Source of the DNA: Aigarchaeota archaeon
Lineage (GTDB): Archaea; Thermoproteota; Nitrososphaeria_A; Caldarchaeales; Wolframiiraptoraceae
NCBI GenBank assembly: GCA_025059205.1
Contig: JANXDS010000001.1
Coordinates: 425,582 to 476,005 of the forward strand
DNA: 50,424 bases
Direction of reading: 5' to 3'
Positions within the stretch are counted from its first letter, which is position 1. Every line of letters begins with the position of its first letter. Both the position numbers and the translations under genes were made by a program. The notes under the pieces were generated by a model, which ran no database searches, was not told the DNA's origin, and saw nothing but the letters and a program-made list of their open reading frames with translations. Positions 1 through 50,424 of the stretch are shown here, piece after piece.

Positions 1-104
1 CACGGACTTCCGGTCCTGTGACGTCTTAGGATATTCATAATTTGAAGGTGTACGAACGTTTTCTCGGTGAGCAGTTATATCCGAGATACACGTTATTAGT
101 TTTG

Positions 105-800
105 ATGGCGATAATTAAGGTCGGCACTTCCGGTTATGCTTACCATTGGAACGAAGGTAAGCCTACACCTTTCGAGTGGTACATCAGCCAAGGGTTCAAG
201 ACCGTCGAGATAAACGCCTCGTTCTACAGATTTCCGAGCAAGTCCTGGACGGCTGCATGGCTCAAAGCACCAATGAACTTCGACTTCAGCATAAAAGTCC
301 ACGGTTCGATCACCCACAGAAGTAGGCTGGGTGAAGCCGCAGTACGGTTATGGCCAAAATTTGTGAAACCACTTGAGGAAATTCTTGATAAGATAGCCTT
401 CTTCCTCTTCCAGATGCCTCCGAGCTTCGTCGCTAGCAAAGCAAATCTTGAGAGGTTATCTCAGTTCTTTAAAAGGGTAGAAGTACCCAGAATCGCTGTC
501 ATTGAGTTTAGGCATGAATCTTGGTGGAGCAAGATAAAGGAGGTCGAGTCTTTTGGTCTTGTGTTCTGCTCGGTCGATTCGCCTGAGTTACCCAGGGATG
601 TGCTTGTGACGAACGACGTAGTTTATCTAAGGTTGCATGGAAGAGAGACCTGGTACGCATACGTATACGATGAGTCAGAATTGGTGGAGATCGCAAGTAA
701 GGTGAAAGAATTGAACGCCTTGAGGAAATACGTGTATTTGAACAACGACCATGGAATGTTACCTAATGGTAAGCTCCTCATGAAGTTGCTGGGATGTTAA
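105..800 (+). CDS. DUF72 family protein
   Basis: About 231 aa. The protein opens with the family hallmark KVGTSGYAYHW and continues with FKTVEINASFYRFPS, the usual start of the DUF72 TIM-barrel fold (YecE-like). Later segments such as VIEFRHESWW and YLRLHGRETWYAY also match the family, and the length is near its usual 230-250 aa. The biochemical role is unproven. I chose the ATG at 105 because the family motif starts within four residues; an in-frame TTG at 42 would add 21 residues unlike the family. The 3' end overlaps the convergent gene by 23 bases. Confidence 0.88.
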   Translation: MAIIKVGTSGYAYHWNEGKPTPFEWYISQGFKTVEINASFYRFPSKSWTAAWLKAPMNFDFSIKVHGSITHRSRLGEAAVRLWPKFVKPLEEILDKIAFFLFQMPPSFVASKANLERLSQFFKRVEVPRIAVIEFRHESWWSKIKEVESFGLVFCSVDSPELPRDVLVTNDVVYLRLHGRETWYAYVYDESELVEIASKVKELNALRKYVYLNNDHGMLPNGKLLMKLLGC

Positions 801-1323
801 AAGCGACCTTCTCGTAACACCCGACATTGTCCCCAGCTCTTGCCCAAAGTATTAGCACGTTCTCCATCACCAAGTCTTTTTCAGTTTTCACGTCCACGTC
901 GACTATCTTAACACCTAGCGGAAAAACCCAATAAACCTCATAATCGTACTCCGTAACCTCTTCACCATAAAAGCACTCGTAGACATTTGTACCCGATACG
1001 AGGTTTGCCTTAAACTGAACAAAGAAAGTTATGCATGGGAGGTTTTCAGAGCCCCTAAAATCAAGTGTGGCGGTCAGAACCTCCGGTCTACATTTCTCGC
1101 CGTTGACCTTCACAACTTCCTCGTCAAGTAGGGCCTGCATGTTACGGATGAGACTATCCATCTCTACGTAGTATCGTTCTTCGTTTTTGAGTAGAGAGTG
1201 ATAGAAGCCAAACGGGTCGTGGTAGTCGAAGCTGAGTATCTGATTAAAAACACCGTCTGCTGATACGACCATGAACTCATGTGCGTGTAATGGTTTTACA
1301 TATTTCGGATCGTTCCTTTCCAT
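778..1323 (-). CDS. Hypothetical protein, 181 aa
   Basis: I do not recognise this protein. It has no signal peptide or membrane segment. The composition is acidic with many alternating hydrophobic stretches (for example CITFFVQFKANLVSG and YDYEVYWVFPLGVKIVDVDVK), which suggests a mainly beta fold. It has an ATG start and an intact frame, and overlaps the end of the DUF72 gene tail to tail. It lies divergent to the pyrophosphatase gene with about 90 bases between them. Confidence 0.65.
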   Translation of the reverse strand: MERNDPKYVKPLHAHEFMVVSADGVFNQILSFDYHDPFGFYHSLLKNEERYYVEMDSLIRNMQALLDEEVVKVNGEKCRPEVLTATLDFRGSENLPCITFFVQFKANLVSGTNVYECFYGEEVTEYDYEVYWVFPLGVKIVDVDVKTEKDLVMENVLILWARAGDNVGCYEKVAFNIPATS

Positions 1324-1415
1324 TTCAAACCCTCGCTGTCAAAAATGCTTAGGATAGTTAAGGATTTAAGAGGGACCTGTTTCCTAAAAAGACTAGGCTT
1401 GTCGGTGGTGGTGAT

Positions 1416-3455
1416 ATGTTCTGGCTCTTACCGGTATCGGCCTCCATCATATCGTTGTGCGCGGCATTGGCTTTCACCGCATGGGTACTCAGACAGAGTC
1501 CAGGAAATGAGACGATTCGTAACATATCGAGCGCGGTTAAAACCGGAGCCCTGGCGTTCATTAAAAGAGAATATGTTACCATCCTGCCTATCGCGATAGT
1601 CTTAGCAGTCATTATAGGTTTCACGGCAGGATATACTAACGCGATAGCGTTCGTCATCGGAGCGACGCTCTCAGCAGTAGCCGGAATAATCGCGATAATG
1701 ACGACAGTCAGCGCAGCACCAAGGGCAGCAAATGCGACTGAGAAAGGTCTTGGTTACACACTTTCTGTCGCTTATAGGGGAGGTGCCGTGGCCGGTTTGA
1801 CGATAACGGCAGCAGCCCTCATAGCAGTTACGGCGCTTTATGTACTCTATCCAAACCCGATAGCGATAGCAGGGGTTGGTGTCGGTGCCAGCCTGATAGC
1901 GCTATTCATAAGAATCGGCGGTGGAATATACACGAAGGCAGCAGACTTAGGCGCTGATTTGGTTGGAAAAGTGGAAGCAGGAATACCTGAAGATGACCCC
2001 AGAAACCCGGCTGTGATAGCAGACAACGTTGGCGACAACATAGGCGACGCGGCCGGCATGGGAAGCGACATCTACGAATCATACATAGTTACGATCTTAG
2101 CGGCTATGCTCTTGGGCTCGCTCATAGGCAATGTAGAGTTTGTCGTGTTTCCGCTCATGATAGGAGCAGCTGGTCTCTTAGGCTCACTGATCGGCGCATT
2201 GACTGTTACGTCGAGAAACGTTACATCTCCTATGAGGCCGTTGACGTTATCCTTCGCGGTTGCCGCCCTGATAACCGTTGTACTAAACTTCTTCGTTTCC
2301 ACGCTTACGTTTGGCTGGAATGATCTAGCTTATGCCCTCTTCATATCAACATTGCTGGGCGCGATCGTAGTTCCCATAATACAGAAGATAACCGATTACT
2401 ACACCAGCTACAACTACAAACCGGTCAGGGATGTTGCAGAAGCGACAAAGATAGGCCACTCAGCCAACATACTTACAGGCATAGCGATCGGCATGAGGTC
2501 CACGTTCCCGATGGCCATTGTCATAGTCGTGTTCATGGCGATATCTTACTTTTTGGTATCTACGGTAACCGGTAAGCCCCTTATGGGTATCTACTCAACC
2601 GCCATAACGACTGCTGCTATGTTGTCGCTCAGTGGCATAGTTCTGAGTATAGATAGCTTCGGACCAATCAGCGACAACGCTGGTGGCATAGTCGAAATGA
2701 GCGGGCTTGGTGAGGATAACAGGAAGATAACTGACCAGCTGGATGCTGTCGGCAACACAACGAAGGCAACCACAAAAGGTTTTGCCATAACTAGCGCTGC
2801 CCTCGCAGCAATTGCACTAATTCAAGCTTTTCAGCACGAAGTATGGGTTCTTGCATCCACTCCAGGGAACTTACTATACGGAAAGGAATTCGTCTACACG
2901 TTAACGAACCCTGCTCTTATACTTGGCCTCCTCATCGGAGCTCTATTACCATTCTACGTCTCGAGTTACCTCTTAAAGAGTGTCAGCGTGGTTGCATCCT
3001 CGATCGTCGAAGAGGTCAGGAGACAGTTCAGGGAGATTAAGGGCATACTTGAGGGAAAGGCAAAGCCTGACTATGCCAAGTGTATAGACATAGCGACGAA
3101 GGAATCCCTCAGGCAATTGTTTGCACCAGCGCTCATAGTCATAGTGGCACCTATAATAGTCGGACTCGTCTTAGGTCCTGTGGCTGTTGCAGGCCTTCTA
3201 ATAGGTTCGGTTGCATCCGGACTTTACCTTGCATACCACATGGCCAACTCAGGCGCAGCTTGGGATAACGCCAAGAAGTATTTAGAAGTGCTAGGTCTAA
3301 AGAAAACATCTCAACATGCTGTGGCAGTGGCTGGGGACCTGGTTGGCGATCCATACAAGGATACTGCAGGTCCTGCATTGAACACCGTGATAAAGTTGCT
3401 GAATACCGTCTCGATAGTCTTTGTTCCAATATTCATAGGCTTCATCGCGCTTTGA
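1416..3455 (+). CDS. hppA: Membrane-bound H+-translocating pyrophosphatase, K+-independent type
   Basis: 679 aa, the normal family length, with some 15-16 hydrophobic segments. It couples pyrophosphate hydrolysis to ion pumping across the membrane. Visible hallmarks are GGGIYTKAADLGADLVGKVE, then EDDPRNPAVIADNVGDN and GDAAGMGSD near residues 190-215 (the Mg-PPi site), and a second acidic site in DNAGGIVEMSGL. The segment GNTTKA near residue 448 has Lys where K+-dependent enzymes have Ala, which by established family knowledge marks the K+-independent, H+-pumping class. The ATG follows GGTGGTGAT. The gene is monocistronic and probably recovers energy from PPi made by tRNA charging and biosynthesis. 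Confidence 0.97.
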   Translation: MFWLLPVSASIISLCAALAFTAWVLRQSPGNETIRNISSAVKTGALAFIKREYVTILPIAIVLAVIIGFTAGYTNAIAFVIGATLSAVAGIIAIMTTVSAAPRAANATEKGLGYTLSVAYRGGAVAGLTITAAALIAVTALYVLYPNPIAIAGVGVGASLIALFIRIGGGIYTKAADLGADLVGKVEAGIPEDDPRNPAVIADNVGDNIGDAAGMGSDIYESYIVTILAAMLLGSLIGNVEFVVFPLMIGAAGLLGSLIGALTVTSRNVTSPMRPLTLSFAVAALITVVLNFFVSTLTFGWNDLAYALFISTLLGAIVVPIIQKITDYYTSYNYKPVRDVAEATKIGHSANILTGIAIGMRSTFPMAIVIVVFMAISYFLVSTVTGKPLMGIYSTAITTAAMLSLSGIVLSIDSFGPISDNAGGIVEMSGLGEDNRKITDQLDAVGNTTKATTKGFAITSAALAAIALIQAFQHEVWVLASTPGNLLYGKEFVYTLTNPALILGLLIGALLPFYVSSYLLKSVSVVASSIVEEVRRQFREIKGILEGKAKPDYAKCIDIATKESLRQLFAPALIVIVAPIIVGLVLGPVAVAGLLIGSVASGLYLAYHMANSGAAWDNAKKYLEVLGLKKTSQHAVAVAGDLVGDPYKDTAGPALNTVIKLLNTVSIVFVPIFIGFIAL

Positions 3456-3490
3456 GCAAACTTTACATCTTTACGACCGCATGACGCCGT

Positions 3491-4003
3491 TTACACGTTC
3501 AGGTAGCGTGATAGCGCCTCCGTACAAAGCCTCCATAACTTGTCGCCGACATAATGCAAGTTTGTTATAACCTTCCCTCTTTCTGCTTTCTTCACGTTCT
3601 CTGAATTTTCTAAAGCCTTGCCTACGGCTATCGGTTTTTTGTGCTTTTCGTCTCTGACGATGACAAGCCCACCCTCCCCAAATTCACCCTCAACCGCGAC
3701 TATACCGGGCCTCATGACATCTGCACCGTTAGCTATGTGTGGAATGGCTCCCATATCGACTACCACGCTTGGCATGTTGTTAAGCACGTTTTTGTTGAGC
3801 GACTCGATCAGAATGGGTAGGAATGTATCGTCAACTTTTGCGAACGCTGCCAGTCCCTCTAAAATGTAAAAGGTATTTCTCTCATCCTTTACTTCTACGA
3901 CAACCGTTTTTGGACTTAGATCAAGCTTTAGGCTAGGGAATTCTGAGTTGATGCGTGTAAAAAGTTCTTGCTTTTCTCTCTTACTGAGTGACCTTACCCG
4001 CAT
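3491..4003 (-). CDS. PUA-domain RNA-binding protein (MCT-1/Tma20-like)
   Basis: 170 aa. The N-terminal ~75 residues form the pre-PUA domain seen in archaeal MCT-1-like proteins. A PUA domain follows from about residue 80 (VVVDMGAIPHIANGADVMRPGI, then EGEFGEGGLVIVRDEKHKKPIAVGKAL). Eukaryotic relatives MCT-1 and eIF2D act in translation initiation and recycling; the archaeal proteins are presumed to bind structured RNA or the ribosome. It is divergent from dph2, sharing a ~100-base promoter region that holds TATATAA at about 4060. Confidence 0.85.
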   Translation of the reverse strand: MRVRSLSKREKQELFTRINSEFPSLKLDLSPKTVVVEVKDERNTFYILEGLAAFAKVDDTFLPILIESLNKNVLNNMPSVVVDMGAIPHIANGADVMRPGIVAVEGEFGEGGLVIVRDEKHKKPIAVGKALENSENVKKAERGKVITNLHYVGDKLWRLCTEALSRYLNV

Positions 4004-4105
4004 CCTTTGGTTTAAGGATTCAAACTAGACTAAAACTTTTCCCCTTTGGCAGGTCAAGGTATATAACCTCGCTATTTTAGCTCATGGCAACGGAAAAAGA
4101 CCGTC

Positions 4106-5227
4106 TTGAATGAGGCGCCGATATTTATAACTAAGGGTGTGAATGGTGAGATGGAGCGCGGCGTGGTAGTGACGAACTTTTCAGTGAATCAGGATGAACG
4201 CGCTAAATTCGTGAGGATGGTGAGGCCGGAATATGTCGTTGCCGAACTGGAAAAGGTTAGGGCCAAGAAGGTTTTAGTGCAGGCGCCCCAAGGCCTTAAG
4301 GGCATCGCTCTTCAGTTGTCAGAGGAATTGTACCGTCATGGCTTTGATGTTATGATATCCGGGGGTCCATGCTGGGGTGGTTGCGACCTAGCCCTAAACG
4401 AGGCGATAGATGTATCGGCGGATGCCATAGTGCACCTCGGCCATACGAGCTTTGTGAAACAATCAACCATACCTACGATATACGTCGAGTGCAGGTACGA
4501 CTATCACGTGGACGTTGAGCAACTGGTTGAAAAGGCCGTCCATCTCTTAAGACCTGCGAAAAAGATTGGCTTGGGTATGACACTCCAATGGTTAAATCTA
4601 TTAGAACCCGTTAAGCAGGCCCTCGAGAATCGCGGTTTTTCAGTTCTTTATGGACAACACAAAAACGGGCGACTTTATCCTTCGCAAGTGATAGGGTGCG
4701 ATTACACTACCGTAAAGAGCATTGAAGGAGAAGTCGAGAAGTTTCTTATAGTAGGAAGCTTTTTTCACGGGTTGGGCCTTTCTATAATAACTGATAAAAA
4801 CGTCGTGGTTGCAGAGCCGGAGACTATGCGTGTCGAGGAAATGAGTCAAATAACGAAAAGGGTACTTATGCAAAGATATGCACAAATATCTGCGTTCAAA
4901 AACTCAAGACAAGTCGGTGTCATACTTTGCACAAAGCCTGGACAGAAAAGGGACGGCCTGGCAACATCCATCGTATCGATTCTAAGGAAGGCCGGTAAAG
5001 ATGCGTACGTGCTTGTCTTAAACGAAGTGGATGAAAGGTTCTTGTTGGACGAAGCGTTCGACGCTTATGTGAACACAGCGTGCCCGCGCATTAGTATAGA
5101 TGACAACGCTAAATTTAAGAAACCGGTTTTGTTACCGAGCGAGCTTATGGTTGCTTTAAACTTAAAGTCGTGGGAAGAGATTGTCCATAATGATGAGTAT
5201 TTCAGTTGGTGCATGCGAAATGGTTGA
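4106..5227 (+). CDS. dph2: Diphthamide biosynthesis enzyme Dph2
   Basis: 373 aa. This is a non-canonical radical-SAM [4Fe-4S] enzyme that transfers the 3-amino-3-carboxypropyl group of SAM to a histidine of elongation factor 2. Three widely spaced cysteines bind the cluster in this family, and candidates are visible in GGPCWGGCD, IYVECRYD and NTACPRISID. The start is uncertain. TTG at 4106 is used here; ATG at 4151, preceded by GGTGAG, would shorten it by 15 residues. A TATA box at about 4060 precedes it. It overlaps csl4 by 8 bases, so the two are probably co-transcribed. Confidence 0.93.
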   Translation: MNEAPIFITKGVNGEMERGVVVTNFSVNQDERAKFVRMVRPEYVVAELEKVRAKKVLVQAPQGLKGIALQLSEELYRHGFDVMISGGPCWGGCDLALNEAIDVSADAIVHLGHTSFVKQSTIPTIYVECRYDYHVDVEQLVEKAVHLLRPAKKIGLGMTLQWLNLLEPVKQALENRGFSVLYGQHKNGRLYPSQVIGCDYTTVKSIEGEVEKFLIVGSFFHGLGLSIITDKNVVVAEPETMRVEEMSQITKRVLMQRYAQISAFKNSRQVGVILCTKPGQKRDGLATSIVSILRKAGKDAYVLVLNEVDERFLLDEAFDAYVNTACPRISIDDNAKFKKPVLLPSELMVALNLKSWEEIVHNDEYFSWCMRNG

Positions 5228-5813
5228 GGAAAATCATCAGATAGCGTTACCGGGCGATAGGCTGTGTGTGCTGGAGGAATTTTTATCTGGCAAGGGAACG
5301 AAGACCTCACCAGACGGTGTGGTATTCGCAACAGTGATAGGTAGGATTAAATTCGATAAAAAGAAGCGGGAAGTTCATGTAGAGGCCGTAAAGGAACCGG
5401 ATAACGTAGCCGTTGGCGACGTAGTCTTAGGCGAGGTAAAGGAGCTCCAGAGTAGGTCTGCCATAATCAAGATCATAGGCAAGAACGGCAGGCTACTGAA
5501 GCATCACCGTACTGCGATCCTCTTAGCAAAACCAGGAAGTAAAGAGTCTTTGGGACAATATGTGAGTGTAGGCGATGTGCTGCTCGCCAAAGTAACCAAT
5601 ATGATTTCAGGACTCATTAATGTCTCCATATGGGACCAGGACCTTGGTGTGATCCAAGCAATGTGCGATAACTGTGGGTCGACAATGATGAACGTCAAAA
5701 AAGATAAGTACAACGTGTACTGTCCAAAATGCAAGAAATTTGACACGAGAAAAATGGTTATTCAGCGTGGAAATGAAAAGAAGTTGTTTAGTTGGTTGGG
5801 GTCGGCGACATGA
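5220..5813 (+). CDS. csl4: Exosome RNA-binding subunit Csl4
   Basis: About 197 aa. Csl4 forms part of the cap of the archaeal RNA exosome and recruits RNA to the Rrp41/Rrp42 core. The N-terminal domain begins ALPGDRLCVLEEFLSG. A central S1/OB domain follows (VSVGDVLLAKVTNMISGLINVSI). A C-terminal zinc ribbon has cysteines in CDNCGS and CPKCKK. The ATG at 5220 overlaps the end of dph2, and the stop overlaps the rpoL start as ATGA, so translation is probably coupled. Confidence 0.93.
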   Translation: MVEENHQIALPGDRLCVLEEFLSGKGTKTSPDGVVFATVIGRIKFDKKKREVHVEAVKEPDNVAVGDVVLGEVKELQSRSAIIKIIGKNGRLLKHHRTAILLAKPGSKESLGQYVSVGDVLLAKVTNMISGLINVSIWDQDLGVIQAMCDNCGSTMMNVKKDKYNVYCPKCKKFDTRKMVIQRGNEKKLFSWLGSAT

Positions 5814-6085
5814 AGCTAAGTGTGGTTAAAGAAAGGGACGATTACATAGAACTCATAATCAAGGACGAAGATCAGTCCATATTGGACGCGCTAAGTGAGG
5901 TCCTTCAAGGAATGCAGGGTGTGGAATATGCTGGCCACATACCACTCCATCCGTTGACAGGCGAAATAAAGTTCGTACTCAAGACAAAACCTCAGGAATT
6001 TAAGGCAAGAGACGTATTATTAAAGGCCTTAAAAGAACTTGCAGATATGACGGAGAGGTTAAAGTCGTATGTCGAAGGACTTTAA
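5810..6085 (+). CDS. rpoL: DNA-directed RNA polymerase subunit L (Rpo11)
   Basis: 91 aa, the usual size. Rpo11 pairs with Rpo3 in the assembly platform of archaeal RNA polymerase. The segments LIIKDEDQSILDALSEVL and YAGHIPLHPLTGEIKFVLKT match the family (canonical HTLANLLREEL...YKxxHPL). The ATG at 5810 overlaps the csl4 stop by 4 bases. The order dph2-csl4-rpoL-tfs couples RNA synthesis and decay genes. Confidence 0.94.
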   Translation: MKLSVVKERDDYIELIIKDEDQSILDALSEVLQGMQGVEYAGHIPLHPLTGEIKFVLKTKPQEFKARDVLLKALKELADMTERLKSYVEGL

Positions 6086-6164
6086 AAACTTTCAGAAAAT
6101 TAATAAAATAGCATCTTGCACGGAATTGTGCGTAGCCGGTCACGCTCAGAAAGGGTGATTGACG

Positions 6165-6488
6165 ATGGAATTCTGCCCGAACTGTGGAAAGGTTCTTTCC
6201 CTTGTGAAGAGGTCGGATGCAGTTGCACTTGTATGTAAAAAGTGTGGCTTCGAAAAAAGTATGGAAAAGGTCGTTACACAAGTTTCATCAAAGAAAAAAT
6301 CGAAGATTTTAACCGTCGAAAAAGAAACATCCGATGAAGAGGTGTTGCCTACAACAGACGTTTTATGCCCCGAATGTGGAAACAATAAGGCTTACTGGTG
6401 GACCGTGCAAACACGGTCTGCCGATGAACCTATGACAACTTTCTTTAGGTGCACTCGCTGTAGACATACATGGAGAGAGTATGGTTAA
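6165..6488 (+). CDS. tfs: Transcription factor S (TFIIS-like cleavage factor)
   Basis: 107 aa. TFS rescues stalled RNA polymerase by stimulating transcript cleavage. The N-terminal zinc ribbon is CPNCGK...CKKCGF and the C-terminal ribbon is CPECGN...CTRCRH. The acidic pair needed for cleavage is present in RSADEPMTTF, so this is an active TFS rather than a plain Rpo9-like subunit. The ATG at 6165 is preferred to the TTG two codons upstream. It follows rpoL after 79 bases and overlaps the convergent regulator gene by 4 bases. Confidence 0.94.
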   Translation: MEFCPNCGKVLSLVKRSDAVALVCKKCGFEKSMEKVVTQVSSKKKSKILTVEKETSDEEVLPTTDVLCPECGNNKAYWWTVQTRSADEPMTTFFRCTRCRHTWREYG

Positions 6489-7213
6489 ACCAAGAGTAGA
6501 CATTTCTTCCTGCTGCCCGGTGGTAGGAGAACTTTTTTCCAGAGTTGTTCTTTTGCCATGATGCTGAAAAGACCTGCAACCGATACTTCCTTCTTCTGAA
6601 GCATGCTAACCACAGAGTTTATCAAGGAATCAGAATTCAAGAAGGAAGATATCATAAGAACGCTGTCTTTATTCGATACTATGTTCTTCGGCAACCATAA
6701 CTTGAACTTTTCAACGAAACCCGGCATCTTGTACGTTATCGTTATGGCATTTTCATCGTCCCAAAGCGGCCTTTCGCTCAGTAGTAATAACCTCCTATCA
6801 ATGGTAATCGCTGCTACAACCGATAACGGAATGCTATGCACATCGAGAGGCATTATAGCTGTTAACTTACTACCGGAAAATTCATTCACTATATAGAAGT
6901 TGATCAGCTTAAGCAAACTTGGGTTCGACACAACCTCGTAAACGTTAACATCATCTCCGTTTATCAAAGCCTTTTCCCTAATGAGCTCCGCCACGTCGGC
7001 ACGCGACTCAATTTTCTCGATGAGCTTTTTTACATTTTGGGGTCTTGGTGTTGTTTTATTTTTTATGTAACGATTTAGTGTGGAAGTGGGTAGTCCGGTC
7101 ATTTTGGATAGTGTTTTATAATCATGCTTTTCTTTAAGAAGCTTAAGCAGATCGATTACTACAGTTTCCATACCGCGCATTGATCGTGTAGTTTTTACAA
7201 ACGTTCTGACCAT
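6485..7213 (-). CDS. HTH regulator with phosphoribosyltransferase-like C-terminal domain
   Basis: 242 aa. The N-terminal helix-turn-helix (about residues 25-60) has YKTLSKMTGLPTSTLNRYI as the likely recognition region. The C-terminal half resembles a type I phosphoribosyltransferase: LTAIMPLDVHSIPLSVVAAITIDRRLLLL, then DSVLMISSFLNSDSLINSVV where a PRPP loop (consensus VLIVDDVITTG) would be. The acidic pair of that loop is absent, so it probably senses a ligand rather than catalysing transfer, as in archaeal GfcR and bacterial PurR. A 19-base inverted repeat sits 16 bases upstream. The assignment rests on fold-like patterns only. Confidence 0.7.
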   Translation of the reverse strand: MVRTFVKTTRSMRGMETVVIDLLKLLKEKHDYKTLSKMTGLPTSTLNRYIKNKTTPRPQNVKKLIEKIESRADVAELIREKALINGDDVNVYEVVSNPSLLKLINFYIVNEFSGSKLTAIMPLDVHSIPLSVVAAITIDRRLLLLSERPLWDDENAITITYKMPGFVEKFKLWLPKNIVSNKDSVLMISSFLNSDSLINSVVSMLQKKEVSVAGLFSIMAKEQLWKKVLLPPGSRKKCLLLV

Positions 7214-7229
7214 TTTTCAACTTTACAAG

Positions 7230-7248
7230 TATCATCAACTATATGATA
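7230..7248. promoter_or_regulatory. Inverted repeat, candidate operator
   Basis: TATCAT-7-ATGATA is a perfect 6-base inverted repeat with a 7-base spacer. It lies immediately upstream of the HTH/phosphoribosyltransferase-like gene, overlapping its AT-rich promoter. Autoregulation is an inference from position. Confidence 0.4.
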
Positions 7249-7331
7249 AAGCTTTTTACACGCGATGTTTTATGGTAAAATTTGCATGCGCATCAAGTAT
7301 TATCATTAGGTTGTCTGAACGCTCTAAAAGA

Positions 7332-7339
7332 CTTTAAAG
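7332..7339 (+). promoter_or_regulatory. TATA box of tRNA-Arg
   Basis: CTTTAAAG preceded by a purine-rich element (AAAAGA), about 25 bases before the first base of the tRNA, which is the usual archaeal spacing. Confidence 0.6.
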
Positions 7340-7360
7340 CAGGGATTCGTGTTGTTTAAA

Positions 7361-7450
7361 GGGCCCGTAGCCTAGAATGGACAGGGCGTCGAACGAAAGC
7401 GCGTAAGCCTTCGGAGCCGGAGGTCGCGGGTTCGAGTCCCGCCGGGCCCG
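7361..7450 (+). tRNA. tRNA-Arg (anticodon TCG) with a 15-base intron in the anticodon stem
   Basis: The acceptor arms GGGCCCG/CGGGCCC, a D arm GCCT/GGGC and a T arm GCGGG-TTCGAGT-CCCGC are intact, with G73. Removing bases 7392-7406 restores the anticodon stem TCGGC/GCCGG and loop CTTCGGA (anticodon TCG). The intron lies between positions 29 and 30, a non-canonical site. A strict BHB can be drawn: helix 7386-7389 with 7101... is not needed, since 7386-7389 pairs with 7401-7404, and the 3-base bulges CGA (7390-7392) and AAG (7405-7407) fall exactly on the splice sites. No CCA is encoded. Confidence 0.93.
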
Positions 7451-7498
7451 CATCCTAACACGAAAAGCCTTATCACAAATACTTAGTTAGTTCTTTTT

Positions 7499-8131
7499 GT
7501 GGAATTGAAAGTCGTTGGCATAGACTTGGCCGGTTCGGAGAATAGGCCAACTGGCTTTTGTGAGATGACCTGCGATCTCGTCGCTAGAACTAGCATCGTT
7601 TACAAGGACTATGAAATTCTCCAACTTGTCAGGGACGCTACACCAAAGATAGCTGCCATAGATGCCCCGCTCAGTCTACCGCGAGGAAGAACTTCTCTTG
7701 AAACGAGAGAACCATATCATCTAAGGGCATGCGACCGTGAGCTCCTAAGGATGGGGATCAAGTTCTTTCCAATTACGCTAGGACCTATGAGGAAGTTAAC
7801 GGAGAGGGGCATGAGGCTTAAGCCCGTCATCGAACGGCTTGGTGTCAAGGTTATCGAAGTGTATCCTGGTGGGGCTCAAGATGTTTTAATGATACCGAGA
7901 AAACACGTTAACCTTAAAGGCCTACTCCAAGGTCTTAGGAGGCTAGGCGTTAAGGGTTTAAAATCTGGTATGAGTGGGGACGAGCTGGATGCCGTTACAT
8001 GCGCGCTAGTGGGTTATCTTTATCTGAAGGGAGATTACATAACCTTGGGCGATGAAGACGAAGGGACGATAATAATGCCTAAACCACTCTACACTTCCGA
8101 TCGAAATCTTATTAAATCACGAAAAGTATGA
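7499..8131 (+). CDS. DUF429-like predicted nuclease (RNase H fold)
   Basis: 210 aa. The opening VVGIDLAGSENRPTGF, then KIAAIDAPLSLPRG and the C-terminal SGDELDAVTCALVGYLYL, match the DUF429 pattern of conserved acidic residues in an RNase H-like fold. The function is uncharacterised. The GTG start at 7499 follows a promoter-like CGAAAAGCCTTATCAC at 7461-7476, so the mRNA may be leaderless. It follows tRNA-Arg but has its own promoter-like sequence. Confidence 0.75.
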   Translation: MELKVVGIDLAGSENRPTGFCEMTCDLVARTSIVYKDYEILQLVRDATPKIAAIDAPLSLPRGRTSLETREPYHLRACDRELLRMGIKFFPITLGPMRKLTERGMRLKPVIERLGVKVIEVYPGGAQDVLMIPRKHVNLKGLLQGLRRLGVKGLKSGMSGDELDAVTCALVGYLYLKGDYITLGDEDEGTIIMPKPLYTSDRNLIKSRKV

Positions 8132-8178
8132 CGAAGACGTTAGGCTCACATAAAAACATATCGCTCGCAGGTTGTTAA

Positions 8179-9132
8179 ATGGATAATAAATCGACCTTCC
8201 TATATCAGATTGACTTGGAGGCAATATACGCTGAGCGTTTGGTAAAGGTATATGGAAACGGTTTTTGTGCTTTGAAGGGTATTACGCTTAGCGTAAAATC
8301 TGGAACGGTATTTAGCCTACTTGGCAGAAACGGCGCAGGGAAGACAACGTTCTTGAGAATAATGACGACCCAGCTTCTACCAACGAGCGGGATTGGAAAA
8401 ATCTTGGGCTACGATGTAGTTAAAGAGGCATCCGAGGTAAGGAAGAGGGTGGCTGTAGTACCGCAGGAGTCCAAGCCCATGTATCTTCTTACGGTCAAGG
8501 AGCATGTGAAGTACTACTTGATGATGAGGGGTTTCTCGATTACTGAAGCATCTGAAAGGACGCGTAAGGTTTTAGACGACCTGGACCTTAAGGATTATGC
8601 TGATACGCTTTGCATGAAGTTATCGGGTGGGCTGAAGAGGAAAGTACTTGTGGCGATGGCGGTTGCTACGGAGGCTGATGTAATATTCTTAGACGAGCCG
8701 ACGACAGGTCTTGACCCTATTGCCAAGAGACTTGTCTGGGATGTCATAAACAGGGCTGCGATGTCTGGCCGGACGATCTTCTTAACGACGCATAACATGG
8801 ACGAAGTCGAGACGATCGCAGACGAGTTTGCGCTGATTAATGACGGCGAACTCGTAGTCCAAGGCTACGTGGACGAAGTTCAACGCATGTTTCCCTACAG
8901 GATGAGGGCAGAAGTTCAAGTTGTCGCCTCGAACCCGGAGGAGTTATCAGAGTTCGGCGAGGTCATCACGGTAGGCAGAAGGTTAATCATCTATCCTAGA
9001 AACGAGGATGATTCCAAAAGGCTTTATGAATATTGTACGGCGAAGGGTCTGAAGGTAACGTTCTCGCCAATTGGGGTAGAAGATGTGTTCCTCAGGGAGG
9101 TGTTCACCTGTGGAGTTAGTGAAAAACGTTAG
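8179..9132 (+). CDS. ABC transporter ATP-binding protein (ABC-2 exporter type)
   Basis: 317 aa. It has Walker A GRNGAGKTT, signature LSGGLKRK, Walker B VIFLDEPTTGLD and H-loop LTTHNMDE, followed by the ~90-residue C-terminal extension typical of DrrA/CcmA-like exporter ATPases. It energises export by the permease encoded next, whose start lies inside this gene. The substrate cannot be told from sequence. Confidence 0.93.
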   Translation: MDNKSTFLYQIDLEAIYAERLVKVYGNGFCALKGITLSVKSGTVFSLLGRNGAGKTTFLRIMTTQLLPTSGIGKILGYDVVKEASEVRKRVAVVPQESKPMYLLTVKEHVKYYLMMRGFSITEASERTRKVLDDLDLKDYADTLCMKLSGGLKRKVLVAMAVATEADVIFLDEPTTGLDPIAKRLVWDVINRAAMSGRTIFLTTHNMDEVETIADEFALINDGELVVQGYVDEVQRMFPYRMRAEVQVVASNPEELSEFGEVITVGRRLIIYPRNEDDSKRLYEYCTAKGLKVTFSPIGVEDVFLREVFTCGVSEKR

Positions 9133-9853
9133 GGCTATACTTGCGCTCGTCATGTTTAATGGCATTAAACCTGTAATTAGGAGTCCACTATGGCTCGTCG
9201 TTATGCTGGCTTATCCATTGATACTCGTCTTCTTTATTCATATGTTCGCGGAGTATGCAGTATCGGACGCTTTGGTAGGCGGATTGATATCGCTCGTTGT
9301 GATGAGTGGTGTAGCTCTACAAGCGGATATAGTCTGGTACAAGATGGAGCTTAAGTTCCAGGATATGGTTGTGGCATCGCCTCTCTCACCAACCGTTTAC
9401 ATGGTAGGCATAGCAGTCTCTGAGCTGGTATACAGCTCTCCGGCTATAGTCCTCTTCTTAATCCTCATGGCCCTGAGGGGAATGATATACGTATCGAGCA
9501 TTCCGATGCTTGTGCCGTCGATATTGTTGTGCTGGCTTTCAGCACTTTCCATCGGTTTCTACTTATCTACACGAATATCCGACATTAGACACATATGGGC
9601 ACTTGAGGGTTTAATATCAATATTGTTCAGCATGCTTCCACCAGTATACTATCCTATGAGCCTACTGCCAGAATGGGGTCAGGTAGTTTCTATGCTCATT
9701 CCGACTACACATGCCGCGCTACTAACGAAGGAGGCCGTCGGAATAATATCGCTTACAGACCATCAGAGGTTACTAAGCATCATGGCTCTTCTCATATGGA
9801 CCGCCGTACTTATGATGGTGGCAAGAAGAAAGTCTGTTTGGAGAGAACCTTGA
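9110..9853 (+). CDS. ABC-2 type transporter permease
   Basis: About 247 aa with six predicted membrane segments (such as PLWLVVMLAYPLILVFFIHMF, then the 9390-9600 block) and the ABC-2 family region LEGLISILFSMLPPVYYPMSLLPEW. The GTG at 9110 is chosen because GGGAGGTG lies 8-14 bases upstream; an upstream ATG at 9083 lies further inside the ATPase gene. The 23-base overlap with the ATPase points to one transcript and a two-gene exporter. Confidence 0.9.
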   Translation: MELVKNVRAILALVMFNGIKPVIRSPLWLVVMLAYPLILVFFIHMFAEYAVSDALVGGLISLVVMSGVALQADIVWYKMELKFQDMVVASPLSPTVYMVGIAVSELVYSSPAIVLFLILMALRGMIYVSSIPMLVPSILLCWLSALSIGFYLSTRISDIRHIWALEGLISILFSMLPPVYYPMSLLPEWGQVVSMLIPTTHAALLTKEAVGIISLTDHQRLLSIMALLIWTAVLMMVARRKSVWREP

Positions 9854-9905
9854 CCTAAGGCGCTTTATAATTTAAATCTAGCTAGTCAAAAATATTATTC
9901 GGGTC

Positions 9906-10847
9906 TTGGACGTAAGCATCTTGGACGTATTCGCTGGCGGTGGAGGATTCAGCCTAGGATTCGACAAGAATATCAAAGCGGCCATAGAGAATCACCCGTA
10001 TGTTGTCAAGACCTATGCGTACAACTTCCCATGGGTTTACATATTTCCAGAAGACGTGAAGAGGGTTAGTGGTAAGGCCATCTTAGATGCCGTCGGAGAG
10101 GTAGATGTAGTCATAGGTGGTCCGCCTTGCGAGCCTTTTACGAGTATGAATCGAATGAGGAAAAAGAATCCCTTAGACAGGTTAATGTCGGATGCACAGG
10201 GAAGGTTGGTGCTAGAGTTCATTCGTTTGGTTAGCGAACTCAATCCAAAGATATATGTAATGGAGAACGTGCCCGAGCTAGTTGAGGAACCCCTCGGAAG
10301 TATTTTGAAGGATTTTTTCGAGAGAATAGGTTACAAGACGTACTTCAACTTCTTCGAAGCTCATCGTTATGGTGTGCCTTCTAGGAGGTATAGGGTCTTC
10401 ATCTCTAACGTAAAGATCGAATTAAGTGGTATGGAAGAAAAGGCTAAGTGTGTCGAAGAGACCTTAAGAGGCATTCCACCTCTTGGAGAGGCGCCAAACC
10501 ACAACCTCGTCAAGGTTGGCGCTGTTAGGCAGAAGAAGATAATGACGTTAAAGTGGGGTGAAGCGCTTTTCAGCTTTAGAGATTCTTTGAACAGAACACA
10601 TAGGAATTGGGTTAGGTTACACCCAAAGAAGATCGCTCCCACTATTCACGGCAAATCGAGGTTCATCCATCCATACGAGGACAGGTTATTAACTGTGAGG
10701 GAACATGCACGCTTGATGAGCTTTCCAGATGAACACGTGTTCTATGGTGGAATAGATAGTCAGTTCGATCAGGTTGGCGAAGCAGTTCCGCCGTTACTTG
10801 CAAAGAAGATAGCCCAGTTCATTCTCAAAAAGTTAGACGAAGTTTAG
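9906..10847 (+). CDS. DNA (cytosine-5-)-methyltransferase, solitary
   Basis: 313 aa. It carries C5-methyltransferase motifs in order: I (LDVFAGGGGFSLGF), IV (GGPPCEPFTS, catalytic Cys75), VI (VMENVPEL), VIII (RYGVPSRRYRVF), IX/X (LTVREHARLMSFPD and QVGEAVPPLLA). The residue after the catalytic Cys is Glu rather than the common Gln. A TTG start follows TTTATAATTTAAATC at about 9872 and may be leaderless. The target-recognition region is short. No restriction endonuclease gene lies nearby, so it is probably an orphan methylase. A Dnmt2-like RNA role cannot be excluded. Confidence 0.9.
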   Translation: MDVSILDVFAGGGGFSLGFDKNIKAAIENHPYVVKTYAYNFPWVYIFPEDVKRVSGKAILDAVGEVDVVIGGPPCEPFTSMNRMRKKNPLDRLMSDAQGRLVLEFIRLVSELNPKIYVMENVPELVEEPLGSILKDFFERIGYKTYFNFFEAHRYGVPSRRYRVFISNVKIELSGMEEKAKCVEETLRGIPPLGEAPNHNLVKVGAVRQKKIMTLKWGEALFSFRDSLNRTHRNWVRLHPKKIAPTIHGKSRFIHPYEDRLLTVREHARLMSFPDEHVFYGGIDSQFDQVGEAVPPLLAKKIAQFILKKLDEV

Positions 10848-10921
10848 CATTAAAGCACGTAAAATTTTTAAACTGTCGTACACTTAGGTGACAAAGTTTG
10901 AGAAATACGAAAACACAAAAA

Positions 10922-10931
10922 TTTTATATAC
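10922..10931 (+). promoter_or_regulatory. TATA box of the cysteine hydrolase gene
   Basis: TTTTATATAC lies about 35-44 bases before the ATG at 10966 and predicts a short leader holding the GAGGAG ribosome-binding site. Confidence 0.55.
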
Positions 10932-10965
10932 AAAATACGCGCTTAAAGTTTTGAGGAGAATTTTT

Positions 10966-11565
10966 ATGGTGTTCAAGGCAAAAGAGACTGCGGTAGTTAT
11001 GATAGAGTTTCAGAACGATTTTTGCAAGCCCGGTTTTCCGCTCTATCCTGGCGTTGAGCAAGTGCTTAAAGAGTACAAGGTGATCGAGAACGCCGTAGCA
11101 CTTGCTAAAGGTGCTAAGGAAAAGGGCGTCCTCGTCATAGGCTGTCCAATAACGTTTGAGCCGGATTATAAGGACCTTGGACAAGAGTTCGGTATAAAGG
11201 CTAACGTTAAGAAGGGTGGAACGTTCAGGAAAGGAACTAAGGGTGCGGAATTTATAGATGAGTTGAAACCATATGTGGATCTCTACGTCGAAGGAAAGAG
11301 AGGCTTAGACGGTTTCCACGGAACAAATCTTGATACGCTACTCAGGTACAACGGAATAAAAAACGTCGCGATATGTGGGTTCTTGACGAACGTTTGTGTA
11401 GAGTCTACTGCGAGGACAGCGTACGACCTGAACTATCACGTAATAATAATCAAGGACTGCACCGCAGCTCTATCTTGGGAGGAGCAGAGGTACGCCGAGA
11501 CGAAACTCTTTCCTTTGATAGCCGAGGTAATGACGCATAAGGAGTTCTTGGAGAAGATTGGGTAA
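10966..11565 (+). CDS. Isochorismatase-family cysteine hydrolase
   Basis: 199 aa. The triad residues of the family are visible: Asp in EFQNDF, Lys in VEGKRGLDGF and Cys in FLTNVCVESTART. The family includes nicotinamidases, carbamoylases and isochorismatases, and the substrate cannot be assigned. The ATG at 10966 is preceded by TTGAGGAG as ribosome-binding site, and a TATA box (TTTATATAC) lies at 10923-10931. The longer upstream frame to 10888 would run through that TATA box and is rejected. Confidence 0.9.
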   Translation: MVFKAKETAVVMIEFQNDFCKPGFPLYPGVEQVLKEYKVIENAVALAKGAKEKGVLVIGCPITFEPDYKDLGQEFGIKANVKKGGTFRKGTKGAEFIDELKPYVDLYVEGKRGLDGFHGTNLDTLLRYNGIKNVAICGFLTNVCVESTARTAYDLNYHVIIIKDCTAALSWEEQRYAETKLFPLIAEVMTHKEFLEKIG

Positions 11566-11571
11566 CTTCCA

Positions 11572-11584
11572 TTTTTATTTTTTT
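11572..11584 (+). terminator. T-rich terminator
   Basis: The 13-base run T5-A-T7 follows the cysteine hydrolase stop codon and precedes the convergent tRNA-Thr, as expected of an archaeal oligo-T terminator. Confidence 0.5.
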
Positions 11585-11601
11585 AGCACTCAAAGGTCTG
11601 A

Positions 11602-11675
11602 AGCCCCGGGCGGGATTTGAACCCGCGACCACCGGCTTACAAGGCCGGCGCTATGCCGGGCTTAGCTACCGGGGC
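11602..11675 (-). tRNA. tRNA-Thr (anticodon TGT)
   Basis: Read on the minus strand, the acceptor GCCCCGG/CCGGGGC, D arm GCTA/TAGC, anticodon stem CCGGC/GCCGG with loop CTTGTAA, variable loop TGGTC and T arm GCGGG-TTCAAAT-CCCGC all pair. The discriminator is T, as in many archaeal tRNA-Thr. There is no intron and no encoded CCA. Confidence 0.96.
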
Positions 11676-11709
11676 TCTACTTACGGGTTCTATATGCCAT
11701 AATATATTC

Positions 11710-12159
11710 TTACTCTATCTCCCTACACATCACGATAGCATCCTCATCATGGTAGTAGTGCCTTATCCTCCCTTTTTCGACGAAACCCATGCTTGAATAA
11801 AATTTTCTGACAGTGACGTTCGACTCTCTGACCTCCAGCAAAACTTCTCTAGCTCCATATCCTTTCGCATAGGATATTGCCGCATTCATAAGCATTCTTC
11901 CTATTCCCCTGCGTCTATAACTTTGTTCTACTGCAAGGTTGAGTATATGGCCGACCTTTTTGTCATCTTGCTTTTCGATGTCCACGACGACATATCCTAC
12001 GATCCTTCCGTCAATCGCAGCCACCTTAATGTTCTCGGGGTTTTTCGTGTAAAAATATATGAACGTGTAACAAGGCCATGGGTCCCTGAAGGACTCCCTT
12101 TCGATCTTGCAAACCTCTTCTAAGTCGGACGGTCTGAACGCTCTTATCACTATCTCCAT
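11710..12159 (-). CDS. rimI: Ribosomal-protein-alanine / N-terminal acetyltransferase RimI-like
   Basis: 149 aa GNAT enzyme. In archaea RimI/Ard1 homologues acetylate protein N-termini. It shows IRAFRPSDLEEVCKIERESF at the start, the acetyl-CoA loop SYRRRGIGRMLM, and NVTVRKFYSSMGFVEKGRIRHYY near the C-terminus, all typical of the family. A TATA-like AAATATTTAATT lies at about 12189-12200 on the minus strand. Confidence 0.9.
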   Translation of the reverse strand: MEIVIRAFRPSDLEEVCKIERESFRDPWPCYTFIYFYTKNPENIKVAAIDGRIVGYVVVDIEKQDDKKVGHILNLAVEQSYRRRGIGRMLMNAAISYAKGYGAREVLLEVRESNVTVRKFYSSMGFVEKGRIRHYYHDEDAIVMCREIE

Positions 12160-12217
12160 GTTCTGTCCGATATTCTCGGACTGACGAATTAAATATTTCT
12201 GAAACTTCTCATCACGG

Positions 12218-12258
12218 ATATACTGCAGGTTACGGTTCTTATAATGCCTGCAGTATAT
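12218..12258. repeat. Perfect 12-base inverted repeat with a 17-base spacer
   Basis: ATATACTGCAGG (12218-12229) and CCTGCAGTATAT (12247-12258) are exact reverse complements. The repeat lies between the RNase P RNA 3' end and the rimI promoter, both on the minus strand. It could end the RNase P transcript or act as an operator. Confidence 0.75.
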
Positions 12259-12274
12259 TTAACAAACGATTTTT

Positions 12275-12571
12275 GGGGCGCGTGGCCCGTAGTCCTCCTT
12301 CTGTTTTAGGCGGGATTTGTCTAATCGGTACCCGAGGCCTCGCCGGGGCTGGCTCAAAGGCCTCTTGCCTTTCCCGCGCGGGTCGCCCGTTCCACCCGAT
12401 CCCGACACCTCGTCAGCGGCTTCCCGCCGCATCAAACTCATCTGGTATCGGGAGGTCTCGTTTCTGGTGCGTTGCCAGGGGTCTCCCCCTACGCCTCACG
12501 GCGTCGCGCGCCCCTACTTGGGGGAGGAACTTCCTCGGGAGTTCCCCGAGACCCGCCCAGCCACTCGCCCC
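12275..12571 (-). ncRNA. rnpB: RNase P RNA (archaeal)
   Basis: A GC-rich ~297-nt block in an AT-richer setting, read on the minus strand. Helix P1 closes the molecule: the 5' GGGGCGAGTGGC pairs with the 3' GCCACGCGCCCC with one mismatch. CR-I contains GAGGAAGTTCCTCC and CR-V contains ACAGAAGGAGGAC. GTTCCTCC pairs with GGAGGAC leaving one bulged U, the universal P4 feature of RNase P. The CAGAAACGAGACC box is also typical. The RNA cleaves 5' leaders from tRNA precursors. Confidence 0.93.
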
Positions 12572-12663
12572 ATAATAAAATCCGTAGCCTCCTTTATCAA
12601 TCCTTCCTTCAATAAGGATCAAAAATTTTTAATTTTACTAAAAAAATCCTAGGCGTGAGTTAA

Positions 12664-13629
12664 ATGAATGAATATGGTTCTGACCATGACGAGTTTCCAC
12701 TCGTCCTCATCCTCTGCGACTCTAAACCATTCTCAATAGTTAGGTACTTCGAGCACGCCCTCTACGATGTGGTAAACGTGATCCCTGTGTACCTCGATAT
12801 ACACGAGTGGTTCATAAAGAAACTCTCTTTGCCATCGCTACTCTACAAACTCTTAAGCTTGAGGCTATCTAGGGTGAAACCAATCCCAAGAGAACCCGAC
12901 GTCGTACTCGTTGTAGAACCTCCCATCAAGCGTCCTTACGACCTCAGAAAGTTCAGGAATTCGATCAAAGTATTCTATGCTCTAGACCCTCACACTTCGA
13001 ACGCTATGCAGACCTATGGAAAGTGCGACCTCTGGAACTACGACTTCGTCTTTGTAGGGCAGAAAGACTACATTTGGATGTTCGAGGAGATGGGTTGCGA
13101 CAAGGTCTTCTGGTTGCCTTATGCGTACGATCCAAGAATATTTAGAGAAATACCCGTACCCCAAAGGATATATGAAGTTACATTTTTAGGTTCCATGAAC
13201 GATGAAAGGAGATATGTGCTTAACGCCCTAAAAGATAAGTTTAGGATATTTACGACGTATGATGGAAAGTTTGTACCGATGCACGATGCATCCAGAGTGT
13301 ACTCGATGTCAAAGATAGTGTTGCAAATTTCTAACAACAAAACCCTTGGAGCGCGAATATTCGAGGCCATGGGCTGCAAGAGGATGGTGCTTGCAGATAG
13401 AATAAAGAACGGTTTAGAAGAGATCTTCAGGGAGGGTGTAGATATAGCGCTATACTCGGACCTGAAGGAACTTATAGAGTTGATAGAGTATTACTTGGAG
13501 GACGAGGAGAAGAGGGAGTTTTTGGCCAACAACGGTCACGAACTCGTGAGGAGTTCACACACCTATCGGCACAGGGTTATTACGATGATGGATCAGATAG
13601 GTATAAAAATACCGCAAGATTTCGCCTGA
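12664..13629 (+). CDS. CgeB-like glycosyltransferase
   Basis: 321 aa. The N-terminal half resembles the DUF3880/CgeB domain (PDVVLVVEPPI, VFYALDPHTSN, YDFVFVGQKDYIWMFEEMG, VFWLPYAYDPRIFR). The C-terminal half resembles the glycosyl-transferase-1 type region: VTFLGSMNDERR, then LGARIFEAMGCKRMVLADR and a terminal helical segment. It is probably a GT-B enzyme of unknown acceptor, possibly in surface glycosylation. It sits alone between RNase P RNA and 23S rRNA. Confidence 0.8.
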   Translation: MNEYGSDHDEFPLVLILCDSKPFSIVRYFEHALYDVVNVIPVYLDIHEWFIKKLSLPSLLYKLLSLRLSRVKPIPREPDVVLVVEPPIKRPYDLRKFRNSIKVFYALDPHTSNAMQTYGKCDLWNYDFVFVGQKDYIWMFEEMGCDKVFWLPYAYDPRIFREIPVPQRIYEVTFLGSMNDERRYVLNALKDKFRIFTTYDGKFVPMHDASRVYSMSKIVLQISNNKTLGARIFEAMGCKRMVLADRIKNGLEEIFREGVDIALYSDLKELIELIEYYLEDEEKREFLANNGHELVRSSHTYRHRVITMMDQIGIKIPQDFA

Positions 13630-13680
13630 TTTTTTACATGTAGAATGCTCTAATTAAGATATCTCGGCACTGTTCGGTCG

Positions 13681-13697
13681 AAAAGCCTTATTAATAA
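13681..13697 (+). promoter_or_regulatory. rRNA promoter (BRE and TATA)
   Basis: AAAAGCC followed by TTATTAATAA fits a strong BRE/TATA pair. It would start transcription near 13720, ahead of the 23S processing stem. Confidence 0.6.
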
Positions 13698-13792
13698 CTC
13701 TCAAGAATCAAGTAATTGCTGAAGTGTTGTATGAGAGCTGCCGGCCTCTCGGCCGGTTTGCTTGATGCGGGAGTAAGTTACGCTTACTATGA

Positions 13793-13835
13793 CCGCGCTC
13801 AGAGGTTTAGAGACGTCGCCAGCTGGATGGTGTGG
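13793..13835 (+). other. Left arm of pre-23S processing stem with BHB bulge
   Basis: This arm pairs with 16913-16953. The inner helix is TGGATGGTGTGG with CCACACCGTCCA. Then come a 3-base bulge AGC (13821-13823), a 4-bp helix CGCC/GGCG, the opposite bulge AAA (16929-16931), then GAGACGT/ACGTCTC and CCGCGC-CAGAGG/CCTCTG-GCGCGG with few mismatches. Two 3-base bulges on opposite strands 4 bp apart form the splicing-endonuclease substrate. Confidence 0.85.
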
Positions 13836-13837
13836 AA

Positions 13838-16910
<3,073 letters not shown>

Positions 16911-16912
16911 AG

Positions 16913-16953
16913 CCACACCGTCCAGGCGAAAACGTCTCCACCTCTGGGCGCGG
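16913..16953 (+). other. Right arm of pre-23S processing stem
   Basis: This is the complement of 13793-13835, carrying the AAA bulge at 16929-16931 of the BHB. Predicted cuts in both bulges would release and allow circularisation of pre-23S RNA. Confidence 0.85.
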
Positions 16954-17006
16954 TTTACAGAGTATGTTTAATTTTAATTATTCTGCAACCTAGCGGCGAC
17001 AGTGTC

Positions 17007-18194
17007 TCAAGAATGTTCTCTGATTTTACTGGCTAAAGACCTGCCCATTTCAACGATTTGTCGCATATTTTCCTCCGTCGGCGGACCATTGATCTCTAAC
17101 GTACCTATCACTTCGATTTTGGAATCTTTAAGTAGCTCTTGGATTTGTTTTACCGCACCTCCACCCCAACCATAAGAACTTAAAACAACCGCGAATTTCG
17201 TTGGTGGACGCAAAGCCTTGAAAATGTACGCGGCATAAACAGCTAGTGGATGAGCTCCGCCTAAAACCGTTGGAGTACCAAAGACAACGGCTCTTGAATC
17301 CACAAGGTCTTTAGCTAAATCACCGATGTCGCTCACAACTAAGTTGTGGAAGGCTAATTCAATGCCTTCTGATGCCAACGCTTCGGCCATCTGCTTAACC
17401 ATGGCGTCCGTGCTGTTCCACATGCTTACATAGGCTATCGTTGCCTTGGGTTTTGTTTCACCAGCCGCCCATCGCTTATACTTGTCTAGAATGAATTCAG
17501 GCTTTCTATGGATAGGACCATGACTCGGTGCGATGATCTTAATGTTTAGGTTAGAGATTTTCTCAAGGGCTCTTTGGGCCATCGTCCTGTAAGGCATAAT
17601 TATCTCGCCCCAGTATTTTTGTGCGTAAACAATAAAATCTTCTACTTCGTCGCTGTAGACTCCTCCAGCCAAGTGAGAACCAAAGAAGTCGCATGAGAAG
17701 AGTATTCCGTCTTCTTCGACGTAGGTAAACATCGTCTCCGGCCAATGGAGCATTGGAGCCTCTATAAAGCGCAGGTTTTTGTCACCCAAGCTTATGATGT
17801 CATTATCAGCCACAACCTTAATCCTTTCCTGTGAAACGTGATAGTAGACCTGAGCCATTTTCGCACCTCTGCCAGTCGTTACGAGTTTAGCCTTTGGTGC
17901 AATCTTCATTATATGGGGTATCGCACCGGCGTGGTCCGGTTCCGCATGATTCATGATGACATAGTCAATCTCTTCGGGGTTCGTGAGGTTGCGAATTTTA
18001 TCCTCCAAATCCTTTTCAAAACCTGGATTCGTAGTGTCTACGAGGGCTTTTCCGTTTCTACCAATAACTAAGTAAGCATTGTAGGACGTTCCTTTTGGAA
18101 GCGGTATTAGAGCGTCGAAAATTCTACGATTCCAGTCTCTTGTACCGACCCAGTAAACGTTTTCCGCCAACTTTATAACATTTCTTTCGTGCAT
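17007..18194 (-). CDS. Flavodiiron protein (A-type flavoprotein, FprA family)
   Basis: 395 aa. The N-terminal metallo-beta-lactamase domain has the diiron motif HAEPDHAG (residues 83-90), then LHWPETMF and HGPIH further on. The C-terminal flavodoxin domain starts near residue 252 (KATIAYVSMWNSTDAM). These proteins reduce O2 to water or NO to N2O. It is the last gene of a minus-strand group with a YHS protein, an unknown protein and a ferritin-like protein, which suggests oxidative or nitrosative defence with iron handling. Confidence 0.95.
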   Translation of the reverse strand: MHERNVIKLAENVYWVGTRDWNRRIFDALIPLPKGTSYNAYLVIGRNGKALVDTTNPGFEKDLEDKIRNLTNPEEIDYVIMNHAEPDHAGAIPHIMKIAPKAKLVTTGRGAKMAQVYYHVSQERIKVVADNDIISLGDKNLRFIEAPMLHWPETMFTYVEEDGILFSCDFFGSHLAGGVYSDEVEDFIVYAQKYWGEIIMPYRTMAQRALEKISNLNIKIIAPSHGPIHRKPEFILDKYKRWAAGETKPKATIAYVSMWNSTDAMVKQMAEALASEGIELAFHNLVVSDIGDLAKDLVDSRAVVFGTPTVLGGAHPLAVYAAYIFKALRPPTKFAVVLSSYGWGGGAVKQIQELLKDSKIEVIGTLEINGPPTEENMRQIVEMGRSLASKIREHS

Positions 18195-18216
18195 TGCGTT
18201 TTCATCTCACGAAATG

Positions 18217-18384
18217 CTACGACTTTCTGCTCTGATACTTCTTTGGATTTTTCTTAAACTCCTCCTCGCATGTTTTGGAACAGAAGTATACAACGCGGCC
18301 TTCGTACTCGATCTTGCTAAACGCCGCGTTTGGGTCTATATTCATTCCACAAACAGGGTCTTTCACAAGGTCTTTCTTAACCAT
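18217..18384 (-). CDS. YHS-domain (TRASH-like) metal-binding protein
   Basis: About 55 aa. It shows KDPVCGMNIDP and VVYFCSKTCEEEFKKNPKKY, the complete YHS domain with the cysteines that bind metal ions. In-frame starts at 18411 and 18399 exist. ATG at 18384 is preferred because a TATA-like TTTTAAATAAG at about 18414-18424 would start transcription just ahead of it. The stop lies 22 bases before the flavodiiron gene. Confidence 0.9.
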   Translation of the reverse strand: MVKKDLVKDPVCGMNIDPNAAFSKIEYEGRVVYFCSKTCEEEFKKNPKKYQSRKS

Positions 18385-18425
18385 GACAAAATCTAACATA
18401 ATTAAGCCCATACTTATTTAAAAGT

Positions 18426-19241
18426 TTAGCTGCATTGACGTTCTACTAATCTCACGATTTTTCTGAAAGTTCTTCGTATCTCTGATACGGAGCTGCTGAA
18501 CGGATAGATGACCAGCATAATCTGCTGTCTGGTAAGGTGTCGTAGGACACGAGTGTTGTCATCCGTTAATGGGAGGATATATTCACCGATTACGTCCTCT
18601 GTAAGATCATTATCGTCAGATCTATTAACGCCTAACCTTCTGATGATGTAAGACTTGACCGCATCGTCCAAACCATCTACGACGACGGGCGTATAGATTG
18701 CTATGAATTCTCCATTCGAAAGCAAAAGGTACTCTTCAAGTTTACTCTTTTTGTACACATGGAACAACGTTATTTTAAAAAGCTTCGCCATACGAGCCGA
18801 GACTTTTTCGATCTTCTCGCAACCCACGTACATCGTCCCGTCATATCTTCGTCTAATCATCTTGGCATACTCCTCGATCAGCTTTATGGAATTTCTGCAT
18901 GATTCGTGCGGAGAAAGGTATGCTGGATTTCCTGGCACAAGGCAAGGTTGTATGTTGCTGTAACTTTGGGACATCTCGATAAACTCCTTAACCCTCGTCT
19001 CGGCATCGGAGCGCCTAACAGATATCGTGACGACTAACGTAATGTCTTTTTGCTCCTCGAGCAAGATCGAGAGGTCGGAAAACCTTGGGTCTGTGCTTGC
19101 CCACTCGGCATCGATAAAATGTTCCCTAACACCAATCGAGCTAAGCAACTTGTTCACTTCATATAACAAATCCAACATCTTGTCAGCATGAAGGGATAAT
19201 TGCGAAGGTTTAGTAGCCTTCGCTAGACGGAAGACCTTCAC
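18426..19241 (-). CDS. Hypothetical protein, 271 aa
   Basis: I do not recognise it with confidence. It is soluble, mixed alpha/beta, with VREHFIDAEWASTDPRFSDL, ITLVVTISVRR and LVPGNPAYLSPHE. Alternating strands and helices hint at a divergent TIM-barrel, perhaps luciferase-like, but no decisive motif is seen. The start is GTG at 19241; a TATA-like TTTTTATATAGG lies about 60-70 bases upstream. Its minus-strand neighbours are a ferritin-like protein upstream and YHS/flavodiiron genes downstream. Confidence 0.65.
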   Translation of the reverse strand: MKVFRLAKATKPSQLSLHADKMLDLLYEVNKLLSSIGVREHFIDAEWASTDPRFSDLSILLEEQKDITLVVTISVRRSDAETRVKEFIEMSQSYSNIQPCLVPGNPAYLSPHESCRNSIKLIEEYAKMIRRRYDGTMYVGCEKIEKVSARMAKLFKITLFHVYKKSKLEEYLLLSNGEFIAIYTPVVVDGLDDAVKSYIIRRLGVNRSDDNDLTEDVIGEYILPLTDDNTRVLRHLTRQQIMLVIYPFSSSVSEIRRTFRKIVRLVERQCS

Positions 19242-19344
19242 CTAATCGGAACCAATTCACCTCTCACCGCTAGATTTTATTCTAAGGTTTTTAGAACCTA
19301 TATAAAAAAATTTAGAGGTGTGTTATGTAGCATGGTATTCGACT

Positions 19345-19794
19345 TTACTTCAAACCCATGAGCCTTTTCAATTCCACTATGTGCTCTTGTTCGTCCATTA
19401 TGACGTGTCTGACCTCATGCTCCAGCTTAAAGTACTCGTACGGGAGGTTATCCTTTTCCTGTACGATCTTCTTAAGGATCTCGGTGTAATAGTCTACCGC
19501 AGCCTTCTCGTCCTCTAGGTTTACTTCTAAGATCTCTTGTATTGTCTTAGCTGACTTCGTCTCAGCTATTCCTGTAGAAGGTACGCCGCCAAGATAGTCG
19601 CCTATGAGTGTCCTGAAAATTTCCTGATGTTTTGCCTCGTCGCTGGCTATCTCTTTCAACCTTTCTATTATTGGTTCACAGTTTAAACCATCTACGATCT
19701 CAGCATGACTCAGGTATTGTACGTAAGCGGCGTGTTCTAGCTCGAGAGCCTTATTAAGCATCTTAAGCAGCTCTTCCTTTGCTTTATGCTGCAT
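19345..19794 (-). CDS. Ferritin-like diiron protein
   Basis: 149 aa in a four-helix pattern. Helix 1 has ALELEHAAYVQYLSHAE, helix 2 SDEAKHQEIF, helix 3 NLEDEKAAVDYYTEIL and helix 4 DEQEHIVEL. The two E-x-x-H motifs and paired glutamates fit a bacterioferritin/Dps-like diiron centre for iron storage or peroxide detoxification. A TATA-like AATATCC/TTTAATAC stretch precedes the ATG. Confidence 0.88.
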   Translation of the reverse strand: MQHKAKEELLKMLNKALELEHAAYVQYLSHAEIVDGLNCEPIIERLKEIASDEAKHQEIFRTLIGDYLGGVPSTGIAETKSAKTIQEILEVNLEDEKAAVDYYTEILKKIVQEKDNLPYEYFKLEHEVRHVIMDEQEHIVELKRLMGLK

Positions 19795-19909
19795 ATTTGA
19801 TTAATTTGTAATAAAGGATATTTAATGCTTTTGGAAGGTTTGACGATACCATCCAATATTTAAAATAGTAAGACCTCTCGGATATTCCTAATAAGGACCG
19901 GGTCGTTAC

Positions 19910-21454
19910 ATGTTCGAGGTTATAGCCAAAGACCTCCTTGGAAGGATAGGTAGGATAGAGACAAAGTCTGGGAGGTTCGAGACACCAGCATTCTTTCCCG
20001 TAATAAACCCTGTGAGCCAGGCGATACCCGCGAGCTATATTTCTGAGAGGTTCGGGTGCAAGGCAGTAATAACGAATGCCTACATAATTTACAGGAGATT
20101 AAGAGATGAAGGTATAAAGAAGGGCGTGCATGGTCTCATATCGTTTAACGGCATAGTTATGACGGATTCTGGTGGATATCAAATGCTCGAGTATGGTGAC
20201 GTAGCCGTTGCACCTAAAGAAATTGCAGAATTCCAAGAAGCCATAGGTAGCGACATGGCAGTACCGCTCGACGTGCCTACGGGACTTGTAAGTTACGAGA
20301 AGGCTAAGGATAGCGTAGAAAAGACTTTGGCAAACATTATGGAAACCCTTGAGGTGTTGAACAAAGGTAGAAGGGCCTTATGGGCGGCACCAATACAAGG
20401 CGGTACCCACCTTCAACTGTTAGAGTACTGCGCATCCAGGCTAGTAGAAATGCCTTTTGACTTTTTTGCCCTAGGAAGTCCCACACCGCTAATGGAGGGC
20501 TATATGTTCGCCAGACTGTTTAAGATGATATCGACTGTTAAACGTATTATACCGTCAGAGAAGCCGCTCCATCTATTTGGTGCTGGTCATCCTATGCTTA
20601 TGCCGTTTGTTGTGGCGATGGGCTGTGACACCTTCGACTCCGCAAGCTATTACTTGTATGCGAAGGAGGGGAGGTATATGGTCAGTTCAGGTACGCTGAG
20701 GCTCTCGAAATTGGATTACTTTCCGTGCGAATGTGAGGTCTGTTCAAAGTATTCTCCCGAGGAGCTAAGATCGTTGTCGGACGATGAAAGGGTTAAACTT
20801 CTGTCGCTCCACAACCTAAGCGTTTGCTTCCGCGAAGTTATGGAGATAAAGCAGGCGATTAAGGACGGAAGGTTGATAGAGCTCCTCGAAATAAGAGCCA
20901 GGTCCCATCCTAGACTTTATGCCGCTTTTAGGACAATGCTCTCGGATGGAAAGCTCATAGAGTTGATGAAGTTGCACACGCCCGTATCAAAAAGGAGGGG
21001 TATGAACCTCTTCGATAGGCTCAGCTTATTGAGACCGGAAGTCAGTAGGGCTAGAAGTAAACTGATGGAGTATGTACCAACGAAAAAATCTGACACTATA
21101 GTTCTGATACCTCAAGTTGGGGGAAAGCTCAAGAGTGTGGAGGCAGTTGAGCGCCTTGTCAAGGAGAAATTTCCAGAGTTTGCTGAAAAAACCTCTTACG
21201 GTTTCTTCTTAAACCCGTATGGTGTCGTACCCGTAGAACTTAAGTTTGTCTACCCATTCTCGCAGACAAACTTCAGCACATCTTTATTGATGGATGCCAA
21301 AGAGAACATAATAGGTGCTACCGTAAATTACGTAGTTGAGCACGGATATGAACATGTAGTCCTGTTGAACGTTCAGAGCCCATCGTTGAGAGAGCTAGTC
21401 ATGCTCCTCAAATCTAAGCTAGAAGAAAAAAGAATAAGGGTGAGTACGCTCTAG
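19910..21454 (+). CDS. tgtA: Archaeosine tRNA-guanine transglycosylase, without PUA domain
   Basis: 514 aa. The enzyme exchanges guanine-15 of tRNA for preQ0 on the way to archaeosine. The catalytic barrel holds DSGGYQM (Asp86, base binding) and a zinc site CECEVC...H near residue 275. A C1-like domain follows (VLIPQVGGKLKSVEAVERLV). Family members are usually about 580-640 aa and end with a PUA domain; this one stops after LLKSKLEEKRIRVSTL, so the PUA domain is missing or encoded elsewhere. Confidence 0.93.
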   Translation: MFEVIAKDLLGRIGRIETKSGRFETPAFFPVINPVSQAIPASYISERFGCKAVITNAYIIYRRLRDEGIKKGVHGLISFNGIVMTDSGGYQMLEYGDVAVAPKEIAEFQEAIGSDMAVPLDVPTGLVSYEKAKDSVEKTLANIMETLEVLNKGRRALWAAPIQGGTHLQLLEYCASRLVEMPFDFFALGSPTPLMEGYMFARLFKMISTVKRIIPSEKPLHLFGAGHPMLMPFVVAMGCDTFDSASYYLYAKEGRYMVSSGTLRLSKLDYFPCECEVCSKYSPEELRSLSDDERVKLLSLHNLSVCFREVMEIKQAIKDGRLIELLEIRARSHPRLYAAFRTMLSDGKLIELMKLHTPVSKRRGMNLFDRLSLLRPEVSRARSKLMEYVPTKKSDTIVLIPQVGGKLKSVEAVERLVKEKFPEFAEKTSYGFFLNPYGVVPVELKFVYPFSQTNFSTSLLMDAKENIIGATVNYVVEHGYEHVVLLNVQSPSLRELVMLLKSKLEEKRIRVSTL

Positions 21455-21460
21455 AACATC

Positions 21461-21985
21461 TTAGCGACGTTCTATCATACGGCTAATGGGAGTTCCGTAA
21501 GCGTTGTAGTATGCAATCTCCTCAAGTGTTTTTCGCTTTTTCTTGCCCTTTCTTGTCGGTTTTACTGGATAGCCAAAGGGCACTACCGTTATTAACTTCC
21601 ATTCTTTCGGGACGTTGAGTATTTGCTTAACCTTTTCATCGTCAAAGTTTGTTATCCAACAAGAACCGATGCCTAAAGACCACGCAACCAACATCATATC
21701 CTCCATAGCCCTGGCACCATCAATCTCAGGAAGCTTCGCATTCTCCATGAACAACGCGATAGCGAATGCCGCGTTCGCTATGTGAGCCCCTGTCGGAGTC
21801 GTTTTGCTTAATAAAGATAACTTATCCTTGTCATCTACGACTATAAAACGCCATGGTTGTGTATTCTTAGAGCTATGCGCAAGACGTCCTGCTTCCAGAA
21901 TCTTGAGTATTACGTCATTAGGAACTTTTTCCGGTCTAAATTCCCTCACTGCCAGGTTTGTCCTTATAGCCTCCATAACCTCCAT
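21461..21985 (-). CDS. Nitroreductase-family flavoprotein
   Basis: 174 aa. FMN-binding pattern: RTNLAVREFRPEKVPNDVI, then AGRLAHSSKNTQPWRFIVVDD and SLGIGSCWITNF. Family members reduce nitro compounds, quinones or flavins with NAD(P)H; the substrate here is unknown. It is convergent with tgtA, with only 6 bases between the stops. Confidence 0.92.
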   Translation of the reverse strand: MEVMEAIRTNLAVREFRPEKVPNDVILKILEAGRLAHSSKNTQPWRFIVVDDKDKLSLLSKTTPTGAHIANAAFAIALFMENAKLPEIDGARAMEDMMLVAWSLGIGSCWITNFDDEKVKQILNVPKEWKLITVVPFGYPVKPTRKGKKKRKTLEEIAYYNAYGTPISRMIERR

Positions 21986-22128
21986 GGTTTTTAACCAAAA
22001 AGTTCTACACTCGTCTTGGATTTAAAGACTAACTTCTCGGAAACACTTATGAATTACGTTAATTATCTGTGGTTATAAGATAAGGTTACTCATATGATGT
22101 ATGAGCTTTCCAGGGAACGGTGCCCGTC

Positions 22129-23382
22129 ATGGAAATAACTTTTCTGGGCTCTGCAGGCGAGGTTGGCAAGTCAGCAATACTCATAAAGACCGATAAAACG
22201 CGGATTCTATTGGACTACGGTATTAAACCAAACGACGAGCCAGAGTTCCCTGCTCACGTAGCACCTAAAGATCTAGACGCCGTCGTAATCACTCATGCTC
22301 ATCTGGATCATTCTGGGGCTGCACCTTTGTTGTATATGGACGAGGGGCCAAAGCTATATTCTACGAGCATGTCTCTTGAAACATGCGAGATACTGCTTGA
22401 GGACTTCCTCAGACTATCTGGCTATTATGTTCCTTACGAATATCTGGAAGTGGAGTACATGCTCGGAAGAGCAAAAAGGGTTTACTATAGGGAGCCAATA
22501 AGGATTAATGACGTAGAGATAGAGCTGTTGGATGCCGGTCACATACCAGGAAGTGCGCAAGTCGTGATAAATGCTGATAAGCGTCTTCTGTTCACAGGAG
22601 ATATTAATCCTATAAAAACTAGGTTACTGAACGGTGCTGACGTTAGCCGGACTGATATGGATGCTCTAATCATAGAGTCCACCTATGCTAAAGAGGCACA
22701 CGAAGATAGACTGGAGCTTGAAAAGCGATTCGTTGAAGAGTGCAATAAAGTGGTTGATAATGGCGGTATAGTTTTGGTACCGGCGTTTTCGGTAGGCCGT
22801 TCGCAAGAGATCCTATGCATCCTGACGGCTCAAAACTTTAAACATACACTTTCGACCGACGGTATGGCAGTCAAGATGTTGGATCTATACCTAAAAAACA
22901 GAGAATTCATCGCGAATTATGGTCTACTTGAAAAGGTTAGAAAAAGAGTTAATATTGTCAGCGGCAAAAGGGAACGAAGGAGAGTACTCGAACAGCCCGG
23001 CGTCATAGTTTGTCCGGCCGGTATGCTCAAGGGCGGGCCCGCTGCATATTATGCTCAACAGATAGCTGACGACGAATCTTCAGCAATATTCTTGGTTAGT
23101 TATCAAATACCAGGAACGCCGGGTGCTTTACTGGTTTCGGAAAAGAAGTTGTCGGTCAACGGTAAGGAAGTGCCTGTCAAGGCTAGAGTTGAACACTTCT
23201 TGTTCTCAAGCCATGCCGGTCAGAAGGAGCTTCAGGCTTTATTAAGGTCTTTTAATCCCGGAACAAAAATCTTCACAGTTCATGGTGATGGTGACAGTTG
23301 TGAAGTCCTAGCCAATTGGGCCAGAGAAGAGTGTTCGTTAGACGCAGTTGCACCATCGCTGGGAATGACCTACAAAGTCTAA
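22129..23382 (+). CDS. Beta-CASP ribonuclease (aCPSF2-like, no KH domains)
   Basis: About 417 aa. Metallo-beta-lactamase motif 2 is HAHLDHSG, motif 3 DAGHIPGSA, motif 4 FTGDIN, and beta-CASP motifs A-C are IIESTYA, CPAGMLKGGP and HFLFSSHAG with a final VHGD. It lacks N-terminal KH domains, matching the shorter archaeal CPSF2 class of RNases that take part in RNA 3'-end processing and decay. ATG at 22129 is preferred to a GTG three codons earlier. Confidence 0.93.
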   Translation: MEITFLGSAGEVGKSAILIKTDKTRILLDYGIKPNDEPEFPAHVAPKDLDAVVITHAHLDHSGAAPLLYMDEGPKLYSTSMSLETCEILLEDFLRLSGYYVPYEYLEVEYMLGRAKRVYYREPIRINDVEIELLDAGHIPGSAQVVINADKRLLFTGDINPIKTRLLNGADVSRTDMDALIIESTYAKEAHEDRLELEKRFVEECNKVVDNGGIVLVPAFSVGRSQEILCILTAQNFKHTLSTDGMAVKMLDLYLKNREFIANYGLLEKVRKRVNIVSGKRERRRVLEQPGVIVCPAGMLKGGPAAYYAQQIADDESSAIFLVSYQIPGTPGALLVSEKKLSVNGKEVPVKARVEHFLFSSHAGQKELQALLRSFNPGTKIFTVHGDGDSCEVLANWAREECSLDAVAPSLGMTYKV

Positions 23383-23435
23383 CAGGGCCCTACCGGACTT
23401 TAATTTTTAGTTACAATCATGTTTAAGATACGTCC

Positions 23436-24392
23436 CTAACTAGATGAAAAAGGTGTAGATGAGAGTAAGTGAAATTTGGAAATTAATTTACAATAACTAC
23501 ATACGGGATTCTTCGAGGGCATACCGCATCTTTCACACTCTCTTAGAGTCGGTACCCCGAAATGCTTTTCAAGAAGTGGTAGAAAGCGTTTCACATGAGT
23601 CTTAAATAATAGGTATTTGAAGTTCGGAATCTCCTCCTCAATCTTTGACAAGATTTTCTTTCGCCTCATCATTCTCGAGCCTCTTATTAGCGGACACCTG
23701 TAATCCACATACTCTGTATGCGTAGATAGAACGTAGTAGAGGTTCTCCCGTTCGGTCATCTCTATTAGTGGTTTTATTTTCTTAATGATTTTCGGGTGTG
23801 TGCTAGTAAGAACGGGTTTGTTTCTTACCAAATCCTCTAACGTGCCGCTAATATAGTGATTGAACAAGACCTCAACGACATCGTCGAGATTATGGCCCGT
23901 GGCTATAGCATCTAAACTATTTTCAAGCGCAATTTTGTTTATCAGGTACCTTTTAACTACTCCGCATATTCCGCAAACCCTCCGGCCGAGTTTTGATGTT
24001 GCAAGATCGTTGAGTGAGTATCCCTCGTTCCTTTTCAAGTCATATACTATGTGTTCTATAGAGTTTTCTTGACAGAACCTCTGAACTAATGTTTGACAAG
24101 TATCAGAGTATTCAGGTATTCCGAGGTTCAGGTGTACCACCGTGAATCTAAGGTTTGGAAAAACGTTCAAAAGAAACCTGACTAAAGCCATGCTGTCTTT
24201 TCCTCCGGAAACAGCAACTCCTAAACTTTTGACGCGATCGAGCATCCTATACTTCAGTATCGTTTTCTTAACCTTCTTCTCATAATACTCAATAAAGCAG
24301 GAACGGCAGAGGTTTTTCTTTATGTTTTCCAGTAGGTAATTTGGCTCACCCTCAGACTTGCATTTACTACATCTGACCATTCCGTAACACAT
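23436..24392 (-). CDS. ttuA: tRNA 2-thiolation enzyme, TtuA/Ncs6 family
   Basis: 318 aa. Order of domains: N-terminal zinc finger (RCSKCKS...LCRSCF), PP-loop VAVSGGKDSMAL, the cluster/active-site cysteines in RVCGICG and DYRCPLIRG, then a C-terminal zinc finger CERCGMPS...CSYCK. These enzymes adenylate and thiolate tRNA uridine (U54 or wobble U34) using a ubiquitin-like sulfur carrier. Which position is thiolated cannot be decided from this alone. A start at 24380 (MVRCSKC) is also possible. Confidence 0.9.
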   Translation of the reverse strand: MCYGMVRCSKCKSEGEPNYLLENIKKNLCRSCFIEYYEKKVKKTILKYRMLDRVKSLGVAVSGGKDSMALVRFLLNVFPNLRFTVVHLNLGIPEYSDTCQTLVQRFCQENSIEHIVYDLKRNEGYSLNDLATSKLGRRVCGICGVVKRYLINKIALENSLDAIATGHNLDDVVEVLFNHYISGTLEDLVRNKPVLTSTHPKIIKKIKPLIEMTERENLYYVLSTHTEYVDYRCPLIRGSRMMRRKKILSKIEEEIPNFKYLLFKTHVKRFLPLLEKHFGVPTLRECERCGMPSKNPVCSYCKLISKFHLLSSTPFSSS

Positions 24393-24434
24393 TAAAGAAA
24401 TAAAATGTTATTTGAACTTATTTAAAAAAGCATG

Positions 24435-24522
<88 letters not shown>

Positions 24523-24623
24523 GGCATACTCGGACAGAATGTCTTGATAATATTGTAGGATAGAAAGGGATAAATGTTGCGGGGAAGGGTCTGGTAATAT
24601 TTAATTAATTCCCAGAATGGGGT

Positions 24624-25343
24624 ATGGTGTTGGAAAAAGGGATGCTCGAGACAGACGTCATTTTCGAAAAGGGGTTGGAGAACTTCTACTCAGAAGATGC
24701 TGTGTTAATAGAAGGTCTGCCAGGTGTTGGTTTGGTTGCAAAGGTTGCTGTTTCTTATCTCTTAACTAAACTGGACTTGAAGAGAGTATGTCGGCTCTAC
24801 TCACCATATTTTTCGAACATCGGCTTCATAAGAGATGGAAGACTCATGTTTAGCTTTAGCGATATTTATCTTGCCAAGTCGCCCAGACCTATGTTGTTGC
24901 TTTATGGAAATGCACAACCCATAACCAGCTATGGACAATATGAGTTCTGTGAGAAAATCTTAGACGTCGCACAGAAGTTCGGATGCAAATTCGTTATAAC
25001 GTTAGGAGGTTATGGTAGGGATCTAGTATCAGATAAAAGGATGGTATTCTGCTCATCGACAGACAAGAATATGCTTGAAAAATGGGTTAGGAAGATCGGT
25101 GGTCTAAGATACTCTGGACAGATAATAGGAGCGGCAGGTTTGCTGGTCACGCTAGCAAGTATGAGGAACATGAACGGCCTTTCAATACTTATAGAGACTA
25201 ATGGATCGGCTCCAGACTTCTTCGGAGCCATGCGTGCTATAGAATCCTTAAACAAGCTTCTCGACATAAATATTAAACCAAAAGACCTCGAGGAACTTTC
25301 CAGTGCTTATGCTTTTGCAGAGATAGAATACGAACGCCTCTAA
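24624..25343 (+). CDS. PAC2-family protein (proteasome assembly chaperone-like)
   Basis: 239 aa. It shows the PAC2/PbaB pattern: DAVLIEGLPGVGLVAKVAVSYLL, then FVITLGGYGRD and IIGAAGLLVTLASMRNMNGLSILIETNG, with C-terminal SLNKLLDINIKPKDLEE. Archaeal homologues PbaA/PbaB help assemble or bind the 20S proteasome. A second PAC2 gene lies at 29547 and a proteasome beta gene at 28758. Confidence 0.88.
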   Translation: MVLEKGMLETDVIFEKGLENFYSEDAVLIEGLPGVGLVAKVAVSYLLTKLDLKRVCRLYSPYFSNIGFIRDGRLMFSFSDIYLAKSPRPMLLLYGNAQPITSYGQYEFCEKILDVAQKFGCKFVITLGGYGRDLVSDKRMVFCSSTDKNMLEKWVRKIGGLRYSGQIIGAAGLLVTLASMRNMNGLSILIETNGSAPDFFGAMRAIESLNKLLDINIKPKDLEELSSAYAFAEIEYERL

Positions 25344-25385
25344 TGAATAGGAACGAACGTTAGTACGTATGGGTCTTAATTTTGA

Positions 25386-25808
25386 TCATTTTGCCTCTTC
25401 TTTAACGAATTCTTCAAAGACCTTTTGGACACGTTCAGCAGCCGGCCCAGACCCCTCGATCACACCGCTCCTTGTTACCCTAATCCTATCCATGACAAGT
25501 ATGACGTCCGCCTCCTTGATGTACTTGACCATATTAGGAAAAACACGGTTGAGTCTCTCTGCGAGCTTCTGCATGTCTATTCCTGCCTCCATCGTTTCGA
25601 TCATCAATATATTACTACCGGATAGAAACACTTTCGGAATTACGTTGCCGCTCTCATCTTTTACATCTGCAAGCCATATGCTGTAGTCCGATGGATTATA
25701 TGCTAATAGCTTTCCTTCTAACTTTATGCCTTGGACCGTTGAAACTCTGACGACTTTGTCTATCAGTGCCGCGAATTCATCAGAAAACCTCTTTGATGGT
25801 AACGCCAT
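25386..25808 (-). CDS. Sm-like archaeal protein, SmAP3 type
   Basis: 140 aa. The N-terminal Sm domain (FAALIDKVVRVSTVQGIKLEGKLLAYNPSDYSIWLADV, shown here as two adjoining parts of the Sm1 and Sm2 pattern with ILMIETMEAGID) is followed by a ~65-residue C-terminal domain (LAERLNRVFPNMVKYIKEADVILVM). This two-domain layout matches crenarchaeal SmAP3. Sm proteins form rings that bind U-rich RNA. Minus-strand neighbours upstream are the KaiC-like ATPase and thrC. Confidence 0.85.
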   Translation of the reverse strand: MALPSKRFSDEFAALIDKVVRVSTVQGIKLEGKLLAYNPSDYSIWLADVKDESGNVIPKVFLSGSNILMIETMEAGIDMQKLAERLNRVFPNMVKYIKEADVILVMDRIRVTRSGVIEGSGPAAERVQKVFEEFVKEEAK

Positions 25809-25901
25809 GAGCTCAACCTCGCTAATTTTATTTACTAAAGCTTAGATAAAAGTATAAAATGCAAGGACGAGCTTGTAATAGGGCTTGCTATCCAAAGTCG
25901 T

Positions 25902-26678
25902 TTAAAACGTTTTCTCCTCGTCCAACTCATCGTTTGCTTTAACTTCTGATGTTGTTGATTTACCTATCAGTGAGTCAAGTGGTTGCTTAATGACTATACC
26001 AAAACCAGATTGTATTTCGAATGTGTATATTGTGGGGTCCATCTGTGACCACCGCATCTTTCTTACGTACAGTGTCCTGACAAGCCTACCATCCAACCTA
26101 TTTATGCCCATCACTATTACGCCCGACGCGAGGAATTCTTCGTAACCAAACCTACTTAGCCTAGTAGAGCCCGTAGGTATGTCTGTGATGAGCAGGGTTG
26201 TAGCTTTGCAGACCTCCTCTAAGTACGTTATGACCTCTCGTAAATACTCTCTAACATAAAATTCTTCTTTAGCTCCCGTAGCAAGGGCCGAGACGGGGTC
26301 CAGGACGATCCTCGATATGGGCCCTCCTTTAGTCACCCTTTTGATGGCTTCAATGAACGCCTTGCTCTCCTTCCCATATTTTCTGACTTCAGCAGCTTCG
26401 AGTCTTATCTCGAACGGGTAAAAAAGCCCACTCTTAACATAAGGCCAAAAGTTCCAGCCTAATGTCTCAGCACCCGTCAAGACGTTACTAACCCTTTCAT
26501 CTAAAGATACGTAAACGCATGGCTCATTATGTAATAATCCGTCTCTCAAAAACTGTAGGGCAAGTATTGTTTTGCCGGCACCGGTTTCGCCGGCGACGAG
26601 GTATGTCCGTCCTTGGATGAAGCCACCTCCCAGCATCTTGTCGAGCTTTGGTATACCTGTCGAAATTCTTTGTAACAA
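25902..26678 (-). CDS. KaiC/RadA-like RecA-superfamily ATPase
   Basis: 258 aa with a single KaiC domain. It has ISTGIPKLDKMLGGGF, Walker A GETGAGKT and Walker B RIVLDPVSAL, followed by TLLITDIPTG and the KaiC-like strand pattern RTLYVRKMRWSQMDP near the C-terminus. Such archaeal proteins are often signalling or regulatory ATPases; no partner is shown here. It sits between thrC and SmAP3 on the same strand. Confidence 0.9.
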   Translation of the reverse strand: MLQRISTGIPKLDKMLGGGFIQGRTYLVAGETGAGKTILALQFLRDGLLHNEPCVYVSLDERVSNVLTGAETLGWNFWPYVKSGLFYPFEIRLEAAEVRKYGKESKAFIEAIKRVTKGGPISRIVLDPVSALATGAKEEFYVREYLREVITYLEEVCKATTLLITDIPTGSTRLSRFGYEEFLASGVIVMGINRLDGRLVRTLYVRKMRWSQMDPTIYTFEIQSGFGIVIKQPLDSLIGKSTTSEVKANDELDEEKTF

Positions 26679-26730
26679 AAGCAGTCAATATATTCAACTA
26701 TTTTGTTCTTATAAATATATTCTGCTGTTA

Positions 26731-27957
26731 CTACCCGAGCAAAGAAGTAAAGATATTCCTGATAAGCTCCAGGTTAGGCGTGACGTCTATGGACTCTAAG
26801 CCCTTAATCAACTCTGGGTTTGGATCTTTCAATATATTTCCTGTACATACACAAACGATCGTTTCGTTAGCATCGATCTCTCCGTTCTCTATAAGTTTCT
26901 TTGTGCCGGCTATCGACGCTGCAGCAGCTGGCTCAACACCGATCCCCTCAAGGCTAGCTAACATTCTCTGAGCCTCGATTATCTCAACGTCTGAGATTTT
27001 TGCAACGAGACCGTTAGATTCCTTTATGGCTAACAGTGCTTTTTTCCAGTTTACCGGTTTCCCTATTCTTATGGCAGATGCTATAGTATTGGGCCTCTCA
27101 ACCGGTCTTAGCGTATTATATCCTTCCTTCACCAGATCCACAAAAGGTGATGCGCCTTCAGCCTGTATGCCAACCATCGACGGCACTTCATTTATGAGAC
27201 CTACTAATTCCATTTCTTTAAACCCTTTCCAAGCCGCCGCTATATTCCCACAGTTCCCGACAGGAAGTACTACATATCTTGGCACCCTACCAAGTTGGTC
27301 TACTATTTCAAAGGCCACAGTTTTTTGCCCCTCGAGCCTCCATGGATTTATTGAATTAAGCAGATATATGCCCATCTCCTCGACAACTTTCCATACTAAG
27401 TTTAAGGCTTCGTCAAAAGTTCCATCTAATCTAACCACCTTAGCACCATACATCATGGCTTGGAATAATTTGCCAAACGTAACAGTCTGTTTCGGCACGA
27501 TAACAATGCAGGGAATTCCAGCCTTAGCCGAATATGCTGCAAGCGATGCAGCGGTATTACCAGTTGAGGCGCACGCAACACCCTTTACCCCGAGTTTTAG
27601 CGCTTTTGTTATACCGATACACATACCTCTATCCTTGAAGCTACCTGTAGGGTTCGTACCTTCATACTTGACATAAACATCTTTAGCTCCCAACCATTCG
27701 CCAAGTTTTTCACATCTATAGATAGGTGTTCCGCCTTCGTTTAGCGATATTATGCCGTTGACGTCTTCAAACGGAAGAAACTCAAAGTATCTCAAAACAT
27801 TAAAATTCCTAGACCTGAGTCTATTCCAAGAAATTCTCTCCAAATTTTTTAGATCTATGAGGACCTCTAACAGACCACCACAATCACATTTATACTTGAT
27901 AACATCTTCATCGTACGTCATATGACATTCTATACATTCTTGCCAAACTTTTTTCAT
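26731..27957 (-). CDS. thrC: Threonine synthase
   Basis: 408 aa PLP enzyme converting O-phosphohomoserine to threonine. It has an N-terminal zinc-ribbon-like segment (CIECHMTY...CDCGG), the PLP lysine in TGSFKDRGM (Lys108), the phosphate-binding SLNEGGTPIY/ACASTGNTAAS, and the glycine-rich loop LPVGNCGNIAA. Homoserine dehydrogenase and aspartokinase for the same pathway lie at 47.0-49.5 kb. It follows rbkR by 29 bases, probably in one transcript. Confidence 0.95.
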   Translation of the reverse strand: MKKVWQECIECHMTYDEDVIKYKCDCGGLLEVLIDLKNLERISWNRLRSRNFNVLRYFEFLPFEDVNGIISLNEGGTPIYRCEKLGEWLGAKDVYVKYEGTNPTGSFKDRGMCIGITKALKLGVKGVACASTGNTAASLAAYSAKAGIPCIVIVPKQTVTFGKLFQAMMYGAKVVRLDGTFDEALNLVWKVVEEMGIYLLNSINPWRLEGQKTVAFEIVDQLGRVPRYVVLPVGNCGNIAAAWKGFKEMELVGLINEVPSMVGIQAEGASPFVDLVKEGYNTLRPVERPNTIASAIRIGKPVNWKKALLAIKESNGLVAKISDVEIIEAQRMLASLEGIGVEPAAAASIAGTKKLIENGEIDANETIVCVCTGNILKDPNPELIKGLESIDVTPNLELIRNIFTSLLG

Positions 27958-27986
27958 AACTTATCACATCCAATCACCGCACCAAT

Positions 27987-28703
27987 TTAAGCGTTACTCG
28001 TACCCAGAAGATTATTAAATAGCAGAATCGGTTGGAGGTTTACCGTAAGCTTTACTTTATCCCCATCCCTAAGACCATGCCTCTCCCTGAGATTGTGTGG
28101 TGCCACAACCTCTATTACAGATGAATCATAATGGGTTCTTTCTATAAAGAGTATAGCGCACTCATCTTTATCGTTAAAGATCGCCTTTATACACTTGGCA
28201 CCACCATAACTTCTCTTCTCGTCCCTGAAGCCCTCTATCACTATGTCAGCGGCTTTTTCTAATAACATTCTCCCCTCTATTGCCGTACTCGATAGAAGTC
28301 TGACGTTGAGCGTACCAAGGAAGGGTTCGAAACCCAGCTTCTCCTTGATTTGGTTATAATAGCCTGAAAGGCTGATGTAGTAAGCACCCTCGCCAAGACC
28401 AGAAAATACCCTACCTTCTAAAGTTATCTTTACAGGACGCTCAAATATTCCCTTCAGCCTAACATGCAAGTCAACCAATTCGCTCACACCTTTTTCTGTC
28501 AATTTCACATAAGTTTCTTTTCCGACGATTCTTCGTGTTATATAACCATCCCCCTCAAGCTGAATAAGTAGCCTTGATGCTGTTTGCTGCGAAATAGCAA
28601 GTTGTTTTGCGAGCATTGAAGTAGTTATTCGTACTTCATGAGCAAAGGCACCACTTTCTGCTAGGAATATAAGTATACTCTCCTTTCCCCCTAGCAACTT
28701 CAT
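27987..28703 (-). CDS. rbkR: CTP-dependent riboflavin kinase/transcriptional regulator RbkR
   Basis: About 238 aa. The N-terminal winged helix (SMLAKQLAISQQTASRLLIQLEGDGYITRR) joins an archaeal riboflavin kinase domain (ITLEGRVFSGLGEGAYYISL, GFEPFLGTLNVRL, KSYGGAKCI-like RSYGGAKCI, IEVVAPHNLRERHGLRDGD). RbkR makes FMN using CTP and represses riboflavin genes. ATG at 28703 is preferred to a TTG at 28715; a TATA-like TTATTTAAG lies just upstream. It is 42 bases downstream of psmB. Confidence 0.93.
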   Translation of the reverse strand: MKLLGGKESILIFLAESGAFAHEVRITTSMLAKQLAISQQTASRLLIQLEGDGYITRRIVGKETYVKLTEKGVSELVDLHVRLKGIFERPVKITLEGRVFSGLGEGAYYISLSGYYNQIKEKLGFEPFLGTLNVRLLSSTAIEGRMLLEKAADIVIEGFRDEKRSYGGAKCIKAIFNDKDECAILFIERTHYDSSVIEVVAPHNLRERHGLRDGDKVKLTVNLQPILLFNNLLGTSNA

Positions 28704-28757
28704 ACGGATTACCAACTTAAATAACTAACAACTTTTCCATTACCCGTGGGATGTCTC

Positions 28758-29363
28758 TCATAAGTTTATGGTCTCGTTAACTGTCAGACCTTTTTCGGTA
28801 AATATGAGTATGTCTATACCGTTTCCACTTGCCGCGTCCCTAGCTATCGATACTTTGATCGCTTTTACGGATAAATCGTAAAGCTCTTTTGGTGTCATAT
28901 CCTTTCTGTACTCGCTTTCAACAACCCCTATTGCTATCTCAGCGCCAGAACCTATGACAGCATAATCGTCCTCTATCATGGAGCCCAGTGGGTCCAATAC
29001 TATGATGTGCGTGCCATCTTCATCAAACCCTCCAACTAAACTTTCCGTCAAATAAGGGAAAAATCTGCTACTGAATAGGTAGTTGGAGAGAACCTTGGCC
29101 ACTGTCTGAACCCTCGGTTCGATGCGGTTCTCGATTCTATAGAGGTTTACCGCGGCTGTCGCATCCCTTATGAGCATCTGCATGTCAGCGACGAACCCTG
29201 CACACGCAGCACCTATCTTTGGAGTTATCTGGAATACCTTTCTTACGGATTTACTCACGACGAAGTAGCCATACGAAAGTCTTTTCTCAGAAGCTAAGGC
29301 GACAGCGCTTTTGCTCCTGATACCCAGCGTTGTTGCACCTGGGTACGGAAACTGCATGCTCAA
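28758..29363 (-). CDS. psmB: Proteasome beta subunit, probably non-catalytic
   Basis: 201 aa. Fold landmarks are all present: ASEKRLSYGYFVVSK, FQITPKIG, LVGGFDEDG, VIGSGAE and ARDAASGNGID. Aligning PGATTLGI with the canonical TGTTTVGI puts Ala10 where the catalytic Thr1 should be. Lys (K33 equivalent, residue 42) and the acidic residue (17 equivalent, residue 26) remain. The closest remembered relatives are crenarchaeal non-catalytic beta subunits with PATAIGL and ASERRLSYG. A second, active beta gene would be needed elsewhere. First gene of the minus-strand run with rbkR and thrC. Confidence 0.9.
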   Translation of the reverse strand: MSMQFPYPGATTLGIRSKSAVALASEKRLSYGYFVVSKSVRKVFQITPKIGAACAGFVADMQMLIRDATAAVNLYRIENRIEPRVQTVAKVLSNYLFSSRFFPYLTESLVGGFDEDGTHIIVLDPLGSMIEDDYAVIGSGAEIAIGVVESEYRKDMTPKELYDLSVKAIKVSIARDAASGNGIDILIFTEKGLTVNETINL

Positions 29364-29546
29364 ATTTCGTTCACCGGTTCTCTCTGTTTAATTGGATTTA
29401 AGTCACATACTTAAATTTTCACCATCTCATAAGGTTTTCCTTAAATGAAGGGTTCGATACCCCTCCGTCTTATCCACTGATGGGCTAAAATTCGTAATAA
29501 GGAATTACTGAAGTTAAATAGTGGGATAGTGATTCGTGAATGACGG

Positions 29547-30356
29547 ATGGAGGAGATCATCCGCTTTTATGAGCAGCCATCTTTAAAAGAGCCATGTCTA
29601 GTAGCAGGCTTCTATGGTTGGTCTGATGGTGGAAGAGTATCTAGCATGTCGCTCATTTACTTGCTGACGAAACTTCCATCAAAACTTTTTGCCGAAATGA
29701 ACCCAGAACCCTTCTATGATTTCACAGTGAGAAGACCGTACGTTTCTTATAAATCAGGCATTATGACAAGCTATACCATGCCAAAAAATGAATTCTGGTA
29801 TGTCAAGGAGGCTGGCGGCCGCTCGCTTGTGTTGCTCTTAGGTGAGGAGCCTAACCTGAACTGGATAAAATACGTTGATACCATAATACAGGTGATCAAA
29901 AAATTTGGGGTGAAGAGGGTTTATACAATAGGTGGTTTGTTGGACAGGGTACCGCATACCGTTGAACCTATTATAAGCTTTTTCATCAACAATGAAAACC
30001 TTAGAAAAGACGTGTTGATGTTTGGTGGAGAATTTACGAACTACGAAGGGCCCAGTAGCATCCATAGTCTTATACTTTACGCGTGTATGAAAGAGGACAT
30101 AGAAGCCATGAGTATTTGGGGACATTCACCCATTTACCTTCCATTCCCAGACATTCAGACTACTTACTACATTGTAAGAAAACTCTTAGAGCACCTCAAA
30201 ATAAAGCTGGACTTAAGTGACCTTGAAGCTGAGAATAGGGACTTCAAGACTAGGCTCGACATCGAGATGCAAAGTCAACCAGAGTTGAAGAGATTGGTCC
30301 TGGAGCTAGAAGACGAGTACTACAAGACACGAAGAAGACTCGGTTATATGTCCTAA
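29547..30356 (+). CDS. PAC2-family protein, second copy
   Basis: 269 aa. The PAC2 pattern is seen in EPCLVAGFYGWSDGGRVSSMSLIYLL, VYTIGGLLDRVPHT, MFGGEFTNYEGPSSIHSLIL and ISIWGHSP-like MSIWGHSPIYLPFPD. The C-terminal ~45 residues are charged and helical. It is divergent from the proteasome beta gene and 14 bases ahead of rtcA. A proteasome assembly role is an inference from family and neighbour. Confidence 0.88.
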   Translation: MEEIIRFYEQPSLKEPCLVAGFYGWSDGGRVSSMSLIYLLTKLPSKLFAEMNPEPFYDFTVRRPYVSYKSGIMTSYTMPKNEFWYVKEAGGRSLVLLLGEEPNLNWIKYVDTIIQVIKKFGVKRVYTIGGLLDRVPHTVEPIISFFINNENLRKDVLMFGGEFTNYEGPSSIHSLILYACMKEDIEAMSIWGHSPIYLPFPDIQTTYYIVRKLLEHLKIKLDLSDLEAENRDFKTRLDIEMQSQPELKRLVLELEDEYYKTRRRLGYMS

Positions 30357-30370
30357 AATCGTGAGAGGCG

Positions 30371-31462
30371 TTGTGTGCAGAAAATGTTATCGGGCTTGAT
30401 GGCTCCATAGGAGAAGGCGGAGGTCAAGTACTGAGAACCGCTATAGCGCTCTCCGCCATGATGCTAAGACCCATAAAGATATACAACATCAGGGCTAAGA
30501 GATCGCCCCCTGGTCTTAGACCGCAACACCTGACCGCGGTTAAGGCAGTGGCCTGGTTATCGAATGCCGATGTTAAAGGGTTGAACGTAGGTTCTAGTGA
30601 AGTAGTTTTCATACCAAAAAGATTGAAGGGTGGAAAGATGACTTTTGATGCAGGAACTGCCGGTAGCACTACGTTGATACTACAGTCCTTGATGCCTGCC
30701 ATGAGCTTTGCGGAAGAGCAAGTAGAAGTCGAGATAAGAGGAGGGACCAACAACCCTATGGCACCACCCTTCGAGTATCTTTCATACGTGCTCCTACCAG
30801 TTCTTAAGCAGATGGGTTGCAAATTTTCGCTCGAACTAATGAGGCGCGGTTTTTATCCAAGAGGTCAGGGGATAGTCAGGGTTAGGTCGGAGCCCGTAGA
30901 CTATATTAAACCGATCAGACTCACGGAATTTTCAGGTGTAGAGAAGATATCGGGAATTAGCTACAGTTGTAGGTTACCAAGTCACATAGCGGAGCGTATG
31001 GCTAAGAGTGCATCTAAGTTTCTGAGCATGAATGGTTATGATAATGCTGATATATGGTTAGAAGTTTTGCAACCTGATACGCCTAAATGTTCGGTTGATG
31101 CCGGCTGTGGCATAATATTGTTCGCTAGGACGAAGGATGGACACATAATAGCATCTGATAGTCTAGGAAGGTTAGGTGTTCCTGCTGAGAAAATAGGCGA
31201 AGAGGTGGCAGCGGACTTAGTAAAACAACTGAACGCCAAAGCACCTGTTGATAAGCACCTCGGTGACCAGCTAGTTATATGGGTAGCAATCGCAAAAGGT
31301 TACTCCGAGTACAGGGTTACAGAGTTAACGCTACACACACTCACAAGCGTTGAAGTCTGTAAGAGGTTAACTGGCGCAGAATTTATGGTTGATGGTGCGA
31401 TTGGCGAATCAGGCATGATATCCTGTAACGGCATAGGCTTAACGCGAAAAGTTGGAAAGTAA
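30371..31462 (+). CDS. rtcA: RNA 3'-terminal phosphate cyclase
   Basis: 363 aa. It converts RNA 3'-phosphate to a 2',3'-cyclic phosphate with ATP. Motifs: LDGSIGEGGGQVLRTA, RSPPGLRPQHLTAVKA, GTAGSTTLILQSLMP, the glycine-rich RGFYPRGQG and, near residue 295, DKHLGDQL with the adenylated histidine. The TTG start at 30371 follows GAGAGGCG. Likely co-transcribed with the PAC2 gene. Confidence 0.95.
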   Translation: MCAENVIGLDGSIGEGGGQVLRTAIALSAMMLRPIKIYNIRAKRSPPGLRPQHLTAVKAVAWLSNADVKGLNVGSSEVVFIPKRLKGGKMTFDAGTAGSTTLILQSLMPAMSFAEEQVEVEIRGGTNNPMAPPFEYLSYVLLPVLKQMGCKFSLELMRRGFYPRGQGIVRVRSEPVDYIKPIRLTEFSGVEKISGISYSCRLPSHIAERMAKSASKFLSMNGYDNADIWLEVLQPDTPKCSVDAGCGIILFARTKDGHIIASDSLGRLGVPAEKIGEEVAADLVKQLNAKAPVDKHLGDQLVIWVAIAKGYSEYRVTELTLHTLTSVEVCKRLTGAEFMVDGAIGESGMISCNGIGLTRKVGK

Positions 31463-31481
31463 ACGCATTAGTCAGCTTGAT

Positions 31482-32261
31482 TTAAGTTCGAAACTTTGCA
31501 GCCCTATTAGCTATCAATGCAGAAAGGACACCTGCTGGAACACCACCGTCTATATTCACTACGCCTATACCAAGCGAGCATGACTGTAGCATTGCCATCA
31601 ATGCTGTCTTACCTCGGCCACCATAACCATAACCAGATGATGTTGGAACGGCGATGATTGGTACATCGACTAGGCTGCCAACAACGCTAGGAAGAGCCCC
31701 TTCCCTTCCAGCCACGACTACTATAACATCGGCATCCCATTCTAGTAGTGTTTTAAGTGGTTCAAAAAGCCTATGTATGCCGGCTACTCCAACGTCGTAA
31801 AAGACCTTTACTGTACAACCCATTTCTTCGGCAACAACTCTAGCTTCCTCAGCTACCGGAACGTCATGAGTCCCAGCCGTGAGTATGCCGACCTTTCCAC
31901 CAGTGCTGGGCCTAGGGTAGCCTTTGGCTCTCACGATAAGTATCCTGGCTAGTTCATTGTACTGGCGTTCGCAATCTTCTGGTATGCGTGTTATGAGATA
32001 ATTATATCTTTCTCTCTGAAGCCTAGTTACTATAACCCTGCCGGCTCTCCCTAATAATGCATTTATTATCTCTGAAAGCTGCTCATCTGTTTTTCCCTCA
32101 GCGAGTATGAGTTCCGGTATGTCTTTCCTCAGCTCTCTACCAACGTCTAACCTTGCAAAGTTTGATACCTCTTGGATGGCAAGAAGTTTGATGAGCTTTT
32201 CAGCGTCGTTAATGGTTAGTTGACCCTTAGAAAACCTTGTGAGTATTTCGCGTAAGTTCAT
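31482..32261 (-). CDS. larB: LarB, nicotinate dinucleotide carboxylase/hydrolase
   Basis: 259 aa. An N-terminal helical extension is followed by a PurE-like domain from about residue 120 (VGILTAGTHDVPVAEEA, YDVGVAGIHR, VVAGREGALPSVVGSLVDVPIIAVPTSSGY read in two parts, and NIDGGVPAGVLSA). LarB makes the pyridinium-3,5-biscarboxylate precursor of the nickel-pincer cofactor of lactate racemase. It lies 8 bases after larE. larC and larA are not in the window. Confidence 0.93.
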   Translation of the reverse strand: MNLREILTRFSKGQLTINDAEKLIKLLAIQEVSNFARLDVGRELRKDIPELILAEGKTDEQLSEIINALLGRAGRVIVTRLQRERYNYLITRIPEDCERQYNELARILIVRAKGYPRPSTGGKVGILTAGTHDVPVAEEARVVAEEMGCTVKVFYDVGVAGIHRLFEPLKTLLEWDADVIVVVAGREGALPSVVGSLVDVPIIAVPTSSGYGYGGRGKTALMAMLQSCSLGIGVVNIDGGVPAGVLSALIANRAAKFRT

Positions 32262-32269
32262 GTAAGATT

Positions 32270-33106
32270 TTATGTAATAACATGTTTATTCGTCTTTCGG
32301 ATGGATTCAAGAAAGCTTCCCTGTCTGTACCCTTCTAAGTCCAGCGTCACGAAGGTGAATCCAAGGCTCTTAATATATCCGGCTATCTTGTCCATAAGGT
32401 TTACGTTAAACATTAAGTGTCTCTCGTCTTTGCCCACCTCTATCCTGACAATGTCCCCATGAACCCTAACTCGAAGGACTTTCAGGTTAACGTGTGTTCT
32501 TATGAATTCCTCAGCCATAGCAACCTTCTTTAAAAGCTCAGCGGTTATGGGATGACCGTACGCTATCCTAGACGCAAGACACGGAGATGAAGGTTTTAGC
32601 GCCGTAGGGAGACCGAGCAACTTCGAGATTTCTCTCACAAGCTCCTTTCCTATTCCCAGCTCAGCCAAAGGACTCCTAACGCCGAGCTTTCTAGCGGCCT
32701 CTATGCCAAGCCTAAAATCCTTTAAATCGTCAAAGTTTGTCCCATCTACCACCTGCTTAACGCCTAGGCTGGCAGCAAGTTCCAAAAACTTACTACACAT
32801 TTCCTCCTTACAAAAGTAGCACCGGTCGAGCATGTTTCTTGCATATTCTGGTCTGGACGTTTCATCAATATTCACAAAAATTTGCTTTATGCCTATAAGC
32901 TTAGCTATCTCTGCAGCCTCTTTCAGCTCCCGCTCCGGAATTGATGGAGAGCAGGCCGTGGCTGCGTATGCCTTGTGACCTAACACCATATGGGCAACCT
33001 TAGCGACCAGCGTGCTGTCAACACCTCCGGAGAATGCAACTAGCACGCTGTCGAACCTCTTAAACCATGCTATGAGTTCTGAAAGTTTTGAATCGGCACT
33101 CTCCAT
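32270..33106 (-). CDS. larE: LarE sulfur transferase, three-cysteine type
   Basis: 278 aa. It has PP-loop AFSGGVDSTLVAKV and adenylates and thiolates the LarB product. Cysteines are at C96 and C99 (RCYFCKEE) and C176 (SSPCLASRIAYG). The three-cysteine set is that described for LarE enzymes that hold a [4Fe-4S] cluster and can work catalytically, unlike the single sacrificial Cys176 type. It is divergent from the UbiE-like gene with 169 AT-rich bases between. Confidence 0.93.
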   Translation of the reverse strand: MESADSKLSELIAWFKRFDSVLVAFSGGVDSTLVAKVAHMVLGHKAYAATACSPSIPERELKEAAEIAKLIGIKQIFVNIDETSRPEYARNMLDRCYFCKEEMCSKFLELAASLGVKQVVDGTNFDDLKDFRLGIEAARKLGVRSPLAELGIGKELVREISKLLGLPTALKPSSPCLASRIAYGHPITAELLKKVAMAEEFIRTHVNLKVLRVRVHGDIVRIEVGKDERHLMFNVNLMDKIAGYIKSLGFTFVTLDLEGYRQGSFLESIRKTNKHVIT

Positions 33107-33275
33107 ACGGGTTATTTTTAAACGTATTCTAAATTAAAAGGTTTTCAAAGACGGTACTTTCGTTCGTAGTGCTAGCTTAACGTTTCTGATAAATGTAAGA
33201 TGTCCAACAGTTAAGCGCTTTCGGACTAAGAATTTTTACGAAAGCTTTTTGTTATCATGTTATTTTTAACTTTCT

Positions 33276-33968
33276 GTGCCTGGACTGGGGAAAGACTGGT
33301 GGAGGGTCATCAAGGTACTTGACAGACTTTCGTGCTTCTATGACGATCTAAATACAGTGATATCGCTCGGTAAGGACAAAGAGCTTAGAAGAGTTACGGC
33401 CAGAAATTTAGGGAACGTAAACGGCGTAGTGTTAGATGCTGGTGCAGGGAATGGGGCGATGACAAAAGCCATACTCGCTGAAAATCCAAACGTAAGTCTT
33501 ATCGTAATGTTGGATTTCTTACCGAAAATGTTGAAGAACGCAAACGTGGAACGCTCGATCTGCGAGAAGGTCGTCGGAGTGTTCGAGGCTATACCGTTGA
33601 GGAATGGTTCGGTAGACGGTGTGGTTATGGCATTCTCCTTACGTGATGCTTATGATATGAACGTCGCTTTACAAAACGTCAAGAGAGTTATGAAGAGTCA
33701 TGGAAGGTTAGTGATTTTAGAACTTGGAAAACCAGACAACGTATTCAAGAAATTCCTTGTCGCTTTATATTGGCGATTCATCTCGCCTATGCTGGCATTC
33801 ATTAGACTAGGAAGAAAAGGTTTGCTAGCATACGAGATATATCCAACCTACACGAAGATGCCAGATAACAGAAAATTCATAAATTTGATGAAAACATTTT
33901 TCAAGGACGTGAACGTTGAGAAAAAAATGCTGGATGGTATACTGTTAATAAGCGCCTCGCATGGTTAA
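33276..33968 (+). CDS. UbiE/MenG-like SAM-dependent methyltransferase
   Basis: 230 aa. The Rossmann SAM site is VVLDAGAGNGAMTKAI, with acidic loop VMLDFLPKML and SVDGVVMAFSLRDAYDM. The tail (ILELGKPDNVFKKFLVALYWRFISPML) resembles quinone-ring C-methyltransferases. A menaquinone or related lipid substrate is likely but unproven. The start is GTG at 33276. It is followed by nadM after about 20 bases. Confidence 0.85.
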   Translation: MPGLGKDWWRVIKVLDRLSCFYDDLNTVISLGKDKELRRVTARNLGNVNGVVLDAGAGNGAMTKAILAENPNVSLIVMLDFLPKMLKNANVERSICEKVVGVFEAIPLRNGSVDGVVMAFSLRDAYDMNVALQNVKRVMKSHGRLVILELGKPDNVFKKFLVALYWRFISPMLAFIRLGRKGLLAYEIYPTYTKMPDNRKFINLMKTFFKDVNVEKKMLDGILLISASHG

Positions 33969-33991
33969 ATATATCCGCCAGCAATTTGTTA

Positions 33992-34531
33992 ATGGCCACT
34001 ATGAGGAGAGCGTTATTCGTAGGCAGATTTCAGCCGATACATGCTGGTCATATTGAAGCAATAAAACACATACTATCTGAAAATGATGAACTCATAATTG
34101 TAGTAGGAAGCGCACAATATAGTCACACTTTCGATAACCCATTCACAGCTGGTGAAAGGATTGAGATGTTAAGATTGGCTTTAGAGGAAGCAGGCATAGA
34201 TCTAAGGAGAATTTTGATAATACCTGTACCCGATATAGGTTCCCACTCTATGTGGGTCGCACACGTTAAATCACTAGTACCAAACTTTCAAGTAGTATAC
34301 ACAAACAACCCGCTCGTCACACAGTTATTCAAGGAAGCAGGTTATGAAGTGAGGCCTATCGATATGTTTAGAAGAAATGAACTCGTAGCAACGAGGATAA
34401 GAAAGATGATGGTGGAAGATGATGATTGGAGAGAGCTTGTGCCAAAGTCTGTAGTGCAGTTCATCGATAAAATAGACGGTGTAAAACGTCTTAAGACTAT
34501 CGTCAGCACGGACTCGCCTGCCCACGTCTAA
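33992..34531 (+). CDS. nadM: Nicotinamide-nucleotide adenylyltransferase (archaeal NadM)
   Basis: About 179 aa. It makes NAD+ from NMN and ATP. It has the nucleotidyl-transferase motif GRFQPIHAGHIEAI, NPFTAGERIEMLRLAL, VYTNNPLV and the ATP-site segment ATRIRKMMVEDDDW. ATG at 33992 is used; TTG at 33986 and ATG at 34001 are alternatives. A TATA-like TTAAATATAT lies at about 33966. Its end overlaps the convergent SAM hydrolase gene by 29 bases. Confidence 0.93.
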   Translation: MATMRRALFVGRFQPIHAGHIEAIKHILSENDELIIVVGSAQYSHTFDNPFTAGERIEMLRLALEEAGIDLRRILIIPVPDIGSHSMWVAHVKSLVPNFQVVYTNNPLVTQLFKEAGYEVRPIDMFRRNELVATRIRKMMVEDDDWRELVPKSVVQFIDKIDGVKRLKTIVSTDSPAHV

Positions 34532-35318
34532 TGCGAATTCTTTCGCCAACTTTGATGCCGATGATCTCTGCAGCATTTCCCATATTAACAGCGATCTCCA
34601 GAAAGCCGGTACCTCCAAATACCATTAACATGGAACCAACGGGCACTTCTCCATAAGTTCTACATAAAGGAAGTATGTGGCGTTTGTCACCCAACTCGAC
34701 CTCATATTTCGCGGTTATGGATCCTAGCAACGCAAGAGATTCCTTAGATACGTTGGTTATAAGGTTGCCGAACTTATCTATATGCATCAACTCCGCACAT
34801 AGCCAACCGTCGGAAATTGTCGGCTCAAAAGACTCCATCCTCATCATATTTTTAATTTTCTTTCCCAACTTTGAAGGTTTCACACCAGACGCAAGTTTAG
34901 CGGCTACATACGCAAACACGTCCCTTCCATGAAAGGTCTCACAAGTTCTTGGCGGAATCTTTGACTGATCTATCTCGTATATGCTCAATATACCAGCCAT
35001 ACTTGCTGCGGGCCACATAAGACCGGTATCTGGGCCTACAAAAATGTGCCCGAGCTTTGTGACAACTATTATTCCCTTCCTCTCTGTTCCGACCTTCGGG
35101 TCAACAACGCATATATGGATCGTGCCTTTCGGAAAGTGCTTCGTAGCTGTTATGAGTATAAAAGCTCCTCGCCTTTCATCGAAGCTCGGTATCGCATGCG
35201 TTATATCAACTATCTGTACGTCACGAATAACCGAAAGGATCTTCGCCTTAACTTCTGCGACGTACGGGTCTTCTAAACCATAGTCCGTGGTTAGTGTTAT
35301 AATCGGCTTTCTTTTCAC
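34503..35318 (-). CDS. SAM hydrolase (adenosine-forming), DUF62 family
   Basis: 271 aa. It has LTTDYGLEDPYVAEVK, HVVDPGVGT-like CVVDPKVGTERKGI, FVGPDTGLMWPA, ETFHGRDVFAYVAAKLA and HIDKFGNLITNVS, the marks of the SAM hydroxide adenosyltransferase family. The archaeal enzyme hydrolyses SAM to adenosine and methionine; its purpose may be SAM homeostasis. It overlaps nadM tail to tail. Confidence 0.92.
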   Translation of the reverse strand: MKRKPIITLTTDYGLEDPYVAEVKAKILSVIRDVQIVDITHAIPSFDERRGAFILITATKHFPKGTIHICVVDPKVGTERKGIIVVTKLGHIFVGPDTGLMWPAASMAGILSIYEIDQSKIPPRTCETFHGRDVFAYVAAKLASGVKPSKLGKKIKNMMRMESFEPTISDGWLCAELMHIDKFGNLITNVSKESLALLGSITAKYEVELGDKRHILPLCRTYGEVPVGSMLMVFGGTGFLEIAVNMGNAAEIIGIKVGERIRIRRGQASPC

Positions 35319-35407
35319 GACCTGTGAAAAATCGAGCTCTTCGATAAAGGTTTTACGAATTTGATTTAATAAAGGGTTTTTATCTAAGAATTAGGTGAAG
35401 CTGGAAG

Positions 35408-35770
35408 ATGAGTGATTTCAGATATAAACAAGTAATCGTGGTAAGGACAGACCTTGGTATGAGCGTTGGCAAGCTTGCGGCTCAAGTGGGCCATGCCGCA
35501 GTATCTGCCGCGGAGGAATGCAGGAGACTCAGGCCTAGATGGTTAAATGAGTGGATGGATGAAGGGCAAAAGAAGGTCGTAGTTAAAGTGAGGTCTAAAG
35601 AGGAGCTTGAAGAGCTCAAGAAGAAGGCCGATGAGCTGGGCATACCGAACGCTCTTATATCCGATGCCGGTCTGACCGAACTAGAGCCCGGAACTATGAC
35701 AACTCTTGGAATAGGGCCAGCTCCTTCTGAACTAGTTGACAAGGTGACGGGTAATTTACCTCTTCTATGA
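35408..35770 (+). CDS. pth2: Peptidyl-tRNA hydrolase, Pth2 type
   Basis: 120 aa, the normal archaeal length. It has [28 protein letters not shown], then [13 protein letters not shown] and [21 protein letters not shown]. Pth2 frees tRNA from dropped-off peptidyl-tRNA. It precedes truD by 9 bases and forms a tRNA-centred operon with truD and trmI. Confidence 0.97.
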
Positions 35771-35779
35771 AACTATCAG

Positions 35780-37168
35780 GTGAACGTAGTGATATTAAGT
35801 AAACTTCAACCAAAAGATGTTGAGTGCTTTATCGGTATAGAAGGTTACGCAACAAAGTCGGAAGGTGTTGGTGGTGTGATTAAGGAGAGTCCAAACGATT
35901 TCATGGTATGGGAAGTTTTGAAAGATGGAAGTGATGCAAAAAGTATGTTCGAAACGAGTTTTTCAACTAATAGATATGGGAAGTTTTTGGTGTGTGTTTT
36001 ACACAAAGTTGATGTCGATACGATATCAACACTGTCTCTCATATCTAGGTTGATTGGTGTTAAACCGCGAGAGGTAGGTATTTGTGGAATAAAGGACAGA
36101 AGAGCATGCTCATGGCAGTTTATCACGATACCCAACAAAAGAACACTAGATTTGAACGAAACCGTTCAACTTACAGAACGGGTGTGGTTACGTCGAGTAT
36201 CCACAAGAGACTTTAAACTCTCATCCGGTGAGCTATACAGAAACATGTTTGAAATTAAGATTTCAAAGTTGCGACTTGATGGTCACTTAGCAGCCGCTTT
36301 AATGGGGAAGACCATCGAGGAGTTGAAGTTAAAGGGCGCGCCGAACTTCTTCGGACACCAAAGGTTTGGAGTGTCTAGACCAATAACACACGTGATTGGA
36401 AAACTGATAGTAAAGGGTATGCTCAAGGAGGCGGTTGAAGAGTTTATTATGGATTACACAACGTTCGAACCTAAGGTTATCAGAGAAGCAAGAATGAAGC
36501 TCGCGGAATCTTGGAATCCTAAAGATGCACTTAGGTACCTACCGAAGCGTCTTTTCTATGAACGGGCCATGGCCAAATGCTTAGAAAAGAATCCCCAGGA
36601 CTACGTGGGCGCGTTTAGAAGGTTGCCTTTGAGACTTAGGAGACTATTCGTAGAGGCATACTCATCATACATTTTCAATAAATGCTTATCAAAGTTGCTG
36701 GCAGGGAATTCTGAACTGTTAATGCCGAGCACTGGGGATCTGGTTATTGAACTTGATATTCACGGCTCACCAACTTGTAGACCCTTTATACTGCATTCTG
36801 GTGCCCTACCACGAGCACTATCCCTTGCGCAGGCTGGTAAGTTATCCACCCTCATTCCAGTACCAGGATATAGAGTTAGGCTACCGAATAATGAGAAGAG
36901 AGACGTCTTAGAGGAAGTTCTGGAAGAAGAAGATGTAAAATTAGAGGATTTCACATGTAGGGCCTTGCCGGAAGCGGCAAGTGTAGGAAGTTACAGAGCG
37001 ATCGTTATGCCTTCTTGGGAATTCAAGACTTATAACGTAGGAGAGGATTATTTATGGGTTCGTCTATCTCTTCCAAGTGGGTGCTACGCTACGGTCCTGC
37101 TAAGAGAACTTATGAAGCCTGAAAATGCCCTATACTTTGAAGGCCACTCAGATAAATACTCGGCTTAA
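35780..37168 (+). CDS. truD: tRNA pseudouridine(13) synthase TruD
   Basis: 462 aa. The catalytic aspartate is Asp106 in GIKDRRA, and the TruD-specific PNFFGHQRFG follows. The TRUD insertion domain spans roughly residues 200-390. It converts U13 of tRNA (or U35 in tRNA-Tyr in some archaea) to pseudouridine. The start is GTG at 35780; a second GTG lies three codons on. trmI follows after 33 bases. Confidence 0.95.
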   Translation: MNVVILSKLQPKDVECFIGIEGYATKSEGVGGVIKESPNDFMVWEVLKDGSDAKSMFETSFSTNRYGKFLVCVLHKVDVDTISTLSLISRLIGVKPREVGICGIKDRRACSWQFITIPNKRTLDLNETVQLTERVWLRRVSTRDFKLSSGELYRNMFEIKISKLRLDGHLAAALMGKTIEELKLKGAPNFFGHQRFGVSRPITHVIGKLIVKGMLKEAVEEFIMDYTTFEPKVIREARMKLAESWNPKDALRYLPKRLFYERAMAKCLEKNPQDYVGAFRRLPLRLRRLFVEAYSSYIFNKCLSKLLAGNSELLMPSTGDLVIELDIHGSPTCRPFILHSGALPRALSLAQAGKLSTLIPVPGYRVRLPNNEKRDVLEEVLEEEDVKLEDFTCRALPEAASVGSYRAIVMPSWEFKTYNVGEDYLWVRLSLPSGCYATVLLRELMKPENALYFEGHSDKYSA

Positions 37169-37201
37169 ATTTGAATTAGAGACATTATCGGAGGGGCTCA
37201 T

Positions 37202-37990
37202 GTGGTAGAAGTGATACAGGAAGGTTCCAAGGTTTTGCTGTTAACAGAACGGAAGAAGCGTTATCTCGTTAAGGTTAAGCCTGGGGTAAGGTTTCACACT
37301 AGCGAAGGTTACGTGGACTTATCTGAACTTATCGGTAAAAGGTACGGCGCAAGAATCGTTAGCAACACTGGCTCTGTTTGGTTCGCTTTGAAACCTACGA
37401 TTTTAGATATAGTCATGAAGATGCCAAGACCAACTCAGATAGTTTACCCAAAAGATTTAGGTGCTATTATAATTCTCGGAAATATCAGACCAGGTTCTAG
37501 GGTACTTGAGGCCGGAACTGGTAGCGGAGTCCTGACCGCCGTTATAGCATCTTATGTTATGCCTCACGGCATAGTTTACAGTTATGATATCTCAGAAGAG
37601 TACCTGGAGAATGCGAGAAAACAGCTTGATGAATTAGGTCTATTACCTTATGTAAAACTAAAGCAAGGTGACGTTACTACAAAAATAGAAGAAAGGGATT
37701 TGGATACCGTGGTTTTAGACCTTCCAACACCTTGGCTAGCGGTGCCAAATGTTTATAAGGCATTGTCTGATGGAGGCGTTTTTGTATCTTTAAGCCCTAC
37801 GATCGAGCAAGTCGTGGAGACAGTCGATGCACTTAACTCGAATGGTTTCGCCGACATCACTACTATCGAGTTACTGATGAGGACGTTAAGGGTTAAGAGA
37901 GGAATGACCAGGCCCGAGCACTTAATGAGAGCACACACAGTCTATCTCACGACGGCCAAGAAGGTCTGCCGAGATTCTTCAGATTATTGA
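37202..37990 (+). CDS. trmI: tRNA (adenine-N1)-methyltransferase TrmI
   Basis: 262 aa. It has N-terminal beta domain VLLLTERKKRYLVKV, PTQIVYPKDLGAIIIL, SAM site VLEAGTGSGVLTAVIA and DLPTPW, with RGMTRPEHLMRAHT at the end. It methylates A57/A58 in the T-loop, which stabilises tRNA in thermophiles. It overlaps the convergent small gene by 7 bases. Confidence 0.94.
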   Translation: MVEVIQEGSKVLLLTERKKRYLVKVKPGVRFHTSEGYVDLSELIGKRYGARIVSNTGSVWFALKPTILDIVMKMPRPTQIVYPKDLGAIIILGNIRPGSRVLEAGTGSGVLTAVIASYVMPHGIVYSYDISEEYLENARKQLDELGLLPYVKLKQGDVTTKIEERDLDTVVLDLPTPWLAVPNVYKALSDGGVFVSLSPTIEQVVETVDALNSNGFADITTIELLMRTLRVKRGMTRPEHLMRAHTVYLTTAKKVCRDSSDY

Positions 37991-38169
37991 GACGGCTTTT
38001 CCTGCCCCTCTTCAGCTGGTGTTGTCCCGGCTGCCGGCTTCTCCTCAGTAACCGGAGGAGCTCCCTCGGCTGGTGCGGGTGTTACTTTCTTCGCCTTCTT
38101 CTTAGCTGGTATCTTCCTCTTAGTCTTTCTTTTTGTAGCCTTTCCTTTCTTCTTTCTTGCCTTAACCAT
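37984..38169 (-). CDS. Small Lys/Ala/Pro-rich protein, possible nucleic-acid binder
   Basis: 61 aa. The N-terminal half (VKARKKKGKATKRKTKRK and following) is extremely basic. The C-terminal half is an Ala/Pro/Glu-rich acidic tail. It resembles a histone-H1-like or ribosome-associated disordered protein; no named family is recognised. Support for being real: an ATG, and a TATA-like AAATAAATATT about 35-45 bases upstream on the minus strand. Low complexity makes homology unreliable. Confidence 0.6.
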   Translation of the reverse strand: MVKARKKKGKATKRKTKRKIPAKKKAKKVTPAPAEGAPPVTEEKPAAGTTPAEEGQEKPSQ

Positions 38170-38273
38170 ACGCTTTCCCTATACGTTTTCTCATAACTCC
38201 TTAATATTTATTTTGGACGAGTCGGTGTTTCCGCACACAGTGAGTGATATTAAAGTAGAGGTGGTGAAATAAT

Positions 38274-38468
38274 TTGAGAAACGTACTGAAAAGTATCATA
38301 ACTGTTGTACTTACGATGTTGATAGGTTTATCCGTGGTGTTTGGTTACGTTTCTGAGAGGTTATTGAATGCACAACCACCCACGGGCACAATTGTGGCCA
38401 TCATGATATTAACTATCAGTACAATTTTAGCTCTTGTGATGTTCTGGAAAGATAAAACTACGTGGTGA
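38274..38468 (+). CDS. Small membrane protein with two transmembrane segments
   Basis: 64 aa. Two hydrophobic segments (SIITVVLTMLIGLSVVFGYV and GTIVAIMILTISTILALVMF) are joined by a short loop with RLLNAQPPTG, and a charged end KDKTTW follows. The TTG start is preceded by GAGGTGGTG, a good ribosome-binding site, and by TATTAAAG. Unknown function. It overlaps the convergent adkA gene by 11 bases. Confidence 0.65.
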   Translation: MRNVLKSIITVVLTMLIGLSVVFGYVSERLLNAQPPTGTIVAIMILTISTILALVMFWKDKTTW

Positions 38469-39078
38469 TGCCTTTTTGTTGTAGTATAAGTTTTATTAGA
38501 TTTGCCAACTCTTCGGCACATTCAATAGCGTGCTGAAATGGGTATTGCTGGGGATAGTAGTACCTAAGGATCTTTAAATAACATTTTGCTTCATTTGCTG
38601 CCGCTACAGCAAACATTTTACTAACGTTTTGATGCTCTTCTATCGCCTCTACACCGTCCACGCCCCTATTTCTGGCAGTCTTTTGGTCCGTTTCCCTTCT
38701 TGCTAATATGTCTTCAGGTCTGAACTCTAAGAACACTATCAAGTCGACGTTTAACGTCCTAATAATTTCAGATGGTAAACCTGGATAATATCCATAAGGT
38801 GTGCTTATGGCGGCATGTGTGTCTATAACGACGACATCATCACCAAGGCCTGCTATGGTCTCCGCAGCATGAAGTTGAAGTTTTCTGTAATCTGTAAGGG
38901 CAAGCCTTTTCCTCATCTCATCCCTATCTGTTACTCCGAAGTGTTTAGTAGCCTCCCCCAACATAATATCGCCAAAATTTACGACAGAAACCGATGGCAT
39001 GATCTCTTTGAGCTTTTTAAGGATTGTGGTCTTTCCAGCACCCGGTACTGCGACAACGACTATTACTGTCTTGACCAT
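38458..39078 (-). CDS. adkA: Archaeal adenylate kinase
   Basis: 206 aa. This is the AdkA family, trimeric in archaea, interconverting ATP, AMP and ADP. The P-loop is VVAVPGAGKTTILKKL (most relatives have GVPGVGKTT), then VNFGDIML, DTHAAISTPYGYYPGLP and ARRETDQKTARNRGVD, all typical. Length is near the usual 190-200 aa. Confidence 0.93.
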   Translation of the reverse strand: MVKTVIVVVAVPGAGKTTILKKLKEIMPSVSVVNFGDIMLGEATKHFGVTDRDEMRKRLALTDYRKLQLHAAETIAGLGDDVVVIDTHAAISTPYGYYPGLPSEIIRTLNVDLIVFLEFRPEDILARRETDQKTARNRGVDGVEAIEEHQNVSKMFAVAAANEAKCYLKILRYYYPQQYPFQHAIECAEELANLIKLILQQKGITT

Positions 39079-39109
39079 AGATAGTCCACGACAGGATCGA
39101 CGTTTATTA

Positions 39110-39898
39110 TCAGAACTGCATCTCTAATTGTTTTTCGAGTCTCTGTTTTTGGGCCAAGTACTCGTCCTCTTTTAGCTCGCCAATTTTGTATCTTAGCTCT
39201 AACTTATTGAGCTCATGCTTTATCTTTCTATGCTGTTCCATCAGAACGTTTAGGCTTTCAAGTACGTTGCTTAGGTCTTTTAGTATGAGGTCAACAAGTT
39301 CATCGCTCAGTTTAAGACTTTTTCCAGAACTTTTGATCCTCTCCATTCTTGAGCGAACCGATTCTTCGAATGCCGGCAGATCTACAAGTCTCACGTCAAA
39401 TGGATTCTGGAGAAGACCAAGTTTAGGCCTCAATTTTGAAAGTTCCTTATCTATCTCTAGTTTCGACATGATATACTGCCTATCCGGTATCTCACCTACC
39501 TCATGCCTAACTTTGAGTTGGTTAAGTTTCGTCGTTAACTCACTTATTCTCTCTTCTATCTTCGTTTTTTCCTCCTGTAGCCTGGCCTCAAGTGTTTCGA
39601 TTCTGTTATGATATTCTCTGTAAACTTCCTCAAAGATATCAACGTCAGTGCCACCTTCCAAGAATACGTCTAGAAGTTTGAACCTCCATTTGTGAAGGTT
39701 AGCGATCTGCTCGATGAGTTTCCTTTCCTCAGCCATTTCTTCGGGTTTAGAAACCTCTACGCTCGGTATTTGCGGAGCAGCTTGCACTTCGACCACAGGT
39801 TCTAGCTCCTTTCCACAATACATGCAAAACTTCCCCTTGATCGTTGACTTACCACAATGTGGGCATGTAACTCTTTCCATACCGCTCATAAGGCTCAC
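39110..39898 (-). CDS. Zinc-ribbon protein with long coiled coils
   Basis: 262 aa. The N-terminal zinc ribbon CPHCGKSTIKGKFCMYCGKE is followed by a short Pro/Val linker. Two long heptad-rich helical blocks come next (about residues 60-140 and 195-262). Two similar segments, LKVRHEVGEIPDRQYIMSKL and LELRYKIGELKEDEYLAQKQ, suggest an internal duplication. Function is unknown. Starts at 39898 (GTG), 39889 and 39880 (ATG) are all possible; a TATA box at about 39919-39930 fits any of them. Confidence 0.75.
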   Translation of the reverse strand: MSLMSGMERVTCPHCGKSTIKGKFCMYCGKELEPVVEVQAAPQIPSVEVSKPEEMAEERKLIEQIANLHKWRFKLLDVFLEGGTDVDIFEEVYREYHNRIETLEARLQEEKTKIEERISELTTKLNQLKVRHEVGEIPDRQYIMSKLEIDKELSKLRPKLGLLQNPFDVRLVDLPAFEESVRSRMERIKSSGKSLKLSDELVDLILKDLSNVLESLNVLMEQHRKIKHELNKLELRYKIGELKEDEYLAQKQRLEKQLEMQF

Positions 39899-40114
39899 GA
39901 TTTTCTGCCCAAATGGGTATTTTTATTAATTTAAAACCTTTTTTATACTAAGTATCGAACCAACTTATCAGCGTATAAATTGCATATTTTTCTAGTAGTT
40001 TATCACCCTCTTGAAGCTATTTTTATCTTAAAAAACAAAATAAAGGGTTTTTTAACGCTCAGAAAGGTTATTATAGGGGGAAATAAGCTGTATTTGTTGT
40101 AAAGAGGGTTGTTC

Positions 40115-40348
40115 ATGGTCCAGAGCGAGCTTTCCACAGCTCCGATTCACAGAATAATAAAAAAGGCGGGTGCCGCTAGGGTGAGCGAGGAAGCCGCCGA
40201 AGAGCTCAGGCGCGTGTTAGAGGAGGTAGGTCTTGCTGTCGCAAAGGAGGCGCTGGGCTTAGCAAGCTATGCGGGCAGGAGAACCGTTAAGCGCGAGGAT
40301 ATAGAAAGAGCGGCAAGAACATTGCTTAAAGGAATCTTCGCACCATAA
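40115..40348 (+). CDS. Archaeal histone
   Basis: 77 aa, one histone fold. It has STAPIHRIIKKAGAARVSEEAAEELRR (helix 1 and loop 1), LEEVGLAVAKEALGLASYAG (long helix 2) and RRTVKREDIERAARTLL (loop 2 and helix 3), matching HMf-type histones. It wraps DNA as dimers and multimers. The ATG at 40115 follows AGAGGG. A decayed copy of this gene lies at 42411-42544, on the other side of PEPCK. Confidence 0.96.
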   Translation: MVQSELSTAPIHRIIKKAGAARVSEEAAEELRRVLEEVGLAVAKEALGLASYAGRRTVKREDIERAARTLLKGIFAP

Positions 40349-40519
40349 TACTCAAAGAAAAGTTTAGAGCTCACCAAGAATTTAGAATCGCACTTAATGG
40401 TTAAACGTGTAGTTTCGCTATAACTAAGTCTCCCGAATTACTAACTCATCGCTATTATACAAAGTAGGGGTTATTCCTCGCAAAAAATATATTTGGAATG
40501 CTCAGAATTTTACTTGATA

Positions 40520-42406
40520 ATGTTGGAAGATTTTAAAGCATTGCGAACAAGACTAAGTGATCACGATTATAAAAAACTCTCTGCTATACCAAACCCTAAG
40601 GTACATCAATTCATCAACGAGGCTGTCGAGTTATGCAATCCAACGAGAATTTTTATCTGTAGTGATACGCCCGATGAAATCGCCTACATAAAGAACATGG
40701 CGATCGTAAGTGGAGAAGAGAGCGCAGCTCTGGCAATCCCAGGACACACCTTTCATTTTGATGGTCCTTACGATCAAGGACGGGACCGTGCCGTTACAAA
40801 GTTTCTCGTACCTAAAGGGGATGCACTTAGCAAGGCCCTCAATCAGATTGACCGGGACGAGGGTCTTGCTGAGATAAAGAGCCTATTAAAGGACTCTATG
40901 AGGGGTCGTACAATGATCGTTCGATTTCTTACTTTAGGACCAGCTGACTCTGTCTTTACAATTCCTTGCTTAGAATGCACTGATTCTTGGTACGTGGCTC
41001 ATAGCGTAGATCTTCTCTACAGAAAAGGTTATCGCGTATTCTGTCGAACAAACCCTGAGATAGAGTTCTTCAAAACCCTACATTCTGTAGGGAAATTAAA
41101 CGAAAGGATGGTAAGTGTGGAACATGAGAAGAAACGCATCTATATAGACTACTTGGAGAACACTGTTTACAGCGTCAATACCCAGTACGCTGGTAACTCT
41201 ATAGGTTTTAAGAAACTAGCCCTCCGGTTAGCCATACGTAAAGCTCATCGAGAAGGATGGTTAGCAGAACATTTCATGATAATGGGAGTACATGGTCCGG
41301 GCGGTCGTAAGACTTACCTTGCCGGTGCCTTTCCTAGTGCTTGTGGTAAAACTTCTACCGCTATGCTTCCGGGGGAGACAATACTGGCTGACGATATCAG
41401 CTATGTTCGCAATATTGACGGAATTTGTCGCGCCGTAAATGTTGAGGCTGGCATCTTTGGCATCCTTAAGGACGTTAATCCTAAGGACGATCCTCTGATA
41501 TATCAAGTACTAACGAGTCCGGGTGAAATCATATTTTCCAATGTTTTAATCAAGGATGCTAAGCCTTGGTGGTTGGGAATGGGTTGCGACCTTCCTAAAG
41601 AGGGAATAAATTACACTGGTTATTGGTACGAAGGTAAGACTGATGATACGGGTGAAGAAATTCCACCAGCTCACAAGAACGCTCGCTATACCGTCGCTCT
41701 TAAGGCGCTACCGAATTGTGATCCTGAGCTAGAAAACCCGTTAGGTGTAGAGTTAGGTGGCATATTTTATGGTTGCCGTGATTATCGGGCTTACGTACCT
41801 GTCCAACAGGGCTTCGACTGGGAGCATGGCATCGTTGCATATGGAGCAGCGCTAGAGACAGAGACAACGTTTGCCATTGTTGAAGAGGAAGGTAAATATG
41901 AGATAAATATAATGAGCATTCAGGATTTCATATCTATCCCCCTAGGGTTATATCTTAAGAACTATTTAGAATTCGGAAAGAGGCTTAAGAAAGTACCCCC
42001 CATATTTGGAGTTAATTACTTCTTAAAGGATTTGAGAACAGGAGAATTCTTGAATGATCGCCTGGATAAACATGTATGGGTGAAGTGGATGGAGTTACGT
42101 GTGCACGATGATGTTGGGGTGATAAAATCTCCTACCGGTTTACTTCCTAGGTACGATGATTTACGTCGACTATTCCGTGAGGTACGTGGTATTGATTACA
42201 AGAAAGAAGATTACATCAAACAATTCACAATCCGTGTTCGAGAGAATTTAGCTAAGGTTGACCGCGTAGAAAGATTCTATTTGGATAACGTACCTGATGC
42301 ACCACCACGACTCTTTGAGATACTAAGACAACAGCGGGAGCGTTTGCTAAGAGCCCAGAACGATTTCGGTGATTATATATCACCTGAGAGCCTAGAAGAA
42401 TTGTAG
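40520..42406 (+). CDS. pckG: Phosphoenolpyruvate carboxykinase (GTP)
   Basis: About 628 aa, full length. It interconverts oxaloacetate+GTP and PEP+GDP+CO2. The P-loop-like FPSACGKTSTAML, metal site LADDISYVRN, FTIPCLECTDSWYVAHS and GVHGPGGRKTYLAGA are intact. ATG at 40520 is preferred to TTG at 40493 because a TATATTT lies at 40487-40493. Arginine codons are mostly CGN (about 30 of 41 by hand count), unlike neighbours such as trmI (about 3 of 16). It lies between a histone gene and a histone pseudogene, suggesting acquisition by insertion. Confidence 0.96.
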   Translation: MLEDFKALRTRLSDHDYKKLSAIPNPKVHQFINEAVELCNPTRIFICSDTPDEIAYIKNMAIVSGEESAALAIPGHTFHFDGPYDQGRDRAVTKFLVPKGDALSKALNQIDRDEGLAEIKSLLKDSMRGRTMIVRFLTLGPADSVFTIPCLECTDSWYVAHSVDLLYRKGYRVFCRTNPEIEFFKTLHSVGKLNERMVSVEHEKKRIYIDYLENTVYSVNTQYAGNSIGFKKLALRLAIRKAHREGWLAEHFMIMGVHGPGGRKTYLAGAFPSACGKTSTAMLPGETILADDISYVRNIDGICRAVNVEAGIFGILKDVNPKDDPLIYQVLTSPGEIIFSNVLIKDAKPWWLGMGCDLPKEGINYTGYWYEGKTDDTGEEIPPAHKNARYTVALKALPNCDPELENPLGVELGGIFYGCRDYRAYVPVQQGFDWEHGIVAYGAALETETTFAIVEEEGKYEINIMSIQDFISIPLGLYLKNYLEFGKRLKKVPPIFGVNYFLKDLRTGEFLNDRLDKHVWVKWMELRVHDDVGVIKSPTGLLPRYDDLRRLFREVRGIDYKKEDYIKQFTIRVRENLAKVDRVERFYLDNVPDAPPRLFEILRQQRERLLRAQNDFGDYISPESLEEL

Positions 42407-42410
42407 ACAA

Positions 42411-42544
42411 AGCATGGGGTCGCTGGAATAGCGATTGACGGCGTGGCCTACCCCATCGCGAAGGGAGCGTTAGGCTTAACAAGCTATGTCGGCGAAAGTA
42501 CCGGCAGACACGAGGATATAGAAAGAGCAGCAAGAACATAGCTT
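42411..42544 (+). pseudogene. Degenerate duplicate of the histone gene
   Basis: Bases 42511-42544 match the histone gene at about 40295-40328 with only two differences over 34 bases, and 42467-42493 match with about five differences over 27. One frame reads IAKGALGLTSYVGESTGRHEDIERAART then stop, against VAKEALGLASYAGRRTVKREDIERAARTLL in the histone. The upstream part (AAGCATGGGGTCGCT) still resembles the KKAGAA region, but about 30 bases between are missing and no start remains. It begins right after the PEPCK stop. Confidence 0.85.
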
Positions 42545-42608
42545 TGGTTCTTTAATTGACCTTAAAACTTAAGTCAAGGAACCGGTAAGTGATAAGAAGG
42601 TGCGTCAC

Positions 42609-43475
42609 ATGAATACCTACGTTTCTAAAATCTCCTCTTTTTCTATTTTGTTGTTTTTGTTTTTCCAACCAGTCGTTTTTGCCGAAAGTTCTTATAGCTT
42701 GAAGGATACGACTTTAACGGTTTTTACAGATGGGGTTGTCCGAGTTAGCGCAGTAATCTCGGTCGATGAGAATGAGGCATCAATTACCCTTCCGCTTTTA
42801 GCCCATCATACACGTGTGTTTAACGTAATTGTCCTGGATGAGAGCGCAGCACCACTTGATTACGAATTTGGGGAGAGGAATATTACGATTTACTCTCTCG
42901 GTGCCAGAAGCATATTGTTAGAATACGATACGGATGCATTAACACGTAAGGAGGCGGGGCTATGGACGCTCACAATCAGCACACCTTTTGAGCTAAAAGT
43001 AGTGTTCCCTGAAAATTCTATGTTGATATACATGAACGCACCACCATCAGTTATAAGTTCTGACGGAGGTAAATTAAAGCTCACCCTTTACCCTGGGTAC
43101 TGGGAGATAAGTTACGAGCTACTTTACTACAGAACAACCACACAGACCATAACCCAAATAACTCAGACAACCCAACCTGCTGAGATTATACCTACGCCAG
43201 CCTATTATGCGTTGATCGCATGTACTATAGCAGCAATTGTAGTCGGACTTAGATTAATCAAGCGTAGAAAAAGGTTCGATACTCTCAAAACGGAGGAAGC
43301 AGAAATTGTTCGTTTTTTAAAGGAAAAAAACGGAAGAGCATTAGAAGCAGAGTTAAGGGAAGCTTTTCCAAACGTTCCTAGGACGACCATGTGGAGGCTC
43401 ATTAAGAGACTAGAAAAGAAGGGAATCCTCAAAGTAAGGAAAGTCGGACTTCAGAATTTAGTAGAGCTAGTTTGA
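42609..43475 (+). CDS. Membrane-anchored winged-helix protein
   Basis: About 288 aa. Layout: signal peptide (ISSFSILLFLFFQPVVFAES), an outward beta-rich domain of ~145 residues, a Thr/Gln-rich stalk (TTTQTITQITQTTQPAEI), one membrane helix (YYALIACTIAAIVVGLRLI), and a cytoplasmic winged helix (AEIVRFLKEKNGRALEAELREAF, RTTMWRLIKRLEKKGILKVRKV). This architecture suggests a one-component sensor that links an outside signal to DNA. ATG at 42609 is preferred to GTG at 42600 because GGTG lies just ahead. It is convergent with the secreted coiled-coil gene. Confidence 0.85.
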   Translation: MNTYVSKISSFSILLFLFFQPVVFAESSYSLKDTTLTVFTDGVVRVSAVISVDENEASITLPLLAHHTRVFNVIVLDESAAPLDYEFGERNITIYSLGARSILLEYDTDALTRKEAGLWTLTISTPFELKVVFPENSMLIYMNAPPSVISSDGGKLKLTLYPGYWEISYELLYYRTTTQTITQITQTTQPAEIIPTPAYYALIACTIAAIVVGLRLIKRRKRFDTLKTEEAEIVRFLKEKNGRALEAELREAFPNVPRTTMWRLIKRLEKKGILKVRKVGLQNLVELV

Positions 43476-43481
43476 TAAAGG

Positions 43482-44747
43482 TTATGGTATAGAAAACTCA
43501 GTTATGGCCTCGATCGGCTGCCCACTCTGTTCACAGATCCCCCTTACACGAACTCTGTACTCTCCTGGTTGAGGTTGATTAAGTTTCACCGTAATGTATG
43601 TGCTCTGCCCAGCTTCGAGAAAAACTATCGTTTGAGCGGAGATCGGCGAGTAGTATGGTTTCCAAATCCCATCTTCACCCTTACGCTCTATAGTTAAACC
43701 GTAGGCTGAATTTTGAAACTGAAGCCTCGTGTCTCCAGCATTTTTTATTCTAATATCCAGAAAGACCCGCTTAAGATTACCGGTGACTCTTTTCTCAACG
43801 ATTTCAACGATTAATGCCGATACGCTTCCAGGTTCGGATGGTGTGGTAGGAATCGCCAAGACCTTTCTTTCGAGCTTTTTGAGCCCATTCACGAAAGACA
43901 TCAATTGACCCATAAGACCTTTGGCATTTTCCGGTCCAATGGACCTAATTGCCTCTTTTAGACTTTGAATATTATCCCGAAATTCGTTTAAGTTTTTAAA
44001 TCCAGTTTCGTTTAAGAGTTCTCTTAGATTCTCTCCCATGTTCTGCAATTTACCAATTAGCCCCTCGTACCTTTCTCGGAGCCTTTCCGTGAAGCGTTCC
44101 ATCCTATTGGGCACGGCCTTCTCGGCTATGGACTTTAGAGCTTGACAGATGAGTCTGTTGGCCTCTGCAATCCTACGGGCAGCCTCAGATACCTTACCCT
44201 CTTGAAGAAGTTTTGTTATTTCATCTAAGTTCAAAAGGCTTTTTGCAACGTCTAGCGTCTCTTGAAGTTCTGGCAACGATTCCTCTAGGCGTGCGATTCT
44301 TTCTAAGGTTCGGTTGGCCGCTATCAGTAGTCCCTGAGCCCTGAGTAAACCATCCTCGGCTTCAGCTTGTTCAATAACTGGTGCTAATATCATACGCACC
44401 TCTCGGAACCTTTGCATAGCACTTATGGCTAGGCGCACCGCATCGTCGTAGTTTCTTTCTTGAATCGCTACCTCAGCTTGACTAAGTAGAATATTCCCTT
44501 CTTTATAGAGTTCCTCGGCCTCGGCTAAGTCGATAATCGTCACGTTACTTTTCACCTCGTTTAGAAGGTATTCTATGCGTATGGAGGCCTTTTTTGCAAC
44601 TTCAATGAGAGCCTCGGCCTTTTCAGCCTCTCTTGGTGAGGCTGCAACAGTAACGGTAAATGTCGAAAGTTGGGCGAGCACTATTGTAAGCACTAGTGCT
44701 GTGGTTATCAGAAGAACGTGAACTCGTCTACTCATACACGTTTTCAC
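43482..44747 (-). CDS. Secreted coiled-coil protein
   Basis: 421 aa. A signal peptide (RRVHVLLITTALVLTIVLAQ) leads a long helical region with heptads, rich in Glu, Ala, Leu and Arg (about residues 40-300). A C-terminal beta domain follows (VTGNLKRVFLDIRIKNAGDTRLQFQ and GQSTYITVKLNQPQPGEYRVRV), Ig-like in pattern. Unknown function; probably on or outside the cell surface. The start may be GTG at 44747 or ATG at 44735 (MSRRVHV). It ends 6 bases from the stop of the membrane-anchored regulator. Confidence 0.78.
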   Translation of the reverse strand: MKTCMSRRVHVLLITTALVLTIVLAQLSTFTVTVAASPREAEKAEALIEVAKKASIRIEYLLNEVKSNVTIIDLAEAEELYKEGNILLSQAEVAIQERNYDDAVRLAISAMQRFREVRMILAPVIEQAEAEDGLLRAQGLLIAANRTLERIARLEESLPELQETLDVAKSLLNLDEITKLLQEGKVSEAARRIAEANRLICQALKSIAEKAVPNRMERFTERLRERYEGLIGKLQNMGENLRELLNETGFKNLNEFRDNIQSLKEAIRSIGPENAKGLMGQLMSFVNGLKKLERKVLAIPTTPSEPGSVSALIVEIVEKRVTGNLKRVFLDIRIKNAGDTRLQFQNSAYGLTIERKGEDGIWKPYYSPISAQTIVFLEAGQSTYITVKLNQPQPGEYRVRVRGICEQSGQPIEAITEFSIP

Positions 44748-44786
44748 TGTATAAAACCTAACTTTGCATGAAGATAAGGGATGCTA

Positions 44787-44819
44787 TGAAACGCTACGTT
44801 TCACTCGTGTGAAACGCTA
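44787..44819. repeat. Three alternating copies of TGAAACG
   Basis: TGAAACG-CTA-CGTTTCA-CTCG-TGTGAAACG gives two overlapping perfect hairpins: TGAAACG/CGTTTCA with a 3-base loop, and CGTTTCAC/GTGAAACG with a 4-base loop. GAAACGCTA is also repeated directly (44788-44796 and 44811-44819). It lies between tRNA-Glu and the secreted coiled-coil gene, both on the minus strand. Confidence 0.7.
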
Positions 44820-44826
44820 AAAATAA

Positions 44827-44902
<76 letters not shown>

Positions 44903-45066
44903 AGACCGTCCTAATTATCTTACCGTAGATCTCTAGGCTGGATAGAGACTAATGCGCTTAATAACCTTAATCTCCCTATTCATTAGTCAAGTTGTGGCTA
45001 ATCACGACGTTGACCAGTCGCAAAAATATTGAGCATAGAATAAAAAATGCTGTAGTGTTTTATTTG

Positions 45067-45549
45067 CTATATCCTGGCCTCTATGGCGTAGGTACTTAAT
45101 ATGCTTCTAAATCCCAGCTTATTGTAGAACCTCACCGCTATTTCGTTTAGCGTAGGAAACTCCGCGGTTATTATGTCCACCTTATTTTTCAACTTCTTAA
45201 TTACAGCCTCCACAAGCTGCTTTCCAAGATCCTTTCGTCTAAACTCTGGAAGGACGTATAGCTCCCTTATTCTGCCCTCTATCCTTGGTTCGTAGAATAT
45301 CCTGTCTATGATGTCAGCCTTCACGACACCTACGAGCCTCCCTCCCCGTTCGGCGACTATGATAATTGAAGATTCAGAGTTTAAAGCAGACCCGATGTAC
45401 TCCTTGGTATGTACGGCTAGGTCATCCCTGGTTTTAAATAACGGATCAAACTCCTCGTTTAATCTCTTCAACCTTATGACGAGTTCTACGATGTCGTTAA
45501 TATCCTCGGGCTTTGCGTCTCTAAACTCTATCTCCTGCATGCTTCCCAT
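45067..45549 (-). CDS. GNAT-family acetyltransferase
   Basis: 160 aa. It has IEFRDAKPEDINDIVELVI, IIIVAERGGRLVGVVKADI, the acetyl-CoA loop region LYVLPEFRRKDLGKQLVEAVI (canonical RxxGxG is RKDLGK here) and AVRFYNKLGFRS. The substrate is unknown. It follows the malic enzyme gene by 13 bases and is probably in the same transcript. ATG at 45540 (MQEIEF) is an alternative start. Confidence 0.88.
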   Translation of the reverse strand: MGSMQEIEFRDAKPEDINDIVELVIRLKRLNEEFDPLFKTRDDLAVHTKEYIGSALNSESSIIIVAERGGRLVGVVKADIIDRIFYEPRIEGRIRELYVLPEFRRKDLGKQLVEAVIKKLKNKVDIITAEFPTLNEIAVRFYNKLGFRSILSTYAIEARI

Positions 45550-45562
45550 CTATAATTATCCC

Positions 45563-46897
45563 CTATTCTGGGGGCGGCGGTATGAACCCTTTCTCCATCA
45601 GGAGTTTTGTCTGTTCTCTAGCGGCCCTTATTTTTCTATAGGCCTCCTCGTAGAGCTCATCCCTGCTCTTCTTTATGCGCGCAACTCCAGACTCTATAGC
45701 CTTCATTGCCACGACGGTTGCCTCTCTTGGATAGACTTCCCACTCCTCCATCGTTGGGAGGATGTAGTCCTCGCTAAGACCCTTCTCTTCCGCAACTTTT
45801 GCCAGCTCAACTGCTGCCGCTAAGCACATTTCATCCGTAATCGTATATGCTCTGACGTCTAATGCTCCCCTGAAAACCCCTGGAAAGCCCAATGAGTTAT
45901 TCACCTGGTTTGGGAAATCAGACCTACCAGTTGCTACTATCTTGGCTCCTGCCTCCTTTGCCTCCCAAGGCCATATCTCAGGTATCGGGTTAGCACATGC
46001 AAATACTATGCTATCATCAGCCATCGCCGCGACCCATTCTTTCTTTATGACGCCTGGGCCCGGTTTGGACATCGCTATGCACACATCAGCACCTTTTAAC
46101 GCTTCAGGTATACCTCCAACAACCCTGTCCTTATTCGTTTTTATCGCCATCTCATACTTCCACCTATCTTGGAACTGAAGTTTGTCAACATCTTCTCTTT
46201 CAGCGTGGAGTACGCCTTTGGAATCGACTAGCCTCAAGTTTCCGGCCGGTACGCCATATGCTATAAGAAGTCTTGCTATCGCGATGTTGGCAGCACCTGC
46301 TCCTATCAAAGTCACGATAACGTCGCTAATAGGCTTCCCCACAAATTTTACGGCGTTTATAAATGCAGCAACCGTTACCGTTGCCGTACCTTGTTGGTCA
46401 TCATGCCACACCGGAATACGCATCTCCTGTCGAAGTCTCTCAAGTATGTAGAAACATTTCGGCTTCTCAATATCTTCAAGGTTTATACCGCCAAAGGAAG
46501 GTTCTAGTGATTTGACAATCTCTATTATCTTCTCTGCATCCTTCGTTGCCAACGCTATCGGAAAAGCATCGACACCACCAAGGTACTTGAATAAGAGAGC
46601 TTTACCCTCCATGACCGGTAGCCCAGCCTCGGGGCCGATGTCTCCAAGACCCAGTATCCTTGTTCCGTCTGTTACTACTGCTACGGTGTTAGCTCTATTC
46701 GTATACTCGAAAACTAAGTCTACGTTCTTCTGTATCGCCTTACACGGTTCAGCCACACCAGGTGTGTACCAGATCGCGAAATCCTCGTACGACCTAATAG
46801 GACATTTTAGTGCAGTTTGTATTTTACCCTTATAGAAAGGATGATATTTCATTGCTAATATCGAAGGATGACTTGCTCTTTCCTCGAGAGATTTCAT
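45563..46897 (-). CDS. Malic enzyme (malate dehydrogenase, decarboxylating)
   Basis: 444 aa. It oxidatively decarboxylates malate to pyruvate with NAD(P)+. Motifs: IWYTPGVAEPCKAI, VAVVTDGTRILGLGDIG, metal site FGGINLEDIEKPKCF and WHDDQQGTA, NAD fold VTLIGAGAANIAIARLL, and CANPIPEIWP. The short bacterial/archaeal form without a phosphotransacetylase domain. TATA-like runs lie 15-35 bases upstream. With PEPCK it links C3 and C4 pools. Confidence 0.95.
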   Translation of the reverse strand: MKSLEERASHPSILAMKYHPFYKGKIQTALKCPIRSYEDFAIWYTPGVAEPCKAIQKNVDLVFEYTNRANTVAVVTDGTRILGLGDIGPEAGLPVMEGKALLFKYLGGVDAFPIALATKDAEKIIEIVKSLEPSFGGINLEDIEKPKCFYILERLRQEMRIPVWHDDQQGTATVTVAAFINAVKFVGKPISDVIVTLIGAGAANIAIARLLIAYGVPAGNLRLVDSKGVLHAEREDVDKLQFQDRWKYEMAIKTNKDRVVGGIPEALKGADVCIAMSKPGPGVIKKEWVAAMADDSIVFACANPIPEIWPWEAKEAGAKIVATGRSDFPNQVNNSLGFPGVFRGALDVRAYTITDEMCLAAAVELAKVAEEKGLSEDYILPTMEEWEVYPREATVVAMKAIESGVARIKKSRDELYEEAYRKIRAAREQTKLLMEKGFIPPPPE

Positions 46898-47037
46898 ATT
46901 GTGGTAGTATATAAATAAATATATAATCTTTTCTTTATCTTGTTTAGTTGTAAGAGACGTAATGATGTTCGAATTGTATTACTTTTAACGCTTTTAGCTT
47001 GATGTTTATCAACGTCTAATAATCGGAAGTGGATCTC

Positions 47038-48051
47038 ATGAACATAGTGATTACTGGCTTCGGCACAGTTGGACAAAATCTTGTCCAGCTATTATTGAAG
47101 AACGGTGAGTTTCTAAAAAAAGCCTACGGTATGGTTACGAAAATCGTTGCGATCGTTGACAGCAAAGGTGCCGCCATTTCTCAAAGAGGGTTGGACCTAA
47201 ATTTGGTTTTAAAGTATAAAAGAGAACATGGTACCGTTGCAAAAGTACCTTCTGTAGGTTACGAGATGAGCTTTCTTGAAGTTGTTCGGAATGTTGAGGC
47301 GGATGTTCTCGTCGAAGCAACCCACACGAATCTTGTGGACGGGGAGCCCGGTATGACGCACATCGTTAATGCTTTGCAACATAGTCTCAATGTAGTTACG
47401 GTAAACAAAGGGCCGCTAGCTCTTGCCATGCCAATGCTAAAAGAGATGGCCGAGCATAGAAAGCTCGTGTTAAAATTTAGTGGAACCGTTGGAGGAGGCT
47501 TGCCTGTTTTAGCGTTTGCAAAAGAGTGTGCCAAGGGTGATAAAGTGGTCAAGATAGAAGGCATATTAAACGGGACGACGAACTACGTACTCACAAGAAT
47601 GGAGGATGGTCTGAAGTTCGAGGAAGCCTTGTTAGAAGCACAAGAAAAAGGATATGCAGAACGTGATCCGACACTCGACATAAGCGGCATGGATACCGCC
47701 TGCAAGCTCGTCATACTTACCAATGAAGTTCTGGGAAAGAAAGTGACACTTAGAGATGTAAAGGTTGAGGGTATTACAGACGTTAAACCCGAAGACATCA
47801 AAACGGCAAAAAATATAGGAAAAACCATTAGGTTGATAGGCGTAGCTGAAGACTCAGGAGTTTTCGTAAAACCTTTGCTTGTAAACCAATCCGATCCGCT
47901 TGCTGTTAGGTATGCCTACAACGCTATTACATTGACCCTCGAGAACTCCGGCAGACACACTATAACGGGTAAAGGTGCAGGTGGAATTGAGACAGCAACC
48001 GCTATAATAAGGGACCTGCTCTCTATAAAAGAGCGTCTTGTTATAACATAA
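47038..48051 (+). CDS. hom: Homoserine dehydrogenase
   Basis: About 337 aa. The NAD(P) fold opens NIVITGFGTVGQNLVQLL; VVTVNKGPLALAMP, FSGTVGGGLPVL, IEGILNGTTNYVLTRM and YAERDPTLDISGMDTACKL are family hallmarks. It reduces aspartate semialdehyde to homoserine. There is no C-terminal ACT domain. ATG at 47038 is preferred to GTG at 47029. The aspartokinase gene follows 39 bases on. Confidence 0.95.
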   Translation: MNIVITGFGTVGQNLVQLLLKNGEFLKKAYGMVTKIVAIVDSKGAAISQRGLDLNLVLKYKREHGTVAKVPSVGYEMSFLEVVRNVEADVLVEATHTNLVDGEPGMTHIVNALQHSLNVVTVNKGPLALAMPMLKEMAEHRKLVLKFSGTVGGGLPVLAFAKECAKGDKVVKIEGILNGTTNYVLTRMEDGLKFEEALLEAQEKGYAERDPTLDISGMDTACKLVILTNEVLGKKVTLRDVKVEGITDVKPEDIKTAKNIGKTIRLIGVAEDSGVFVKPLLVNQSDPLAVRYAYNAITLTLENSGRHTITGKGAGGIETATAIIRDLLSIKERLVIT

Positions 48052-48090
48052 AAAACGATTATATTTAACCGTTTTTCTCGGATTTTTGTC

Positions 48091-49497
48091 TTGAAGTTAG
48101 TAATGAAGTTTGGCGGTACATCGCTCGGTGATGGTAAAAGAATTAGACATGTTGCTGGCCTAGTGAGAAGATACTTTGAAGAAAATAAATTGGTTGTTGT
48201 TGCATCGGCGATGGCAAACGTTACGGACGAGTTGATCAAGCTCACCTATGTCGCAGAAAACGGTAGGGAAGATGAGGTTGATGAACTCTTAGAGAAACTT
48301 AGCTCTCTGCACGAAGATGCAATAGGAGATGCCATTAAAGACGAGAAAATATCTGCAGAAGTATGGAAGCATGTACAAAAAGACCTGGACGCTCTAAGAA
48401 GGGCGGTTAAAGGTGTGTGCTATATAATGGAGACAACACCAAGAACAAGAGATCTCATACTTTCATTCGGCGAAAAACTATCTGCGAGGATCCTGTGGGG
48501 CGCTATGCTGGAATTTGGTATGCCTGCTGTATACCTAACAGGGAAGGATGCCGGCATAGTTACCGATTCGAACTTCGGCGAAGCCTTACCGCTTATCGAG
48601 TCGACTCATATGAACCTATCTTCTAGGTTGGGTAGTCTCATGTCTGAAGGAAAGATACCGGTAGTAACGGGATTCATAGCTGCAGACACCTATGGTGTAA
48701 CCACAACACTCGGTAGGGGCGGCTCAGATTACACTGCCACGCTAATAGGGAGCGCCATAAATGCGGACGAGATATGGCTTTGGAGTGACGTTGATGGTTT
48801 GATGACCGCTAATCCCAAGATCGTCCCGAACGCCAGAGTTCTCCCGGAAATTTCGTATAACGAGGCTATAGAAATGGCCATGTTTGGTGCAAAAGGATTA
48901 CATCCTAGAGCATTTGAACCGACAATCGAGAAAGGTATACCCGTCAGGATAAGGAATACGTTCAAGCCGGAGGAACCTGGTACTCTCATAACAAAATCTA
49001 GGGTTGTATCAGGTAGCGTTGTTAAGGCAGTGCTTTTGGTCGAGAATGTTGGTATGGTTTCTATTAGAGGTACGAGCATCGTAGGGAGACCTGGGACCGC
49101 AGCGAAGATTCTGGATGCCATAGCAAGACGTTCAGTGAATATTATGATGATCTCGCAGAGCATATCGGAATCTAGCATATCTTTTATCGTGAAAAGGGAT
49201 GCATTAGAAAAAACTATAGCGGCAATCGAAACGTCTCTATTAAGCTCCGGCATCGCAAAGGACGTCGAAGTTGATGAAGACGTAGCGGTTGTCGCGGTCG
49301 TTGGAGAGGGTATGAAAGGTACGCCTGGCATAGCGGCTAGAGTCTTTAGGGCCGTGGCTAACAAGGGCATAAACATAAAGATGATTTCTCAGGGCGCATC
49401 CGAACTTAACATATCGTTCGTCGTAAGTGGAGCTGAAGCCGTGGACGCGGTCAGAGCCGTTCACGAAGAATTTAATTTAGGAAGTAAAACTAACTGA
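48091..49497 (+). CDS. lysC: Aspartokinase with C-terminal ACT domains
   Basis: 468 aa. The kinase domain starts LVMKFGGTSLGDGKRI, with TLGRGGSDYTATLIG and IWLWSDVDGLMTANPKI. Two ACT domains follow (VGMVSIRGTSIVGRPGTAAKI and VAVVGEGMKGTPGIAARVFRAV), so feedback control by an amino acid is likely. The TTG start at 48091 lies about 25 bases after TTATATTTAA. First step toward threonine, with hom just upstream and thrC at 26.7 kb. Confidence 0.95.
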   Translation: MKLVMKFGGTSLGDGKRIRHVAGLVRRYFEENKLVVVASAMANVTDELIKLTYVAENGREDEVDELLEKLSSLHEDAIGDAIKDEKISAEVWKHVQKDLDALRRAVKGVCYIMETTPRTRDLILSFGEKLSARILWGAMLEFGMPAVYLTGKDAGIVTDSNFGEALPLIESTHMNLSSRLGSLMSEGKIPVVTGFIAADTYGVTTTLGRGGSDYTATLIGSAINADEIWLWSDVDGLMTANPKIVPNARVLPEISYNEAIEMAMFGAKGLHPRAFEPTIEKGIPVRIRNTFKPEEPGTLITKSRVVSGSVVKAVLLVENVGMVSIRGTSIVGRPGTAAKILDAIARRSVNIMMISQSISESSISFIVKRDALEKTIAAIETSLLSSGIAKDVEVDEDVAVVAVVGEGMKGTPGIAARVFRAVANKGINIKMISQGASELNISFVVSGAEAVDAVRAVHEEFNLGSKTN

Positions 49498-49516
49498 ACC
49501 TAGTTTCTAAGAACTT

Positions 49517-49534
49517 AAAATAATAAAAAAAGGA
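49517..49534 (-). terminator. T-rich terminator after the AmiS/UreI gene
   Basis: On the minus strand the sequence after the stop reads CCTTTTTTTATTATTTT, a typical archaeal T-rich end. Confidence 0.5.
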
Positions 49535-49553
49535 AGTTTTTGTTAGGGCTAAT

Positions 49554-50141
49554 TTAAATTATTACGCCTCCTGGGAATAGCATCAGGAGGAACGTCATCA
49601 CTGCAGACCAGAGGCAGACGGCGCCGCCGAACTTGAAGGCCTTTCCATGGTTAGCAAGGTAGAAGCCCAGGGCTGCAAGGGCATACGTCAGCAGAGCAAT
49701 TTGTATGATAGCGCTGTTTAGGTCATAGACACCGCCAATCAGATAGTGGAAGATTCCCATGAAGATGAACTGGTATATGCATACAATGAGAGCCATATTG
49801 CCAACGTATCTGCCATCCCATCCGGCATACACAACGATAACAGTAGCCAGCCAGAGGTTAGCGTACATAAGCGGCGTTATGCTAAAGAGTTGTGTCAAAG
49901 CTACACCTACGGGACCTGCGGCTGCTGGGTTAACAGCCGCCGGGGAGGCTGTAATCTGAAGTAGGGCCATTATGAACAATGACAGGAATGAAGATAGTGC
50001 GCCTATCGTCGCGACCGTCTTTCCTGGGTCGGGTGCGCCCTCCTTTAACGGCTTGGCCTCGAATCCAAGGAGATATAGGCCGTACATGAAGAGGCCGAAG
50101 GTCAGGCCCATCATACCGAACGCAACGGGGGATAAACCCAT
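49554..50141 (-). CDS. AmiS/UreI family transporter (amide or urea channel)
   Basis: 195 aa with six hydrophobic segments: PVAFGMMGLTFGLFMYGLYLLG, TIGALSSFLSLFIMALLQI, then PLMYANLWLATVIVVYAGWDG, MALIVCIYQFIFMGIFHYLI, IIQIALLTYALAALGFYLAN and VCLWSAVMTFLLMLFPGG. The pattern, size and the conserved GWDGR-like loop fit AmiS/UreI, which pass urea, short amides or ammonia. It sits downstream of a truncated gene at the window edge. Confidence 0.87.
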   Translation of the reverse strand: MGLSPVAFGMMGLTFGLFMYGLYLLGFEAKPLKEGAPDPGKTVATIGALSSFLSLFIMALLQITASPAAVNPAAAGPVGVALTQLFSITPLMYANLWLATVIVVYAGWDGRYVGNMALIVCIYQFIFMGIFHYLIGGVYDLNSAIIQIALLTYALAALGFYLANHGKAFKFGGAVCLWSAVMTFLLMLFPGGVII

Positions 50142-50211
50142 GCATTTTCACCTTATTTAGCGTTTTTAATTTGTCTGTTTTAGGTAATTAAGCTTTTCGG
50201 ATGATGTTCTG

Positions 50212-50235
50212 AATTTTTAAAAGTTTTTAAAAATT
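50212..50235. repeat. AT-only inverted repeat
   Basis: AATTTTTAA and TTAAAAATT form a perfect 9-base inverted repeat with a 6-base spacer, between the AmiS/UreI gene and the truncated upstream gene. In such AT-rich DNA this may be chance. Confidence 0.35.
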
Positions 50236-50303
50236 AGAATCTACAGAGTTTCAACATTTTAGAAAAAACAATAAAAAAATATTTTTAAATTTTTTAAAGT
50301 GTT

Positions 50304-50424
50304 TTAGTGTTTAACATACTTACCTATGTCGTAAGGTGTCCATACAGCTTCGTAAGGTACTCTAGGAACTTGCGACGCGATCCTCTTACCGACCTCGTCT
50401 GCTGCCTTCATCGAGTAGAATATG
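50304..50424 (-). CDS. C-terminal end of an unidentified protein (partial)
   Basis: The last 39 codons on the minus strand read IFYSMKAADEVGKRIASQ, then VPRVPYEAVWTPYDIGKYVKH and a stop. The start lies beyond the window. I do not recognise the family from this fragment. Position upstream of an AmiS/UreI channel on the same strand would fit an amidase or formamidase-like partner, but that is only a guess. Confidence 0.6.
   Translation of the reverse strand, partial: IFYSMKAADEVGKRIASQVPRVPYEAVWTPYDIGKYVKH

Follow-up and report, generated by a model that had tools for sequence, protein, structure and literature searches.

A tRNA-Arg(TCG) gene with a predicted 15-base intron at the non-canonical position 29/30 in an Aigarchaeota genome

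Thirteen of the 45 tRNA genes of Ca. Caldiarchaeum subterraneum contain introns, which have been described there at many non-canonical positions (PMC3293823); non-canonical tRNA introns are also on record for the Thermoproteales and for further groups of archaea (PMC3218864, PMC4033280). Loop-bearing splicing endonucleases have an established link with such introns, and broad specificity depends on the lysine K44 in the loop of Aeropyrum pernix EndA (PMC6379350). A literature search of partial coverage found no paper on the Arg 29/30 intron or on Terraquivivens tRNAs. The gene described here lies in a window, the whole 50,424-nucleotide stretch of DNA that was analysed, from a 1.19-Mb, 97%-complete assembly of a member of the Caldarchaeales (Aigarchaeota) whose congeners are Ca. 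Terraquivivens. On the sequence evidence, a 15-base intron is almost certainly cut out by the cell's tRNA-splicing enzyme, and we are highly confident that the tRNA-Arg(UCG) gene is functional and carries a small archaeal intron at the non-canonical position 29/30, predicted to be spliced via a relaxed bulge-helix-bulge (BHB) motif.

The gene consists of two exons, the intron and a probable upstream element, as follows.

7361-7450, + strand: interrupted tRNA-Arg(TCG) gene; sequence and coordinates match the earlier description
7361-7391, + strand: 5' exon, tRNA positions 1-29, from the cloverleaf parse; intronless homologues match
7392-7406, + strand: 15-nt intron AACGAAAGCGCGTAA at position 29/30, the sole excision with 5/5 anticodon-stem pairs, at a site interrupted genus-wide
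7407-7450, + strand: 3' exon, positions 30-73, with anticodon TCG at 7411-7413
7331-7339, + strand: probable TATA box ACTTTAAAG, 22-30 bases upstream of the gene, from upstream sequences compared by eye

The acceptor stem (7/7), D stem (4/4, one G-U) and T stem (5/5) were complete, and CCA was not encoded at the 3' end (7450). Removal of 7392-7406 produced the anticodon stem TCGGC/GCCGG, the loop CTTCGGA and the anticodon TCG, so that the gene is interrupted outside 37/38 and excision restores the cloverleaf, as in the BHB class of archaeal non-canonical tRNA introns. The initial annotation had proposed both the tRNA-Arg(TCG) identity and this excision; the identity was borne out by the cloverleaf and by intronless homologues with identical exon sequence, and the intron proved correct to the base. 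The unspliced sequence scored below the gathering threshold of the Rfam tRNA model and was misread by ARAGORN as tRNA-Val(AAC), in both cases because the anticodon stem is interrupted, and the spliced 75-nt sequence was called tRNA-Arg(TCG). An unconstrained fold of the precursor did not give the cloverleaf.

The motif at the two junctions has the following parts.

7386-7389, + strand: exon strand of the BHB central helix, GCGT, tRNA positions 24-27; register established over 27 introns
7401-7404, + strand: intron strand of the central helix, GCGT, giving the pairs G-U, C-G, G-C and U-G
7390-7392, + strand: 5' bulge CG^A, expected to be cut between 7391 and 7392
7405-7407, + strand: 3' bulge AA^G, expected to be cut between 7406 and 7407

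Two 3-nt bulges and a 4-bp helix were thus present at the junctions exactly as first drawn. The description as a precise BHB held for the presence of the motif and failed for its quality: the central helix contains two G-U pairs among its four, the outer helix consists of three Watson-Crick pairs, an A.C mismatch occupies the first inner position and there is no stable inner helix. The window copy is better called a weak, relaxed motif. Likewise, the C7394-G7399 pair said to close a GAAA loop exists, and because of the A.C mismatch it is a lone pair. The efficiency with which this copy would be cut is uncertain, owing to the two G-U pairs and the missing inner helix. Since the chance that a shuffled intron forms all four pairs of the central helix is about 0.014, the window motif alone is moderate evidence.

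The comparative evidence is decisive for the predicted 29/30 intron. It includes 27 distinct introns, many of them of common descent and hence not 27 independent tests. Between bases 24-27 of the exon and the last four intron bases ahead of the 3' bulge, 107 of 108 cells were paired, against 38 (s.d. 4.7) expected from shuffled introns, and the helix was fully paired in 26 of the 27, even though the introns vary greatly in their interiors and in length (12-30 nt). When the register was slid by one base, 6 and 0 of the 108 cells were paired; a slide of two bases left 87 paired, as the GCGC of the helix has a two-base period.

The interruption marks the whole genus. Introns of 14-15 nt were present at 29/30 in both tRNA-Arg(TCG) and tRNA-Arg(GCG) in 6/6 genomes, and these introns have diverged. 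The pattern searches had no mismatch tolerance, so that counts are of genomes with a matched gene and a missing match does not mean an absent gene; in these terms a strict Arg(TCG) pattern matched 19 of 101 relatives, including the six interrupted genomes of the genus and three family members (G007, G019 and G021) with uninterrupted genes. A looser pattern, run on 398 genomes of the phylum, again separated interrupted from uninterrupted genes in this way. The interrupted genes were those of the six congeneric genomes, of a Caldarchaeum MAG within the order (SZUA-1515, G035) and of seven members of a family, f14, that includes Bathyarchaeota (the G343 sequence is identical to the named locus L074); every other matched gene, including those of three more members of the same family, was uninterrupted. 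A contig scan, from which the archaeal matches alone were used since there were many bacterial chance matches, placed the intron, among the matches listed, in Ca. Terraquivivens tikiterensis, yellowstonensis and ruidianensis and, beyond Terraquivivens, in Caldarchaeum, several Bathyarchaeota and one groundwater thaumarchaeote. The tRNA-Arg(GCG) gene was uninterrupted in the sister genus with matched genes (g2); in G016 (genus g5) it carries an insert.

In the source genome the tRNA-Arg(GCG) paralogue (L209, G000:C4:64600-64900, - strand) has a near-identical 15-nt intron, AGCGAAAGCACGCAA, at 29/30 and was likewise missed by the Rfam tRNA search. Its motif is strict, with four Watson-Crick central pairs and a two-pair inner helix with a GAAA loop. 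The tRNA-Gly(TCC) gene (L032, G000:C3:69539-69631) is also interrupted at 29/30, and its 3' junction, GCGTAA^GCCTTC, is common with Arg; the interrupted gene was matched in 5/6 genomes of the genus, and the central helix of its intron is fully Watson-Crick.

A census compiled from individual genomic loci parsed 42 tRNA genes, 23 continuous and about 19 with inserts. The 13 cleanly parsed inserts lay at 37/38 (four), 30/31 (four), 29/30 (three), the D stem at 23/24 (one) and the D loop (one); six longer inserts may hold two introns or D-arm introns. D-arm or adjacent introns are apparent in tRNA-His, Pro(GGG), Ser(GCT) and Cys (L177, L178, L210 and L212 of G000), and L030, L172, L175 and L176, at >105 nt, may hold two introns. 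In tRNA-Asp(GTC) (L174, G000:C1:296719-296793) the assembly has acceptor-stem mismatches (GCCCTGG/CCATGGG). Within the window, tRNA-Gly(CCC) (24436-24522, - strand) has a 13-nt canonical intron, TCGTATGGGGCAA, at 37/38 with a strict BHB, and its spliced anticodon loop, GCCCCGG, has C, not U, at position 33. A 23S rRNA gene occupies 13838-16910 (+ strand); 16S and 5S rRNA had no match in the window at Rfam gathering thresholds, and the rRNA genes may therefore be unlinked.

The five Arg tRNAs found (TCG, GCG, CCG, TCT and CCT; the CCG gene, L020, did not fit the parser and was read by eye) are the usual archaeal set. The TCG gene is single copy and the only one found with an anticodon matching CGA codons; 39 long ORFs contain 46 such codons, so that the TCG tRNA is needed. 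A decaying pseudogene with a chance 15-base insertion that is never spliced would fit the weak motif of the window copy, whose expression is predicted from sequence. This explanation is very unlikely, however, for several reasons, 1) the exons are intact, 2) no other TCG tRNA was found in a nearly complete genome, 3) the site is interrupted in all congeners and the intron ends are constrained and 4) a TATA-like element upstream is conserved, its ACTTTAA being kept in 5/5 congeners when the upstream sequences were compared by eye, which makes 7331-7339 a probable promoter element.

That the intron is real and cut in another register, such as 28/29 or 30/31, is highly improbable: excisions shifted by one base do retain 4/5 anticodon-stem pairs, but in a scan of excisions giving a 75-nt product with the D arm in place only 7392-7406 gave 5/5 together with a 3-4-3 bulge-helix-bulge, no junction with a better fold emerged, one-base slides all but abolish the helix in the comparative set, and the homologues that lack the intron in related genera continue without a break over the junction and fix the exon sequence as GTCGGCC. 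A custom cloverleaf-plus-motif parser also ranked 29/30 first, with an 8-point lead.

A functional gene with a 29/30 intron would require an endonuclease of broad specificity, as had been predicted, and a search for two subunit types found both. The genome has two PF01974 (EndA-type) genes, L001:1216-1785 (104.6 bits) and L002:1465-2034 (59.1 bits). The best match of the catalytic (alpha) subunit was the A. pernix enzyme 3p1z (170.8 bits); its loop GYYGKPLGIPKPK aligns with A. pernix GYYGQPLDVEKPR, GKPLGIPKPK standing opposite GQPLDVEKPR, so that the Crenarchaea-specific loop (CSL) and the Lys44 equivalent are kept. The catalytic Tyr, His and Lys are kept as well, and orthologues have the same motif. 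The second gene is more weakly related, which fits a structural subunit, and separate catalytic and structural genes are the arrangement of (alpha-beta)2 EndA as read from the genes. Exactly two EndA-type genes were found in the source genome, in all congeners and in 39 of the 45 genomes searched. Most genomes of the order, including those without the 29/30 intron, have two subunits; therefore this type of enzyme predates the intron.

In the proposed pathway, the tRNA-Arg(UCG) precursor would be transcribed, an (alpha-beta)2-type endonuclease would recognise the relaxed BHB formed by exon bases 24-27 and the intron 3' end and would cut at 7391/7392 and 7406/7407, and the 5' and 3' exons would be joined by a tRNA ligase, presumably of the RtcB type. 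The anticodon stem would form only after splicing, yielding the CGA-matching tRNA-Arg(UCG).

As for the origin of the intron, tandem exon duplication was considered and dropped; copying and pairing are indistinguishable, since helices of the GCGC type are close to palindromic and the introns of Bathyarchaeota retain GCGT facing a GCGC in the exon. A distribution check of possible copying from the tRNA-Gly(TCC) intron placed the Gly intron both within the genus and in one distant family, a distribution compatible with either direction of copying. Short 29/30 introns with the common 3' end GCGTAA^GCC occur, among the matches listed, in Terraquivivens, Bathyarchaeota, a single Caldarchaeum MAG and a thaumarchaeote and are missing from sister genera; the shared end is partly forced by pairing with the exon. 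We tentatively suggest, as a rather doubtful possibility, that position 29/30 of tRNA-Arg and tRNA-Gly(TCC) is a recurrent landing site for short introns, which would imply repeated gain, lineage-to-lineage transfer or copying between tRNA genes.

The tRNA-Arg(TCG) intron is real, well explained and ordinary for the Caldarchaeales, and such introns are already well described. Standard tRNA searches miss or mislabel this essential gene. The genus also offers a clean presence/absence case: two Arg isoacceptors are interrupted in it, the sister genera are without the short 29/30 introns, and the enzyme is in all. This gives one more instance of the established association of intron gain with splicing enzymes of broad specificity and leaves the overall picture unchanged.

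Ca. Caldiarchaeum subterraneum (PMC3293823), also of the Aigarchaeota, similarly has many tRNA genes with canonical and non-canonical introns and BHB motifs; its named positions are 24/25, 45/46 and the D-, V- and T-arms, whereas the present intron lies at 29/30 and characterises an entire genus together with a few distant lineages. In Pyrobaculum and other Thermoproteales (PMC4033280, PMC3218864) there are likewise short introns outside 37/38, strict or relaxed BHBs and an (alpha-beta)2 endonuclease, a likeness by description, and the present genome has fewer non-canonical introns. The catalytic subunit aligns over its full length with A. pernix EndA (PDB 3p1z; PMC6379350), loop and K44 included, and activity on relaxed motifs is predicted for the present enzyme.
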